This document shows positions 1 through 64,000 of a stretch of DNA of 64,000 nucleotides, in pieces. This stretch comes from Streptomyces sp. R28 (lineage in GTDB: Bacteria > Actinomycetota > Actinomycetes > Streptomycetales > Streptomycetaceae). The translations under genes and the position numbers were made by a program. The DNA is taken from positions 2,469,001 through 2,533,000 of the forward strand of contig NZ_CP163439.1 of the NCBI RefSeq assembly GCF_041052385.1. The letters run 5' to 3'. Under the pieces are notes generated by a model that worked only from the letters and a program-made list of their open reading frames with translations, ran no database searches and had not been told where the DNA came from. How positions within the stretch are numbered: position 1 is the first letter of the stretch; each line of letters begins with the position of its first letter.

Positions 1-194
1 TCACCGAACTCCGCGCTCTCCTGCACCTCGGTGAACTCCTCGGTGGAGGGGAGTTTGTGTGTCTCTTTCGAGGGGGGCGGTGCGTCGGTGGCCACGGAGT
101 CTCCTCGCGTTGCGGGCGCTGTTGCGACAGTGGACGGGGACGGATCGGGGGTGGGGGGCGGATCGGGAGTCGGGGACGGATCAGGTACGGACAT
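1..194 (-). CDS. DUF485 family membrane protein, 5' part only
   Basis: The N-terminus of a minus-strand gene runs off the left edge. Reading down from 194 gives a Pro/Asp/Thr-rich segment (MSVPDPSPTP...) followed by an acidic stretch (STEEFTEVQESAEFGE) of the kind that precedes the two membrane helices of DUF485 proteins. The diagnostic helices lie outside the window, so the family call is inference. The ATG at 194 has GAGGAA about 10 bases upstream on its strand; an ATG at 221 in the same frame lacks a good ribosome site. In Streptomyces DUF485 genes usually precede an ActP-type acetate/solute symporter. The overlapping plus-strand frame at 31-471 is Gly/Ser-rich nonsense and was not called. 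Confidence 0.6.
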   Translation of the reverse strand, partial: MSVPDPSPTPDPPPTPDPSPSTVATAPATRGDSVATDAPPPSKETHKLPSTEEFTEVQESAEFG

Positions 195-483
195 GGACGG
201 CTCTGTTCCTCGCAGTGACATGGATCACTTGAGCCGGGTGGCGATGTTAGGGCTCCGGCGCGTGATCCGACAGGGGGCTCGATGGTGCTCGCGCCTCCTG
301 TTCAACGTCACGGCGCCACGCAAGGACCGGTTCAACTCCCCGGGCGTCTTTCCGAAGTCGCCCCGGGTCAGATTGCTGGCCAGTAGGTTCGGGGATAGCT
401 TCACCTCTGCACCACTCGTCATGTACCTGCCCGAACGCCACCCGCGTCTCGGGCGGTCTCGTTCCGGATGATGTGGAGATCCC

Positions 484-2013
484 ATGGCTCATCTGCGGTC
501 CAGACGCCGACTCGGCCTCGCAGTACCCCTCGTTCTGTCACTGACCGCCTCGCTCGGCTTCCTGCCGACCGGGGCCGCGGCGGCATCACCCGCGGAGCCC
601 ATCGTGCGGGCCGCGGACGCGTCCGCGCTGGCGTATGTCGTCAACACCAGGCCTGACCGCCGCACGATCGAGGCAGTGAAGAAGGCGGTCGCCGCGGCCG
701 ACGGGACGGTGGTGATCGCGTACGAGCGGATCGGCGTGATCGTCGTCCACTCGGCGAACCCCGACTTCGCCAAGGCGATACGCGCGGTGCGCGGGGTCCA
801 GTCGGCGGGTGCGACGCGTACGACGCCCCTGACCGCCGCCGGGGCGACGGACGAGGGCCCCATCCAGCTCATGACGGAGGGACAGGCCGCAAGGACGGCC
901 AGCGCGGCCGGCACGGCGGCCGACAGCGAGCCCCTCGAGGCCGACCAGTGGAACCTGCGCGCGATCGGCGCCGACCGGGCCGCGAAGATCAACCCGGGCA
1001 GCGGCAGGGTGACCGTCGCCGTGATCGACAACGGCGTCGACGACACCCACCCCGACCTCGCGCCGAACTTCTCCGCCGCCCAGTCGGCGAACTGCGCCGG
1101 CGGCAAGGCGGACACCACCGAGGGCGCCTGGCGGCCGTACACGAGCGCCGACGCCCACGGCACACATGTGGCGGGCGAGATAGCCGCACCCCGCAACGGC
1201 ATCGGCATCGCCGGCGTCGCCCCCGGCGTCAAGGTCTCCGGGATCAAGGTGAGCGATCCGGTCAACGGTCTCTACTACCCCGAGAGCGTCGTGTGCGCCT
1301 TCGTGTTCGCCGCCGACCACGGCGTCGAGATCACGAACAACAGCTACTACGTCGACCCATGGTTGTACAACTGCATGGACGACCCCGACCAGCGGGCGAT
1401 CGTCGACGCGGTCAACAGGGCCCAGCTGTACGCCCAGGACAAGGGCACCCTCAACCTCGCGTCGGCCGGCAACTCCAACCACGACCTGGACTCCGACGCG
1501 ATCGTCGACGAGAGCAGCCCCGACGACTCCACCGCGGTCAAGCGCACGGTCGACCCGCACGAGTGCTTCGACGTACCGACGCAGCTGCCGGGCGTCGTCA
1601 CGGTCAGCGCCACGGGCGTACAGAACCTCAAGTCGTACTACTCCTCGTACGGTTACGGCGTCATCGACATCGCGGCGCCGGGCGGCGACCGGCTCTACCA
1701 GATCCCGGACACCCCGTCGAAGAACGGCCGCATCCTGTCCACCGTCCCGGACGGCAAGTACGGCTTCCTGCAGGGCACGTCGATGGCCTCCCCGCACGCC
1801 GCGGGCGTCGCCGCGCTGCTGAAGTCCCGGTACCCGTACGCGACTCCGGCCCAGCTGAAGGCGTTGCTGAAGGTCCAGGCGGACAACCCGGGTTGCCCAA
1901 CGTCCTACGACCAGAACGGCGACGGCACCCAGGACGCGGTGTGCGAGGGCGGCAAGCGGTTCAACGGGTTCTACGGGGTCGGCATCGTCGACGCGCTGGA
2001 CGCGGTTGACTGA
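484..2013 (+). CDS. Secreted S8 family subtilisin-like serine protease
   Basis: A 509-residue extracellular protease. Residues 1-33 form a Sec signal peptide: Arg-rich start, hydrophobic core, Ala-rich end near AAAAS. Residues about 45-110 look like an I9-type propeptide/inhibitor. The catalytic domain shows all subtilase landmarks: Asp182 in AVIDNGVDDTHPD, His225 in DAHGTHVAG, oxyanion Asn330 in ASAGN, and Ser433 in GTSMASPHAAG. Cys pairs (for example near 204, 271, 297, 361, 471 and 487) suggest disulfides. The C-terminus ends just after the catalytic core with no sorting signal, so it is probably released. It stands alone, with a 289-base non-coding region upstream that must hold its promoter. 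Substrate unknown. Confidence 0.93.
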   Translation: MAHLRSRRRLGLAVPLVLSLTASLGFLPTGAAAASPAEPIVRAADASALAYVVNTRPDRRTIEAVKKAVAAADGTVVIAYERIGVIVVHSANPDFAKAIRAVRGVQSAGATRTTPLTAAGATDEGPIQLMTEGQAARTASAAGTAADSEPLEADQWNLRAIGADRAAKINPGSGRVTVAVIDNGVDDTHPDLAPNFSAAQSANCAGGKADTTEGAWRPYTSADAHGTHVAGEIAAPRNGIGIAGVAPGVKVSGIKVSDPVNGLYYPESVVCAFVFAADHGVEITNNSYYVDPWLYNCMDDPDQRAIVDAVNRAQLYAQDKGTLNLASAGNSNHDLDSDAIVDESSPDDSTAVKRTVDPHECFDVPTQLPGVVTVSATGVQNLKSYYSSYGYGVIDIAAPGGDRLYQIPDTPSKNGRILSTVPDGKYGFLQGTSMASPHAAGVAALLKSRYPYATPAQLKALLKVQADNPGCPTSYDQNGDGTQDAVCEGGKRFNGFYGVGIVDALDAVD

Positions 2014-2053
2014 CCGGGCAGGCCGGATGTACGGCGGCGGCACTCCGGTCAAT

Positions 2054-2072
2054 GTGTTGATCGATTCAACAC
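2054..2072. promoter_or_regulatory. Palindrome upstream of CoA-transferase gene
   Basis: GTGTTGA, five bases, TCAACAC: a perfect 7-bp inverted repeat ending 24 bases before the ATG at 2097. A CATAGT hexamer (2085-2090) lies 6 bases before that ATG, so the transcript could be leaderless and the palindrome an operator. No regulator is identified. Confidence 0.4.
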
Positions 2073-2096
2073 CGCTCAACCCTGCATAGTGCAGTC

Positions 2097-3464
2097 ATGA
2101 CTGGAATCGAGTACGCCTGGTCCGCGGTGGGCGGCGACCCCGCCCTCCTCCCACGGGTGTCGACCGTGCTGCGGGAGGGCGCGCTCCCTGCGCGCCTCCC
2201 CGTACGGGAGTTGGCGCGCGCCTGCGTCGGTGCGTGCGCGTTGGCCGCGGCCGAGCTGGGGGCGCGGCGGGCCGGGCTCGCCGAGGTGCCCGAGGTACGG
2301 CTGGACGACGGCGCGATCGCCACGGCGTTCGTGAGCGAGCGGCATCTGCTGGTCGACGGGCGCGCGCCGGTCGCCTTCGCGCCGCTGTCGCGGTTCTGGC
2401 GGACGGCGGACGGTTGGGTGCGCACGCATGCCAACTATCCGCATCACCGGGCCCGGCTGCTGGCCGCGCTGGGGATCACGCAGGAGGACCCGGACACCCT
2501 GGGGGCGGCGCTCGCCGAGCGGTCCTCGCGCGAGGTGGAGGAGTCCGTGTACGCGGCCGGCGGGCTGGCCGTGGCGCTGCGTACGCCCGAGGAGTGGGCG
2601 GTGCACGAGCAGGCGGCCGCGGTGGCCCGACGCCCGCTCGTCGAGCACGAACGGCTGAACACGGCACGCGCGTGTGCGCTCCCGCCGCTCGACGGTGCAC
2701 CCCTGCTGCCCGCCGCCGGAGTGCGCGTACTGGATCTGACGCGGGTCATCGCGGGCCCCGTCGCCACGCGCACGCTCGCGCTGCTCGGCGCGGACGTCCT
2801 GCGCGTGGACCCGCCGCACCTGCCCGAACTGGCTGACCAGCACGCCGACACGGGCGTCGGGAAGCGCTCGGCGACGCTGGACCTGGTGGCCGACCGGCGC
2901 ATCTTCGAGGACCTGCTCGCGGCCGCGGACGTCGTGGTCACCGGGTACCGTCCGGGCGCCCTGGACCGCTTCGGACTGTCGGCTCAGGAACTGGCCGAAC
3001 GACGGCCCGGGCTGATCGTGGCGCAGTTGTCGGCATGGGGGGCGTACGGGCCGTGGGGCGGGCGGCGCGGGTTCGACAGCCTCGTGCAGACCGCCACCGG
3101 GATCGCCGCGATCGAGGGATCGGCCGAGCGGCCCGGCGCGCTGCCCGCGCAGGCCCTCGACCACGGGACGGGGTATCTGCTGGCGGCGGCCGTCCTGCGG
3201 GCGTTGACCGAGCGGGCCGAGCAGGGGTACGGCCGGTGTGTACGGCTGGCACTGGCGCGCACGGCGGCATGGCTGACGAACCAGATCGAGCCGGGCCCGG
3301 CGGGGAACGTGGCGTACGACGGGCCCGATGCCTGGCTCACCGAGAGGGACGGCGCGCTGGGGCGGCTGCGGTACGCCCGGTCGCCGGTGTCGTTCGCGGG
3401 CGGTCCGGACGACTGGAGTCGGCCGCCGGGGGTTTGGGGTGCGGATCCGGCGCGGTGGGTCTGA
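2097..3464 (+). CDS. CaiB/BaiF family (type III) CoA-transferase
   Basis: A 455-residue family III CoA-transferase, which moves CoA between carboxylic acids through a covalent aspartyl-CoA adduct. The recognisable core runs from VRVLDLTRVIAGPVATRTLALLGADVLRV (about 210-240) through the GYRPGALDRFGLS stretch. The probable catalytic Asp355 is in ALDHGTGYLLAAAVLRAL. About 200 N-terminal residues precede the first motif, so the fold order resembles the long actinobacterial members rather than a 400-residue CaiB. Substrate cannot be told from sequence. The gene stands alone, with no clear ribosome site and a -10-like hexamer next to the ATG, which favours a leaderless mRNA. Confidence 0.85.
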   Translation: MTGIEYAWSAVGGDPALLPRVSTVLREGALPARLPVRELARACVGACALAAAELGARRAGLAEVPEVRLDDGAIATAFVSERHLLVDGRAPVAFAPLSRFWRTADGWVRTHANYPHHRARLLAALGITQEDPDTLGAALAERSSREVEESVYAAGGLAVALRTPEEWAVHEQAAAVARRPLVEHERLNTARACALPPLDGAPLLPAAGVRVLDLTRVIAGPVATRTLALLGADVLRVDPPHLPELADQHADTGVGKRSATLDLVADRRIFEDLLAAADVVVTGYRPGALDRFGLSAQELAERRPGLIVAQLSAWGAYGPWGGRRGFDSLVQTATGIAAIEGSAERPGALPAQALDHGTGYLLAAAVLRALTERAEQGYGRCVRLALARTAAWLTNQIEPGPAGNVAYDGPDAWLTERDGALGRLRYARSPVSFAGGPDDWSRPPGVWGADPARWV

Positions 3465-3599
3465 GCGGCCGGGGGCCGGATTCCGCGTGGCTGGTCTGAG
3501 CGCCGGGGCCGCCGGAAACGTACCCAGGGGCGGAATGCCGTACCACCACTTGTTTTCCGGCACTTGCCCGAATCTGGGATGCTTTGTGAAGATCACGAG

Positions 3600-4607
3600 G
3601 TGACGTTGACGAGACCTTCCCATGGCGTGTCCGACGGGAGTGCGCCCGGACCGCGCCCCGGCGTGGGCCGAGCCGTCGCCGTTCTCGTCCTGGTGGCGCT
3701 GGCGGCGTCGATCCCGCTGCTCGGCCCGTCGGCCGCGCTGGACGGTACCGGGGAGGCCGCCGCGCCCGGCGCCGGTGGGATCGCGCTGCTGCGTGCGGTG
3801 CTGTTCGCGGCGCTGTGCGTCCCGGTGGGCGAGCTGCTCGTGAACCGGCTGGCCCGGCATGTGCCCGGCGCTCCCCCGCACCCGCCCCGCAGTTGGGCGC
3901 CGTACGCGGCCGGCGCCGGTTTCGTCGCCGCCCTCGGTCTCGCCTCGGTGGTGTCCACGGGCAACCTCGTGCCGCACAGCCCTTCCGACCTCGACGTCGG
4001 CGGCCTCTACACGTCGCGCGACGGCAAGCTCGCGCTGCTGGAGGTCAACGCCTTCGCCGCGGCCGGGCTGTGCGCCCTCTCACGCCGGCCCGCCACCCAG
4101 GTCTGGCCACTGGCCGCGGTCGTGGTCGCCGAGGCGCTGCGTGCCCACCCCACGACCGAGCACAGCCCGCTGCTCGGCTCCGGTCTGACGCTGGTGCACC
4201 TGGCCTGCGCGGCGCTCTGGGCCGGCGGACTGCTGCACGCGCTGCGGGCCCTGCGCGGATGGGGCGGCGCTCAGGCGGGCGCGGCCCTGCTGGGGCTCTA
4301 CGCGCGCGTGGCGGCCGTACTGCTCGCCGCCATCACGGCGACGGGGCTGTGGAGCTCGCTGCGCCGGATGCCGTCGGACACCGTCCTGGACCAGCTGACC
4401 GAGACGGCCTACGGGCGTGCCCTGCTGGCCAAGGTGATCCTGGTGGCGGCCGTGGCCGCGCTCGCCCTGTGGGCACGGATCAGGCTGCGCCGGGCGGCCG
4501 ACCCGCTGACGGCCTGCGCTCCCGCGCGGGCGGAGGTCGTCGCCCTGGGTGTGGTGGTGGCCCTGTCGGGACTGCTGACGGCGCTGCCGGTGCCGATCCG
4601 CTGGTGA
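3600..4607 (+). CDS. CopD-like multi-pass membrane protein
   Basis: About 335 residues with roughly eight hydrophobic helices. The C-terminal half fits the CopD copper-resistance fold: LTLVHLACAALWAGGLLHAL, an RVAAVLLAAITATGL helix, then YGRALLAKVILVAA. The conserved His in the HLACAALW helix and the Tyr-Gly-x-x-Leu loop are CopD hallmarks. CopD proteins are thought to carry copper across the membrane or insert it into proteins; no CopC or YcnI gene is adjacent. I chose the GTG at 3600 (GAAGA upstream); an ATG at 3564 in the same frame adds 12 atypical residues. Confidence 0.75.
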   Translation: MTLTRPSHGVSDGSAPGPRPGVGRAVAVLVLVALAASIPLLGPSAALDGTGEAAAPGAGGIALLRAVLFAALCVPVGELLVNRLARHVPGAPPHPPRSWAPYAAGAGFVAALGLASVVSTGNLVPHSPSDLDVGGLYTSRDGKLALLEVNAFAAAGLCALSRRPATQVWPLAAVVVAEALRAHPTTEHSPLLGSGLTLVHLACAALWAGGLLHALRALRGWGGAQAGAALLGLYARVAAVLLAAITATGLWSSLRRMPSDTVLDQLTETAYGRALLAKVILVAAVAALALWARIRLRRAADPLTACAPARAEVVALGVVVALSGLLTALPVPIRW

Positions 4608-4608
4608 C

Positions 4609-5652
4609 TCAGTTGGTGACCTGCACCTTGAGCGCCGTGCGCTCGTCCATCGCCTTGTAGCCGGCGGGGACGTCCTCCAGCCCGACCGTCAGGTCGAAGA
4701 CGGGCGACGGGTCGATCGTGCCGTCCAGGACGTCGGGCAGCAGGTGCGGGATGTAGGCGCGGACCGGCGCGACGCCGCCGCGGAGCGCGATATTGCGGTC
4801 GAACAGGACGCCGAGGTCGAGCCCGGTGCCGCTGCCGTGCGGCACACCGACGAAGCCGATGGCACCGCCGTCCCGGGTGATGTCGACCGCCGTACGCATG
4901 GACTGTTCGGTACCGACGGCCTCGACGACGGCGTGCGCGCCCTGACCGCGGGTCAGTTCGCGTACCGCCTCCATGGCCGCGTCCCCGCGCTCGGCGACGA
5001 CCTCGGTGGCGCCGAAGCGGCGCGCGATGTCCGTACGGGCCTGGTGCCGGCCCAGCGCGATGATCCGCTCGGCACCGAGCCGCTTGGCGGCGAGCACCGC
5101 GCACAGTCCTACGGCGCCGTCACCCACCACGGCGACCGTGGCGCCTGGGCGGGCTCCGGCGCCGAGAGCGGCGTGGTGGCCGGTGCCCATGACGTCGGAC
5201 AGGGTCAGCAGGGCGGAGAGCAGGTGGTCGTCGGAGGCCGCGTCCTTGGGGAGCCGGACGAGGGTGCCGTCGGCGTAGGGGACGCGCACGGCCTCGCCCT
5301 GGCCGCCGTCGGAGCCGACGGTGCCCCAGAAGCCGCCGTGCTCGCAGGAGGTGTTGAGGCCCTCGCGGCAGTAGTCGCAGACGCCGTCGGACCACATGAA
5401 GGGCGCGACGACGAGGTCGCCCCGCTGGACGCCGCTCACCTCGGAGCCGGTCTCCTCGACGACTCCGAGGAACTCGTGGCCGATGCGCTGGCCGGGCTGC
5501 CGTGCCGACTCCCCCCGGTACGCCCACAGGTCGCTGCCGCAGATGCAGGCACGCAGCACCCGCACCACGGCGTCGGTGGGCTGGCGCACCACGGGATCGG
5601 GCACGTCCTCCACGCGCATGTCGAAGGGGGCGTGGATGGTGGTGGCGCGCAT
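4609..5652 (-). CDS. Zinc-dependent alcohol dehydrogenase (MDR family)
   Basis: A 347-residue medium-chain dehydrogenase. Catalytic-zinc ligands are visible as Cys38 in CICGSD and His59-Glu60 in RIGHEF. Cys92, Cys95 and Cys103 mark the structural-zinc lobe, which seems to have three rather than four Cys. The Rossmann motif is VVGDGAVGLCAVLAAKRLG, followed by ALGRHQ where an NADP-preferring enzyme often has a basic residue. The protein resembles the threonine/alcohol dehydrogenase-like group common in actinobacteria. It ends one base from the convergent CopD-like gene, with no hairpin seen between. Substrate unknown. Confidence 0.9.
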   Translation of the reverse strand: MRATTIHAPFDMRVEDVPDPVVRQPTDAVVRVLRACICGSDLWAYRGESARQPGQRIGHEFLGVVEETGSEVSGVQRGDLVVAPFMWSDGVCDYCREGLNTSCEHGGFWGTVGSDGGQGEAVRVPYADGTLVRLPKDAASDDHLLSALLTLSDVMGTGHHAALGAGARPGATVAVVGDGAVGLCAVLAAKRLGAERIIALGRHQARTDIARRFGATEVVAERGDAAMEAVRELTRGQGAHAVVEAVGTEQSMRTAVDITRDGGAIGFVGVPHGSGTGLDLGVLFDRNIALRGGVAPVRAYIPHLLPDVLDGTIDPSPVFDLTVGLEDVPAGYKAMDERTALKVQVTN

Positions 5653-5766
5653 GACGAGGGTCCTTCTCGTGTCCGGGGTACCTGCGCTCGGGGGGTGGTC
5701 GAGCTCACCTCACCGTACGTCGCCGTCGGCGCCCGGCGCGCTTCGAGGGCCCGGAGCCGGTCGGCG

Positions 5767-6477
5767 CTACACCCCCGACGCCCCCAGCAGCGCCCCGGCC
5801 GCGTAGGTGACCCCCATGGCCAGCGCGCCGCCCGCCACGGTGCGCAGTACCGCGCGGGGCGGGGCGGCGGCGCCCAGGCGGGCGCTACTCCAGCCGGTCA
5901 GGGCGAGGGCGGCCAGTACCGAGGCGACGGTGACCGCCAGGCGCAGGTCCGCCGGTGGCAGCACCATCGCGAGCAGCGGCAGCAGCGCCCCGGCCGTGAA
6001 CGCCAGGAAGCTCGCCCACGCCGCGTGCCACGGGTTGGTCAGCGCGTCCGGGTCGATACCGAGCTCCACGCGCGCGTGTGCCTTCAGTGCGTCCCGTTCC
6101 GTCAGTTGGACGGCCGCCTCCATGGCCACGTCCCGGGAGAGCCCGCGCCGCCGGAGCAGTTCCGCCAGCTCCTCCAGCTCCGCCTCCGGCTGCTCCCGCA
6201 ACTCCCGCTTCTCCAGGGCCAACGCGGCCTTCTCCGAGTCGCGCTGGGTCGACACCGAGACGTACTCCCCCGCCGCCATCGACATCGACCCGGCGAGCAG
6301 TCCGGCCAGCCCGGCCGTGAGCAGGGCGGAGCGGTCGTCGGTCGCTCCGGCCACGCCGACGACGAGTCCCGCGGTCGACACGATGCCGTCGTTCGCGCCG
6401 AGGACGGCCGCCCGCAGCCAGTTCAGCCGCTCGCCCAGCGCGCCGCCGTGGGCCTCGTCATGCATGGGTTCGGTCAC
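5767..6477 (-). CDS. VIT1/CCC1 family iron/manganese transporter
   Basis: A 236-residue membrane protein. The first helices carry the family signature: LRAAVLGANDGIVSTAGLVVGVAGA (about residues 22-46), then LLAGSMSMAAGEYVSVSTQRDSE. A charged Glu-rich cytosolic segment (EKAALALEKRELREQPEAEL, about 85-105) matches the metal-binding helical domain. Three further helices close the protein. Plant and yeast relatives move Fe2+ or Mn2+ into the vacuole; bacterial members are thought to export metal from the cytoplasm. No metal-regulator site was recognised upstream. Confidence 0.9.
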   Translation of the reverse strand: MTEPMHDEAHGGALGERLNWLRAAVLGANDGIVSTAGLVVGVAGATDDRSALLTAGLAGLLAGSMSMAAGEYVSVSTQRDSEKAALALEKRELREQPEAELEELAELLRRRGLSRDVAMEAAVQLTERDALKAHARVELGIDPDALTNPWHAAWASFLAFTAGALLPLLAMVLPPADLRLAVTVASVLAALALTGWSSARLGAAAPPRAVLRTVAGGALAMGVTYAAGALLGASGV

Positions 6478-6696
6478 ATGCGGAGGATTGCACCACGGCG
6501 GTCATCAGGGACGTACCGACGCTCCCGGTCAGGTGAGGCTCCCCATCAGGCACCGGGCTCACCGGGGGGGGAGGACGGCAACACCGGGTACGGGCCGACC
6601 GGTTGGCGTGCTGACGTTCGCGGCGCTCGAACGGACGGGCGGAGCACGGCACCTGACGGCCAGGAGTGTCAGTCCCGGCCCGTATCCTCAGTGACC

Positions 6697-7707
6697 ATGC
6701 TCGAAGACCTCACGACCGCGGCGCCCTCCCCCACAGCGTGGCCGGCCGCGTATCCCCAGGGATACGCGGTCGTTGACGTGGAGACCACGGGCCTGGCCCG
6801 GGACGACCGGATAATCTCCGCGGCCGTCTACCGCCTGGACGCGCGCGGCGAGGTCGAGGACCACTGGTACACGCTGGTCAACCCGGAGCGGGACCCGGGC
6901 CCGGTCTGGATCCACGGTCTGACGAGCGAGATGCTCGATACGGCGCCTCTTTTCCAGGACATCGCCGAGGAGTTCTCGACCCGGCTCGACGGCCGGGTGC
7001 TCGTCGCGCACAACGCCGTCTTCGACTGGCAGATGATCGCGCGGGAGTACGCGCGCGCGGAGCGCGAGGCCCCGGTCCGGCAGCGGCTGTGCACCATCGC
7101 GCTGTCCAAGGAGCTGGCCCTGCCGCTGCCCAACCACAAGCTGGAGTCGCTCGCCGCGCACTTCGGCGTCGTACAGCAGCGCGCGCACCACGCGCTGGAC
7201 GACGCGCGTGTGCTGGCGGAGGCGTTCCGGCCGAGCCTGCGGGCCGCGGCTGCGGGCAGCGTGCGGCTGCCGCTGCAGGAGTGCCGGCCGCTGGTCGAGT
7301 GGCGGGACACCGCCACGCCCCGGATCGGACAGCAGGCGGGCGGCTCCAGCAGCTACGGCGGTTCCAGCAGCTATCGGCCGACCAGTTGGCGGCCGTCCCG
7401 CAAGAGGCCTGCCTGCCCCTACCCCAACCCGGGGCGCTACGAAGAGGGCAAACGACTCAAACAAGGCATGCGGGTCGCCTTCTCCGGTGACACGTCGATC
7501 GAGCGCGACCTTTTGGAGGACCGCGCGATCGAGGCCGGGCTGCATGTGTCGACGAGCCTGTCGCGGCTGACCAGCCTGCTCGTCACCAACGACCCGGACG
7601 CGAGCACGTCGAAGGTGGTCAAGGCCCGCCAGTACGGGACGCCGGTGATCGACGAGGCGGCGTTCGGGCAACTCCTGCGGGACGTGGAACCGGCGTCGGA
7701 GCAGTGA
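6697..7707 (+). CDS. DEDDh 3'-5' exonuclease with C-terminal BRCT domain
   Basis: A 336-residue protein. The exonuclease domain is like DnaQ/DNA polymerase III epsilon: Asp27 and Glu29 in VVDVETTGL, an HNAVFDWQMI motif, and HHALDDARVL supplying the last His-Asp. A Gly/Ser/Arg-rich linker (about 215-245) leads to a BRCT-like domain at about 250-333 (MRVAFSGDTS ... LVTNDP ... KVVKARQYGTPVIDE). The combination suggests a DNA-repair or proofreading nuclease that reads single-strand ends. The ATG at 6697 is chosen because the family begins just before the first strand; a much longer upstream extension in the same frame is not coding-like. A TATCCT hexamer lies 8 bases before the ATG. Confidence 0.9.
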   Translation: MLEDLTTAAPSPTAWPAAYPQGYAVVDVETTGLARDDRIISAAVYRLDARGEVEDHWYTLVNPERDPGPVWIHGLTSEMLDTAPLFQDIAEEFSTRLDGRVLVAHNAVFDWQMIAREYARAEREAPVRQRLCTIALSKELALPLPNHKLESLAAHFGVVQQRAHHALDDARVLAEAFRPSLRAAAAGSVRLPLQECRPLVEWRDTATPRIGQQAGGSSSYGGSSSYRPTSWRPSRKRPACPYPNPGRYEEGKRLKQGMRVAFSGDTSIERDLLEDRAIEAGLHVSTSLSRLTSLLVTNDPDASTSKVVKARQYGTPVIDEAAFGQLLRDVEPASEQ

Positions 7708-7786
7708 CCGTACGGACGGGTGATTGCCGCGCGACTCGCCCGGAGCCCTCTCGCCCGGGCCGCGGTGACGGCTCACCCTGTGGCGC

Positions 7787-8020
7787 ATGGCGACATGTGA
7801 AGTATGCGGAAACGACTACGGCATGACCTTCGAGGTGCACGCGCAGGGCGCGGTGCACGTCTTCGACTGCTTCTCCTGTGCGATCCACCGCATGGCCCCG
7901 GTCTGCGAGCACTGCCGCGTCCAGATCATCGGGCAGGGCGTCGAGGTCGAGGGCCAGTGGTACTGCGGTGCCCACTGCGCCCGCGAGGAGGGAAAGGTGG
8001 GGATCGTCGACAAGGTGTGA
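7787..8020 (+). CDS. Small double zinc-ribbon protein
   Basis: A 77-residue cytosolic protein with four metal-binding half-sites: C4-x2-C7, C28-x2-C31, C40-x2-C43 and C60-x3-C64, with His34 and His63 nearby. The spacing fits two stacked zinc ribbons, or a LIM-like arrangement, with little else in the chain. It is conserved-looking but has no assigned function that I recognise. It sits between the exonuclease and SURF1 genes, separated from SURF1 by a strong hairpin, so it is probably its own transcript or has attenuated read-through. Confidence 0.75.
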   Translation: MATCEVCGNDYGMTFEVHAQGAVHVFDCFSCAIHRMAPVCEHCRVQIIGQGVEVEGQWYCGAHCAREEGKVGIVDKV

Positions 8021-8040
8021 CCCGGTACCCGCCTCAAAGC

Positions 8041-8071
8041 ACCCCACGACCGAGTTGTACGGTCGTGGGGT
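8041..8071 (+). terminator. Perfect 12-bp hairpin overlapping the SURF1 start codon
   Basis: ACCCCACGACCG (8041-8052), a 7-base loop, and its exact complement (8060-8071). There is no T-tract. The right arm includes the first two bases of the SURF1 GTG at 8070 and all sequence that could act as its ribosome site. It may terminate the zinc-ribbon gene, hide the SURF1 start, or both. Confidence 0.6.
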
Positions 8072-8858
8072 GTACCGCTTCCTGTTGTCCCGGCAGTGGG
8101 TGATCCTCACGCTGGTCGCCCTCGTCCTCATCCCCACGATGATCAGGCTGGGCATCTGGCAGATGCACCGTTACGAGGAGCGCGCCGCCCGCAACCAGCT
8201 GGTCGCCGACGCACTGGGCGCTAAGCCGGCGCCCGTGGAGAAGCTGACCTCCCCGGGGCACACGGTCACCACCAAGGAGCGGTACCGCACGGTGACCGCC
8301 GTGGGCCGCTTCGACACCGACCGGGAAGTAGTCGTCAGGCGGCGTGTCAACGCCGACGAAGAGGTCGGCTTCCATGTGCTCACCCCCTTGGTCCTCACGG
8401 ACGGCAAGGTGCTGATGGTCAACCGCGGCTGGATCCCCGCGGACGGGCCCAGCCAGACCGCGTTCCCCAAGATCCCCGCGCCGCCGAGCGGGCGTGTCAC
8501 CGTCACCGGGCGGCTGATGCCCGACGAGACGACCGAGGCGAGCGGCATCAAGGACCTCAAGGGGCTTCCCGACCGGCAGGTCATGCTGATCAGCAGCGAG
8601 CAGGAGGCGCGGCGCCTCGATGCGCGGGTGCTCGGCGGGTACGTGGTGCAGACGACGCCCGAGCCGAAGGGTGACACGCCGGAGCTGATCGGGAAGCCGG
8701 GCGAGGAGAACGCCGCGCTGAACTATGCGTACGCCCTTCAGTGGTGGCTGTTCGCCGCCGGGGTTCCCATCGGCTGGGTGATCCTGGCCCGCCGTGAAGC
8801 CCGTGACCGGGCGGCGGGTCAGGAGAAGGCGGCGGAGGCGGAGCCGGTGGGCGTGTAG
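8070..8858 (+). CDS. SURF1 family cytochrome oxidase assembly protein
   Basis: A 262-residue inner-membrane protein with the SURF1 layout. An N-terminal helix (WVILTLVALVLIPTMIRLGIWQMHRYEER, residues about 10-38) is followed by a periplasmic domain of about 190 residues. It contains the conserved RGWIPADG and a terminal helix (YALQWWLFAAGVPIGWVIL). SURF1 helps deliver haem a to subunit I of aa3 oxidases. The GTG at 8070 is preferred because it gives the usual short cytosolic start; a TTG at 8055 is in frame. The start lies inside a perfect hairpin, so translation may need that hairpin opened. Confidence 0.9.
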   Translation: MYRFLLSRQWVILTLVALVLIPTMIRLGIWQMHRYEERAARNQLVADALGAKPAPVEKLTSPGHTVTTKERYRTVTAVGRFDTDREVVVRRRVNADEEVGFHVLTPLVLTDGKVLMVNRGWIPADGPSQTAFPKIPAPPSGRVTVTGRLMPDETTEASGIKDLKGLPDRQVMLISSEQEARRLDARVLGGYVVQTTPEPKGDTPELIGKPGEENAALNYAYALQWWLFAAGVPIGWVILARREARDRAAGQEKAAEAEPVGV

Positions 8859-8989
8859 GGTCCGCCCGCTCGCCATCGGCGGCCGGTGCGGCCGCGACGG
8901 CGGGGTGCGGGGGCTGGTCGCGCCCACGCGACGGAGCCGCATATCGGACACAGCCCCGCCCCCCTCAGGGACGTCCGGTCACCTGCGTC

Positions 8990-9088
8990 TCAGCAACAGC
9001 GGCCTTGCCTGTGACCCTCGCGGTGCTGGCGGCTCAGCACCTTGGTCAGTTCCTGTACGTACCAGCGCACCCAGCGCGCCGCCCTCAC
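8990..9088 (-). pseudogene. Miniature YbdD/CstX-like gene downstream of cstA
   Basis: A 32-codon frame starts with GTG overlapping the cstA TGA (GTGA, 9085-9088), has the right position and orientation for ybdD, and ends in the family's typical C-terminal Cys-Cys. The N-terminus (RAARWVRWYVQELT) and tail (HRQGRCC) match YbdD ends, but the middle is missing: full-length relatives have about 65 residues, including a Tyr-Asp-x-Tyr segment before a His-rich turn. I infer an in-frame internal deletion. It may be a remnant or a working minimal form. YbdD-type proteins accompany CstA pyruvate/peptide transporters. Confidence 0.6.
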
Positions 9089-11253
9089 GACCGCACCCCC
9101 ACCAACGGCTCGCCCGCCTGCTCGGTCACATCGATACGGGACTCGACGTACGGTGCCTCGGTGGTCGGCAGTGAGCCGGGGCGGCGGATCGACCGGACGC
9201 ACACCACCGCCGCGTTGACGATGACGACCGCGACCAGCAGCAGGAACAGCGCGATCAGCACCCCGTCGACCGTGGAGTTGGTGACCACGGTGTGCATGTC
9301 GTCGAGAGTCTTGGCGGGCGGCAGGACCTGGCCGCTCTCGATGCCGTCGGCGTACTTGGCGCGCTGGGCGAAGAAGCCGATCTTGGGGTCGTCCGAGAAG
9401 ATCTTCTGCCAGCCCGCGGTGAAGGTGATCGCGACCACCCAGGCGAGCGGAACGCCGGTGACCCAGGCCCAGCGCAGCCGGCCGGACTTGATCAGGACCG
9501 TGGTGCAGACGGTCAGCGCCACGGCCGCCAGGAGCTGGTTGGCGATGCCGAAGAGCGGGAAGAGCTGGTTGATTCCGCCGAGCGGGTCGGTGGCGCCGGT
9601 GTAGAGGAAGTAGCCCCACGCCGCCACGACGAGGCCGCTGCACAGCCAGATGCCCGGCTTCCAGTTGACCCGGCCGATCGGCTTCCAGACGTTGCCGAGC
9701 ATGTCCTGGAGCATGAAGCGCCCGACGCGGGTGCCGGCGTCGACCGTGGTCAGGATGAACAGCGCCTCGAACATGATCGCGAAGTGGTACCAGAAGGCCT
9801 TCATCGCGGTGCCGCCGAAGACGCCGGAGAAGATCTCCGACATGCCGACCGCCAGGGTCGGGGCGCCTCCGGAACGGGCGATCAGCGTCTGCTCCTCGAC
9901 GGCCTTGGCCGCCTGGGTCAGCTGGTCGGGGGTGACGGTGAAGCCGAGGCCCGCCACGGCCTGGGACGCCGACTCGGCCGTCGTACCGAGGAGACCGGCG
10001 GGGGCGTTCATCGCGTAGTACAGGCCCGGTTCCAGGGTCGCCGCCGCGATCAGCGCCATGATCGCGACGAACGACTCCATCAGCATCGCGCCGTATCCGA
10101 TCAGCCGGACCTGTGACTCCTTCTGGATCAGCTTCGGGGTCGTGCCCGAGGCGACCAGCGCGTGGAAGCCGGAGAGCGCGCCGCAGGCGATGGTGATGAA
10201 CAGGAAGGGGAAGAGGGATCCGGCGAAGACGGGGCCCGCGCCGTTCGATGCGAAGTCGCTCACCGCGTCCGCGCGCAGCACGGGGGCGGCGACCACGACA
10301 CCCACCGCGAGCAGGGCGATGGTGCCGATCTTCATGAAGGTGGAGAGGTAGTCGCGCGGGGCGAGCAGCATCCACACCGGGAGTACGGAGGCGACGAAGC
10401 CGTAGCCGACGAGGCACAGGACGAGGGTCGTGGGGCTGAGGGTGAAGGCGCCGGCCAGCGAGGACTCCTGGATCCAGCTGCCGCCGACGATCGCGAGCAG
10501 CAGCAGCGCCACGCCGATGAAGCTGGTCTCGACGACCCGGCCCGGGCGGATGCGGTGCAGCCAGAAGCCCATGAACAGGGCGATGGGGATGGTCATGGCC
10601 ACCGAGAAGGTGCCCCACGGCGAGTGGGCGAGGGCGTTGACCACGACCAGGGCCAGCACCCCCAGCAGGATGATCATGATGGCGAAGACCGCGATCAGCG
10701 CGGCCGCGCCGCCCACCCGGCCGATCTCCTCGCGGGCCATCTGCCCCAGCGACTTGCCGTCCCGCCGCATGGACAGGAACAGCACGACCATGTCCTGCAC
10801 CGCCCCGGCGAAGATCACCCCGGCGACGATCCAGAGCGTGCCGGGCAGATAGCCCATCTGGGCCGCGAGTACGGGACCGACCAGCGGCCCGGCGCCCGCG
10901 ATCGCCGCGAAGTGGTGGCCGAGGAGCACCCGGCGGTCGGTGGGCTGGAAGTCGACGCCGTCCTCCAGACGCTCGGCGGGGGTCGCCCGGCGGTCGTCCG
11001 GCTTAAGTACGCGGCGGGCGACGAAGCGGGAGTAGAAGCGGTAGGCGATGGCGTACGAGCCGAGCGCGGCGATCACCAGCCAGACCGCGGAGATCTCCTC
11101 GCCCCGGGCCAGCGCGAGGACTCCCCACGCGACGGAGCCCAGGAGGGAGACGGTGCTCCAGAGGAGGATCGACCTGGGTTGGATCGACCTAGGTGACATA
11201 CGGGATTTTCCCGGCGCCTGACGGCCGTTTTCGGGCAGGGCTGATGTGGGCAT
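9085..11253 (-). CDS. cstA: CstA family carbon-starvation / pyruvate transporter
   Basis: A 722-residue membrane protein with about 16-18 helices. The N-terminal domain has the CstA signature: FQPTDRRVLLGHHFAAIAGAGPLVGPVLAAQMGYLPG, then VFAGAVQDMVVLFLSMRRDG. The C-terminal domain has the SGTTPKLI and GFHALVASGT motifs. E. coli relatives take up pyruvate and peptides under carbon starvation. An AAGGAG lies only 2 bases from the ATG at 11253, which is tight; Met19 (11199) is an alternative start. The gene diverges from a Na+/solute symporter and is followed by a 4-base overlap with a shortened ybdD. Confidence 0.93.
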   Translation of the reverse strand: MPTSALPENGRQAPGKSRMSPRSIQPRSILLWSTVSLLGSVAWGVLALARGEEISAVWLVIAALGSYAIAYRFYSRFVARRVLKPDDRRATPAERLEDGVDFQPTDRRVLLGHHFAAIAGAGPLVGPVLAAQMGYLPGTLWIVAGVIFAGAVQDMVVLFLSMRRDGKSLGQMAREEIGRVGGAAALIAVFAIMIILLGVLALVVVNALAHSPWGTFSVAMTIPIALFMGFWLHRIRPGRVVETSFIGVALLLLAIVGGSWIQESSLAGAFTLSPTTLVLCLVGYGFVASVLPVWMLLAPRDYLSTFMKIGTIALLAVGVVVAAPVLRADAVSDFASNGAGPVFAGSLFPFLFITIACGALSGFHALVASGTTPKLIQKESQVRLIGYGAMLMESFVAIMALIAAATLEPGLYYAMNAPAGLLGTTAESASQAVAGLGFTVTPDQLTQAAKAVEEQTLIARSGGAPTLAVGMSEIFSGVFGGTAMKAFWYHFAIMFEALFILTTVDAGTRVGRFMLQDMLGNVWKPIGRVNWKPGIWLCSGLVVAAWGYFLYTGATDPLGGINQLFPLFGIANQLLAAVALTVCTTVLIKSGRLRWAWVTGVPLAWVVAITFTAGWQKIFSDDPKIGFFAQRAKYADGIESGQVLPPAKTLDDMHTVVTNSTVDGVLIALFLLLVAVVIVNAAVVCVRSIRRPGSLPTTEAPYVESRIDVTEQAGEPLVGVRS

Positions 11254-11379
11254 GGCGGCTCCTTGAAGGACGAGTCAGAGGTGACTCAGCAGATCAACAG
11301 GCGGCTGGGACAGGAGCTCCCTCCCGCTCACTGTCGGTCTGTGGAAGAGTTGCCCACCCCCTCGAACCGGTTGACAGCG

Positions 11380-11394
11380 AATTTCCAGGAAATT
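11380..11394. promoter_or_regulatory. Palindrome in the cstA/symporter divergent region
   Basis: AATTTCC-A-GGAAATT is a perfect 15-base palindrome in an otherwise GC-rich 222-base intergenic region. AACCGGTT (11365-11372) and a TTGACA (11371-11376) lie just before it. It is placed to act as an operator for one or both divergent transporters. No matching regulator gene is in the window. Confidence 0.4.
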
Positions 11395-11475
11395 TCCCGC
11401 CGGTTCCCTGTCCTCCGTTCCAGCCGCTCGCGCAACTCTCCCCCGAGGGCACAGGCACACCAAGGACGGTGACCC

Positions 11476-13014
11476 ATGGCCGACGGCGCCATGACCGCGA
11501 CGTTCCTCGCCGTGATCGGCGGGGCGTCGCTGCTCGCCGTGACCGCGCGGCGCCTGCACCCCAGCGAGAAGCTGCCCTCCCTGGAGGGCTGGGCGCTGGC
11601 CGACCGCAGCCTCGGCCCGGTGTGGACCTGGCTGCTGCTCGGCGGCACGATCTTCACCGCGTACACCTTCGCCGCCATACCGGGCCTGGCGTACGGCAAC
11701 GGCGCGCCCGCCTTCTTCGCGGTGCCGTACACGGTGATCGTCTGCCCGCTGGCCTTCGTGCTGCTGAGCCGCCTGGGGACCGTGGCCCGCCGGCACGGCT
11801 ACGTCACCGCGGCCGACTTCGTGCGCGGCCGGTACGGCTCGCCGCCGCTGGCCCTGGTCGTCGCGCTGACCGGGATCCTCGCGACGATGCCGTATCTCGC
11901 GCTGCAACTGCTCGGCATACGGGCGGTGCTGACGGCCGGGGGCGTCTATCCGCGGGGTGCGGCCGGTGATCTGGTGATGGTGGCCCTGTTCGCGGGACTG
12001 GCCGTCGCCACGTACCGGCACGGGCTGCGCGCCCCCACCGTCATCTCCGCGCTCAAGGCCGTGGCCGTCTTCGTCTCGTTGACCGCGGTGACCTGGCTGG
12101 TCCTCGACCGGCTGGGCGGCCCGGGTGCCGTCTTCGACGGTGCGGCCGAGCGCATCGGCGGCCCGGCGCTGCTCCTGACCCCCGAGCAGCAGCCCGCCTA
12201 CGCCACCCTCGCCCTCGGCTCCGCGCTCGCCCTGCTGATGTACCCGCACGTGCTCACCGCCGGCTTCGCGGCCGACGGCCCGCGGACGCTGCGCAAGGTG
12301 TCCGTGGCGCTGCCCGCCTGGACCGGCCTGCTCGCCCTCTTCGGCTTCCTCGGCATCGCGGCTCTCGCGACGGGCGTGCGTGCCCCCGCGGGCGGTGCCG
12401 AGGCCGCCGTACCGATGCTGGTCGACCGGTTGATGCCGGCGCCGCTGGCCGGGCTGGTGTTCGGGGCGATCACCGTGGGGGCGCTGGTCCCGGCGGCGGT
12501 GATGTCAATCGCGGCCGCCACCAGCTTCGTACGCAATGTGTACGTCGAGTACGTTCATCCGACGGCCACGCCCAAGCGGCAGGTGCGCATCGCCAAGGCC
12601 GTGTCGCTGACCGCGAAGGTGGGTGCGGTGGCGTTCGTGTTCGGGCTGCGCGACCAGGACGCCATCAACCTCCAGCTCCTCGGCGGGGTCTGGATCCTGC
12701 AGATCTTCCCGGCCGTCGCGGTGGGGCTGTTCACCGGGCGGCTGCATCCGCGGGCGCTGCTCGCCGGGTGGGGCGTGGGCATGGTGGCGGGCACCTGCAT
12801 GGTCGTACGAGAAGGGTTCTCCTCGACCGTGTCCCTCGGCTCCGGACCGGAGATCTACGCCGGGCTCGCCGCCCTGCTCCTCAACCTGACCGTCGCGGTG
12901 GCCGGGACCGCGGTACTCGAACGTCTCGGCGTCCCGCGCGGCGCCGACCTCACCGACCTGCCGTCACGCCTGAGCGTCAGGCGGCGCCCCGAGACGGGAG
13001 CGAACAACCCGTGA
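11476..13014 (+). CDS. Sodium:solute symporter (SSS family), probable monocarboxylate permease
   Basis: A 512-residue symporter with about 13 helices. SSS features include GTIFTAYTFAAIPGLAYGNG (helices 2-3), GYVTAADFVRGRYGS (the conserved loop) and GALVPAAVMSIAAATSFVRNVY near the Na+-binding helix. The layout is close to the MctP/pyruvate-lactate permease group, and its divergent partner is cstA, so a role in organic-acid uptake is a fair inference. It overlaps the downstream sigma-factor gene by GTGA. A GAGGG lies some distance upstream; the ATG at 11476 follows GGACGGTGACCC. Confidence 0.88.
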   Translation: MADGAMTATFLAVIGGASLLAVTARRLHPSEKLPSLEGWALADRSLGPVWTWLLLGGTIFTAYTFAAIPGLAYGNGAPAFFAVPYTVIVCPLAFVLLSRLGTVARRHGYVTAADFVRGRYGSPPLALVVALTGILATMPYLALQLLGIRAVLTAGGVYPRGAAGDLVMVALFAGLAVATYRHGLRAPTVISALKAVAVFVSLTAVTWLVLDRLGGPGAVFDGAAERIGGPALLLTPEQQPAYATLALGSALALLMYPHVLTAGFAADGPRTLRKVSVALPAWTGLLALFGFLGIAALATGVRAPAGGAEAAVPMLVDRLMPAPLAGLVFGAITVGALVPAAVMSIAAATSFVRNVYVEYVHPTATPKRQVRIAKAVSLTAKVGAVAFVFGLRDQDAINLQLLGGVWILQIFPAVAVGLFTGRLHPRALLAGWGVGMVAGTCMVVREGFSSTVSLGSGPEIYAGLAALLLNLTVAVAGTAVLERLGVPRGADLTDLPSRLSVRRRPETGANNP

Positions 13015-13604
13015 GACAGCACCGAGACGCGCCGCAGCGAAACGCGGCACCGCCGCTCGCCGGCGCCCCCGTGCCGGCCGTGCCCCTCACCCCCGCGGTG
13101 AGCGACCCGGCGGACCTGGAGCGCGAGGCGGGCCTGGCCCGCCTGTTCGAGCTGCACTACTCCTCGATGCTGCGCCTGGCCGTCCTGCTCGGGGCCGACG
13201 ATCCGGAGAACGTGGTCGCGGAGGCCTACTACCAGATCTACCGGAGGTGGCGGCGGCTGAGGGACGCCGAGGCGGCGGAGGCGTATCTGCGCTCCACCGT
13301 GTGCAATCTGACGCGGATGCGGATACGGCACCTCCAAGTGGCCCGCAAACACGTCGAGAAGCCGTCCGACGAACTCGTCGCCTCCGCCGAGAGCGCCGCG
13401 CTCCTGCGCGACGACCAGCGTGTGCTGATCGACGCGCTGCAGCAGCTGCCCGCCCGGCAGCGCGAGGCGCTGGTGCTGCGACACTGGCTCGGGCTGAAGG
13501 AGAGTGAGATCGCCGCGGCGATGGGGATCTCCTGCGGATCCGTCAAAACCCATACGGCGCGCGGCCTCGCCGCCCTGACCCAGGCGATGGAGGCCCGGCG
13601 ATGA
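13011..13604 (+). CDS. ECF-type RNA polymerase sigma factor
   Basis: A 197-residue sigma-70 family protein. Region 2 is at about 40-105 (LARLFELHYSSMLRLAVLLG ... AEAYYQIYRRW ... YLRSTVCNLTRMR), and region 4 is at about 135-190 (LPARQREALVLRHWLGLKESEIAAAMGISCGSVKTHTARGL). It lacks regions 1 and 3. It starts with GTG inside the stop of the symporter gene and overlaps the next gene by ATGA, so the three are translated together. Linking a transporter to its own sigma factor suggests that it reads the transported solute or the membrane state, but targets are unknown. Confidence 0.9.
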   Translation: MRQHRDAPQRNAAPPLAGAPVPAVPLTPAVSDPADLEREAGLARLFELHYSSMLRLAVLLGADDPENVVAEAYYQIYRRWRRLRDAEAAEAYLRSTVCNLTRMRIRHLQVARKHVEKPSDELVASAESAALLRDDQRVLIDALQQLPARQREALVLRHWLGLKESEIAAAMGISCGSVKTHTARGLAALTQAMEARR

Positions 13605-13912
13605 CGCATCGAGACGCGACTCCGTCGCGTGGCACCAGTCCGGACCGCACGGAGCGGGAGCTGCGCGAGGCGCTCTCCGCGCTCGCCGACGGGGTGCAGG
13701 CCGCGCCCGACGCCTATCGCACGGCGCGCGGCGAGTGGCTGCGCCGCGAACGCCGGCGCCGGCTCGTCCTCGCCGTCCTCGTCGCCGTCGTGTTCGCCCT
13801 GGCCACGCTGATCGGACTGTGGGTCCTCAACCAGGCCCCCGCCAGTCCCGGCGTGATCTTCTCCGGCACGGGGCCCCCGGCAGGCGTGTCACTCCCCCGG
13901 CCTCACCCCTGA
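13601..13912 (+). CDS. Small single-pass membrane protein, possible anti-sigma factor
   Basis: A 103-residue protein. Residues 1-47 are cytosolic and charged (RTERELREALSALADGVQAAPDAYRTARGEW), residues about 53-75 are one membrane helix, and a short Pro-rich tail lies outside. Position after a sigma gene with a 4-base overlap, and the cytosol-helix-outside topology, fit an anti-sigma factor. I do not see the zinc-binding His-x3-Cys-x2-Cys motif, so it is not a ZAS-type anti-sigma. Confidence 0.7.
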   Translation: MTHRDATPSRGTSPDRTERELREALSALADGVQAAPDAYRTARGEWLRRERRRRLVLAVLVAVVFALATLIGLWVLNQAPASPGVIFSGTGPPAGVSLPRPHP

Positions 13913-13946
13913 TTGGCCCATCGCCCCTTGGGGAACCCGCAATCGC

Positions 13947-15734
13947 GTGCACCAGCGCATCGAGGACTACGCCCTCATCGGCGACGAACAGACGGCCGCT
14001 CTGATCAGCAGGGACGGCTCCGTCGACTGGCTCTGTCTGCCCCGCTTCGACTCGGGAGCCTGCTTCGCCAGACTCCTCGGCAACAGCGACAACGGCCACT
14101 GGCGCATCGCCCCCAAACACGTGAAGGGCCCCTGCACCCGCCGCGCCTACCGCCGCGACACCCTGGTGCTCGACACCGAGTGGGAGACCGACGAGGGCAA
14201 GATCCGCGTCACGGACCTGATGCCCCAACGCGACCGCGCCCCCGACCTCGTGCGCATCGTGGAGGGCCTCGAAGGCCGCGTCACCGTGCGCAGCACCCTG
14301 CGGATCCGGTTCGACTACGGCTCGGTCGTCCCCTGGGTGCGCAAGACCGACGGGCACCGGGTGGCCGTCGCCGGCCCCGACTCGGTGTGGCTGCGCAGCG
14401 AACCCCACGTGCACACCTGGGGCAAGGACTTCGGTACGCACTCGGAGTTCACGGTCGAGAAGGGCGAGAAGGTCGCGTTCGTCCTCACCTGGCACCCCTC
14501 GCACGAGCCGCGCCCGCCGCTCGTCGACCCGTACAAGGCGTTGCACGCCAGCGTCCGGGACTGGCGAAAGTGGGTGGGGCAGTGCCGCTACGACGGCCCG
14601 TACCGCGACGCCGTCGTCCGCTCCCTGATCACCCTCAAGGCCCTCACCTACCGGCCGACGGGCGGCATCGTCGCCGCCCCCACCACCTCGCTCCCCGAGG
14701 AGTTGGGGGGTGTGCGCAACTGGGACTACCGCTACTGCTGGCTGCGCGACTCCACCCTCACCCTCAACGTGGGCCTGTCGGCGGGCTATCGGGAGGAAGC
14801 CGAGGCCTGGCGTGACTGGCTGCTGCGCGCGGTCGCGGGCGACCCGGCCGACCTGCAGATCATGTACGGCCTGGCGGGTGAGCGGCGGCTGCCCGAGTTC
14901 GAGGTGCCGTGGCTGTCCGGATTCGCCGGCTCCGCCCCCGTACGCGTCGGCAACCAGGCTGTGGAACAACTGCAGTTGGACGTGTACGGCGAGGTCATGG
15001 ACTCGCTGGCGCTGGCCCGGGACGCCGGACTGCCCACCGAGCCGCACATGTGGGCGATCCAGGCGGCCCTCGTCGACTGGCTGCGCGCGGAGTGGCGGCA
15101 GCCGGACGAGGGGCTGTGGGAGGTGCGCGGCGGTCGCCGCCACTTCGTGCACTCGAAGGTGATGGTGTGGGTTGCCGCGGACCGGGCCGTGCGCACCCTG
15201 GAGAAGAACCCGAAGCTGAAGGGCGACCTCGACGGCTGGCGCGAGCTGCGCGACGAGGTGCACCGCGAGGTGTGCGAGAAGGGCTACGACGCCGAGCGGA
15301 ACACCTTCACGCAGTCCTACGGCTCCCGCGAACTCGACGCCGCGCTGCTGCTCATCCCGCGCGTGGGCTTCCTGCCGCCGGACGACCCGCGTGTCATCGG
15401 CACCATCGACGCGATCCGCGCCGAGCTCAGTCATCACGGCCTGCTGCGCCGCTACAGCACCGACGGGACGACCGTCGACGGGCTGCCGGGCAGCGAGGGC
15501 ACGTTCCTGGCCTGCTCGTTCTGGCTGGCGCAGGCCCTGCACATGACGGGTCGTACGCAGGAGGCACGCGAGTTGTTCGACCGGCTGGCGGGGCTCGCCA
15601 ACGACGTGGGCCTGCTGTCCGAGGAGTACGACCCGGTGACCGACCGCCAGCTCGGCAACTTCCCACAGGCCTTCAGTCACATCGGCCTGGTGAACACCGC
15701 CCTCGCCCTGTTCGGGGGCGACGGGGCAGGATAG
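13947..15734 (+). CDS. Glycoside hydrolase family 15 (glucoamylase/trehalase-like)
   Basis: A 595-residue cytosolic enzyme. The N-terminal beta-sandwich opens with RIEDYALIGDEQTAALISRDGSVDWLCLPRFDS, the standard start of actinobacterial GH15 proteins. The alpha/alpha-barrel follows, with RNWDYRYCWLRDST (about 265-278), and ends with LLSEEYDPVTDRQLGNFPQAFSHIGL, which carries the probable catalytic-base Glu. There is no signal peptide. Mycobacterial and Streptomyces relatives hydrolyse trehalose or maltose-type glucans. It begins at a GTG 34 bases after the putative anti-sigma gene and is followed after 5 bases by the SDR gene. Confidence 0.9.
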   Translation: MHQRIEDYALIGDEQTAALISRDGSVDWLCLPRFDSGACFARLLGNSDNGHWRIAPKHVKGPCTRRAYRRDTLVLDTEWETDEGKIRVTDLMPQRDRAPDLVRIVEGLEGRVTVRSTLRIRFDYGSVVPWVRKTDGHRVAVAGPDSVWLRSEPHVHTWGKDFGTHSEFTVEKGEKVAFVLTWHPSHEPRPPLVDPYKALHASVRDWRKWVGQCRYDGPYRDAVVRSLITLKALTYRPTGGIVAAPTTSLPEELGGVRNWDYRYCWLRDSTLTLNVGLSAGYREEAEAWRDWLLRAVAGDPADLQIMYGLAGERRLPEFEVPWLSGFAGSAPVRVGNQAVEQLQLDVYGEVMDSLALARDAGLPTEPHMWAIQAALVDWLRAEWRQPDEGLWEVRGGRRHFVHSKVMVWVAADRAVRTLEKNPKLKGDLDGWRELRDEVHREVCEKGYDAERNTFTQSYGSRELDAALLLIPRVGFLPPDDPRVIGTIDAIRAELSHHGLLRRYSTDGTTVDGLPGSEGTFLACSFWLAQALHMTGRTQEARELFDRLAGLANDVGLLSEEYDPVTDRQLGNFPQAFSHIGLVNTALALFGGDGAG

Positions 15735-15739
15735 GAACC

Positions 15740-16495
15740 ATGGATCTTGGACTGAAGGACCGGGTGTACGTCGTCACGGGGGCCACCCGTGGACTGGGCA
15801 ACGCGGCGGCGCGTGAGCTCGTGGCCGACGGGGCGAAGGTCGTCCTGACCGGCAGGGACGAGAAGCGGGTCGCCGCCGCGGCGGCCGAGCTGGGGCCGAA
15901 CGCCCTCGGGCTGGCCGTCGAGAACGCCGATCCGGAGGCGGCCGCACGGTTGATCGCTGCCGCGCGGGACACGTTCGGGGCCTTTGACGGCATCCTCGTG
16001 AGTGTCGGTGGACCGCCGGCCGGGTTCGTCTCCGACAACACGGACGAGCAGTGGCAGGCCGCGTTCGAGTCGGTGTTTCTGGGGGCGGTCCGGCTGGCGC
16101 GGGCGGCAGCGGCGGACCTGGACGAGGGCGGGGTCATCGGGTTCGTGCTGTCGGGCTCGGTGCACGAGCCGATTCCGGGGCTGACCATTTCGAATGGGCT
16201 GCGGCCCGGGCTGGCCGGGTTCGCCAAGTCCCTCGCGGACGAACTGGGGCCGCGGGGAATTCGGGTCGTGGGGCTGCTGCCGTCTCGGATCGACACGGAT
16301 CGCGTGCGCGAGCTGGACGGCATGTCGGCGGACCCTGAGGCCACTCGGGCCGCCAACGAGTCGCGGATTCCGTTGCGGCGGTATGGGACGCCGGAGGAGT
16401 TCGGGCGTGCGGCGGCGTTCTTGTTGTCCCCGGCCGCGTCCTATCTGACGGGGATCATGTTGCCGGTGGACGGCGGGATGCGGCACGGGTTCTGA
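15740..16495 (+). CDS. SDR family oxidoreductase lacking the canonical Tyr/Lys pair
   Basis: A 251-residue short-chain dehydrogenase-like protein. The cofactor motif TGATRGLG (13-20) is intact and an LVSVGGPP motif replaces the usual NNAG. At the active site, where YxxxK is expected, the sequence reads TISNGLRPGLAGFAKSL, so Ser and Arg stand in place of Tyr and Lys. Ser from SGSVHE is present. Proteins of this kind are annotated as 3-oxoacyl-ACP-reductase-like, with doubtful catalysis. Its ATG follows GATAGGAACC, 5 bases after the GH15 stop, so the two genes are probably cotranscribed. Confidence 0.85.
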   Translation: MDLGLKDRVYVVTGATRGLGNAAARELVADGAKVVLTGRDEKRVAAAAAELGPNALGLAVENADPEAAARLIAAARDTFGAFDGILVSVGGPPAGFVSDNTDEQWQAAFESVFLGAVRLARAAAADLDEGGVIGFVLSGSVHEPIPGLTISNGLRPGLAGFAKSLADELGPRGIRVVGLLPSRIDTDRVRELDGMSADPEATRAANESRIPLRRYGTPEEFGRAAAFLLSPAASYLTGIMLPVDGGMRHGF

Positions 16496-16543
16496 CAGCA
16501 GGGGTTCTGGCAGCACCGTTTTGGCAGCACGGGTTCTGGCAGC
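16487..16543. repeat. Four tandem copies of a 13-16-bp unit
   Basis: The SDR gene's last codons and the following gap hold four imperfect copies of GGGTTCTGRCAGCA: 16487-16500, 16501-16516, 16517-16530 and 16531-16543. The first copy contains the SDR stop codon. It looks like slippage duplication of the gene's 3' end. Confidence 0.7.
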
Positions 16544-16554
16544 CTGCGTTCAAA

Positions 16555-17142
16555 CTAACTGACCCTTTCCGCACGGTGTTTGACGCCCTTGAAGCGGACC
16601 TCTGTCGGCAGTGCCGCGAGGCCCGCTGAATTGCGGGCGTGGGTCAGGGCCTGTGCGGTGAGGTCGTCCAGGGCGGTGCCCGGGTCCACGTGCGGTTCCA
16701 GCAGGAGGCGCACCCGGGTCTCGGGGGTGCTGCGCCTGCCCGTCAGGTGGACGTGGGCGCGTTGGACGCCCTCCAACCCCGCCGCCTCGCCTTCCAGTAC
16801 GCCCTCCAGGGCCCGTCCCCGCAGCAGGGCGCCTTCGCCGTCGCCGGTGTCGACCAGGACCTCCGCGAGACGGCGCCGGCGCAGGACCGAGACCAGCCAC
16901 CACAGGGCGAGCAGGACCACGACGGCCAGCACGGCGATCACGGTCGGCCACCACCAGCCGTCGTCCCGCCAGCGCGTCCGCTCGGCGTCGCTGAGCAGTA
17001 CGTCGTGCCGGCTGTCGTGGATCCACCAGGACGGGGGGTCCAGCCCGAGCCCCACGGCCAGTACGGAGCCGCCGATCACGAGCAGCACCAGCCCGACGAG
17101 CCCGATCAGCACCCGGTTGACCACCCTGAGCACGGCCCTCAC
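16555..17142 (-). CDS. amaP: Alkaline-shock membrane anchor (AmaP-like) protein
   Basis: A 195-residue protein. A first helix (VLIGLVGLVLLVIGGSVLAVGLGL, about 9-32) is followed by an outside loop and a second helix (PTVIAVLAVVVLLALWWLVSVL, about 65-86). A cytosolic DUF2993-free, Asp23-like tail (LEGVQRAHVHLTGRRSTPETRVRLLLEPH) completes it. In firmicutes AmaP tethers Asp23 to the membrane; here it is the last gene of an Asp23 operon. Its GTG overlaps the stop of the upstream gene. The gene symbol is given by family resemblance only. Confidence 0.8.
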   Translation of the reverse strand: MRAVLRVVNRVLIGLVGLVLLVIGGSVLAVGLGLDPPSWWIHDSRHDVLLSDAERTRWRDDGWWWPTVIAVLAVVVLLALWWLVSVLRRRRLAEVLVDTGDGEGALLRGRALEGVLEGEAAGLEGVQRAHVHLTGRRSTPETRVRLLLEPHVDPGTALDDLTAQALTHARNSAGLAALPTEVRFKGVKHRAERVS

Positions 17143-17819
17143 CCCTTCCGTCCGTGCCGCCGCACACGCACCGACAGCGAGGGCGGCCGGGCCAGCCCCA
17201 GGCCTCTGATCGCGTCGGCGAGCGTGGCGTCCAGGTCGGCGCGTACGTCGTCCAGTTCGCGGAAGTGCGAGACCGCGCGGACATCGGCCTTGGCCCGGCG
17301 CATCCGTACCCGTACGGACTGGACCCCGGCGACCTCCATGGCCCGGTCGCGCAGGACGAGGGCGGCCAGGTCGCGGTGGAGCCCGGCACGGACGTCGGCG
17401 TGGGTGCGCCGCATCGGCAGGACCGAGCGCAGGCCGGGCGTGACGGCCAGGATCAGCAGCCACAGCCCGAGGACCGCGGCGACGCCCGCGCCGACCAGCA
17501 CCCAGATGTCGTCGAGGGGGCGTTCGGCGAGCTGGTGGACCAGTCCCCGGCGCCAGCGCATGGCGGGCCGGTCGGCGCGCACGGCGGCGACGTCGTACAG
17601 GAAGATGCCGGCCGTGAGGAAGAGCAGGAGCGCCAGAATCGCGGCCGGGATCCTGCGTACCGACCAGAAGCGGCGCTCGCCGCCGCCCTTGTCGTCGACC
17701 GGGGGCGGCGGCTCGTATGCCGCTGCCGAAGCCGACTGGTCGAGCGGGTCGGGTCCGGTCTCCTTCTCGATGACCGGCAGTCGTTGTGTGGTGCCCTCGG
17801 AGCCCTGGGACTCGCTCAT
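17139..17819 (-). CDS. DUF6286-type membrane protein of the Asp23 cluster
   Basis: A 226-residue protein. A Ser/Pro-rich cytosolic start is followed by two helices (IPAAILALLLFLTAGIFLYDVAAV, then IWVLVGAGVAAVLGLWLLILAVTP). The cytosolic domain (DLAALVLRDRAMEVAGVQSVRVRMRRAKADVRAVSHF) resembles the AmaP tail and Asp23 folds. The ATG at 17819 overlaps the Asp23 stop (ATGA); longer in-frame starts would overlap that gene entirely. It is probably a second membrane anchor. Confidence 0.78.
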   Translation of the reverse strand: MSESQGSEGTTQRLPVIEKETGPDPLDQSASAAAYEPPPPVDDKGGGERRFWSVRRIPAAILALLLFLTAGIFLYDVAAVRADRPAMRWRRGLVHQLAERPLDDIWVLVGAGVAAVLGLWLLILAVTPGLRSVLPMRRTHADVRAGLHRDLAALVLRDRAMEVAGVQSVRVRMRRAKADVRAVSHFRELDDVRADLDATLADAIRGLGLARPPSLSVRVRRHGRKG

Positions 17820-18199
17820 CGCGTCCTCCCGCGTGCCGCGCCCTGCCCGGGCGCCGGGTGCAGCCGCTCCACGTGCACGGCGACCTCCGGCACCTCCATG
17901 CCCACCAACGCGCCTACCCGTTCCACGACATGCCGACGCACGGCCGCGCATCGGGCACCGATGTCGGTGGGGTAGTCGAGTTCGAGGTGGACGCGGACGC
18001 GGGCGGTGTCGTGGGCGAGGAGGACATCGGCGTACGGCCGGGCGGCGTCCTTGGCCGGCGCCCCCACGGCCTCGCGTGCGGCCTGCGAGGCGATCTTCGC
18101 GACGACCCGGTCGGCGATCCGGGTCGCCCCGCGCTCGCCCGGTGGGACGACGGGAAGGGGTGTGCCGAGCTCACCGGCCTCCGCGCTCACCGGTCTCAC
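17816..18199 (-). CDS. Asp23/Gls24 family envelope-stress protein
   Basis: A 127-residue cytosolic protein. TRIADRVVAKIASQAAREAVG is the Asp23 signature helix, followed by VRVHLELDYPTDIGARCAAVRRHVVERVGALVGMEVPEVAVHVERL. Family proteins form membrane-linked scaffolds under cell-wall or alkaline stress. It starts with GTG inside the stop of the preceding small membrane protein and overlaps the next gene by ATGA. It is shorter than its paralogue at 18455-18934 and may pair with it. Confidence 0.85.
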   Translation of the reverse strand: MRPVSAEAGELGTPLPVVPPGERGATRIADRVVAKIASQAAREAVGAPAKDAARPYADVLLAHDTARVRVHLELDYPTDIGARCAAVRRHVVERVGALVGMEVPEVAVHVERLHPAPGQGAARGRTR

Positions 18200-18396
18200 C
18201 GCCGCCGTTCGTCACGGCGCCGTTCGTCACGGCGCCGGAAGAAGTCACCGAGCTCGTACTCCCCTTCCAGGAACCGCCCGACGACAAAACCGACGGCGCC
18301 CAGGGCCGCCACCAGCAGGAAGGCGCCGAATCCGCCGAAGTACCCGGCGAAGCCCAATGCCACGCCGGCGATCATGCCGACCACGGCCATGCTCAT
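18196..18396 (-). CDS. Small two-helix membrane protein (DUF2273-like)
   Basis: A 66-residue protein: two Gly/Ala-rich helices (VVGMIAGVALGFAGYFGGFGAFLLVAALGAVGFVVG) and a charged tail ending in tandem RRRDERRRDERRR, encoded by a duplicated 15-base unit at about 18200-18230. Small proteins of this size sit between the Asp23 genes in many actinobacteria and firmicutes. It overlaps the next gene by 4 bases. Confidence 0.75.
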   Translation of the reverse strand: MSMAVVGMIAGVALGFAGYFGGFGAFLLVAALGAVGFVVGRFLEGEYELGDFFRRRDERRRDERRR

Positions 18397-18454
18397 GGTG
18401 CGCTCCTCAGTTCCTCAGCAGCGCCCGGCCGCTGGGTTGTCGGTCGCCTGCGCC

Positions 18455-18934
18455 TCACTGGATCCGGCGCTCCGGTTCCTCTTCCTCTTCCTCCGGAAGC
18501 TTCACATCGCTCACCGCGATGTTGACCTCGACGACTTCGAGGCCGGTCATCCGCTCGACGGCGCTGATCACGTTCTCGCGCACGTCCCGTGCCACGTCGG
18601 CGATCGACACCCCGTACTCGACGACGATCTCCAGGTCGAGCGCGGCCTGCACCTCGCCGACCTCGGCCTTCACGCCCCGTGTCACCGACTTGGTTCCGCC
18701 GCCCGGCACCCGGTCGCGCACGGCCCCGAAGGTCCGCGACAGTCCGCTGCCCATGGCGTGCACGCCGTCCACATCGCGTGCGGCCATCCCGGCGATCTTC
18801 TCCACGACGCCGTCCGCGATGGTCGTCCGGCCCCGGGCGCCGGGGTCGCCCCCGCCGCGCCCGGGCGCCTGGGTCTTTCGTGTACTGAGGGCCTCGCCCT
18901 CCGTCCCCCGGTTCTGTTCCGTCATCTCAGTCAT
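18455..18934 (-). CDS. Asp23/Gls24 family envelope-stress protein (first gene of cluster)
   Basis: A 159-residue protein. A disordered Gly/Arg-rich N-terminus is followed by the Asp23 core: TTIADGVVEKIAGMAARDVDGVHAMG (about 37-62), VSIADVARDVRENVISAVERMTGLEVVEVNIAVSDV, and an acidic EEEEEEPERR tail. AAAAGGAC lies 8-10 bases before the ATG at 18934, which decides the start against a longer frame from 18979. It is divergent from the gene at 19021, with an 86-base shared promoter region that is less GC-rich than its surroundings. Confidence 0.88.
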   Translation of the reverse strand: MTEMTEQNRGTEGEALSTRKTQAPGRGGGDPGARGRTTIADGVVEKIAGMAARDVDGVHAMGSGLSRTFGAVRDRVPGGGTKSVTRGVKAEVGEVQAALDLEIVVEYGVSIADVARDVRENVISAVERMTGLEVVEVNIAVSDVKLPEEEEEEPERRIQ

Positions 18935-19020
18935 GGCCGTAGGTCCTTTTCGGTTGTCTCTCTTGACCACGTTAATCACGGTTACGCCATTACGCGCCGT
19001 GGATGCGGCAGGCTGGAGGA

Positions 19021-19740
19021 ATGACGGCGGACCAGTGGACGCAGGCAGTGAAACGACAGCTCGGCCTCGGCAGACTCCTGCCCCTGGGCGGCTCGCATGA
19101 CGGCGCGTGGATCACCGAGAGGGCGGCCGAGGCGGTGCTGCGGCGCGCGGCCGAGGACATGCGCGGGGTACGGCTGGACGCACTCCGGATCGCGCTCGTC
19201 GACCCGGACGACGCCGACGAGGCGGCCGTACCGCCGCCGCCGAGCGCCCTGCCGCCGGGCCCGCTCCGGGTGACGGCGGACTTCTCGGCGACGGCGACCG
19301 AGCCGTTGCCGACGACGGCGGAACAACTACGCGGGCTACTGACCGCGGCGGCGACGGACCGTCTCGGTCTGACGGTGACCGAGGTGGACCTACGCGTGAC
19401 GGCCCTGCTCGACGAGGACGCTAAAGCCGCGCCCGTACGGCAGCCCGAGCCGGTGCAGGCGGCGGAGCCCCAGAACCCGGACGAGGAGCGCATCGCCGCC
19501 GTGGCCTCGGCGGTACCGGGCGTGAGCCGGCTGACGGGCGCCCTGGGCGGGGTGGGCCGTGCGGTGCACATCGAGGAGCGGCAGGACGAGGCCGCCCTGC
19601 CGCGCCGGCACGCGCGCGTGGAGATCGCGGTGCGCGCGGACCACCGGGCCGTGGAGGTGGCCCGGGAGGTCCGCAAGAGGGTGGGGAACGCGCTGCCGGA
19701 CCACCCGACGGTGGCGGTCCTGGTGACCGCGGTCGGCTGA
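19021..19740 (+). CDS. Hypothetical protein divergent from the Asp23 operon ('P10 family' in Streptomyces)
   Basis: A 239-residue soluble protein with no signal peptide or membrane helix. The C-terminal third (ERIAAVASAVPGVSRLTGALGG ... VEIAVRADHRAVEVAREVRKRVGNALPDHP) resembles the Asp23 pattern of a conserved helix followed by a valine strand and a second helix, so it may be a distant Asp23-type partner. Streptomyces homologues are usually called nucleopolyhedrovirus P10 family proteins, a label that says nothing about function. Two ATGs compete (19003 and 19021); GGAGGA sits immediately before the second. Confidence 0.78.
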   Translation: MTADQWTQAVKRQLGLGRLLPLGGSHDGAWITERAAEAVLRRAAEDMRGVRLDALRIALVDPDDADEAAVPPPPSALPPGPLRVTADFSATATEPLPTTAEQLRGLLTAAATDRLGLTVTEVDLRVTALLDEDAKAAPVRQPEPVQAAEPQNPDEERIAAVASAVPGVSRLTGALGGVGRAVHIEERQDEAALPRRHARVEIAVRADHRAVEVAREVRKRVGNALPDHPTVAVLVTAVG

Positions 19741-19782
19741 CCCGCGCTCGCCACCCCTACGGCTTATTCGCCTGCCTACGGC

Positions 19783-20586
19783 TCATTCGCCGAGGCCGGC
19801 CAGGTCCCGCAGCCGCCGCGCCTGCGCTGCGCGCTCGGCGCCGCGCTGCTCGTCGTACGTCCGATCCACGGCACCACGAATCAGCGCCTTGGTCTCGATC
19901 ACGGCATCCCGCGGCGCGGCGGCGATCGCCCCCGCCAGATCCCGTACGGCGTCGTCGAGCTGCTCGGCGGGCACCGCGAGGTTGGCCAGCCCGCTGCTCA
20001 CGGCCTCCTCGGCCAGCACGGAGCGGCCGGTGACACAGATCTCCAGCGCACGGCCGTATCCGACCAGCCCGACCAGCGGATGCGTACCCGTCAGGTCCGG
20101 CACCAGCCCGAGGCTGGTCTCACGCATGGCGAACTGCACGTCGTCGGCGACGACGCGCACGTCACAGGCGAGCGCGAGCTGGAAGCCCGCCCCGATGGCA
20201 TGGCCCTGCACGGCGGCGATGGACACGATGTCGTTGCGCCGCCACCAGGTGAAGCCGTCCTGGAACTCGGCGATGGCAGCGTCCAGTTGGGCGTCGCTGC
20301 TGCGCGCGAGCTCGATGAACGAAGGCTCGCCCTCGATCCCCTCGGGCGTGAACATCTGCCGGTCGAGCCCCGCGGAGAAGGACTTGCCCTCACCGCGCAG
20401 CACGACGACACGCACGCTGCCCGGCACCAACTGCCCGGCCTCGGCGAGCGTCCGCCACATGGCGGGGCTCTGTGCGTTGCGCTTGGCCGGGTTGTTCAGC
20501 GTCACCGTGGCGATCGCGCCGTCCACGGTGAGCCGTACGCCGTTCTTGTCGAGCAGGGGAACGAGTTCCTGGTCGGGCGAAGCCAT
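19783..20586 (-). CDS. Enoyl-CoA hydratase/isomerase family protein
   Basis: A 267-residue crotonase. The oxyanion hole is formed by SAGLD (about 71-75) and GHAIGAGFQLALACD. Both catalytic glutamates of true hydratases are present: Glu156 in MRETSLGLVPDLTGTHPL and Glu182 in GRALEICVTGR. It probably hydrates a 2-enoyl-CoA in fatty-acid or amino-acid breakdown. It stands alone and converges on the gene at 19021. A short direct repeat (CTACGGCTTATTCGCC, CTACGGCTCATTCGCC) lies between them and runs into its stop codon. Confidence 0.92.
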   Translation of the reverse strand: MASPDQELVPLLDKNGVRLTVDGAIATVTLNNPAKRNAQSPAMWRTLAEAGQLVPGSVRVVVLRGEGKSFSAGLDRQMFTPEGIEGEPSFIELARSSDAQLDAAIAEFQDGFTWWRRNDIVSIAAVQGHAIGAGFQLALACDVRVVADDVQFAMRETSLGLVPDLTGTHPLVGLVGYGRALEICVTGRSVLAEEAVSSGLANLAVPAEQLDDAVRDLAGAIAAAPRDAVIETKALIRGAVDRTYDEQRGAERAAQARRLRDLAGLGE

Positions 20587-20655
20587 GGGGTGCCTCCGAT
20601 GAGTGCGGTCATCACGGGATGCCCGGAGGGCACCCCCTAAGTGACTGCACAGTAA

Positions 20656-20687
20656 CCACCCGGCCGATCAGCCGACCGACCGGGTGG
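20656..20687 (-). terminator. Hairpin downstream of the HTH gene
   Basis: CCACCCGGCCG (20656-20666) pairs with CGACCGGGTGG (20677-20687) with one mismatch and a 10-base loop. It starts 29 bases after the HTH stop and lies just upstream of the enoyl-CoA hydratase gene on the same strand, so it probably separates the two units. There is no T-tract, as is common in Streptomyces. Confidence 0.6.
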
Positions 20688-20716
20688 CCACCATCGAAGC
20701 CGATGGGCCGCCCGTC

Positions 20717-20935
20717 TCAGCCGGCGGCCTTCTTGCCTCGTGTCGCACCGCCACGCCCACGAAGCGTGACGCCCGACTCGCTGAGCATCCGGTGCACGAA
20801 GCCATACGAGCGGCCGGTTTCCTCGGCCAGTGCCCGAATGCTTGCACCGGAGTCGTACTTCTTCTTCAGGTCTGCCGCGAGCTTGTCGCGCGCGGCGCCG
20901 GTTACCCGGCTGCCCTTCTTCAGAGTCTCGGCCAC
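20717..20935 (-). CDS. Small helix-turn-helix DNA-binding protein
   Basis: A 72-residue basic protein. The helix-turn-helix is KKYDSGASIRALAEETGRSYGFVHRMLSESGV (about 24-56), flanked by Lys/Arg-rich ends (RGRGGATRGKKAAG). GAGGAGG lies 5 bases before the GTG at 20935, which decides the start; a longer frame from 20980 would bury this ribosome site. The protein is strongly conserved in Streptomyces as far as I recall, but its targets are unknown. It has a long, relatively AT-rich upstream region. Confidence 0.85.
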   Translation of the reverse strand: MAETLKKGSRVTGAARDKLAADLKKKYDSGASIRALAEETGRSYGFVHRMLSESGVTLRGRGGATRGKKAAG

Positions 20936-21270
20936 CCGTGCCTCCTCATGGGAAGTGCGCTCTGGTCTCCTCATGATCACCCCTCCGGGGCTTCATGGCC
21001 ACCCATTCGGCAAGGTCCGTGAGACATGGTTTTGACGACAGGAGTGCATCCCCACATGCGGAATCTGTAATTCCGCAGCGAATTGTCCGTACGGCCGAAC
21101 GGGTTCTTTCGCGAAGTGCCAGGTCAGAGACGTGCGACGGCCGAGCCCTTGTCGATAGAGGACTCGGCCGTGAAATCGATGTAGTACACACCTCGGTACG
21201 AGGAGATCTCACACAGATGATGGATCACCGATAGGCCGAATGATCCATACGCCGTTGATCACGCATTCGA
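20936..21270. other. 335-base intergenic region upstream of the HTH gene
   Basis: No convincing gene. A plus-strand frame at 20995-21234 has no ribosome site and poor codon bias. The region is clearly less GC-rich than its surroundings and holds small inverted repeats: CCTCG-GTA-CGAGG near 21192 and ATGGATCA/TGATCCAT at 21220-21248. It must contain the HTH promoter. Confidence 0.6.
21220..21248 (-). terminator. Weak hairpin downstream of the ABC-F gene
   Basis: Perfect 8-bp arms ATGGATCA and TGATCCAT around 13 bases, starting 22 bases past the ABC-F stop. Termination is a guess from position. Confidence 0.35.
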
Positions 21271-22869
<1,599 letters not shown>

Positions 22870-22961
22870 GGACAGACTCCAGGGCGGGGATAGGTGGCGG
22901 GATGGGCGGCTGAGGACGTTCCCGCCGTCTAATGCGCGAGGAGAATGGCCATGGGCCAAGT

Positions 22962-23886
22962 CTAACGGTGCCGTGCAACCACTTTTTCTGGGTTCAGGTG
23001 TTCGGGCCGGGGCCTGCCGCCGTCTTGGACGACTTCATTGCCGAGTGGTCTGCGGTGCGGGGCGATCCGTCCCAGGTCGTCCACGGCGATGAGCTGGGCG
23101 GTCCAGGCCGCGTGGGGGCAGGGCTGGGCGATGAGAAGCGCCCGACCGTGATGTTCGGCACGTGCGGGCTCGAACGCACAGCCCTCACGGGCGGGCAGCA
23201 CCCAGCGCAGATCGCCGTCGGCGATGCGGTACGCCCAGACGCGGCGCGGAGTCACCACGGCGAGCAGGCCGCGTCCCAGGTGGCGCAGGACGCCGGTGCC
23301 GCCCTGGGCCGGCAGCCACTCATCGGCCGCGGGCAGGGCACGGTGCCAGCGCACGGAACGGCCGTCGGTGTCGGTGACCATGCCGTCGTCCCAGAGCGTG
23401 ATCACGTCCACGCGCGCGCGGGGGCGCATGGGTACGGGGAGTGACATGCGCGGGCGCCGGTCTTCGCGGGTGTAGCGCCAGTGGGTCTCGCCGGTACGGG
23501 CGTCGTAGGCCTCGATGGCCGCTCCGCGTGTGCGCAGGTGCGTCGCCGCCGGCTGCGGTGGGGTCGTGGCGGCGGTGGCTTGGCGCACGCGCGCGTGGAC
23601 GGTCGCGTGGACCGTGAAGTGGTCGCCGTAGGGGGTGGGGCGGGCGTGGTGGGCGGCGGTGAGGAGCGGGGGTGCGAGGAGGAGGAGCAGGGCGGCTGCG
23701 CGGAGGGGGCGGGGGATGCGGAAGGGGCGGCGCGGGGGTGGCGGGTGGGGTGGGGGGCGAGGTGGTGGTTGGGGTGGCGGGCGGGATCGGGCCGGGAAGG
23801 TCCTCGGGTGCGGGGCGCGCGGGTGCGGAGGGCTCGGGTGCGGAGGGCTCGGCGGTGCTCGGGACGCCGGTGGATTCGAGGGTCAT
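22962..23886 (-). pseudogene. Frameshifted PQQ-propeller-like protein gene
   Basis: The C-terminal 200 codons (frame ending at 22962) encode a beta-propeller-like protein: RGAAIEAYDARTGETHWRYTRED, ALPAADEWLPAQGGTGVLRHLGRG, VWAYRIADGDLRWVLPAREGCAF. The same frame continues upstream through RPLRAAALLLLLAPPLLTAAHHARP, a clear membrane anchor, but has no start codon before a stop at 23883. A start (MTLESTGVPSTAEPSAPEPS, ATG at 23886) lies in another frame and leads into a Pro/Thr-rich segment. The frame change must fall in the G-rich tracts at about 23705-23765. Either the gene is broken or the assembly has a homopolymer error. Confidence 0.6.
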
Positions 23887-24267
23887 GTGGCTCTGTGGGG
23901 GCTCGGGGAGTTCGGTGGCCGCACGGGGCCCGGCGGGCCCGTCGTGGCCTCCGGGGCTGTGCCCCTCGGTCGGCAGAAGGACCACCAACGCCCCCTTGGA
24001 ACCCGTCCCGGGGCCTCCTCGGCCCGTCCCTACGTCCGCTTCCGGCGGATCAGGCGCAGAGCGTAGTCAGGTCCGAGGCGGAGGGCGGGGGCATGCCGTC
24101 GGGACACGGCGAGTTGTCGGGGGCTCTCGCCCGTTCGGCCCTCGGAACGGGTCCGGTGCCTCGGCTCGCGGGCCGTTGTCAGTGGTCGCTGCAAGACTGG
24201 CTGCGGGTCGGAATTCCGGCGATCGCCGGCAAGGATCACGGTGATTGATCACGAAGGGGTGATCGGC
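23887..24267. other. 381-base region without a clear gene
   Basis: Lies between divergent genes. It contains GC-rich hairpin-like sequence (CCGGGGCTGTGCCCCTCGG near 23940) and a 69-codon minus-strand frame (24030-24239) ending in Leu-Arg-Leu-Ile-Arg-Arg-Lys-Arg-Thr that I could not support. A near-palindrome TGATCACGAAGGGGTGATC sits just before the VOC gene. Confidence 0.5.
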
Positions 24268-24681
24268 ATGGCGGGCACGAGGGGCGGACGTCCGAGCATC
24301 TTCCCGACGCTGCTGTACGCGGACGCGAAGGCGGCGATCAAGCAGCTCACGGAGGCCTTCGGCTTCACGGAGCTGGCGGTGCACGAGGGCGAGGACGGCT
24401 CGGTGGCACACGCCGAGCTGGTGCAGGGCGACGGCGCGGTGATGCTCGGCTCGAAGGGCACCGGCAGCGCCTTCGACAAGGCGATGAAGGGCGCGGGCAC
24501 GACCGGGGTGTACGTCGTCGTGGACGACGTCGACGCACACCACCGACGGGCCGTGGAGCACGGCGCGGAGATCCTGATGCCCCCGACGGACCAGGACTAC
24601 GGCTCGCGGGACTACATGGCCCGGGACGTCGAGGGCAATGTGTGGAGCTTCGGTACCTACGCCCCTGAGATAGCGGGCTGA
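24268..24681 (+). CDS. VOC superfamily (glyoxalase/bleomycin-resistance fold) protein
   Basis: A 137-residue protein with two beta-alpha-beta-beta-beta units: PSIFPTLLYADAKAAIKQLTEAFGFTELAVHEGE, then GVYVVVDDVDAHHRRAVEHGAEILMPPTDQDYGSRDYMARDVEGNVWSFGTY. It matches the YdcE/PhnB-like subgroup. The metal-ligand His/Glu set is only partly evident, so it may bind a small molecule without metal. The ATG at 24268 has GAAGGGG upstream; a GTG at 24241 is in frame. Confidence 0.85.
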   Translation: MAGTRGGRPSIFPTLLYADAKAAIKQLTEAFGFTELAVHEGEDGSVAHAELVQGDGAVMLGSKGTGSAFDKAMKGAGTTGVYVVVDDVDAHHRRAVEHGAEILMPPTDQDYGSRDYMARDVEGNVWSFGTYAPEIAG

Positions 24682-24699
24682 GCGCCGGTCCGGCTCAGC
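24677..24699. terminator. Hairpin spanning both convergent stop codons
   Basis: GCTGAGC (24677-24683) and GCTCAGC (24693-24699) form a 7-bp stem. The left arm contains the VOC stop (TGA) and the right arm the stop of the convergent gene at 24695. It is suitable as a shared bidirectional terminator. Confidence 0.5.
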
Positions 24700-26101
24700 T
24701 CCCCCCGGTGTGCACCTGGAAGGCGGCGCGGCGTACGGCCTTCGCGAGCGCGGGGTCGGGGTGCGCGGCGGCGAGCGCGACCAGGACCTGCACGGTGCGG
24801 GGGTGACCGACGGCGCGTACCTCGTCCAGGAGCATCGGCACCGTCGGCTGCACCGCTGACTCCAGGTGCCGTACGAGCATCGGGGCCTCGCCGTGGTCGG
24901 CGACGGCGGCGGCGGTGTCGACCCACAGCCAGGTGGCCTCTTCCCGGGTGAGCACCTCGTGGGCGTCCTCGGGGTCGATGCCGTCGTGCTCGGCGAGCCA
25001 CAGCAGGGCGTACGGCCGCAGGGTCGGCTCGTCGTGGACGGCGCGTACGTCGGGCTCGGCGGGGGCGCCGACGACGCGCAGCGCCTCGAAGGCGAGGCCG
25101 CGCAGCAGGGCGTCCTCACCGCGGGCGGCGTCGAGGAGTTCGGTGACGGCGCTGCCGACGGGCCGGGCGGCGAGCCAGGCGCGGTATTCGTCGCGGGCGG
25201 CGTTCGGGCGGAGCTGGGCGCAGCCGCGGAGCATGTCCTCGGCCGCCTGCTCGATGTTCCCGGCGGGGCTCTGGGCGGCGACGCAGATCTGCTCCAGCTT
25301 GACCCAGACCGCCCAGTTGCCGAGCGGGGTGAGCGTGGCCTGGCCGTCACCGTAGGTCAGGGCGCCGACGGAGGCGAGGGCGTGCAGGGCCCAGTCGAGG
25401 AGGGGGGCGAGGGGCGTGTCCTCCACCGCGGTCACGTCGGGGACCGGCTCCGGCTGCGGTCCGTAGGGGATCTCGCAGCGCTCGGTGCGCAGTTCGGTGA
25501 CCCGCTGCTCCAGCAGGTCCAAAAGCTGCTCCACCGGGACCGGTCCGGCGGACAACTGCAGGAAGGAGAGCACCTGGGGCATGGCCGAGACGACATCGGC
25601 GACGGCGGCGGCATGCTCGTGCTGCTCAGGTTCCGGGTGCGCGAGCGACCAGGCGTCGAAGAGGGCTACCCAGCCGCGCAGTACGGCGCTGTCGTCACGG
25701 TCCCAGGCGCGCAGCCGCCAGCCGGAGCGGGCGCTGTCGCCGTGCACCTCGATGAGGCCCGCGAGGCGGGCGGTGTCCCAGTCGGCGCGGACCTGAGCGG
25801 CGGTCAGGCCGAGGTCCTGGGCCGCGCGTTCGGCGGTCTCGTCGGAGAGGGTGCCCTTGCCGTCGGGGCTCGCGCCGTAGCGGCCGGGGCGCAGCGCGGC
25901 GTCGGCCCAGTGGGCGACGCGGGCCGCGGTGGCCAGACCGGAGCGAGCCATTCTGGCCAGCTCGGCCCGGGCCGGTGTGCCCTCCGGAGGGCGGGGTGCG
26001 GCGCGGCGTGGGCGCCGCTGGTTCACAGCTCTGGGGGCGGCGGCCAGGGGTCGCGGGCGGACGAGTCGAAGCCTGGAGTCGCGCGGGATACGGGACGTCA
26101 C
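24695..26101 (-). CDS. Large helical hypothetical protein
   Basis: About 468 residues, soluble, mostly helical. An Arg/Pro-rich basic start (about 1-45) is followed by a winged-helix-like segment (DETAERAAQDLGLTAAQVRADWDTARLAGLIEVHGD). Many Leu/Ala helices follow, ending with EVRAVGHPRTVQVLVALAAAHPDPALAKAVRRAAFQ, which resembles one HEAT-type repeat. I recognise it as a conserved Streptomyces hypothetical but not its function. The start at the GTG 26101 is tentative; upstream in-frame starts exist. Confidence 0.75.
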   Translation of the reverse strand: MTSRIPRDSRLRLVRPRPLAAAPRAVNQRRPRRAAPRPPEGTPARAELARMARSGLATAARVAHWADAALRPGRYGASPDGKGTLSDETAERAAQDLGLTAAQVRADWDTARLAGLIEVHGDSARSGWRLRAWDRDDSAVLRGWVALFDAWSLAHPEPEQHEHAAAVADVVSAMPQVLSFLQLSAGPVPVEQLLDLLEQRVTELRTERCEIPYGPQPEPVPDVTAVEDTPLAPLLDWALHALASVGALTYGDGQATLTPLGNWAVWVKLEQICVAAQSPAGNIEQAAEDMLRGCAQLRPNAARDEYRAWLAARPVGSAVTELLDAARGEDALLRGLAFEALRVVGAPAEPDVRAVHDEPTLRPYALLWLAEHDGIDPEDAHEVLTREEATWLWVDTAAAVADHGEAPMLVRHLESAVQPTVPMLLDEVRAVGHPRTVQVLVALAAAHPDPALAKAVRRAAFQVHTGGS

Positions 26102-26586
26102 GGGTGCAGTCTTCCGGTTGACGGTCCGAAAACCCAAACGGAATGTCACGAGGGGCGACGGGGATGGCCAACGCACGGGGCCCTGCGGGCGGCGAAGGAC
26201 CGATAACAGGCCAGTGGTACGGGGTTAAACGGAATCTGTGGGGCCGGTACGGGAGGGGTGGGGGCTGAGGGTGGCGGCGAAGGTGGGAGCAAGGCTGGGA
26301 GCGGCTGTGGGAGGAGTCGTCCGGGGGGGGGGGCGGGGCGTCGGGGGGCTAGGGGTGCCGCGCGGCCGGGTTCGGCGCCGACGAGCATGTACGTCGGGGT
26401 TGAGCGCCGTCGCGGCAGGTCCGGGGGGGGGAGGGGGCGGCCGTAGAAGAGACGGCCGGGTGGAAACCGGGCGATGACCGGACGGCCGGATGTGGAAGCG
26501 GACGGCCGTCCGGGGAAGCGGCCGCGGCGGAGTGGTCTGGGCGGAGTGGCCTGGGCGGGGACGCGCGCCGACAGGGCACCCGAGTG
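26102..26586. other. 485-base G-rich non-coding region
   Basis: No frame here has the composition of a real protein; the overlapping frames give Gly/Arg or Pro/Arg strings. It holds an 11-G run (about 26323-26333), a 9-G run near 26423 and several GGGG clusters on the plus strand, capable of forming G-quadruplexes. It separates two minus-strand genes. Confidence 0.6.
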
Positions 26587-27714
26587 TCACATGAGCGGCG
26601 TGACGAAGCGGCGCAGGGACTCTTCGTAGGCCTCGGGGTCGGCGTTCCACATGGCGGCGTGGGGAGCGTTCTTGACGGTGGTGAGGGCCACCAGGTTGGG
26701 GTGGGCGTCGGCCAGGCGGCGGGAGAGGGTCCAGGGGGCCACCCTGTCGTCGGGGCCGTGGAAGATCAGGGTCGGCACCGTGAGGCGGTCGGGGGCGCCG
26801 GCGCCGGTGACGCGGTCGGTGTTCAGGCCGGTGCGGCCCTGTGCCGCGCGGACCGCGAGCGGCAGCAGCGCGCTCGGCGTGTGCCGGGCCGTGGCGAGGG
26901 CGCGCAGCGTGGCTTCCCAGCTGAGCACCGGGGAGTCCAGGACCAGGCCCGAGACATGGTCACGCAGGCCCGAGTGCGCGGCGGCGCGCAGCGCCATCGT
27001 CGCGCCGGTGGACCAGCCGAGCAGGACGAACTGCTTGGCGCCGTACCGCACGGCGTAGCGCATCGCCGCGTCCAGGTCGCGCCACTCGGTCTCGCCGAGG
27101 TGGTTCAGGCCGTCCGGAGGGCGGGGTGCGCCGAGGTCGCCCCGGTAGGAGAGGGCGAGGACCGGGAAGTGGCGGCCGTTGAGGAACTTCATGACGTTCA
27201 TGGCGTGTTCGCGGGTGGTGCCGAGGCCGTGCACCGCGATGACCCAGGTGTCGCGGGCGCCGGGGACGAACCATGCGGGCAGGGCGCCGAGTTCGCCGGG
27301 GATGTCGACGTCGGCGTGGTCGAGGCCGAGGGCGGCGCTGGGGTTGCCGACGTGGACGTTCGGGGTGAGCCAGACGCTGTCGCCGGGCTGGAGGGTGCCG
27401 TGCGTGACGCGTTCCAGGCGGCGTACGACGGTGTCGGCGGAGTGGTTCGCCGCGGCGAGGACGGGGCCGACGACCGCATGCGAGCCGTCGCCGGAGAGGC
27501 CGTAGGTGCCGGGGCGCAGGGAGGCCAGGTCGCGGGTGAGCGCGATCTGGCCGGCTGCCGTGGCGTGCACGGTGAGCCTGGGTTCGGTGGGCAGGGGCCT
27601 GCCAGGGGGCGCCTTCAGCGCGGCGCCGCTGGCGAACCGCCCGGCGGCGACGCTCGCGGCGCCGGCGGCGAGAGCCACGGTGACGGCAGCGGCCGTCGTT
27701 TTGACAGTGCGCAC
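26587..27714 (-). CDS. Secreted or membrane-anchored alpha/beta hydrolase
   Basis: A 375-residue protein. Residues 1-32 form an Ala-rich signal peptide or anchor. The hydrolase domain begins near 155 (WVIAVHGLGTTREHAMNVM). The nucleophile elbow is GWSTGATMAL with Ser235; the acid is Asp323 in HGPDDRVAP; the base is His352 in NAPHAAMWN. About 110 residues before the domain (YGLSGDGSHAVVGPVLAAANHSADTVVRRLERV) are of unknown role. Similar to DUF-type serine aminopeptidase S33 hydrolases; substrate unknown. It stands alone downstream of the class II aldolase gene. Confidence 0.87.
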   Translation of the reverse strand: MRTVKTTAAAVTVALAAGAASVAAGRFASGAALKAPPGRPLPTEPRLTVHATAAGQIALTRDLASLRPGTYGLSGDGSHAVVGPVLAAANHSADTVVRRLERVTHGTLQPGDSVWLTPNVHVGNPSAALGLDHADVDIPGELGALPAWFVPGARDTWVIAVHGLGTTREHAMNVMKFLNGRHFPVLALSYRGDLGAPRPPDGLNHLGETEWRDLDAAMRYAVRYGAKQFVLLGWSTGATMALRAAAHSGLRDHVSGLVLDSPVLSWEATLRALATARHTPSALLPLAVRAAQGRTGLNTDRVTGAGAPDRLTVPTLIFHGPDDRVAPWTLSRRLADAHPNLVALTTVKNAPHAAMWNADPEAYEESLRRFVTPLM

Positions 27715-27853
27715 GGATCCAGTGTCCGGGCGAAGACGGGGACCGGCCAGTGGGAGGGCGGGTCGGAGTGAGGTCCGGTCCGGGAACGGCGGGTTCAGGA
27801 ACGGCCCGACCCTGCCCGCACCTCACCCCGCCGCCCCTCAACCGCTCCCCGCC

Positions 27854-28594
27854 TCACCCCCGCTGCCCATACCCCCGCAACCGCTCCCCCGCCTCCGCCA
27901 CCTGCCTCTCCGACAGCAGGGTCGGTGACAGGTCGGGCACCGAGGACGCCGTGAGCCACAGGCGGGACATCCACTCGAGTTGGGCCGTGCGGTCGTAGGC
28001 CTGGTCCAGGGTCGTGCCGTAGGCGATCGTGCCGTGGTTCTGGAGGAGACAGGCGGTGCGGTCGGTGAGGGCCCGGAGCATGTTCTCGGCCAACTCCTGG
28101 GTGCCGTACGTCGCATACGGGGCAACCCGGACGGGGCCGCCGAGGGCGCCCGCCATGTAGTGGATCAGCGGGAGCTCCGGCACCAGGGTCGAGACGGCCG
28201 TCGCGTGGACCGCGTGGGTGTGGACGATCGCGCCGGCGTCCGTGCCGCGGTAGACGGCGAGGTGCATGGGCAGCTCGCTGGTCGGCACGAGCGAGCCCAG
28301 TACCTGACGGCCGTCGAGGTCCACCCCCGTCACGTCCTGCGACGTCAGGCGGTCGTACGGCACTCCCGAAGGCGTGAGCAGCACCGTGTCGCCGACGCGT
28401 ACCGAGACATTGCCGGACGTGCCGACGACCAGCCCCTCGGACACGGTCCGGCGGGCCGTCGCCACGAGGGACTCCCAGGCATCCGCCTCCTCGGGGCGCA
28501 CACGCCTGCCCCACGACTCCCCCACATCCTGTGCGCCCTCCCGCGCATCCCGCACACCTCGCTGGTCCCGCTGCTCCCGCCGCTCCTCAGCCAT
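27854..28594 (-). CDS. Class II aldolase/adducin family protein (fuculose-phosphate aldolase-like)
   Basis: A 246-residue cytosolic enzyme. Motifs: GTSGNVSVRV (phosphate loop), TPSGVPYDRL, a catalytic Glu in TSELPMHLAVY, zinc-ligand His residues in IVHTHAVHATAV, and QNHGTIAYG. These match L-fuculose-1-phosphate aldolase and related sugar-phosphate aldolases. AGGA is 9-10 bases before the ATG at 28594; an upstream GTG/ATG at 28654 lacks one. It is divergent from the GH25 gene. The true substrate is uncertain. Confidence 0.87.
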   Translation of the reverse strand: MAEERREQRDQRGVRDAREGAQDVGESWGRRVRPEEADAWESLVATARRTVSEGLVVGTSGNVSVRVGDTVLLTPSGVPYDRLTSQDVTGVDLDGRQVLGSLVPTSELPMHLAVYRGTDAGAIVHTHAVHATAVSTLVPELPLIHYMAGALGGPVRVAPYATYGTQELAENMLRALTDRTACLLQNHGTIAYGTTLDQAYDRTAQLEWMSRLWLTASSVPDLSPTLLSERQVAEAGERLRGYGQRG

Positions 28595-28801
28595 ACGGCG
28601 ATCCTGCCAGCCGGGACCGCGACGCGGCCTCAAGTCGCCACCGAGCCGGGGCACTTTAGGGCGGAAGACCGGCGTCCGGAAGGGTGCATATGCGGATACA
28701 TCACTCTCTTCCCCTGCTTGGCCGGAGATCGATCGGCATTCAATGACCTACCAGTAATCTCTGGGAGATTTGTCGTGCACGTCGCCATTCCGGGGGGAAA
28801 T

Positions 28802-29563
28802 ATGGCCCGTGATCGCAAACCGTTCCGTCACCGCTCCCGCCTCATAGCCGCATCCCTGGCGGCGCTCACCCTTGGAAGTACCGCGCTCGCCGAGATTCCG
28901 GCCGCGGCGGCCGGCAAGCCCAAGGGACATGACGTCTCGTCCCACCAGAAGAACGTCGACTGGCAGAGCTCGAAGGCAAAGGGCGCCCGGTTCGTCTACG
29001 TCAAGGCGACCGAGTCCCACACCTACCGCAACCCGTACTTCAACCAGCAGTACAACGGCTCCCGCGGCGCGGGCCTGATGCGCGGCGCGTACCACTTCGC
29101 ACTGCCGGACAAGTCGTCGGGCCAGGCACAGGCGGCGCACTTCGTGCGCAACGGCGGCGACTGGAAGCCGGACGGCTGGACTCTGCCGCCCGCGCTCGAC
29201 ATCGAATACAACCCGTACGGCAAGCACAAGTGCTACGGACTGAGCAAGGTGAAGATGGCCGCCTGGATCCAGTCCTTCAGCAACGAGATGCGGCGACTGA
29301 CCGGCCGCCGTCCGGTGATCTACACCACCACGCACTGGTGGAACACCTGCACCGGCGCCAGCCGCGCCTTCGCCTCGAATCACGCACTGTGGATAGCCCG
29401 CTACGACTCCGCCACCGCGGGGGCACTGCCGGCCGGATGGCAGTACTGGACCCTCTGGCAGTACGACAACGGCAGCGGCAGCGGCAGCGGCAGCCTGCCG
29501 GGTGACCAGAATCTCTTCAACGGGTCCATGACCCAGCTGAGGAAGTTCGCCCAAGGCCACTGA
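28802..29563 (+). CDS. Secreted GH25 lysozyme
   Basis: A 253-residue secreted muramidase. A twin-Arg-poor signal peptide (about 1-37, ending AAAAGK) precedes the GH25 domain: GHDVSSHQKNVDW with Asp44, RFVYVKATES, RGAYHFALP, and ALDIEYNP with Asp133 and Glu135 as catalytic acids. It ends with WQYWTLWQYDNGSGSGSGSLPG; the Gly-Ser part is encoded by four GGCAGC repeats (about 29468-29492). It cleaves peptidoglycan N-acetylmuramic-acid linkages, probably in growth or lysis. GGGGGGAAAT precedes the ATG. The 207-base upstream region is AT-richer than average and holds the promoter. Confidence 0.92.
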   Translation: MARDRKPFRHRSRLIAASLAALTLGSTALAEIPAAAAGKPKGHDVSSHQKNVDWQSSKAKGARFVYVKATESHTYRNPYFNQQYNGSRGAGLMRGAYHFALPDKSSGQAQAAHFVRNGGDWKPDGWTLPPALDIEYNPYGKHKCYGLSKVKMAAWIQSFSNEMRRLTGRRPVIYTTTHWWNTCTGASRAFASNHALWIARYDSATAGALPAGWQYWTLWQYDNGSGSGSGSLPGDQNLFNGSMTQLRKFAQGH

Positions 29564-29669
29564 CCCATGGGGCGCCTGGGCCGGGCGTGGACCAATGGGG
29601 CCGACGGAGCGGGGACCTCCGCTTCGGGCAGAACAACACCCCCCTACAGACACCGTGCGGCCTGCCCCA

Positions 29670-29691
29670 GTTCATCTTCCGTTCACTCAGG
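29670..29691 (+). promoter_or_regulatory. PHO-box-like direct repeat upstream of the Pit gene
   Basis: GTTCATCTTCC and GTTCACTCAGG are adjacent 11-base repeats, 47 bases before the Pit ATG. Streptomyces PhoP binds 11-base direct repeats with the core GTTCACC. A weaker TTACCTACG follows. PhoP control is inference. Confidence 0.6.
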
Positions 29692-29738
29692 TTACCTACG
29701 TTCGTCCAGCCAATGACCTCGAACGATTGCCTGGGTAA

Positions 29739-30977
29739 ATGGAAAACTTCTCGCTGATCCTCGCGATTGTGGTGGTAACCGCACTTGCGTTCGATTTCAC
29801 GAACGGTTTCCACGACACCGCCAACGCGATGGCCACGACCATCTCGACCGGTGCCCTCAAGCCCAAGGTCGCGGTGGCCATGTCCGCCGCGCTCAACCTT
29901 GTAGGCGCTTTCCTCTCCGTGGAGGTCGCCAACACGATCTCCAAGGGTCTCGTCGACGAGACCGGCATCCGTCCCGAGGTCATCTTCGCCGCGTTGGTCG
30001 GCGCGATCCTCTGGAACCTGCTGACCTGGCTGGTCGGCCTGCCCTCCAGCTCCTCGCACGCCCTCATGGGCGGCCTGATCGGCGCCACCGTCGCCTCGGC
30101 CGGTGTCGGCGCGGTGCACGGCGACGCGCTCGTCACCAAGGTGCTGATCCCGGCGATCGCCGCCCCGCTGGTCGCGGGCATCGCCGCGCTGCTGGCCACC
30201 CGCCTGACCTACACCCTCGGCAAGAAGGCCGACGGCAACGCCTCCAAGAAGGGCTACCGCGCCGGCCAGATAGCCTCCGCCGGCCTGGTCTCCCTCGCCC
30301 ACGGCACGAACGACGCGCAGAAGACGATGGGCATCATCACCCTCGCCCTGGTCGCCGGCGGCACCCTCGCCCCCGACTCCGACCCGCCGATGTGGGTCAT
30401 CCTCTCCGCGGGCCTGGCCATCGCGCTCGGCACCTACCTCGGCGGCTGGCGCATCATCCGCACCATGGGCAAGGGCCTGACCGACCTCCAGCCGCAGCAG
30501 GGCTTCGCCGCCCAGACCAGCGCCGCGACGGTCATCCTGGCCTCCTCCCACCTCGGCTTCTCCCTCTCCACCACGCACTCCGTCTCCGGCTCGGTGATGG
30601 GCGCGGGCCTCGGCCGCAAGGGCGGCGTGGTGCGCTGGTCGACGGCCACCCGGATGTTCGTCGCCTGGGGCCTCACGCTCCCGGCGGCCGCCCTGGTCGG
30701 CGCGCTCGCGGAGTACGTGACGGGCTTCGGCTCCTGGGGTACGGCCCTCGTCGCGATCTTCCTGGTCGCCTCCAGCGCCGCCATCTGGAAGATCTCCCGC
30801 CGCGAGGTCATCGACCACACGAACGTCAACGAGACCGACGAGCCGGCCGGCGTCGTCACCACGGCGATGGCCGCCGTGACCCCGCCGCCCGCGGGCAGCA
30901 CGGCGACCGAGGAGCTGGCGGCCACGATCCCGGCCCCGTCCTCCGAGCCGGCGCCTACGCAGCCCACCACCGTCTGA
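29739..30977 (+). CDS. Inorganic phosphate transporter (Pit family)
   Basis: A 412-residue membrane protein with about ten helices. Family signatures occur twice: DFTNGFHDTANAMATTISTGAL near the start and SLAHGTNDAQKTMGIITLAL in the middle. GLPSSSSHALMGGLIGA and LSTTHSVSGSVMGAGLGR are the matching half-motifs. It imports phosphate as a metal-phosphate complex driven by the proton gradient. The C-terminal 55 residues are Pro/Thr/Ala-rich and cytosolic. The next gene follows after 43 bases and is probably cotranscribed; in S. coelicolor the equivalent pair is pitH2 and its small partner. Confidence 0.93.
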   Translation: MENFSLILAIVVVTALAFDFTNGFHDTANAMATTISTGALKPKVAVAMSAALNLVGAFLSVEVANTISKGLVDETGIRPEVIFAALVGAILWNLLTWLVGLPSSSSHALMGGLIGATVASAGVGAVHGDALVTKVLIPAIAAPLVAGIAALLATRLTYTLGKKADGNASKKGYRAGQIASAGLVSLAHGTNDAQKTMGIITLALVAGGTLAPDSDPPMWVILSAGLAIALGTYLGGWRIIRTMGKGLTDLQPQQGFAAQTSAATVILASSHLGFSLSTTHSVSGSVMGAGLGRKGGVVRWSTATRMFVAWGLTLPAAALVGALAEYVTGFGSWGTALVAIFLVASSAAIWKISRREVIDHTNVNETDEPAGVVTTAMAAVTPPPAGSTATEELAATIPAPSSEPAPTQPTTV

Positions 30978-31020
30978 CCCCCACCCGGTTACTCACCCCA
31001 GTTACCCAGGAAGAAGAATC

Positions 31021-31242
31021 ATGAAGATCGACTGGGCGGCCCTCGGCTCCGTCTTCGGCGTCAGCCTCGTGGTCACGGTGGCCCTGGTGGGCCTGTTCAC
31101 CCTCGGCATCGCGGGCCTGTCCCGCCAGGAGAAGGCCTCGGCCCAGGGCGGCTCGGCCGCCCTGGCGGTCACCGGCGCGTACGCGTGCTTCGCGGCGTGT
31201 GCGGCGGCTGTGGGGTACGGGATCTATCTGATCGTGGCCTGA
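31021..31242 (+). CDS. Small two-helix membrane protein linked to the Pit transporter
   Basis: A 73-residue protein: helix 1 (VFGVSLVVTVALVGLFTLGIAGL), a short cytosolic loop (SRQEKASAQGG) and helix 2 (ALAVTGAYACFAACAAAVGYGIYLIV). AGGAAGAAG lies just before the ATG. It follows the Pit gene on the same strand and is found next to Pit genes in many actinobacteria, so it is probably an accessory subunit. It has no named domain that I recognise. Confidence 0.82.
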   Translation: MKIDWAALGSVFGVSLVVTVALVGLFTLGIAGLSRQEKASAQGGSAALAVTGAYACFAACAAAVGYGIYLIVA

Positions 31243-31284
31243 CCCGCAGTGGTCTGACCCGCAGGGCTCTGACCTACGGCACGC

Positions 31285-31326
31285 ACCGGGCGGGTGCGGG
31301 GACGACGTTCCCCGCACCCGCCCGGT
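31285..31326. terminator. Perfect 18-bp hairpin between convergent genes
   Basis: Arms 31285-31302 and 31309-31326 are exact reverse complements (starting ACCGGGCGGGTGCGGGG) with a 6-base loop. It sits between the small Pit partner and the end of the giant minus-strand gene, so it can stop transcription from both sides. Just beyond it, CGGCGTTTGAGG (31328-31339) is the reverse complement of a motif that recurs inside cobB. Confidence 0.85.
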
Positions 31327-31340
31327 CGGCGTTTGAGGCT

Positions 31341-34300
31341 TTAGGGGCACGGCGAGTCCGTCACCGATCCGGCGCGGTCGAGGATGAGCTGCTCCTGCGG
31401 GGTGTACGGGGTCCAGTGACGGCAGAGGGTCTGGTGCCACGCCTCCGGGTCCAGGGGGATGGTCAGCTCGGCGTTGCCCTGGCGGAAGGTGAGACGGTCG
31501 GCCGTCAGGCGCAGGTCCTCCGGGAGAGCGGTGAACGGGAACGTGACATAGGGCTCGTCCTGATCCTCGGGCCGCCACAGAGCCAGAAGCGCGCCCCCTT
31601 CGTCGCTGAGCAGGGTTCCGTCGTCGGCCAGCTGCCGCACTGATGTCGCTTCGTCCGCCTCGACGGCCGATCCGACACGTTTGCCGGTTTCCACGTCCCA
31701 TCGCTGGATCGTCCTGGCGTCCAGCGAGGTGGCGACCGTCCGGCCTCGCGGGTCGAACACCAGCTTCAGGTAGGTCCCGTCCGGCTCCGTCACCATGATG
31801 CCGGTGTGGCGCGCCCTGCCGGTCCTCGTGTTCCAGATGACCAGCTCGCCGCTGCTGGCGCTGCTGTGGCCGACCACCACTTCGTCACGGCGTCCGGGAC
31901 GGACCGCGAGCCCACGGCACGGCAGGCCCCGAGCGCCACAGGGATCCACGCCCAGGACCCTGGACCTGTCCGCTGCGAAGTCGTACCGGATCAGTTGATG
32001 GGTTGTCAGGATCACCACGGCCCCGCCCTGGAGGGGAGCGGCGTCGACCAGGCCCGGGAACGGCCGCACCCGCGCCTCCCGCGGGCTGTCCGGGTCGCGG
32101 AAGGAGATCTTGTCCTCGCCCCACAGGACCAAGTGCCTGCCGTCCGTGGTGAAGAACCCGCCCTCCGCACGGTCCTTGAACTCCTCCACCACCACCGTCC
32201 GCGCCTGGTCCTCCGCACCCCGGCGAGCCACGACCAGTCTCTCCGGAGCCCCCTCGAACCTGTTGTCGGAACTCGCGGTCTGAGCGCGGTACACACCGTC
32301 CGGGCTTCTCATGTACGTGGCGTCTGACGAAACGGCGCCGGGCGCGGGGTCGGGCAGCGGCATGCTGGGCTGCTCGTGCGTCCGCAGGATCAGCAGATCC
32401 GAGGCCGCTGCCAGCAGAATGCGCGGGGCCGCCCCGTCCCCCTCGCCCGGAAGGACACCGACGAGCTGCTCCTCGGCCTCTTGCGACGAGGGCAGCCCCG
32501 GTGCTCGGTAACGCCTGCCGGTGCCCGTGTCGATCACCTCGTACTGGGTCACCCGTGTGGTGCCGCTCTCCACCGCATAGCGTCCGGTGAGATCCGGACC
32601 GCTCGGCTCAATCGCCAGAAACGGCCTTCCCCCGGCGCCATGCGAGCCCGCCAACCGGATCAGCGCGTGCCGGCCATGGCCGCGGTCCACGACGACCCCC
32701 GCGCCCCGGTGGGAGATCCACTCGGCGTCCGCGCCGGTACGCAGACCCCGGCCGGTCACCAGGTTCTGCACCCGCGCTTCGCTCCGGCTCTCGTGCCGGG
32801 CGAGATGGACGACGTCCCGGCCCTCCCCGACCAGCGCGGCATCGGCTGCCACCGGCCCACTCGGTACCCCCTTCCGCGACACCTGCACCACCTTGCCCGT
32901 CCGGCTCTGCCAGACCTGGGTCTGGGAGCTGTGCGCCGTCCCCTCGGCGGCGAAACGGTCGGCGACGAGGCGGAGCAGCAGCCGGCCGCTGTCCGAGAAG
33001 TCCAGCGCCATGGTCTTGGGCACGCGCCCGGTCCCCAGCGTCGGCTGCCGTCCGGTCCACAGGTGTCGGTGGGCGCGTACGTCGTAACAGGGGACCGACC
33101 CGTCGGCGGACACGATGGCCAGCAGCCCGCCGTCATCGCTGAACTCGGCGCGCTCGGGAGCTCCTGCGCCGGTCAGACCCGGCACCTGCCACCAGCTCGC
33201 CCGCCCGTCGGCGAGGCCCGTCCACACCCGGGCGTGCGGGACGCCGTCCCGGTCGGCGGACGTGGTCACCGCCGTGGAGCCGTCCGGGGTGACATCGAGG
33301 CTCTGGATGGGCTCGGACCCATGTCCCGCATGCCCGGAGACCACCGACATGCCGCCGAGGTAAGTCTGAAGCAGCGCCTGTCGGGCCTCCTTGCCCTGTG
33401 CGTTGTGCCACGCGGCCACCGACAGCCGCGCTGCCGTCCCCGGATCGGTCGCCGCCAGCCGGGCAGCGTCCTCCGTCAGCTGCCGGGACGCGATGGTCCG
33501 CACACGTTCCTCCAGGGCCAGTCCCCCGCGCCATGTCTCGACCGCCAGATAGCCCGCCACCAGCGCCAGCACGACCACCACAGCCGTCGCCAGCCGCCAC
33601 CGCCGCAGGCCCCGTTGCTGATGCCGGCGGCTGAGCTGCACATAGTCACGCTCCGCCGGTGTGATGTCCTCGCGGCGATCCGGATCCCCGAGCCACTCCA
33701 GCGACGTGGCCAGCATCGTCCCGCGCAGCAGCGCGCCCGGCTCGCCTCCCGTCTCCTTCCAGTGCGCCAGCGCCTGCAACAGCCGTTCCTGCCAGGCCCG
33801 GAAGTCACGGGAATCGTCCAGCCACTTCTTCAGCGGGCCCCAGGCGCGGACCAGTTCCTCGTGGGCGAGGTCGACGATGGGGTCGTCGTCGGGGCCGTGG
33901 GTGATGCGGATGAAGCGGGTTCGGGTCGCCAGAGCCTCGGCGGCTGCCTGGAGTGCGGGCGGCAGGGGCGCGAGGCGTACCGGCTTGCGGGTGAAGCCGC
34001 CCGCGTCGTCGGGGCGGGCGAGTTGGGTGAACAGGCGGCGGACCGGGGCCTCGCCGTGCGCGGCGATGACCTCGCCGACCCGCTGCTCGGCGTGGGCGGA
34101 CAGGGCCCCGGCGACACCGCCCAGGGCCTCGTAGCCGGAGTGGGTGAGCCGGATGCCCTTCTCGTGCGCCCAGAGTTCGGTGAGGGCGAACTCCACCAGA
34201 GGCAGCTGGCCCGGTTCGTCCTCGGCGTCGTCGACGATGCGTTCGGCCAGGCCGATGTCGAGGGTGAGGCCGGGGACACGGGCGGCGGGTGCCTCGACGG

Positions 34301-35759
34301 CACGCAGCAGGCCCGATCGGCCGAGCGGCGCGACCACTTGGGCACAGTCGCTGAGGAAGCGGGCGGTGCCGGGGTCGGCCAGGTCGTCCAGGCAGGAGGA
34401 GCGCAGAGTGGCGAGGACGCGCAGCCGCCGTCCGTCGGCCGGCACCGCGACCAGAGCGGCCATCAGGGCCAGCAGGGCGCGGGCGGTGGCCGGTTCGGCG
34501 GCGACGGTCTCCTCCAGTTGGTCGAGGAAGAAGACGTGGCCGCGAGGGCCGCAGTGGTCGAGCAGACGTCGTCCGAGTTCGGCGGGGGTCGTGCCGTCGG
34601 CGCTGTCCAGCAGATCGGCCAGGGCGAGCGCGGCGCGCTCGTGCTCGACGACGGCCAGGGCGGGCCCGGGCGCGGCGGACGCGGGGTGCGGCGGCGCGGA
34701 GCCAGGACCGGACGGGGGTACTGAACCGGACGCAGACGTGGAGCCCGGCTCCGGGCGAGGGCCCGGCACGCCCCAAGTCCCGGAAGCAGTACCAAGCCCA
34801 GCAGAGGCGTCCCCACTCTGCCCAGCGGCTGCGGCTGCCTCCAGCACTCCCACCACCGCCCGGGCCACCGTCACCGACGCCCGGGTACCCGGCAGAGGGC
34901 GGATCTCGCAAACGGTGAACCCCTCGGCCCTCAGACGGGGCAGGACTCCCGCCCGTACCAAGGAGGTCTTCCCGCTGCCGGACGGGCCGACGACCGGCAC
35001 CACCAAGTGCCGCTCGACCGCGTCGAGGAGCCGCCGGGTCTCTTCCTCACGGCCGAAGAAGTACTCGGCGTCCTCCTCGCGGAAGGCGTCGAGCCCTTGG
35101 TAGGGGCAGCGGCGCAGGCCCGGCTGGAGGTCCAGGAGGGCGGCGGCCGGGATCAGATACGACGTCACCGCGGAGGCACCGCGGTCGGTCGCGACCGTCA
35201 TGCCGATGACGGCGCCGATGTCCTCGTCCCAGACCGGTGCTCCGCTGCATCCGGGGGCGATGCGGTGAGCCGTGCCGTCCGTCTCCATCGAGATCCAGCC
35301 CTGGCCGACCGCGCCGAGCAGCCGTCCGCCGATCCAGGCGCCGTGTTCGGCGCTGGCGGGGAAGCCGAGGACGCGGAAACGGTGGTGCCAGAGGTCGCCG
35401 GCGCACGCGACGGGGACGGCGCCGGCAGGGGCCCCTTCCGGCAGTCGCAGCAGTGCGATGTCCCCGGTGCCGTCGCCCGCCACCGGCCGCCAGGCCGACA
35501 CCGACGCCTCGTACCTCACCGCGCCCGGCCGCAGCGGGAACTCCACGGTCACCGGCGCCGCGGGCGGCGTCGGCGATCCCGCGTCGGTGCACAGCGCGTC
35601 GGCGACGACATGGGCGCAGGTGGCCACCGTGCCCGGCGCCAGCAGGAACCCGGTCCCGACGGGCCGCCCGTCGCCGGCGCACACCCGGACCACCGTCGCG
35701 CCGAACTCTTCCAGGAAACGTGCGGATTCTCCCGGTACACCGGTGTCATCAATAGTCAT
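31341..35759 (-). CDS. Trypsin-like protease / nSTAND1 NTPase / WD40 fusion protein
   Basis: A 1472-residue multidomain protein. Residues 1-215 are a trypsin-fold domain with an intact triad: His50 in ATCAHVV, Asp100 in GDIALLRL and Ser172 in GCSGAPVWD. Residues about 218-520 are an nSTAND1 NTPase: YQGLDAFREEDAEYFFGREEE, Walker A GPSGSGKTS (258-266), Walker B VFFLDQLEE. Winged-helix-like and helical parts follow, then a single membrane helix (LATAVVVVLALVAGYLAVETW, near 730-750). A C-terminal WD40-type propeller of about 650 residues contains many SxDG and W repeats. A low-complexity Ala/Gly/Ser/Pro insert lies in the NTPase near 315-380. STAND proteins act as switch ATPases that oligomerise on sensing a ligand; here the protease is the likely effector. 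The start at ATG 35759 gives MTIDDTGVPG. Confidence 0.88.
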   Translation of the reverse strand: MTIDDTGVPGESARFLEEFGATVVRVCAGDGRPVGTGFLLAPGTVATCAHVVADALCTDAGSPTPPAAPVTVEFPLRPGAVRYEASVSAWRPVAGDGTGDIALLRLPEGAPAGAVPVACAGDLWHHRFRVLGFPASAEHGAWIGGRLLGAVGQGWISMETDGTAHRIAPGCSGAPVWDEDIGAVIGMTVATDRGASAVTSYLIPAAALLDLQPGLRRCPYQGLDAFREEDAEYFFGREEETRRLLDAVERHLVVPVVGPSGSGKTSLVRAGVLPRLRAEGFTVCEIRPLPGTRASVTVARAVVGVLEAAAAAGQSGDASAGLGTASGTWGVPGPRPEPGSTSASGSVPPSGPGSAPPHPASAAPGPALAVVEHERAALALADLLDSADGTTPAELGRRLLDHCGPRGHVFFLDQLEETVAAEPATARALLALMAALVAVPADGRRLRVLATLRSSCLDDLADPGTARFLSDCAQVVAPLGRSGLLRAVEAPAARVPGLTLDIGLAERIVDDAEDEPGQLPLVEFALTELWAHEKGIRLTHSGYEALGGVAGALSAHAEQRVGEVIAAHGEAPVRRLFTQLARPDDAGGFTRKPVRLAPLPPALQAAAEALATRTRFIRITHGPDDDPIVDLAHEELVRAWGPLKKWLDDSRDFRAWQERLLQALAHWKETGGEPGALLRGTMLATSLEWLGDPDRREDITPAERDYVQLSRRHQQRGLRRWRLATAVVVVLALVAGYLAVETWRGGLALEERVRTIASRQLTEDAARLAATDPGTAARLSVAAWHNAQGKEARQALLQTYLGGMSVVSGHAGHGSEPIQSLDVTPDGSTAVTTSADRDGVPHARVWTGLADGRASWWQVPGLTGAGAPERAEFSDDGGLLAIVSADGSVPCYDVRAHRHLWTGRQPTLGTGRVPKTMALDFSDSGRLLLRLVADRFAAEGTAHSSQTQVWQSRTGKVVQVSRKGVPSGPVAADAALVGEGRDVVHLARHESRSEARVQNLVTGRGLRTGADAEWISHRGAGVVVDRGHGRHALIRLAGSHGAGGRPFLAIEPSGPDLTGRYAVESGTTRVTQYEVIDTGTGRRYRAPGLPSSQEAEEQLVGVLPGEGDGAAPRILLAAASDLLILRTHEQPSMPLPDPAPGAVSSDATYMRSPDGVYRAQTASSDNRFEGAPERLVVARRGAEDQARTVVVEEFKDRAEGGFFTTDGRHLVLWGEDKISFRDPDSPREARVRPFPGLVDAAPLQGGAVVILTTHQLIRYDFAADRSRVLGVDPCGARGLPCRGLAVRPGRRDEVVVGHSSASSGELVIWNTRTGRARHTGIMVTEPDGTYLKLVFDPRGRTVATSLDARTIQRWDVETGKRVGSAVEADEATSVRQLADDGTLLSDEGGALLALWRPEDQDEPYVTFPFTALPEDLRLTADRLTFRQGNAELTIPLDPEAWHQTLCRHWTPYTPQEQLILDRAGSVTDSPCP

Positions 35760-35979
35760 ACGGTTTGGTGGAGTTCCCCCCGGCTCGTAGTACTTCGTAC
35801 GACGTATTGGAGGTGCCGCCGCCCACCGCGGCAACCGGCTTCACGGAACGCCACCCGCCACGGGGAATTGACTGCGAGTCGGCCCTCCGGGCCCTGGCGG
35901 CGTGCTAGTCGGCGTCACTCGTGTGGGGTTCTGCACACTCTCCCCTCGCAGGTCAACGGCAAGTTGACGCCCCTTCCAA

Positions 35980-36110
35980 CCCCGTGGTGGACTTCCGGGG
36001 CCATGTACGGCGGCAGAAGAGGAAGCCGGTGCAAGTCCGGCGCGGTCCCGCCACTGTCACCGGGGTAGAAAGCCCCGGGAGCCAGGAACTCTCGCCGCCG
36101 GTCTCGTCGA
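35980..36110 (+). promoter_or_regulatory. Cobalamin (B12) riboswitch
   Basis: The core is unmistakable: GGAAGCCGGTGCAAGTCC and GCGGTCCCGCCACTGT (36020-36057), then the B12 box GAGCCAGGAACTCTCGCCGC (36080-36099). CGGCGGC at 36008-36014 can pair with GCCGCCG at 36094-36100 to close the aptamer. It lies on the plus strand, 113 bases before cobD. A small CAGGG/CCCTG hairpin (36113-36130) follows, next to a Shine-Dalgarno, suggesting control of translation. Adenosylcobalamin binding should switch the operon off. Outer boundaries are approximate. Confidence 0.92.
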
Positions 36111-36147
36111 ACCAGGGCGTGGACACCCTGAGTGAGGACATAACGCG

Positions 36148-36207
36148 ATGCTCGCCTGCCGATCGACATGCAGTATCAGACCCGCGTCTGACCCAGCGGC
36201 CGGCTGA
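36148..36207 (+). CDS. Possible 19-residue leader peptide between riboswitch and cobD
   Basis: ATG at 36148 has a good ribosome site (GTGAGGA, 9 bases upstream), while cobD itself has none. The frame reads MLACRSTCSIRPASDPAAG and stops at 36205-36207, only 5 bases before the cobD ATG at 36213, and is not in frame with it. Ribosomes finishing this peptide could restart at cobD. Whether it is really translated is inference; the peptide has no family. Confidence 0.4.
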   Translation: MLACRSTCSIRPASDPAAG

Positions 36208-36212
36208 CCCCG

Positions 36213-37157
36213 ATGCGTGCCGATCGCGTCTTCGCGTACGGCGCCGCCGCCGGACTTGTCGGTGATCTGCTGCTCGGCGACCCTCGCCGGGGGCATCCGG
36301 TCGCCGCGTTCGGGCGGGCTGCCGCTGCCGTGGAACGGGTGTTGTGGCGCGACCACCGCGCGTGGGGTGCGGTGCACACCGCCGTGTGCGCCGGGGGCGC
36401 CGCCGCGGTCGGGGCGCTCGCCGCTCGTGTCGTCCGTACGTCCCCTGCCGCCTCCGTCGCGCTGACCGCCGCCGCCACCTGGGCCGTTGTCGGCGGGACC
36501 TCGCTCGCGCGCGAGGCGCGGGGCATCGGGCGGGCTCTGGAGGCGGGGGACGTCGAAGGGGCCCGGGAGCGGCTGCCGCGTCTGTGCGGCCGGGATCCGC
36601 AGGCGCTGGACGCGGACGGGATCGCCCGGGCCGTCGTGGAGTCCGTTGCCGAGAACACCTCCGACGCCGTCGTGGGGGCTCTCGTGTGGGGGGCCGTCGG
36701 TGGTGTGCCGGGGCTCGTCGGGTTTCGGGCCGTCAACACCCTTGACGCCATGGTGGGGCACAAGTCGGCCCGGTATCGGCGGTACGGGTGGGCTTCGGCC
36801 CGGCTCGACGATGTCGCCGGTTGGCCGGGAGCGCGGCTGACCGCCGTGCTCGCCGCTGTCGCCGGGGGCGATCCGCGGGGGGCCGTGCGGGCCTGGCGTG
36901 CCGACGCCGCCAGCCATCCCAGTCCCAACGCGGGCCCGGTCGAGGCGTCGTTCGCCGGCGCCCTCGGGGTGCGGCTGGGCGGGACCCTGTCGTACGGGGG
37001 GCGGGTCGAGCACCGGCCCGTGCTCAACGGCGGCGCCGGGCGCGCCGTCGTCACGCGCGACATCGAGCGTGCCGTACGGCTCTCACAACGCGTCAGTTGG
37101 CTTGCGCTCGGCGTCAGTGTCGCCGGGCGCCGCATCGTGAAGGGGCGTGCGTCATGA
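36213..37157 (+). CDS. cobD: Adenosylcobinamide-phosphate synthase (CobD/CbiB)
   Basis: A 314-residue membrane enzyme that joins aminopropanol (or its phosphate) to adenosylcobyric acid. Signatures: GLVGDLLLGDPRRGHPVAAFGR at the start, RDPQALDADGIARAVVESVAENTSDAVVGALVWGAVGG, RAVNTLDAMVGHKSARYRRYGWASARLDDV, and HPSPNAGPVEASFAGALGVRLGG. There are about four or five helices. It is the first enzyme of the riboswitch-controlled operon and overlaps cobQ by ATGA. No in-frame upstream start exists because of a TGA at 36204-36206 or nearby, so ATG 36213 is the start. Confidence 0.95.
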   Translation: MRADRVFAYGAAAGLVGDLLLGDPRRGHPVAAFGRAAAAVERVLWRDHRAWGAVHTAVCAGGAAAVGALAARVVRTSPAASVALTAAATWAVVGGTSLAREARGIGRALEAGDVEGARERLPRLCGRDPQALDADGIARAVVESVAENTSDAVVGALVWGAVGGVPGLVGFRAVNTLDAMVGHKSARYRRYGWASARLDDVAGWPGARLTAVLAAVAGGDPRGAVRAWRADAASHPSPNAGPVEASFAGALGVRLGGTLSYGGRVEHRPVLNGGAGRAVVTRDIERAVRLSQRVSWLALGVSVAGRRIVKGRAS

Positions 37158-38661
37158 CGGGCGGTGGGCTTCTGGTCGCCGGTACCACTTCCGACGCCGG
37201 CAAGAGCGTCGTCACCGCCGGGATCTGCCGGTGGCTGGTGCGGCAGGGGGTCAAGGTCGCGCCCTTCAAGGCGCAGAACATGTCCCTCAATTCGTTCGTG
37301 ACGCGGGAGGGGGCCGAGATCGGGCGGGCGCAGGCCATGCAGGCGCAGGCCTGTCGGGTCGAGCCCACCGCGCTGATGAACCCCGTGCTGCTCAAGCCCG
37401 GTGGCGAGCAGAGCAGCCAGGTCGTGCTCATGGGCAAGCCGGTCGGGGAGATGAGTGCCCGTGGGTATCACGGCGGGCGGCAGCAGAAACTCCTCGGGAC
37501 GGTGCTCGACTGTCTTGCCGAGTTGCGGGGCACGTATGACGCGGTGATCTGTGAGGGGGCCGGTTCTCCCGCCGAGATCAATCTGCGGCGGACGGACATC
37601 GTGAACATGGGGATCGCGCGGGGCGCGCGGCTTCCCGTGCTCGTCGTCGGTGACATCGACCGCGGCGGGGTCTTCGCCTCGTTCTTCGGGACGGTCGCGC
37701 TGCTCTCTCCCGAGGATCAGGAGTTCGTCGCCGGGTTCCTGGTCAACAAGTTCCGGGGGGACGTCTCGCTGCTCGAACCCGGGCTCGACATGCTGCACGG
37801 CCTCACCGGGCGGCGGACGTACGGCGTGCTGCCCTTCCGTCACGGGCTCGGCATCGACGAGGAGGACGGGATGGCGGTCTCCCTGCGGGGAGCGGTTCGG
37901 GAGTCCCAGGTCTCCGCCCCCGTCGGCGAGGACGTGTTGCGTGTCGCCGTCTGTGCCGTCCCGCTCATGTCCAACTTCACCGATGTCGACGCCCTCGCCG
38001 CCGAGCCGGGTGTCGTGGTGCGGTTCGTGGACCGGCCGGAGGAGCTGGCCGACGCCGATCTCGTCGTCATTCCGGGGACTCGGGGGACCGTGAAGGCCCT
38101 GGAGTGGCTGCGGGAGCGGGGACTTGCGGAGGCCCTCCTGCGAAGGGCCGCTTCGGGAAGGCCCGTCCTCGGGATCTGCGGCGGCTTCCAGATCCTCGGC
38201 GAGCACATCGAGGACGAGGTCGAGAGCCGGCGCGGGCACGTCGACGGGCTCGGAGTCCTGCCCGTGCGGGTGCGGTTCGCCCGGGAGAAGACCCTCACCA
38301 GGCCGGTGGGGGAAGCCCTCGGCGAGTCCGTCGAGGGGTACGAGATCCATCACGGGGTCGCCGACATCGACGGAGGGGATCCCTTCCTCGACGGCTGCCG
38401 GGTCGGTCAGACCTGGGGCACGCACTGGCACGGCTCGCTGGAGTCGGACGGTTTCCGGCGGGCCTTTCTGCGGGAGGTGGCGGCCGCCGCGGGCCGCCGC
38501 TTCGTGCCGGCCGCCGACACGTCGTTCGCCGCGCTGCGCGAGGAGCAGCTCGACCGGCTCGGCGACCTGATCGAACAGCACGCGGACACGGACGCGCTCT
38601 GGCGGCTCATCGAGTCGGGCGCGCCGCAAGGACTGCCTTTCATTCCACCGGGAGCGCCCGC

Positions 38662-38665
<4 letters not shown>
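37154..38665 (+). CDS. cobQ: Cobyric acid synthase (CobQ/CbiP)
   Basis: A 503-residue amidotransferase that amidates carboxylates b, d, e and g of adenosylcobyrinic acid a,c-diamide. The N-terminal synthetase domain has LLVAGTTSDAGKSVVTAGICRWL (P-loop) and KAQNMSLNSFVTREGAEIGRAQAMQAQA. The C-terminal class I-like glutaminase has the nucleophile Cys in VLGICGGFQILGE and His in EGYEIHHG. Length is normal. The ATG overlaps the cobD stop, and the stop overlaps the cobN ATG. Confidence 0.96.
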
Positions 38666-42314
<3,649 letters not shown>

Positions 42315-42318
<4 letters not shown>

Positions 42319-44324
42319 CCACCCCCTTCCCCTTTACGGCCGTTGTCGGCCAGGACGACCTGCGGCTCGCGCTGCTGCTGAACGCCGTGTCACCGGCGGT
42401 CGGCGGGGTGCTGGTGCGCGGCGAGAAGGGCACCGCCAAGTCGACGGCGGTGCGGGCGCTTTCGGCGCTGATGCCCGAGGTACCGGTGGTCGCCGGGTGC
42501 CGTTTCTCGTGCGACCCCGCCACTCCCGACCCCGCGTGCCCGGACGGGCCGCACGAGGCCGGGGCGGGCAGCGAGCGCCCCGCCCGTATGGTCGAACTCC
42601 CCGTCGGCGCCTCCGAGGACCGGCTGGTCGGCGCCCTGGACATCGAGCGGGCCCTCGCCGAGGGCGTGAAGGCCTTCGAGCCGGGCCTGCTCGCGGACGC
42701 CCACCGCGGGATCCTCTACGTCGACGAGGTCAACCTCCTCCACGACCACCTCGTCGACCTGCTGCTGGACGCGGCGGCGATGGGCGCGTCGTACGTCGAA
42801 CGCGAGGGCGTCTCCGTCCGGCACGCCGCCCGCTTCCTGCTCGTCGGCACCATGAACCCCGAAGAGGGCGAGCTGCGACCGCAGCTGCTCGACCGGTTCG
42901 GGCTGACCGTCGAGGTCGCGGCCTCACGCGAGCCTGATCAGCGGGTGGAGGTCGTACGGCGGCGGCTCGCCTACGACGACGATCCGGCCGGCTTCGCCGC
43001 GCGGTGGGCGGACGAGGAGGCCGCCGTACGGGCGCGGATCGTGGCGGCGCGAGAGCTGCTGCCGTCGGTGCGCCTGGGCGACAGGGCGCTGCGGCAGATC
43101 GCGGCGACCTGTGCCGCCTTCGAGGTGGACGGGATGCGCGCCGACATCGTGATGGCCCGCACGGCCACCGCGCTGGCCGCCTGGGCCGGGCGGACCGATG
43201 TGCTCGCCGAGGATGTGCGACAGGCGGCGCTGCTCGCGCTGCCGCACCGGCGCCGGCGCAATCCCTTTGACGCGCCCGGGCTGGACGAGGACAAGCTCGA
43301 CCAGACGCTGGAGGAGTTCTCCGGTGAGGGCGAGGGCGACGAGGATCCCGACCCCGACGGGCCCGGCGGGGGCGGCGGGCAGCCGCCGTCCGAGGGACCG
43401 CAGACCGACGACGGTGCTTCCGGCGCGCGGCCCGAAGCCGGCGAGGGCGGGGAGCCGCAGCCTTCCGAGGCCGGTTCGGGCGAGCAGTCCGCCGTACGGG
43501 CCTCCGAACCCTTCCGTACCAAGGTCCTCAGCGTGCCCGGCCTCGGCGAGGGTGCCGCCGGGCGGCGTTCGCGGGCGCGGACGGAGCATGGGCGGACCAC
43601 GGGGGCTCGGCGTCCCCGAGGGGCCCTGACCAAACTGCACTTGGCGGCCACCGTGCAGGCGGCAGCGCCGCATCAGCGGGCTCGGGGCCGGTCCGGGCCG
43701 GGGCTCGTGGTGCGGCGGGACGATCTGCGGCAGGCGGTTCGGGAAGGGCGCGAAGGGAATCTCGTGCTGTTCGTCGTCGACGCCTCGGGGTCGATGGCGG
43801 CGCGGCAGCGGATGAGCGCGGTGAAGGGCGCCGTGCTGTCGCTGCTGCTGGATGCGTACCAGCGACGGGACAAGGTGGGGCTCGTGACGTTTCGCGGGTC
43901 GGCCGCCGATGTCGCGCTGCCGCCCACGTCGTCGGTGGATGCGGCCGCGGCTCGGCTGGAGACGCTGCCCACCGGTGGGCGTACCCCGCTTGCGGCCGGG
44001 CTGCTCAAGGCCCATGAGGTGCTGCGGGTGGAGCGGCTCAGGGATCCGGCCCGGCGGGCGCTCGTCGTGGTGGTCACCGACGGGCGGGCCACGGGTGGCC
44101 CCGAGCCGGTCGCGCTCGCGGGGCGGGCGGCTCGGTTGTTCGCGGCGCAGGGCGTCGCGTCCGTGGTGGTCGACTGCGAGTCGGGGCCCGTACGGCTGGG
44201 GCTCGCGGGGCAGCTCGCGGGTGAGCTGGGCGGTACGGCCGTGACGCTGGACGAGTTGCGGGCCGAGTCGATCGCCGGGCTGGTCAGGGATGTACAGGGT
44301 GGGTCGAAGAGGAGGGCCGCGTAA
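42315..44324 (+). CDS. Fused ChlI/ChlD-type cobaltochelatase subunit
   Basis: A 669-residue protein combining two roles that are separate CobS and CobT in Pseudomonas. The N-terminal AAA+ ATPase (about 1-340) has RGEKGTAKSTAVRAL (Walker A), GILYVDEVNLLHDHLVDLLLDAAA (Walker B) and GTMNPEEGELRPQLLDRFGL. An acidic, Gly/Pro-rich linker (about 345-440) follows. The C-terminal VWA domain has the MIDAS motif DASGSMAARQRM and a GTPLAAGL-like TPLAAGLLKAHEVLRVERL. It should drive metal insertion by CobN. GTG start inside the cobN stop; TAATG overlap with cobO. Confidence 0.93.
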
Positions 44325-44923
44325 TGCCGCAGGGACAGCCGAGTGTGGTGCCAGACGATGGCCTGACGACCCGCCAGCGCCGTAATCGGCCGCTGGTCGT
44401 CGTGCACACGGGCATCGGCAAGGGCAAGTCGACCGCCGCGTTCGGGCTTGCCCTGCGGGCCTGGAACCAGGGGTGGCCCATCGGGGTGTTCCAGTTCGTC
44501 AAGTCGGCCAAGTGGAAGGTCGGCGAGGAGAACGCGCTGCGGGTGCTCGGTGCCAGTGGTGAGGGCGGGTCCGTCGACTGGCACAAGATGGGCGAGGGCT
44601 GGTCGTGGGTGCAGCGTGACGACCAGATGGACAACGAGGACAAGGCCCGGGAGGGCTGGGAGCAGGTCAAGCGGGACCTGGCCGCCGAGACGTACAAGCT
44701 GTACGTGCTGGACGAGTTCGCCTACCCGATGCACTGGGGGTGGGTGGACACCGACGAGGTCGTCGATGTGCTGCGGAATCGCCCCGGGAACCAGCACGTG
44801 GTCATCACCGGGCGGAACGCGCCCGAGAAGCTCGTCGAGTTCGCCGACCTCGTGACCGACATGTCCAAGGTGAAGCACCCCATGGACGTGGGTCAGAAGG
44901 GCCAGAGAGGCATCGAGTGGTGA
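44324..44923 (+). CDS. cobO: Cob(I)yrinic acid a,c-diamide adenosyltransferase (CobO/BtuR)
   Basis: A 199-residue cytosolic enzyme that attaches adenosine to cobalt using ATP. P-loop VHTGIGKGKSTAAFGLALRA (GIGKGKST at 30-37), QFVKSAKWKVGEENAL, and LYVLDEFAYPMHWGWVDTDEVV carrying the Walker-B-like acidic pair. The tail TDMSKVKHPMDVGQKGQRGIEW is a family end. Start codon overlaps the previous stop by one base. Confidence 0.96.
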   Translation: MPQGQPSVVPDDGLTTRQRRNRPLVVVHTGIGKGKSTAAFGLALRAWNQGWPIGVFQFVKSAKWKVGEENALRVLGASGEGGSVDWHKMGEGWSWVQRDDQMDNEDKAREGWEQVKRDLAAETYKLYVLDEFAYPMHWGWVDTDEVVDVLRNRPGNQHVVITGRNAPEKLVEFADLVTDMSKVKHPMDVGQKGQRGIEW

Positions 44924-44930
44924 TCGCGTG

Positions 44931-46520
44931 ATGTCCCCGTCCTCGCCCTCGCCGCCGTCCTCGTCCTCGTCCTCCTCCTCGTCCGTCCCTCGGCTGGTCA
45001 TCGCCGCGCCGGCCTCCGGCAGTGGCAAGACCACCGTCGCCACGGGGTTGATGGCCGCGCTCACCGCGCGCGGGCTTGCTGTGTCTCCGCACAAGGTGGG
45101 GCCGGACTACATCGATCCCGGGTATCACACGCTCGCCACCGGACGGGTGGGGCGCAACCTCGACGCGTATCTGTGCGGGCCGGAGTTGATCGGGCCGTTG
45201 TTCCTGCATGGGGCGCGGGGGTGCGACATCGCCGTCGTCGAGGGCGTCATGGGGATGTACGACGGGGCCGCCGGGGAGGGTGAGCTGGCGTCCACCGCGC
45301 ATGTGGCGAAGTTGCTGCGGGCGCCGGTGGTGCTCGTCGTCGACGCGTCGTCGCAGTCGCGGTCCGTCGCGGCGCTGGTGCACGGGTTCGCGTCGTGGGA
45401 TCCGGAGGTGCGGGTCGGGGGCGTGATCCTGAACAAGGTCGCCTCGGATCGGCATGAGGAGCTGCTGCGGGAGGCGTTGGACGCGGCCGGGGTGCCTGTG
45501 ATGGGGGTGCTGCGGCGGGTCGCCCAGGTGGATACGCCCTCGCGGCATCTGGGGCTGGTGCCGGTCGCCGAGCGGCGGGCCGCCGCTGTGGAGGCCGTTG
45601 CGGCGATGGCGGCGCAGGTTGATGCCGGGTGTGACTTGGAGGCGTTGCTGGGGCTGGCGCGGGGGGCGGGGGCGTTGTCTTGTGCGGCTTGGGATGCGGC
45701 TGAGGTCTTGGCCTCTTCGCCCCCGCCGCCCCTACCCGTCCCGTCCTCCAGGGGCTCCGTCCCTTCGACCCCGCTGGGGGCTGCGCCCCCAGACCCCCGC
45801 TTCGGCCCTGAACGGGCCTCGTCCTCAAGCGCCGGACAGGCTGGAGAGTGCGGTCCGGCGTCGACAAGCTCCGCCCCTCGTCCTCAAGCGCCGGACGGGC
45901 TGAAGAATGCCGACCGGCCTGTGAGAGTCGCCGTCGCCGGTGGTCCCGCCTTCACCTTCTCGTACGCCGAACACGCCGAACTTCTCGCCGCCTCCGGCGC
46001 CGAAGTCGTCCCCGTCGACCCGCTCCGTGACGAGCAACTCCCCGACGGCACCCGTGGCCTGGTCATCGGGGGCGGGTTTCCCGAGGTATACGCCGCCGAG
46101 CTGTCCGCCAACGAGCCCCTCCGCAAGGCCGTCGCCGCCCTCGCAGAGGCCGGCGCTCCCGTCGCCGCCGAGTGTGCCGGGCTGCTCTACCTCTGTCGGG
46201 AGCTGGACGGGCAGCCCATGTGCGGGGTGCTCGACGCCGGTGCCCGGATGAGCGAGCGGCTCACCCTCGGGTATCGGGACGCCGTCGCCGTCAGCGACAG
46301 TGTGCTCGCCGTCGCGGGGACGCGGATGCGGGGGCACGAGTTTCATCGGACCGTCGTCGAGCCCGGCTCGGGGACGGCGCCCGCCTGGGGGGTACGCGCC
46401 CCTCGACCGCGGGTCGAAGGTTTCGTACAGCAGGGCGTGCACGCGAGTTATCTGCACACGCACTGGGCCTCGCAGCCCGGTGTCGCCCATCGGTTCGTGG
46501 AGAGGTGCCGGACGTCATGA
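44931..46520 (+). CDS. cobB: Cobyrinate a,c-diamide synthase with an inserted linker
   Basis: A 529-residue glutamine amidotransferase for carboxylates a and c; relatives are usually nearer 450-460. Residues 1-18 are a Pro/Ser string (SPSSPSPPSSSSSSSSS) from TCC/TCG repeats. The synthetase domain has LVIAAPASGSGKTTVATGLMAAL, PHKVGPDYIDPGYHTLATGR, VVEGVMGMYDGA. Residues about 260-325 are a foreign Pro/Ser/Arg-rich linker. The glutaminase domain resumes at VRVAVAGGPAFTFSYAEHAELLAASGAEVVPVDPLRDEQLP, with AAECAGLLYLCRELDG (Cys) and HEFHRTVV. GTG at 44928 is an alternative start. Domain motifs are intact, so it is probably active. Confidence 0.92.
   Translation: MSPSSPSPPSSSSSSSSSVPRLVIAAPASGSGKTTVATGLMAALTARGLAVSPHKVGPDYIDPGYHTLATGRVGRNLDAYLCGPELIGPLFLHGARGCDIAVVEGVMGMYDGAAGEGELASTAHVAKLLRAPVVLVVDASSQSRSVAALVHGFASWDPEVRVGGVILNKVASDRHEELLREALDAAGVPVMGVLRRVAQVDTPSRHLGLVPVAERRAAAVEAVAAMAAQVDAGCDLEALLGLARGAGALSCAAWDAAEVLASSPPPPLPVPSSRGSVPSTPLGAAPPDPRFGPERASSSSAGQAGECGPASTSSAPRPQAPDGLKNADRPVRVAVAGGPAFTFSYAEHAELLAASGAEVVPVDPLRDEQLPDGTRGLVIGGGFPEVYAAELSANEPLRKAVAALAEAGAPVAAECAGLLYLCRELDGQPMCGVLDAGARMSERLTLGYRDAVAVSDSVLAVAGTRMRGHEFHRTVVEPGSGTAPAWGVRAPRPRVEGFVQQGVHASYLHTHWASQPGVAHRFVERCRTS
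45741..45904 (+). repeat. Dispersed GC-rich repeat inserted in-frame in cobB
   Basis: About 165 bases made of AGGGGCTCCGTCCC, the hairpin TGGGGGCTGCGCCCCCA (about 45776-45792), and two copies of CCTCGTCCTCAAGCGCCGGAC (about 45818 and 45877, each followed by a GGCTG). I recall these modules from Streptomyces intergenic regions. The reading frame stays open across it and adds about 65 linker residues. Confidence 0.7.
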
Positions 46521-47269
46521 GCAGCAGCAGGTTGATCGGAGTCGGGGTCGGTCCCGGCGACCCGGAGCTGGTGACCGTGAAGGGCGTCAACGCTCTGCGC
46601 GCCGCCGATGTCGTCGTCGTACCGGTGATGGCTGGAGTTGACGGAAAGGACGGCGGCGAGCGGGGGCGGGCCGAGGCGACGGTGCTGCACTACGTGCCCG
46701 AGGAGAAGGTCGTGCGGGTCGTGTTCGCGCTCAACGAGCGGACCGACCGGGCCCGGCGCGAGGCGGCCTGGGATGCGGCGGGCGAGCGGGTGGCCGAGCT
46801 GCTGCGCGGCCATTCCACCGTCGCCTTCGCCACCATCGGTGACCCCAACGTCTACTCCACCTTCACCTATCTCGCCCAGACCATCTGCGAGACGGTGCCC
46901 GGCACCGTCGTCGAGACCGTCCCCGGCATCACCGCCATGCAGGACCTCGCCGCCCGTTCGGGAGCCGTGCTCACCGAGGGGACGGAGCCGCTCACGCTCG
47001 TGCCCGTCACGGCGGGGGCGACGGTGCTCAAGGAGGCACTCGCCGGGCCCGGGACCGTCGTCGCCTACAAGTTCGGGCGGCAGGCCGCGGAGGTCGCCGA
47101 GGCGCTGCGGGAGACCGGGCGGATCGAGAACGCGGTGTGGGGGTCGGCGCTGGGGCTGTCGGAGGAGTCGATCCGGCCCGCCGCCGACCTCGACGAGACT
47201 CCCCTCCCCTACCTCTCGACGCTCATCGCACCCGCCCGGCGCGACGGCGTGCGGGGCGGCAAGCTGTGA
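46517..47269 (+). CDS. cobI: Precorrin-2 C20-methyltransferase (CobI/CbiL)
   Basis: A 250-residue SAM-dependent methyltransferase making precorrin-3A. LIGVGVGPGDPELVTVKGVNALRAADVVVVP is the canonical first loop; AFATIGDPNVYSTFTYL and VPGITAMQDLAARSG are the SAM-site motifs; VVAYKFGRQAAEVAEAL is typical of the C20 enzymes. ATGA overlap with cobB. It is followed by the only long gap within the operon, which holds a minisatellite. Confidence 0.94.
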   Translation: MSSSRLIGVGVGPGDPELVTVKGVNALRAADVVVVPVMAGVDGKDGGERGRAEATVLHYVPEEKVVRVVFALNERTDRARREAAWDAAGERVAELLRGHSTVAFATIGDPNVYSTFTYLAQTICETVPGTVVETVPGITAMQDLAARSGAVLTEGTEPLTLVPVTAGATVLKEALAGPGTVVAYKFGRQAAEVAEALRETGRIENAVWGSALGLSEESIRPAADLDETPLPYLSTLIAPARRDGVRGGKL

Positions 47270-47304
47270 GCCCCTCGCCCACCCCGCGGCACCACAACGC
47301 ACGG

Positions 47305-47421
47305 CACTCGCAGGACTCGTAGCAACCGCAGCAGCCGCCGCAACGCCCGCAGCACTCGTAGCATCCGCAGCCCCGCAGCCCCGCAGCCCCGCAGCAACTC
47401 GTAGCACTCGTAAGACCCGTA
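47305..47421. repeat. Minisatellite: 13 degenerate 9-bp units
   Basis: The 168-base gap between cobI and cobM is largely tandem units of consensus CACYCGYAG (CACTCGCAG, GACTCGTAG, CAACCGCAG, ... CACTCGTAA, GACCCGTAG). Total length is 117 bases, equal to 13 units of 9, although a few units are 8 or 10 long, including three CCCCGCAG in a row. The cobM ribosome site GGAGAGGA follows directly. Confidence 0.8.
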
Positions 47422-47437
47422 GGAGAGGACCCTTCCC

Positions 47438-48256
47438 ATGGCCGAAGCCCCCACCGGCAAGGTGACCTTCGTCGGTGCCGGCCCCGGCGCCGCCGATCTG
47501 CTGACGTTCCGTGCCGCGCGTGCCATCGCCGAGGCCGACGTCGTGATCTGGGCGGCCAGCCTGGTGCAGGCGGAGGTCCTCCAGCACGCGCGCGAGGACG
47601 CCGAGATCCTCGACTCGGCCACCATGTCCCTGGAGGACGTCGTCGCCGTGTACGAGCGGGCCCGTGAGGCCGGGCTCAAGGTCGCGCGTATTCACTCCGG
47701 TGACCCCGCCCTCTGGGGCGGTACGCAGGAGCAGCTCGACCGGTGTGCCGGGATCGGCGTCGAGACCGAGATCGTGCCCGGGGTCTCGGCCTTCTCCGCC
47801 GTGGCCGCGCTCGCCCAGCGGGAGCTGACCATCCCCGAGGTCGCGCAGTCCGTCGTCCTCACCCGGCTCGGTGGCGGCAAGACGCCGATGCCGCCCGGCG
47901 AGGAGGTGCGGGAGTTCGCCAAGCACGGGACCACCATGGCGATCTTCCTGTCGGCCGCCCGTAGCGGGCAGCTCGTGCGGGAGCTGCTGGAGGGCGGGTA
48001 TCCGACGTCCACTCCGGTCGTCGTCGCCTACCAGGCGACCTGGCCGGAGGAACTCGTCGTGAAGTGCACGATCGGGACGCTGGAGGAGACCGTCAAGGAG
48101 CACAAGCTCTGGAAGCACACCCTGTTCCTGGTCGGCCCGGCCCTCGACGCGCAGGGCACACGCTCGCACCTCTACCACCCCGGTCACTTCCACGGGTACC
48201 GGAAGGCCGACCCTCAGGCACGCCGGGCGCTGCGCGAGCGAGGGGCGAGCACGTGA
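47438..48256 (+). CDS. cobM: Precorrin-4 C11-methyltransferase (CobM/CbiF)
   Basis: A 272-residue methyltransferase making precorrin-5. VTFVGAGPGAADLLTFRAARAIAEADVVIWAASLV, ARIHSGDPALWGGTQEQ, VPGVSAFSAVAALAQRELTIPEVAQSVVLTR, and GTTMAIFLSAARSGQLVREL are all family motifs. GGAGAGGACCC lies upstream of the ATG. It overlaps cobL by GTGA. Confidence 0.95.
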   Translation: MAEAPTGKVTFVGAGPGAADLLTFRAARAIAEADVVIWAASLVQAEVLQHAREDAEILDSATMSLEDVVAVYERAREAGLKVARIHSGDPALWGGTQEQLDRCAGIGVETEIVPGVSAFSAVAALAQRELTIPEVAQSVVLTRLGGGKTPMPPGEEVREFAKHGTTMAIFLSAARSGQLVRELLEGGYPTSTPVVVAYQATWPEELVVKCTIGTLEETVKEHKLWKHTLFLVGPALDAQGTRSHLYHPGHFHGYRKADPQARRALRERGAST

Positions 48257-49512
48257 TCCCCGAGCGGCCGGTCACGGTCGTCGGTACGGGGACGGGGGCA
48301 CCGCTCCCGGAAGACGTCCTCGCCGGGGCCGAGCTGGTGGTCGGCGGGCGGCGGCATCTGGACGCCGTACGACTGGCCGACGGCGTGGAGCGGGTCGTGC
48401 TCGGGGCGCTGGCTCCTGCCCTCGACACCATCGCGGAGTACGTCGCGAAGGACCGGCGGGTGGTCGTGCTGGCCTCCGGTGACCCCGGGTTCTTCGGGAT
48501 CGTGCGAGTGCTGGCCGAGCGGTTCGGGGCGGAGCGGCTCGATGTGCGGGCCGGTGTGTCCTCCGTCGCCGCCGCCTTCGCGCGGCTCGGGCTGACCTGG
48601 GACGACGCGGTCGTCGTCAGCGCGCACGGGCGGGAGCCGCGCACGGCCGTCAACGTCTGCCGGGCGCATCCGAAGGTGGCCGTGCTGACCGGACCGGGCG
48701 CCGGGCCCGCCGAGTTGGGCGCGGCGCTCGCCCGTACCGCCCCCGGGCGGGTCCTGGTCGTCGCGTCCGCGCTGGGCGACCCGGCCCGCGAGCGAGTGGA
48801 ACGGCTCTCCCCCGGCGAGGCCGCGCGGCGGGACTGGGGTGCGGCGGTGAGTGTCGTGCTCTGCCTGGACGAGACGCGGGCGCCGGGTGGCGTGCGTACG
48901 GTCGCCGGGGCGGCCTCCGCTCCCGCCGCATGGGCCCTGGACGAGGGCGAGTTCACGCACCGCGACTCCATGATCACCAAGTCCGAGGTACGGGCGCTCG
49001 CCCTGGCCCGGCTCGGGCCGCGCCTCGGCGACCTCGTCTGGGACGTCGGCGCGGGCTCCGGGTCCGTGGCCGTGGAGTGCGCGCGGTTCGGTGCCGCCGT
49101 CACCGCGGTCGAGAAGACCCCGGACGGCATCGCGCGGATCCGCGCCAACGCCGCCGCGCACGGCGTCGACGTCCACGTCGTGCACGGGGCGGCACCCACC
49201 GTGCTGTCCGATCTCGACGATCCGGACGCCGTGTTCATCGGGGGCGGGGGGCGGGAGCTGCCCGCCATCGTCACCGCGTGCGCGCGGCGGGCGCGGCGGG
49301 CGGTCGTGGTCGCGATGGCGGCGCTGGACCGTGTGCCGGCGGCCCGCGAGGCGCTGAAGAGTGCCGGGTTCGACTGCGCCGGGGTGCTGTTGCAGTCGTC
49401 CCGGCTGGCGCCGCTGCCGGGGGACGTGACCCGGCTGGCGGCGACCAACCCCGTGTTCCTGCTGTGGGGCGTCCGGCCTCCGGTTCGTACTGAAGAAGGA
49501 GTTGCCCAGTGA
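48253..49512 (+). CDS. cobL: Bifunctional precorrin-6Y C5,15-methyltransferase/decarboxylase (CobL = CbiE-CbiT)
   Basis: A 419-residue fusion. The CbiE half (about 1-210) has VTVVGTGTGAPLPEDVLAGAELVVGGRRHL, VVVLASGDPGFFGIVRVLAERFG and AGVSSVAAAFARLGLTWDDAVVVSAHGR. The CbiT half (about 235-410) is a Rossmann methyltransferase: ITKSEVRALALARLGPRLGDLVWDVGAGSGSVAVECA, AVEKTPDGIARIRANA, VFIGGGGRELP. It methylates C5 and C15 and decarboxylates the C12 acetate. GTG start inside the cobM stop. Confidence 0.95.
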   Translation: MIPERPVTVVGTGTGAPLPEDVLAGAELVVGGRRHLDAVRLADGVERVVLGALAPALDTIAEYVAKDRRVVVLASGDPGFFGIVRVLAERFGAERLDVRAGVSSVAAAFARLGLTWDDAVVVSAHGREPRTAVNVCRAHPKVAVLTGPGAGPAELGAALARTAPGRVLVVASALGDPARERVERLSPGEAARRDWGAAVSVVLCLDETRAPGGVRTVAGAASAPAAWALDEGEFTHRDSMITKSEVRALALARLGPRLGDLVWDVGAGSGSVAVECARFGAAVTAVEKTPDGIARIRANAAAHGVDVHVVHGAAPTVLSDLDDPDAVFIGGGGRELPAIVTACARRARRAVVVAMAALDRVPAAREALKSAGFDCAGVLLQSSRLAPLPGDVTRLAATNPVFLLWGVRPPVRTEEGVAQ

Positions 49513-51212
49513 TCGGCCTCATTTCCGCCACCGCGGCGGGGGCGGCGGCGCGGGACCGGCTGGTCGCCGCGTGGCCGGAGCGTGTGCGCGTGTACGACGG
49601 GCCCGTCGGGGACGCCGTACGGCGGGCGTTCGCGGAGTGCGAGCAGCTCGTGTGCTTTCTCGCGACGGGCGCGGTCGTACGGCTGATCGCCCCGCTGCTG
49701 GGTGACAAGGCGTCCGACCCTGGTGTGGTGTGCGTCGACGAGGGCGGGCGGTTCGCCGTGTCGCTGGTCGGCGGGCACGGGGGCGGTGCCAATGAACTGA
49801 CCCTGGAGGTGGGCGAGTTGCTGGGGGCCGTGCCCGTGGTGACGACGGCGACCGATGCCGTGGGGGTGCCCGGTCTGGACACGCTCGGGTTCCCGGTGGA
49901 GGGCGATGTCGCCGCGGTTTCGCGGGCCCTGCTCGACGGTGAGCCGGTGGCGCTGAAGACCGAGTTGGCGTGGCCGCTGCCGCCGCTCCCGGTCGCCACC
50001 GAGGGTTCCTGGACCATCCGTCTGACGGATCGGCTCGTCGAGAGCGCCGCCGAGCGCGAGGTCGTCCTGCGCCCGCCGTCCCTCGTCGTCGGCGTCGGTG
50101 CCTCCAGGGGCGCCCCCGCCGACGAGGTGCTCGGGCTGATCGAGAGCGCGCTCGGCGACGCCGGCCTCTCCGCCGCGTCCCTCGCCGAACTCGCCACCGT
50201 CGACGCCAAGGCCGACGAACCCGGCATCGTCGAGGCCGCCGAACGCCTCGGCGTCCCCCTCGTCACCCACTCCGCCGAGGAACTGGCCGCCGTCGAGGTC
50301 CCCAACCCCTCCGCCGCGCCCCTCGCCGCGGTGGGCACCCCCTCCGTCGCCGAGGCCGCCGCCCTGGTGCGCGGCGGCGAACTCCTCGTACCCAAGCGGA
50401 AGTCGCAGCGCGCCGACGGGCAGCCGGCGATGGCGACCTGTGCCGTCGTACGGCGGCCCGGACGCGGGCGGCTCGCGGTCGTCGGGCTCGGGCCCGGTGC
50501 CCGTGATCTGCTGACGCCGCGCGCGAAGACGGAGCTGCGGCGCGCCTCCGTGCTCGTCGGGCTCGACCAGTACGTCGACCAGATCCGCGATCTGCTGCGG
50601 CCCGGCACGCGGGTCCTGGAGTCGGGGCTCGGCGCCGAGGAGGAGCGGGCCCGGACGGCGGTCGAGGAGGCCCGCAAGGGGCAGGCGGTCGCGCTGATCG
50701 GCAGCGGGGACGCGGGCGTGTACGCCATGGCCTCCCCCGCGCTCGCCGAGGCCTCCGACGACATCGAGGTGATCGGGGTGCCGGGCGTCACCGCCGCCCT
50801 CGCGGCGGCCGCGATCCTCGGTGCACCGCTCGGACACGACCACGTGTCGATCAGCCTCTCCGACCTGCACACCCCGTGGGAGGTCATCGAGCGGCGGGTG
50901 CGGGCCGCGGCCGAGGCGGACATCGTGGTCACCTTCTACAACCCCCGCTCCCGGGGCCGCGACTGGCAGCTGCCCAAGGCCCTCGCGATCCTCGCCGAGC
51001 ACCGGAAGCCGACCACGCCGGTCGGTGTCGTACGGAACGCGTCGCGGCCGGACGAGTCCGGTCGGCTCACGACACTGGGTGCCCTCGACCCGGCGACGGT
51101 CGACATGATGACGGTCGTGACCGTGGGCAACACCGCGACCCGGGACATCGCGGGGCGCATGGTGACGCCGCGCGGCTACCGCTGGCAGGCATCGCAGGAG
51201 GGCGCCAAGTGA
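49509..51212 (+). CDS. cobJ: CbiG-CobJ fusion: precorrin-3B C17-methyltransferase with CbiG domain
   Basis: A 567-residue fusion. Residues about 1-310 are CbiG-like: LVCFLATGAVVRLIAPLLGDKASDPGVVCVDEGGRFAVSLVGGHGGGANELT, VVTTATDAVGVPGLDTLG, and VVGVGASRGAPADEVLGLIE with LATVDAKADEPGIVEAA. Residues about 320-567 are CobJ/CbiH: LAVVGLGPGARDLLTPRAKTELRRASVLVGLDQYV, LIGSGDAGVYAMASP, GVPGVTAALAAAAILGAPLGHDHVSISLSDLHTPWEVIERR, FYNPRSRGRDWQL. CobJ contracts the ring with C17 methylation; CbiG in the oxygen-independent route opens the lactone and loses acetaldehyde. GTG overlaps the cobL stop; AAGAAGGAG lies upstream. Confidence 0.93.
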   Translation: MIGLISATAAGAAARDRLVAAWPERVRVYDGPVGDAVRRAFAECEQLVCFLATGAVVRLIAPLLGDKASDPGVVCVDEGGRFAVSLVGGHGGGANELTLEVGELLGAVPVVTTATDAVGVPGLDTLGFPVEGDVAAVSRALLDGEPVALKTELAWPLPPLPVATEGSWTIRLTDRLVESAAEREVVLRPPSLVVGVGASRGAPADEVLGLIESALGDAGLSAASLAELATVDAKADEPGIVEAAERLGVPLVTHSAEELAAVEVPNPSAAPLAAVGTPSVAEAAALVRGGELLVPKRKSQRADGQPAMATCAVVRRPGRGRLAVVGLGPGARDLLTPRAKTELRRASVLVGLDQYVDQIRDLLRPGTRVLESGLGAEEERARTAVEEARKGQAVALIGSGDAGVYAMASPALAEASDDIEVIGVPGVTAALAAAAILGAPLGHDHVSISLSDLHTPWEVIERRVRAAAEADIVVTFYNPRSRGRDWQLPKALAILAEHRKPTTPVGVVRNASRPDESGRLTTLGALDPATVDMMTVVTVGNTATRDIAGRMVTPRGYRWQASQEGAK

Positions 51213-51850
51213 ACCGTGTGGATCACGTGGATCGTGTGGTTCATCCGATCGAGGTGGAGTCCTACCGGCGGCTGCGCGCCCGCCTGGACACCTCGCACTT
51301 CCCGCCGCTGACCCGGGCGGTGGTGGAGAGGGTCATCCACTCCGCCGCGGATCTCGACTACGCCACCGATCTCGTCATGGACGAGGGCGACCTGGAGAAG
51401 GCCCACCTGGCACTGCACTCCGGCGCGCCCGTCGTCACGGACGTGGAGATGGTCGCGGCCGGGATCACCCGGCGCGAGACCGTCTGCCGGCTCAGGGACG
51501 CCAAGTCCGGTCCGGGACTGACCCGTTCGGCGCACGCGATACGGCTCGCGTACGAGCAGGTCGGCCCTGGCGCCCTCTGGGTGATCGGCAACGCGCCGAC
51601 CGCACTGGAGGAGCTGCTGACCCTGGACGCCGCCCCGGCCCTCGTCATCGGCCTGCCCGTCGGCTTCGTCGGCGCGGTCGAGTCCAAGGCCGCGTTGCGC
51701 GAGAGCGGGCTGCCCGCCGTGAGCAACGTGTCCGAGAAGGGCGGTTCGGCGGTCGCCTCCGCCGCGCTCAACGCCCTGCTGTACCACCCCCTTACACAGA
51801 AGACCGAGCCTCAGAAGAACGAGTCTCACAAGACCGAGGAGAAATCGTGA
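51209..51850 (+). CDS. cobH: Precorrin-8X methylmutase (CobH/CbiC)
   Basis: A 213-residue enzyme moving a methyl from C11 to C12 to give hydrogenobyrinic acid. Motifs: AVVERVIHSAADLDYATDLV, HSGAPVVTDVEMVAAGI, and TRSAHAIRLAYEQVGPGALWVIGNAPTALEELL, then GLPVGFVGAVESKAALRES and SNVSEKGGSAVASAALNALL. The conserved catalytic His is probably in the IHSAADLDY segment. The N-terminus is a short VDHVDRVVH repeat and the C-terminus a Lys/Glu/Gln tail; both are encoded by local repeats. GTGA overlaps on both sides. Confidence 0.95.
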   Translation: MNRVDHVDRVVHPIEVESYRRLRARLDTSHFPPLTRAVVERVIHSAADLDYATDLVMDEGDLEKAHLALHSGAPVVTDVEMVAAGITRRETVCRLRDAKSGPGLTRSAHAIRLAYEQVGPGALWVIGNAPTALEELLTLDAAPALVIGLPVGFVGAVESKAALRESGLPAVSNVSEKGGSAVASAALNALLYHPLTQKTEPQKNESHKTEEKS

Positions 51851-52788
51851 CCACCCCGCCGCCCGCCCTGCTCATCGCCGGTCATGGCACCCGGGACGAT
51901 GCCGGAGCCGAGGCGTTCCGCGACTTCGTCCGGGAGCTGGGGGCCCGCCACCCCGAGCTGCCCGTCGCGGGCGGCTTCATCGAGCTGTCCCCGCCACCGC
52001 TGGGCGAGGCCGTGACCGAGCTGGTCGAACGCGGCGTACGGCGGTTCGCCGCCGTGCCGCTGATGCTGGTGTCCGCCGGGCACGCCAAGGGCGACATCCC
52101 GGCCGCGCTGGCCCGCGAGAAGGAGCGGCACCCCGGGATCTCGTACACCTACGGCCGCCCCCTCGGCCCGCACCCGTCGCTGCTGTCCGTCCTGGAGCGG
52201 CGGCTGGACGAGGCGCTCGGCGCCGAGGGCCGCGCGCCCGGGGACCGGGCCGATGTGACCGTGCTGCTGGTCGGGCGCGGGTCGACCGACCCGGACGCCA
52301 ACGCCGAGGTGCACAAGGCGGCGCGGCTGCTGTGGGAGGGGCGCGGCTACGCGGGCGTGGAGACGGCGTTCGTGTCGCTCGCGGCGCCGGACGTGCCGAG
52401 CGGCCTGGACCGCTGCGTGAAGCTGGGCGCGCGGAGGATCGTCGTCCTGCCCTACTTCCTCTTCACCGGCATCCTGCCGGACCGCGTGCGGCAGCAGACG
52501 GAGGGCTGGGCGGCCGCGCACCCGGAGGTCGAGGTGCGCTCGGCGGACGTCATCGGCCCGGAGCCGGAACTCCTCGACCTGGTGATGGAGCGGTACGAGG
52601 AGGCCCTGAAGGGCGACCTGCGGATGAACTGCGACTCGTGCGTGTACCGCATCGCGCTGCCCGGCTTCGAGGACAAGGTCGGCATGCCCCAGCAGCCGCA
52701 CTTCCACCCGGACGACGACGACCACCACCACGGGCACGGTCATCACGACCACGGCCACCACCATGGCGCCCACTCCCATGCCCACTGA
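51847..52788 (+). CDS. cbiX: CbiX-type sirohydrochlorin/cobalt chelatase with His-rich tail
   Basis: A 313-residue chelatase of the long CbiX class. Two halves each have the chelatase motif (LLIAGHGTRDDAGAEAF, VTVLLVGRGSTDPDANAEVHKAARLL; FAAVPLMLVSAGHAKGDIP, RRIVVLPYFLFTGILPDRV). MNCDSCVYR near residue 265 matches the MxCxxC iron-sulfur motif of CbiX-L. The last 30 residues are Asp/His-rich (DDDDHHHGHGHHDHGHHH), suited to storing Co2+ or Ni2+. The presence of an early-insertion chelatase beside late-insertion CobN is notable; it may serve siroheme or metal delivery. The tail overlaps the next gene. Confidence 0.9.
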   Translation: MTTPPPALLIAGHGTRDDAGAEAFRDFVRELGARHPELPVAGGFIELSPPPLGEAVTELVERGVRRFAAVPLMLVSAGHAKGDIPAALAREKERHPGISYTYGRPLGPHPSLLSVLERRLDEALGAEGRAPGDRADVTVLLVGRGSTDPDANAEVHKAARLLWEGRGYAGVETAFVSLAAPDVPSGLDRCVKLGARRIVVLPYFLFTGILPDRVRQQTEGWAAAHPEVEVRSADVIGPEPELLDLVMERYEEALKGDLRMNCDSCVYRIALPGFEDKVGMPQQPHFHPDDDDHHHGHGHHDHGHHHGAHSHAH

Positions 52789-53839
52789 GGCGCACGACCT
52801 ACGTCACCACGGCGACGCCGAGGTCCGCGACGACGGCTCGGCGCTTGTCGACCTCGCCGTGAACGTCCGCGCGGACACGCCCCCCGCATGGCTGCGCGAA
52901 CGGATCGCCGGGTCCCTGGGCTCCCTCGCCGCCTACCCGGACGGGCGGGCCGCGCGGGCGGCGGTGGCGGCGCGGCACGGACTCCCGACGGAACGCGTGC
53001 TGCTCACGGCGGGGGCGGCGGAGGCATTCGTGCTCCTCGCCCGCGCCCTGAAGGTGCGCCGGCCGGTCGTCGTGCACCCGCAGTTCACGGAGCCCGAGGC
53101 GGCCCTGCGGGACGCGGGGCACACGGTCGACCGGGTGCTGCTGCGGGAGGAGGACGGCTTCCGTCTCGACCCGGCGGCCGTCCCCGAGGACGCCGACCTG
53201 GTGGTCGTCGGCAACCCCACCAACCCGACCTCGGTGCTCCACCCGGCCGCGTCCCTCGCCGAACTCGTCCGCCCCGGGCGGACGTTGGTGGTGGACGAGG
53301 CGTTCATGGACGCGGTGCCGGGTGAGCGGGAGGCGCTGGCGAGCCGCACGGACATACCGGGCCTGGTGGTGCTGCGCAGCCTGACGAAGACCTGGGGCCT
53401 GGCCGGCCTGCGCATCGGCTACGTCCTCGCCGCCCCGGAGACCATCGCCGACCTGGAGCGCGCCCAGCCCCTGTGGCCGGTCTCCACGCCCGCACTCGCC
53501 GCCGCCGAGGCCTGTATGTCGTCCCCGGCCCTGGCGGAGGCGGCCCACGCGGCCCACCGCATCGCCGCCGACCGGGCCCATCTCATCGCGGGGCTCGCCG
53601 AGTTCGCCCCGGCCGGACTCCGGGTCGTCGAGCCCGCCGAGGGGCCCTTCGTCCTCGTCCGCCTGCCGAGGGCGGCAGCGGTACGGGAGCACCTGCGCGA
53701 GCTCGGGTTCGCGGTACGGCGCGGGGACACGTTCCCCGGGCTGGGCGAGGAGTGGCTGCGGCTGGCGGTGCGGGACCGGGGGACGGTCAGCCGGTTCCTG
53801 GGGGCGCTTGAGGGGGCGATGACGCAGGCCAACCGCTGA
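52763..53839 (+). CDS. cobC: CobC-like PLP aminotransferase / threonine-phosphate decarboxylase
   Basis: A 358-residue class I/II aminotransferase-fold protein. Substrate/cofactor motifs: LAVNVRADTPPAWLRERIAGSLGSLAAYPDG, LLTAGAAEAFVLLARAL, VVVGNPTNPTSVLHP, LVVDEAFMDAVPGE and RSLTKTWGLAGLRIGY with the PLP Lys209. It fits CobC/CobD-type enzymes that supply aminopropanol phosphate for the nucleotide loop; histidinol-phosphate aminotransferase is the nearest alternative, but the operon position favours cobalamin. ATG 52763 overlaps the CbiX His-rich tail by 26 bases; ATG 52778 is the alternative start. Confidence 0.88.
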   Translation: MAPTPMPTEAHDLRHHGDAEVRDDGSALVDLAVNVRADTPPAWLRERIAGSLGSLAAYPDGRAARAAVAARHGLPTERVLLTAGAAEAFVLLARALKVRRPVVVHPQFTEPEAALRDAGHTVDRVLLREEDGFRLDPAAVPEDADLVVVGNPTNPTSVLHPAASLAELVRPGRTLVVDEAFMDAVPGEREALASRTDIPGLVVLRSLTKTWGLAGLRIGYVLAAPETIADLERAQPLWPVSTPALAAAEACMSSPALAEAAHAAHRIAADRAHLIAGLAEFAPAGLRVVEPAEGPFVLVRLPRAAAVREHLRELGFAVRRGDTFPGLGEEWLRLAVRDRGTVSRFLGALEGAMTQANR

Positions 53840-53895
53840 GGCCCGCGTTCCTTCCGGCGACAGGACGAAAGCCGCTGTGTGTACGACCATTGCAG

Positions 53896-54208
53896 CTAGC
53901 AGTCCGTGTCTTCGGCCAACAGCCATGCCGAGCGCGCCCCGTGCCACGCCACAGCCGCCTCCTTCGACCAGAACGCCGACCTCTCGGGACGGGCGACGCC
54001 CACCGCGGAGGTCAGCTTGCCCCCGGCGGTCGCTGTCGACGGGGGCTGCCCGGTACAGCGCTTCACAGCTGTCCGCCAGCCCGCGAAAGCCGTGCTCCGC
54101 GGCGGCCTTTCGGCCCTCGGTCAGTGCCAGTTCGCCCAGGCAACCGGTGGCGGCAACGCTGGCCGCTCCGGGGGAAGCGACCTGACGAGCGAGCGTCGCC
54201 AGGTCGCC
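53896..54208 (-). pseudogene. Decayed C-terminal fragment of an unknown gene
   Basis: The minus strand encodes protein-like sequence without a start. GDLATLARQVASPGAASVAATGCLGELALTEGRKAAAEHGFRG... begins right after a TGA at 54209. It changes frame at a GGGGG run near 54018 and continues as KLTSAVGVARPERSAFWSKEAAVAWHGARSAWLLAEDTDC to a TAG at 53896. Removing one G joins both parts. Codon bias is coding-like in both. I cannot name the family. It lies 11 bases beyond the stop of the LAETG protein gene, so the 5' end was probably lost by deletion. Confidence 0.45.
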
Positions 54209-54219
54209 TCAACGCCCGC

Positions 54220-55149
54220 TCAGCTCCTGCCGCGCCGCGCCAGCGCCACCGCTCCCCCACCCGCGAGGAGCAGAGCGACCGCGCCGCCCGCGATGTACGG
54301 CGTCATGGAGCTGCCGCCGGTCTCGGCGAGGCCGTCCTCGGCGGACTCACCCTGGGGCTTGACGTCGCCGGCCGAACCGGTGCCCGGGGCGGCACTGGGG
54401 CCGGTGCTCGGGTCGGCTTCCTGCGCGGGCGCGTCCGGCGTCTCGCAGGTCGCCTCGGCCAGGGTCAGGGTGCCCTGGACGTCGGCCACGTTCAGCTTCA
54501 ACGGGTTGACGGAGACCTTGAGTTCGAGAGCGGTGGCGGCGGCCGTACGCGATGCGGTCTCCGTCTTGGAGTAGTCCAGGCGCACGTCGCCCACGCCCGG
54601 CACCTCGACCTTCGTGGTCCCGCCCGCGGTCAGCGTGACCTTCTTGCCCAGCACGGTGACGTCGCCCAGCAGGTTGGACGAGGCGGTCGGCGTCTTCCCG
54701 GCCTCGCAGGTCGCCTTGGAGGTGACCTGCCCGACCTCGATGAGGGAGAGCAGCGGCAGGCCGGGGACGTGGACCTTGGCGTGGGCGAGGTTGGTGTACC
54801 CCTCGGCCTTGCCGCCGGCGACCGTCGCCTTCGACGAGGCGACCTCCGCGCTCAGCACGCTGAACGGCTTTCCGCCGTCCACGCCGTTCAACTGGGCCGT
54901 CAGCGTGGACTTTTCGGCGCTCTGTGGCGCCTGCACCTCGTTCAGGGAGACCGTGAGCGGGACGTTCACGGTCTTGTTGAGCAGGGAGACGTCGAGCCCG
55001 GTGCGCAGCACGACGGCGCTCGCGCGGCCCTCGTCACCGGTCGCGTGGGCGGGTCCCGCGGCCAGGACCGCGGGACCGGCGGCCAGGGCGGTGGCCGTCG
55101 CGACGGTGGCGAGACGGCGTGCGGGCAGGCGGAGGTTCTTGCCGTTCAA
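54220..55149 (-). CDS. SCO1860-family LAETG-anchored surface protein
   Basis: A 309-residue exported protein. Signal peptide about 1-37 (ALAAGPAVLAAGPAHA). The middle is beta-rich and Thr/Val/Ala-rich with two Cys pairs. A Pro/Ser/Asp-rich stalk (PDAPAQEADPSTGPSAAPGTG) leads to the sorting signal LAETG, a membrane helix (YIAGGAVALLLAGGGAVAL) and an RRGRS tail. LAETG is the class E sortase motif of Streptomyces, so the protein should be fixed to the cell wall. The start is a TTG at 55149 behind GAGGGG. It faces the cob operon and is commonly found beside it; a role in cobalamin or metal capture is speculation. Confidence 0.87.
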   Translation of the reverse strand: MNGKNLRLPARRLATVATATALAAGPAVLAAGPAHATGDEGRASAVVLRTGLDVSLLNKTVNVPLTVSLNEVQAPQSAEKSTLTAQLNGVDGGKPFSVLSAEVASSKATVAGGKAEGYTNLAHAKVHVPGLPLLSLIEVGQVTSKATCEAGKTPTASSNLLGDVTVLGKKVTLTAGGTTKVEVPGVGDVRLDYSKTETASRTAAATALELKVSVNPLKLNVADVQGTLTLAEATCETPDAPAQEADPSTGPSAAPGTGSAGDVKPQGESAEDGLAETGGSSMTPYIAGGAVALLLAGGGAVALARRGRS

Positions 55150-55315
55150 GGTGGGGACCCCTCAGGGGAGACTTGCTCGGGACCTGCCAAGAATCGCGTA
55201 TGCGGGATGCCCGGTCAGCATCCTGCCGGGAGTTCACCCCTACGTGTGTTTCCCGTGCAGATTTTCGAACCCCATGGCACGCACGTTCTCCACAGTCACA
55301 GTCACAACAGCCGAC

Positions 55316-56410
55316 TCAGCCCACGATCTTCCCGCTCAGGACGATCCGCCGGGGCGCCGCCAGCACCCGTACGTCGGCCCGCGGGTCGGACTCGTACACG
55401 ACCAGGTCCGCCGCCGCGCCCTCCTCCAGGCCGGGACGGCCGAGCCACGCCCTGGCCGACCAGGTCGTCGCCGCGAGGGCCTCGACCGCGGGGATGCCGG
55501 CGGTGACCAGCTCCGCCACCTCGGCGGCCACCAGGCCGTGGGGCAGGGTGCCGCCCGCGTCCGTGCCCACGAAAACCGGGATACCGGCGTCGTAGGCGGA
55601 GCGGACCGTGTCGTAGCGGCGTTCGTGGAGCCGGCGCATATGGGCCGACCAGCGGGGGAACCTGGACTCGCCGCCGTCGGCCAGCTTCGGGAAGGTCGCG
55701 ATGTTGACCAGGGTCGGCACGATCGCCACGCCGCGTGAGGCGAAGAGCGGGATCAGGTCCTCGGTGAGGCCCGTGGCGTGTTCGATGCAGTCGATGCCCG
55801 ACTCGACCAGGTCGCGCAGGGAGTCCTCGGCGAAGCAGTGCGCCGTCACGCGCGCGCCCAGGCGGTGGGCCTCCGCGATGCCGGCCTCGACCGCCTCCCG
55901 GGGCCAGGTGGGCGCGAGGTCCCCGAGGTCGCGGTCGATCCAGTCGCCGACCAGCTTGACCCAGCCGTCGCCGCGCCGGGCCTCCCGGGCGACGTAGGCG
56001 ACCAGGTCCTCCGGTTCGATCTCGTGCGCGTAGCCGCGGATGTAGCGGCGGGTGCGGGCGATGTGCCGGCCGGCCCTGATGATCTTCGGCAGGTCCTCGC
56101 GGTCGTCGACCCAGCGGGTGTCCGAGGGCGAGCCGGCGTCGCGGATCAGCAGGGTGCCCGCGTCGCGGTCGGTCAGCGCCTGCTTCTCCGCGGTGCCCTC
56201 GTCGACCGGGCCGTGCGCGCCGAGGCCCACATGGCAGTGCGCGTCGACGAGGCCGGGCAGGGCCCAGCCCTCGACGGTGCGGACGTCGCGGGCGCCGACG
56301 GGGCGGTCGTACGAGATCCGGCCGTCGACGACCCACAGCTCGTCCCGGACGTCCTCGGGTCCGACGAGGACCCGGCCCTTCACGTGCAGCACACCCGCGC
56401 GATCGCTCAT
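55316..56410 (-). CDS. Metal-dependent amidohydrolase
   Basis: A 364-residue TIM-barrel amidohydrolase. Metal ligands: His58 and His60 in GLVDAHCHVG, a Lys in GWVKLVGDW, His residues in VTAHCFAEDS and CIEHATG, and Asp in FVGTDAGGTLPHG. The small N- and C-terminal beta domain is present (LVVYESDPRADVRVLAAPRRIVLSGKIV). It resembles imidazolonepropionase/prolidase-like enzymes but its substrate cannot be assigned. AAGGTG 7 bases before the ATG at 56410 decides the start. It ends about 165 bases from the LAETG gene and starts 35 bases after the ABC ATPase gene, so it may be part of the transporter operon. Confidence 0.88.
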   Translation of the reverse strand: MSDRAGVLHVKGRVLVGPEDVRDELWVVDGRISYDRPVGARDVRTVEGWALPGLVDAHCHVGLGAHGPVDEGTAEKQALTDRDAGTLLIRDAGSPSDTRWVDDREDLPKIIRAGRHIARTRRYIRGYAHEIEPEDLVAYVAREARRGDGWVKLVGDWIDRDLGDLAPTWPREAVEAGIAEAHRLGARVTAHCFAEDSLRDLVESGIDCIEHATGLTEDLIPLFASRGVAIVPTLVNIATFPKLADGGESRFPRWSAHMRRLHERRYDTVRSAYDAGIPVFVGTDAGGTLPHGLVAAEVAELVTAGIPAVEALAATTWSARAWLGRPGLEEGAAADLVVYESDPRADVRVLAAPRRIVLSGKIVG

Positions 56411-56445
56411 GTACTGCACCTTAATGACCGGGCCCTGGTGACCGG

Positions 56446-57255
56446 CTAGTCGCCCTTGCCCACCTGGTCCGAGGTCTCCTCCTCCACCTCGGCCATCGCC
56501 GGGTCGAGGAGGCGGGAGAGGAAGTGGCGGGTGCGTTCGTGCTGGGGGTCGCCGATGACCTGGTCGGGGGTGCCGTCCTCGACGATCACTCCGCCGTCCA
56601 TGAACACGACCCGGTCGGCGACCTCGCGGGCGAAGGTCATCTCGTGGGTGACGACCATCATCGTCATGCCCTCGTCGGCGAGCATGCGCATGACGGCGAG
56701 GACGTCACCGACCAGCTCGGGGTCCAGCGCGGAGGTCGGCTCGTCGAACAGCATCACCTCGGGGCCCATGGCGAGGGCGCGGGCGATGGCGACGCGCTGC
56801 TGCTGGCCGCCGGAGAGGGAGGACGGGTACGCCGTCGCCTTCTCCGACAGGCCGACCCGCTCCAGGTTCTCGGCGGCGACCTTCGCGGCCGTCGCCTTGT
56901 CGCGCCTGAGGACCCGGCGCTGCGGCAGGCTGAGGTTCTCGGTCACCGTGAGGTGCGGGAACAGGTTGAACTGCTGGAAGACCATGCCGATACGGCGGCG
57001 TACGGCGTCGATGTCGACGTCCGGGTCGGTGAGCTCGGTGCCGCCGACGAAGACCTGCCCCTTGGTGGGCTCTTCGAGCAGGTTCACACAGCGCAGCAGC
57101 GTCGACTTGCCGGAGCCGGACGGGCCGATGACGCACACGACCTCGCCCTGGCCGATCTCCAGGTCGATGCCGCGCAGCACCTCGTTGTCCCCGAACGACT
57201 TGTGCAGGCCACGGACTTCGATCTCCGCTCGGGAGCGGGGGGTCTTCTCTGTCAC
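56446..57255 (-). CDS. Amino-acid ABC transporter ATP-binding protein
   Basis: A 269-residue GlnQ-type ATPase. Walker [10 protein letters not shown] (44-52), Q-loop [15 protein letters not shown], signature [16 protein letters not shown], Walker [13 protein letters not shown], switch His in [16 protein letters not shown]. This pattern is specific for polar amino-acid importers. The GTG at 57255 overlaps the permease stop (GTGA). Confidence 0.95.
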
Positions 57256-58103
57256 TTCACGGCCTCCTGGGCCTTCGCCTCCATGCGGCGTACGACGAAG
57301 CCGAGCGGGATCGTGACCAGCAGATAGCACAGGCCCGCGACCAGGATCGGCGTGGAGTTGGCGGTCTGGCTGGCCAGGTCACGGCCGAACTTGGACAGTT
57401 CGCGCTCCTCCAGCGTCACACCGAGGAACAGCACCAGCGAGGAGTCCTTGAACAGCAGGACGAGTTCGTTGGTCAGCGGCGGGAGGATGATCCGGAAGGC
57501 CTGCGGGATGATGATCGAGATCATGGCGCGGGCGGGCGAGAAGCCGAGCGAACGCGCCGCCTCCATCTGCCCCTTGGGCACCGCTTGGATGCCCGCGCGG
57601 ATCGTCTCCGCCATGTACGCGGCGGCCACCAGGCCGAGCGCGAGGGCCACCTTGCCGTACGTGCCGCCGGGGATCTCCGTGCCCGGGAAGGCCAGCGGTA
57701 CGGCGACCCCGATGAAGATGAAGATCAGCAGGGCGGGCAGGCCGCGGAAGATCTCGATGTACACGCCGGCGAGCCAGCGGTACGGCCCCACGGACGACAG
57801 CCGCATCAGCGCGATCACCATGCCGAGGACCAGTCCGACGGCGAAGCCGGACACGGTGTACAGCACGGTGTTCTTCAGCGCCAGCGTGATGACGTCCGGG
57901 AACATCTGCCGGGCGATGTCCTCTTGCGCGAACTGGTTCGCAAGCCGGTCCCAGTCGGCCGCGACCGCGAAGGCGATCACGGCCGCGACGAAGACGACGT
58001 ACTGGATGCCGCGCGAGAGACTGCGCTTCTGACGCCGGGTCAGGCCCTTTTTCTTCGGCTGCTTCGGCTGGGGTCGTACGTCGTTGCCGGTGGTGTCGGT
58101 CAT
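57252..58103 (-). CDS. Amino-acid ABC transporter permease (HisM/GlnP type)
   Basis: A 283-residue permease with a basic cytosolic start ([19 protein letters not shown]), one helix at about 35-50 and then a five-helix transport domain. It carries [48 protein letters not shown] and the EAA loop in [46 protein letters not shown]. There is one permease gene, so it should act as a homodimer. The stop overlaps the ATPase start; the SBP gene ends 4 bases upstream. Confidence 0.95.
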
Positions 58104-58107
58104 GGGG

Positions 58108-58959
58108 TCAGGACGCCGCGGGCGAGGCGGAGGCGGCGGACTGGTCGTACGGGCCGATCCACTTCTCGTACAGCTTCTTGTACGTGCCGTCGGCCTTCGC
58201 GTCCTTGATCGCCTTGTTGATGGCCTCGCGGAGCTTGGTGTTGCCCTTCTTCACCGTGAAACCGTACTGCTCACCGGTGTTGATCTGCTCGGCGACCTCG
58301 AAGGCGTCCGCGTTGGCCTTGTCCTTGAGCCAGCCCTGGACGACCGGGTAGTCGATGACGACCGCCTCGACCTGGCCGGTGCGCAGGCCGTTGATGACGG
58401 CGTCGGAGGACTCGAAGGAGACGGGGTCCAGGCCCTTGCTCTTGGCGTAGTCCTCGCCGGTCGTCTGCGCCTGGGCGCCGACCTTCTTGCCCTTGAGGTC
58501 CGCGAAGGAGGAGATACCGCTCTTCTTGTCGACCAGGACGGCCTGGGTGGCCTCGAAGTACGGGTCCGAGAAGTCGACGTTCTTCTTGCGCTCCTCGGTG
58601 ATGGTCATGCCGGCGGCGGCGAGGTCGCACTGGCCGGCGTTGAGGGACCCACCGGTCTTGAAGTTCTCGAAGGGCTGGTCGACGATCGCCTGCTGCACGC
58701 CGAGGTCGTCCGCGACCAGGTCGATGAGGGAGACGTCGAAGCCCTGCACCTTGCCGTCGATCTCCGACTGGAAGGGCGGGTACGGCAGGTGGGTGCAGGT
58801 GGTGAGCCGGCCCGCCTTGACGACTTCGACACCGCCGGCCGCCGTCTTCGTACCGCTGCCGCCGTCGTCGTCGGAGGAGCAGCCGGCCACGAGCACCAGC
58901 CCGGCCGTCGCGGTGGTGGCGGCCAGCATGCGGGTCCGGCGCCCGAGGGTCGTCTTCAC
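58108..58959 (-). CDS. Amino-acid ABC transporter substrate-binding lipoprotein
   Basis: A 283-residue family 3 solute-binding protein. Lipobox LVAGC with lipid-anchored Cys27. The ligand domain has TTCTHLPYPPFQSEIDGKVQGFDVSLIDLVADDLG, AAAGMTITEERKKNVDFSDPYFEATQAVLV, and GLRTGQVEAVVIDYPVVQGWL. The exact amino acid is unknown. The GTG at 58959 is set by AGGAGG 6-7 bases upstream. It is the first gene of the importer operon. Confidence 0.94.
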   Translation of the reverse strand: MKTTLGRRTRMLAATTATAGLVLVAGCSSDDDGGSGTKTAAGGVEVVKAGRLTTCTHLPYPPFQSEIDGKVQGFDVSLIDLVADDLGVQQAIVDQPFENFKTGGSLNAGQCDLAAAGMTITEERKKNVDFSDPYFEATQAVLVDKKSGISSFADLKGKKVGAQAQTTGEDYAKSKGLDPVSFESSDAVINGLRTGQVEAVVIDYPVVQGWLKDKANADAFEVAEQINTGEQYGFTVKKGNTKLREAINKAIKDAKADGTYKKLYEKWIGPYDQSAASASPAAS

Positions 58960-59164
58960 GGGGGGCCTCCTGTCAGGGAACTGTGGGTTCCGATTATAAG
59001 GAGAAGTTTGAGATCCTCAAACCAAACCGATGGTTAAGGGGCCGTTCGACCTAAGAAGTCGGGTGCGGGAGGAGGTGCGGGAAAGGGAGTGGGGCGCCCG
59101 CTCCATGCCCGGTCACCGCCCGGTTTACGCTCGTCTCCGTCGATCCCGGAGCGAAGAGAGCGAA

Positions 59165-60286
59165 GTGAGCCCCGCCGTGACCCACCCCTTCCTGGACCTG
59201 GCCCCGCTGAGCGCCGCCCGATTCGCCGCCATCGAGGACCGGGTGGCGCGGCTGCTCGGGACCGAGCAGGACGTCGTGATCATGCAGGGCGAGGCGCTGC
59301 TGCCGCTGGAGGGGGCGATCCGGGGGACGGCCGGGCCCGGCACCACCGCGCTGAACGTGATCACCGGCCCGTACGGGCAGACCTTCGGGAACTGGCTGCG
59401 TGACTGCGGCGCGAGCGTGATCGATCTGGCGGTGCCCTTCCACACGGCGGTCACGGCGGACCAGATCCGGGAGGCCTTCGCCGAGCACCCGGAGATCGAC
59501 TTCGTGTCCCTGGTGCACGCGGAGGCGGCGACCGGCAACACCAATCCCGTCGCCGAGATCGGCGAGGCCGTGCGGGCGCACGGGGCGCTGTTCTACCTGG
59601 ACGCGGTGGCCTCGATCGGGGCCGAGCCGGTGCTGCCGGACGCGTGGGGCGTCGACCTGTGCGTCATCGGGGCGCAGAAGGCGATGGGCGGGCCGGCTGG
59701 GGTGTCGGCGGTGTCGGTGAGCGAGCGGGCCTGGGCGCGGATGGCGGCGAACCCGGCGGCGCCGCGACGGTCGTACCTGTCGCTGCTGGACTGGAAGGAG
59801 CGGTGGTTCGACGGCGGGCGCAAGACCCTGCTGCATGCGCCCGCACAGCTGGAGATGCTGGCGCTGGAGGCGTGTGTGGAGCGGATCGAGGGGGACGGGC
59901 TGGACGCGGTGATGTCCCGGCACCGGGCCGCCGCGCTGTCCACTCGGGCCGGGGCGGTGGCGCTGGGTGGGGGGCTGGAGCCGTATGTATACGAGGCCGG
60001 GGAGGCCGCTCCGGTCGCTACGACGCTTCGGACCCCGCCTGGGGTGAACGCGTCGTCGGTGGTGGCCAAGGCGCTGAGCGAGGGCTCTGCGCTGCCACTG
60101 GCCGCGGGTGGGGGCTCCCTGGCCGAGGAGATGATCCGTGTGAACCACTACGGCCCGGATGCTCGCCAGGACCTCGTGGAGTCCTGCCTCGTCGCTCTGG
60201 GCACGGCCCTCGCGGAGTTCGGGGTGGCCGTGGATCCGGAGGGGGCTCGGCGGGCGGTCTCCGCGGGCTGGGCGCAGGATCGGTAG
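59165..60286 (+). CDS. PLP-dependent aminotransferase (alanine-glyoxylate/class V type)
   Basis: A 373-residue class V aminotransferase. VIMQGEALLPLEGAIRGTAGPGTTALNVITGPYGQTFGNWLRDCG, VSLVHAEAATGNTNPVAEIG, FYLDAVASIGAEPV and VIGAQKAMGGPAGVSAVSVSE with the PLP Lys172. The overall layout matches serine-pyruvate/alanine-glyoxylate aminotransferases. It diverges from the amino-acid importer, so the two may share regulation and substrate class. GTG 59165 or GTG 59177 could be the start. It ends 3 bases from the convergent Sel1 gene. Confidence 0.9.
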   Translation: MSPAVTHPFLDLAPLSAARFAAIEDRVARLLGTEQDVVIMQGEALLPLEGAIRGTAGPGTTALNVITGPYGQTFGNWLRDCGASVIDLAVPFHTAVTADQIREAFAEHPEIDFVSLVHAEAATGNTNPVAEIGEAVRAHGALFYLDAVASIGAEPVLPDAWGVDLCVIGAQKAMGGPAGVSAVSVSERAWARMAANPAAPRRSYLSLLDWKERWFDGGRKTLLHAPAQLEMLALEACVERIEGDGLDAVMSRHRAAALSTRAGAVALGGGLEPYVYEAGEAAPVATTLRTPPGVNASSVVAKALSEGSALPLAAGGGSLAEEMIRVNHYGPDARQDLVESCLVALGTALAEFGVAVDPEGARRAVSAGWAQDR

Positions 60287-60289
60287 CGC

Positions 60290-63200
60290 TCAGGAACCGC
60301 GCTGTACGGCCAGGAACTCCCTTACCCGTGTCAGGGGTTCGGCCGCCTCGTCGATACCTCTGCGCACGGCTTCGGCCAGCCAGGACTCGGCTTCCGCCAA
60401 CTGTCCGCGCTGGGCCAGCAGGACACCGAAGTTGAGAGCTGCCCGCGGGTGCCCGGCTTCGGCCGCCTTACGGCACCAGAGCTCCGTCCTCTCCGCGTCG
60501 CCGCGTTCGGCGAGGTAGGAGGCGTAGGCGAAGGCGGTGTCCGCGTCGCCCTGCTCCTCGGCCCGCTGCCACCAGTGGTCGGCCTCCGCGTGGTCGCCGG
60601 GCTGGTCGAAGAGGAGCAGCCCCAGCACGAAGGCGACTCCGGGGAACTCGTCGGCCAGGTCACGGAGCCTTTGCTCCGCTTCGTCCGGCTCCCCGGATTC
60701 GATGAGCCAGTCGGCGAGTCGGAGGCCGGCCTTGCGGTGTCCCGCCTCGGCGGCCTTGCGCCACCAGGCCGCCGCTTCCTTGCTGTTGCCGCGTGCCGCG
60801 AGCAGGCAGCCGACGTTGTGGGCGGACCCGGAGAACGCGGATGCCGAGGTCCGCCACCAGTGTTCCGCTTCCTCGAGCATCCCTTCCATGTAGTACAGCG
60901 CCCCCAGATTGTGGGCGGCGTCGAGACGACCGGCTTCGGCGGCCCAGCGCATGATGGTCCGGGCCACCATCGGCCTGCCTTCCTGCCGGACCCCTTCGGC
61001 GAACCTGATGGTCTCTTCCGCGCCCTCGGGGGCACTGAGCAGTTCGAGAAGGAGCGGTCGGGCGTCTTCCGGACGCCCCTCGCTGATCAGCAGGTCGATC
61101 AGATTGAGGCAGCCGAAGACGTCCTCGGCTTCCGCGGCCCGGCGCAGCGCTGCCTCGGCGGCGGCGAGGTCTCCCTCCCCGCGGAGCAGAATTCCCAGGT
61201 TGTTGAAGGAGCTGGGATTCCCGGCCTCACCGGCTCGGCGATGCCAGTCCATGGCCCCTTCGACATCCCCCTCGCCCCACAGCCATTCGGCGAGGTTGAA
61301 CATGGCCACCACATGGCCGCCCTCGGCCCCCTTGGCATACCAGTGGGCGCCCTCGGCCCGGCTGCCCCGGGTGCTGAGGAGCACACCCAGCGAGTTGGCC
61401 GCCTCCGGGTTTCCCGCCTCTGCGGCCACCCGCCACCATTTCTCGGCCTCCGCGAGATCGTCGCGCTCGTCGGCGGCACGGCCCAGGATCTCCGCGGCCG
61501 TGTCATGGCCTCGCTCGGCGGCACGGCGCAGCCACACCTCGGCATCGTCGTCCCCGCGCAGCCGGAGCGAATGCCCATGCACATACATGGCCTGGGGGTC
61601 TCCCGCCAGGGCTCCCAGGCGCCACCACGGCTCCGCCTCGGCCTCGTCCCCACGCAAGTGCAGGAGCGTTCCCAAGGTGGTGATCGCCTTGACGTAGCCG
61701 CCCTCTGCCGCACTCCGCAGCCAGGTCTCGGCCTGTTCCTCGTCTGTGCCGCGATAGTGCAGGTAGAGGTTGTAGGAGGCGAGGGGCTCTTTGGCCTGCG
61801 CTGCTTTTCGCCACCATCTCTCGGCCTCCTCGTCCGCGCCCCGCATCTTCAGGACGGCGCCGAGGTTGGCCTGGGCGAGCGGGTGCCCGGCCTCGGCCAC
61901 CGTACGCAGCAGCGGTTCGACCTCGCGCGGATCCGAACGCTGGAACAGTTGCGCGGACGTGTAGTTGATGACCGCTACCTCGTCGTGGGCCTCGGCCAGC
62001 GGTCTCCAGGCCTGCTCGGCGATCGCCCACCGGCCGCTGAACGACGCCGTCTGAGCGACGAGCGGACGCGTCCGCTCGTCGGCGTACTTCAGCGCGGTGA
62101 GCCACACCGAGTCCGGCGGGTCGGGGACGTCAAGTTCGCGGGCGACCGAGTCCACCAGGTAGTCGAAGGGTCTCTTGCTCCCTTCCTGCTCGCCTTCCAT
62201 CAGCAGGCTTGCGACGCCGTAACGGACCTGGGAAGCCCAGGTGAGGGCCTCCTCGTAGGTCTCCGGGCGCAGCGCGGTGCCGCCGAGGGCACGGAGATGG
62301 CCCTCGTGCACTTCGCGCAGCAGGGCTTCCGGCAGGTCGCCGATCAGGCCGATGTGGGCCAGGTCGACCGCTGCCGCGACGAGTGCGGCACCCCGCGGAT
62401 GGCCGCCCCTGGCGGTGGCTCGCTCTGCCCTGCGCCACTCGCCGAGGAGTTCCGGCCCGGCGGCCAGGTACTCGGCGATGCCGTGCGTGCCGTGCCGCGC
62501 GTGTGCCTCGTTCAGGCGGCTGTCGTCGATCCGTGCCACCCGGGCCAGCTCCGTGTCGCTCCACAGCCGCCGCACGACGATGGGCTCCACCATGTTGAGT
62601 ACCCGCAGTCCGGTCTCGGCCGCCATGCGGCTCGGACCGCCCTCGTCCGCGACGCCGTCGGCCACTTTTCGCAGCGTGTCGTAGCGCTCGTCGCGCAGGG
62701 TCGCCAACACCACCAGCCGGGCCCTGATCATCGACGTCAGCAGGGACGGCTCCAGGCCCGCGGACCCGAGGTGGTGTTCCAGATCATCGAGCCACAGGAC
62801 ATGCCGGTCGTACCCGGGCTCGCCGGGCGCCCGGCCCAACGGTCGCAGATCGGCGCCCCAGGGCGGGGCGAGCAGGAGATGCCCGGGGAGCACGTCCCGG
62901 ACCGCCTCCAGGGCAGTGCGGCTCTTGCCCGCGGTCGAGTCGCCGGTGAGCAACACGAGCCCGCCGGTCTGGGCCGCCGTCCTCAGCGCGGCTCGCACCT
63001 GTCCGTCCACGTCGCGCAGGACGTAGGGCGGCAGCGCCGATCCATCGCTTTCCCCGGCACGGGCACGGTGCACGCCTAGGCCGAGGAGGTCGGTGTCGCC
63101 GACCGGTTGCCAGTTCCCCAGGGCCGTCAGCTCCACCGGGCCGGCGGTGTAGTGATGGTGGATTCCACCGGCGACATAGTTCGCCGCGACCCCGCCGTTG

Positions 63201-63373
63201 GCGGCGAGGACACGGGTCGGTTCAGTGCCGGACCTGGCCGGTGGAGCGGCGGCGTGCGGCTCTGTGAGGAGCGGCTCTCCAAGGACGCTCAGCTCTGCCG
63301 TGGGCCCGGCCGGGGCGGATGCGTCGGGGTCGACCGCGGGCAGGGGTGGGCTCGAGTCAGCCGGTCCGTTCAG
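60290..63373 (-). CDS. P-loop NTPase with a long Sel1/TPR repeat array
   Basis: About 1027 residues if it starts at CTG 63373; the first standard start is GTG 63136 (948 residues). The extra N-terminal part (TRVLAANGGVAANYVAGGIHHHYTAGPVELTALGNWQPVGDTD) reads as real coding sequence across that GTG. A P-loop follows (LVLLTGDSTAGKSRTALEAV), then VLWLDDLEHHLG as Walker-B-like and helical regions to about residue 480. The C-terminal half is at least a dozen Sel1/TPR-type repeats (AERWWRKAAQAKEPLASYNL, AEKWWRVAAEAGNPEAANSLG and the like). This is a STAND-like sensor layout. The CTG sits in a CTGA overlap with the upstream stop. No effector domain is seen in it. Confidence 0.85.
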   Translation of the reverse strand: MNGPADSSPPLPAVDPDASAPAGPTAELSVLGEPLLTEPHAAAPPARSGTEPTRVLAANGGVAANYVAGGIHHHYTAGPVELTALGNWQPVGDTDLLGLGVHRARAGESDGSALPPYVLRDVDGQVRAALRTAAQTGGLVLLTGDSTAGKSRTALEAVRDVLPGHLLLAPPWGADLRPLGRAPGEPGYDRHVLWLDDLEHHLGSAGLEPSLLTSMIRARLVVLATLRDERYDTLRKVADGVADEGGPSRMAAETGLRVLNMVEPIVVRRLWSDTELARVARIDDSRLNEAHARHGTHGIAEYLAAGPELLGEWRRAERATARGGHPRGAALVAAAVDLAHIGLIGDLPEALLREVHEGHLRALGGTALRPETYEEALTWASQVRYGVASLLMEGEQEGSKRPFDYLVDSVARELDVPDPPDSVWLTALKYADERTRPLVAQTASFSGRWAIAEQAWRPLAEAHDEVAVINYTSAQLFQRSDPREVEPLLRTVAEAGHPLAQANLGAVLKMRGADEEAERWWRKAAQAKEPLASYNLYLHYRGTDEEQAETWLRSAAEGGYVKAITTLGTLLHLRGDEAEAEPWWRLGALAGDPQAMYVHGHSLRLRGDDDAEVWLRRAAERGHDTAAEILGRAADERDDLAEAEKWWRVAAEAGNPEAANSLGVLLSTRGSRAEGAHWYAKGAEGGHVVAMFNLAEWLWGEGDVEGAMDWHRRAGEAGNPSSFNNLGILLRGEGDLAAAEAALRRAAEAEDVFGCLNLIDLLISEGRPEDARPLLLELLSAPEGAEETIRFAEGVRQEGRPMVARTIMRWAAEAGRLDAAHNLGALYYMEGMLEEAEHWWRTSASAFSGSAHNVGCLLAARGNSKEAAAWWRKAAEAGHRKAGLRLADWLIESGEPDEAEQRLRDLADEFPGVAFVLGLLLFDQPGDHAEADHWWQRAEEQGDADTAFAYASYLAERGDAERTELWCRKAAEAGHPRAALNFGVLLAQRGQLAEAESWLAEAVRRGIDEAAEPLTRVREFLAVQRGS

Positions 63374-63846
63374 CCCTGGGACGGATCCGGCGTCGGAGGG
63401 TGGGCGATGCGCGCGTCTCCGTGGATGACTCCCGCCGCGATCGCACCGCCCTCGGCGCGGATGTCCACATTGCCGCCCGCAGCCAGGCCTCCCTGCCCGG
63501 CCGACGCCCCGCCCCGGGGGGCCTGCTCGGCCAGCAGGACACGCAATTCCTCGACGGCCCGCGTCTGTTCGGCCTGGTCCAGACTCTCCAGCAGGGCCTC
63601 GATACGAGCCTGCCAGGCCGCCTCCTCACGGATGCGTAGCCGCTCCGCCTGGTCCGCCTCCGCGGACTGGAGCTCACCGGCGGTCCGGTCCAGGCGTTCG
63701 AGTTCCGCCCGCTCACGCTGTCCGTCACCGCGCCCGAACCAGCGTGCCACCGCCTGCCGCAGCCCGGTCCACATATCCGTGCCCGCCGCTTGCACCACGG
63801 CGGTTCCGCCGGCCGCGGCCAGCAGCGTCAGTGCCTGCTCCAACAT
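63370..63846 (-). CDS. Small coiled-coil-like partner of the Sel1 NTPase
   Basis: A 158-residue protein. A hydrophobic start (LLAAAGGTAVVQAAG) is followed by a long charged helix (REREAELERLDRTAGEL ... RIEALLESLDQAEQTRAVEELRVLL, about 42-105) that could form a coiled coil. The Gly-rich end (AAGGNVDIRAEGGAIAAGVIHGD) shares the x-A-A-G pattern with the start of the NTPase downstream. GGGAGG lies before the ATG. It overlaps the genes on both sides, so all three are translated together. No function is known to me. Confidence 0.78.
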   Translation of the reverse strand: MLEQALTLLAAAGGTAVVQAAGTDMWTGLRQAVARWFGRGDGQRERAELERLDRTAGELQSAEADQAERLRIREEAAWQARIEALLESLDQAEQTRAVEELRVLLAEQAPRGGASAGQGGLAAGGNVDIRAEGGAIAAGVIHGDARIAHPPTPDPSQG

Positions 63847-64000
63847 CCCCGTTCGCCCTCCCCCGGACCGCCGGTCTCGTCAGCAAGGTAGAGCTGCGGC
63901 CCGGTCCGGCGCAGCCATTCCGTGAACATGCCCGCACGGGCCATGGTGGGGTGATGAGCATCGACCCGCCCCAGCCCCTCCCCGACGGCCGCCCCATCCC
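63828..64000 (-). CDS. C-terminal fragment of an unknown gene, cut by the window edge
   Basis: The frame DGAAVGEGLGRVDAHHPTMARAGMFTEWLRRTGPQLYLADETGGPGEGERGC ends at a TGA at 63828-63830, 19 bases inside the small partner gene. It enters from beyond the window on the minus strand with Streptomyces-like codon use. Too little is visible to assign a family, but the overlap makes it the first visible gene of the cassette. Confidence 0.5.
   Translation of the reverse strand, partial: DGAAVGEGLGRVDAHHPTMARAGMFTEWLRRTGPQLYLADETGGPGEGERGCWSRH

Follow-up and report, generated by a model that had tools for sequence, protein, structure and literature searches.

Why should one junction of a vitamin B12 (cob) gene cluster be stretched by tandem repeats that run directly into the ribosome site of the next gene? 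The question is raised by a stretch of 64,000 nucleotides (referred to here as the window) from a 10.76 Mb single-contig genome (G000), the nearest named relatives of which are Streptomyces. The two genes concerned are open reading frames on the plus strand (46517..47269 and 47438..48256), and both were assigned by Pfam to the tetrapyrrole methylases (PF00590, E 4.4e-43 and 3.4e-46, respectively). The more specific names cobI and cobM, taken from a first-pass annotation and from general knowledge, are presumed here to be correct.

Structure of the locus and of the array

The cobI–cobM spacer (47270..47437, plus strand), delimited from the sequence and by comparison with relatives, is 168 bp long, whereas the five other cob junctions examined measure -1, 4, -4, -4, and -4 bp, so the junction is indeed stretched, as the first-pass annotation had stated. 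Translation of cobM starts with ATG at 47438, downstream of the Shine–Dalgarno-like GGAGAGGA (47422..47429, plus strand). This element and the array overlap by one base, the first of the former and the last of the latter; the array had been correctly placed just before the ribosome site. The head of the cob cluster is marked by a cobalamin riboswitch (RF00174, 49.8 bits, 35971–36110, plus strand), about 100 bp before an open reading frame (36213–37157) that we take to be CobD/CbiB-like. This riboswitch, far upstream of the array, was the only match in an Rfam scan of the whole window; the array is thus not a known RNA family. Scans of 46900–47600 with promoter and terminator consensus sequences gave no matches for either.

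The array (47305..47422, plus strand, 118 bp) was defined by Tandem Repeats Finder (TRF), a lag test, and a hand parse, and occupies most of the gap. It had been described as a minisatellite of thirteen 9-bp units. A tandem period of 9 was confirmed, but the hand parse replaced the thirteen clean nonamers by nine units of 9 bp, four of 8 bp, and two fragments (3 and 2 bp); each 9-bp unit fits CACYCGYAG in 5 to 9 of its letters. Three of the 8-bp units are CCCCGCAG; they lie at 47371..47394 (plus strand, within an 8-bp TRF row at 47331–47395) and form the longest run of identical units. The 9-bp TRF row, which the 8-bp row overlaps, comprises 10.3 copies with 71% matches and 9% indels (score 68). 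Matches at lag 9 amounted to 78 of 159 (z 4.7), whereas 2000 dinucleotide shuffles gave an expectation of 51.4 (sd 5.6); among the other lags from 4 to 18, a z above 1 was obtained only for lag 18 (z 4.2). The best local run at lag 9 was equalled by none of the 2000 shuffles, and the best local run at lag 8 was significant as well.

When a three-unit pattern was searched in the G000 genome with up to three mismatches, three places were found, all within the array, compared with four for the reversed control; a dispersed MIRU-like family was rejected on these counts. Elsewhere in the genome, a single 31-bp match to the CCCCGCAG part of the array was detected. The plasmid collection and distant blastn searches gave no match.

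The ZIP-family gene in relatives

The gap was compared across 197 loci, collected by a CobM search of 199 genomes of the genus (87 loci), a DNA search of 392 genomes (30 loci), and from named loci (80); the genome collections hold one genome per species. Seven loci were unresolved, and removal of 36 duplicates from the remaining 190 left 154 distinct loci. The set is skewed towards close relatives of CobM, and two partial matches (G119 and G120) among the approximately 90 strong CobM matches were left out. A fixed, non-repetitive sequence in relatives, named beforehand as the outcome that would speak against the first-pass interpretation, was not found in this comparison. In 113 of the 154 distinct Streptomyces loci the gap contains an opposite-strand gene for a ZIP-family transporter (Pfam PF02535, E 2e-15, for one example; the remaining loci were assigned by tblastn), and 41 loci are without it. 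The ZIP gene starts a median of 103 bp before cobM (range 77–318 bp); it is divergent from cobM, with a short common region between them, and convergent with cobI. No match to it was found anywhere in the G000 genome, and tblastn detected no remnant in the G000 spacer. A truncated ZIP 5′ end is left in the cobI–cobM gap of one relative (L096, genome G217), which by eye resembles a fresh deletion scar; deletion of the ZIP gene therefore does occur.

In S. coelicolor, SCO1855 is presumably cobM and SCO1854 the ZIP gene; if so, cobM in zip-bearing species would be served by a promoter of its own. In one report, the SCO1855 promoter is used as a weak, constant promoter (PMC7174319), and in another the B12 genes are listed as SCO1848–1850, 1852, 1853, 1855, and 1857, with 1854 skipped (PMC6585502).

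For 103 zip-bearing spacers, aligned with GAGAGG as the anchor, sequence conservation was determined column by column. Two blocks are conserved, one of about 40 bp next to the start of the ZIP gene and the other, GAGAGGACC, before cobM. The zip-side block CTTSSTADCVGA is present in 100 of the 113 zip-bearing spacers and in none of the 41 zip-less ones. GAGAGGACC is strongly conserved, in keeping with the Shine–Dalgarno-like site of cobM; farther than 8 nt upstream of it, the commonest base of a column reaches a frequency of only 0.31–0.58. Judged by this alignment, the array is located in a poorly conserved, "soft" stretch of the leader.

History of the gap

A first tree had left out 47 of the 154 rows; a second was built from pieces of cobI and cobM for all 154, with L088/L089 chosen by the author as outgroup. 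On this tree the presence or absence of zip changes at least seven times, and G000 falls inside a zip-less group of 29 that is nested among zip-bearing rows. Within this group the gap ranges from 29 to 168 bp (median 58 bp); 25 of the 29 members have gaps of 29–74 bp, and that of G000 is the longest. The earliest branches (L078, L082, L083, L085, and L088–L090) are also without zip, so that a loss in the G000 clade depends on parsimony and on this outgroup. Most likely, zip was gained in the main Streptomyces line and then lost several times, one of the losses preceding the group of 29.

Streptomyces regalis (L006/L121) is paired with G000 by the tree with weak support (48). Both edges of the gap and the last units of the array are common to the two; the gap of S. 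regalis measures 90 bp compared with 168 bp, approximately 78 bp of array being missing. Two further zip-less sisters, L005 and L007 (genomes G104 and G049), have longer gaps of 102 and 124 bp, and in L007 GTCGACAGCCTGGCCCC is present twice, an independent duplication.

Probable origin of the array

The gap is probably the scar of a ZIP gene deletion in which an array subsequently grew by slippage in an unconstrained leader, and no regulatory role is needed to account for it. The lineage of G000 would have lost the opposite-strand metal transporter gene between cobI and cobM, the gap being what remained, and the leader left before the cobM ribosome site would have been under little sequence constraint. 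On the line leading to G000 this leader would then have grown by repeated tandem duplication of 9-bp (and 8-bp) units, probably through replication slippage, and the array would have been worn by point changes and indels. Both the direction (loss, then expansion) and the mechanism are inferred. The proposal is based on the occurrence of the ZIP gene in relatives and its absence here, the nested position of the zip-less clade, the difference in length from S. regalis, and the poor conservation of the stretch. Four observations count against it: the earliest branches of the tree are themselves zip-less, the G000 spacer contains no detectable ZIP remnant, no leader among the 145 compared is less structured than that of G000, and certain words recur before cobM in distant clades, which pure random slippage fails to explain (see below). 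Slippage after the loss of an overlap had been put forward in the first-pass annotation; the slippage part fits the differences in repeats among species and the far fewer units between the same edges in S. regalis, but the gap does not reflect a simple loss of overlap, a whole gene being present there in other Streptomyces.

The locus may serve as a worked case: a gap with a regulatory-looking repeat is explained by the loss of a gene and by drift of a leader under no constraint. Across much of Streptomyces the B12 operon is interrupted by a metal transporter gene on the opposite strand, and in one large clade it appears to have been closed again, which raises a testable question about the transcription of cobM in the split and in the closed form.

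RNA folding and translation of cobM

Unlikely, on the folding predictions, is an alternative in which the leader was selected for lack of structure: C/A-rich repeats would keep a G+C-rich transcript open ahead of the ribosome site of cobM, providing a landing or standby region, and the number of units or the length would tune cobM. The RNA from 47304 to 47437 was indeed predicted to fold less stably than all of 200 shuffled sequences (z +3.7), and among 145 leaders (nine of the 154 rows were not folded) that of G000 ranked first for lack of structure (shuffle z +3.2, mean of the leaders +0.71). When the comparison was made with 1000 arrays in which the unit columns had been permuted, 2.9% folded as weakly or more weakly. 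Repetition of a unit without self-pairing suffices for openness and would thus account for much of the weak folding, leaving a weak excess over the permuted arrays. The predicted unpaired fraction of the ribosome site was 0.45–0.46 whether the whole array, its last part, or only 30 nt of leader was included, which speaks against this alternative, as do the short gaps of the 25 clade members mentioned above. An RNA structure check suggested at the outset thus yielded an unusually open leader together with a ribosome site of unaffected predicted openness, and the suggestion that copy number tunes cobM expression is unsupported by these predictions.

A broader variant appears slightly less probable still. 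According to it, different short repeats grow repeatedly against the ribosome site in cobM leaders of Streptomyces. Units with weak pairing would be retained since an open leader restores the translation of cobM once the gene has lost either the promoter region of its own or the coupling to cobI.

Repeats and recurrent words in other species

The corresponding position in other species carries repeats with periods of 8, 10–12, and 14–18, including units of 12, 14, 16, and 18 bp; examples are GAACCGCAG in L037 and GGATGCACA-like units in L057, L059, and L067. Period 9 was rejected as a rule for the genus: of the 148 spacers that could be tested (six of the 154 were too short), 38 have a significant lag, with eight at lag 9, four at lag 18, and the rest spread over eleven other lags. 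Two words, ACTCGTAG (12 of the 154 spacers) and AACCGCAG (13 of 154), are found again ahead of the ribosome site of cobM in distant clades (L004–L200); they may be an ancestral remnant or of parallel origin.

The array might also derive, by retention or recombination, from an older element between zip and cobM (CAACCGCAGTACTCGTAG ahead of the ribosome site) and so not be new in the lineage. Near-identical words are found in L021, L029/L168, L030/L189, L043/L044, and L165, but, apart from S. regalis, the nearest zip-less relatives (L012 and L101, for example) are without them, and this origin is considered improbable.

The 9-bp units might also be candidate binding sites for a regulator of cobM, either protein or RNA. 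YAG triplets in phase with the units occur before the ribosome site in 15 of 145 rows at -9 and in 11 of 143 at -18 against a background of 2% (eight of the 154 rows lacked a ribosome-site anchor and were excluded, and the enrichment is partly due to related rows), and words are common to distant clades. Most relatives, however, carry no such units, the repeats of other species differ in period and sequence, and matches to the pattern in the G000 genome are confined to the array (3 versus 4 for the reversed control), all of which makes such sites very improbable. Binding by a TRAP-like protein was rejected as a misfit: the NAG triplets recognised by such proteins are 2–3 nt apart, and those of the array 6 nt.

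Finally, a peptide encoded by the repeat on the minus strand is scarcely credible: a 156-codon open frame does span the array (47209..47679, minus strand) and in part reads LRVLRALRRLLRLLRVLRV, the Leu-Arg-Val-type repeat noted at first, but the 8-bp units shift its frame, antisense open frames are common in the G+C-rich window, and the frame, having no Pfam match and no meaningful similarity to ZIP (E 4.6), was judged spurious and rejected both as a gene and as a ZIP remnant.

Comparison with known systems

Like bacterial intergenic minisatellites (VNTRs), the array consists of short head-to-tail units outside genes, in tandem above chance (z 4.7, TRF score 68), and their number differs between relatives (gaps of 168 bp in G000 and 90 bp in S. 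regalis); unlike them, it is degenerate and mixes units of two lengths (9 and 8 bp), and the variation is seen at the species level. A second known system is that of phase-variable (contingency) repeats ahead of ribosome sites, likewise directly upstream of a start codon. The array differs from these: in place of a long near-identical run, the array has 71% matches, 9% indels, and at most three CCCCGCAG in succession, no effect on the ribosome site is predicted, and the gene is biosynthetic and does not specify a surface structure. The array thus looks like ordinary repeat drift and not a switch. A third is the deletion scar that a lineage may carry in a biosynthetic operon, in which a gene of the relatives is missing and a short spacer is left: the ZIP gene occupies the same place in 113 of 154 loci and has no match in G000. 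A remnant was recognised in L096, whereas tblastn detected none in the G000 spacer, and the spacer here would then have gained tandem repeats.

The array is described nowhere in the literature searched, in which few subscription papers were covered, so that its absence is not proven. A survey of prokaryote satellites covered units of 10–200 nt, which excludes 9-bp units, and its table appears to list 38 for S. coelicolor (PMC6749651). Within the window, six of the 41 TRF rows outscore the array, which is therefore no outlier. At 23661–23852, a cluster of overlapping G-rich tandem arrays with periods of 12–24 contains two rows with higher TRF scores than that between cobI and cobM.
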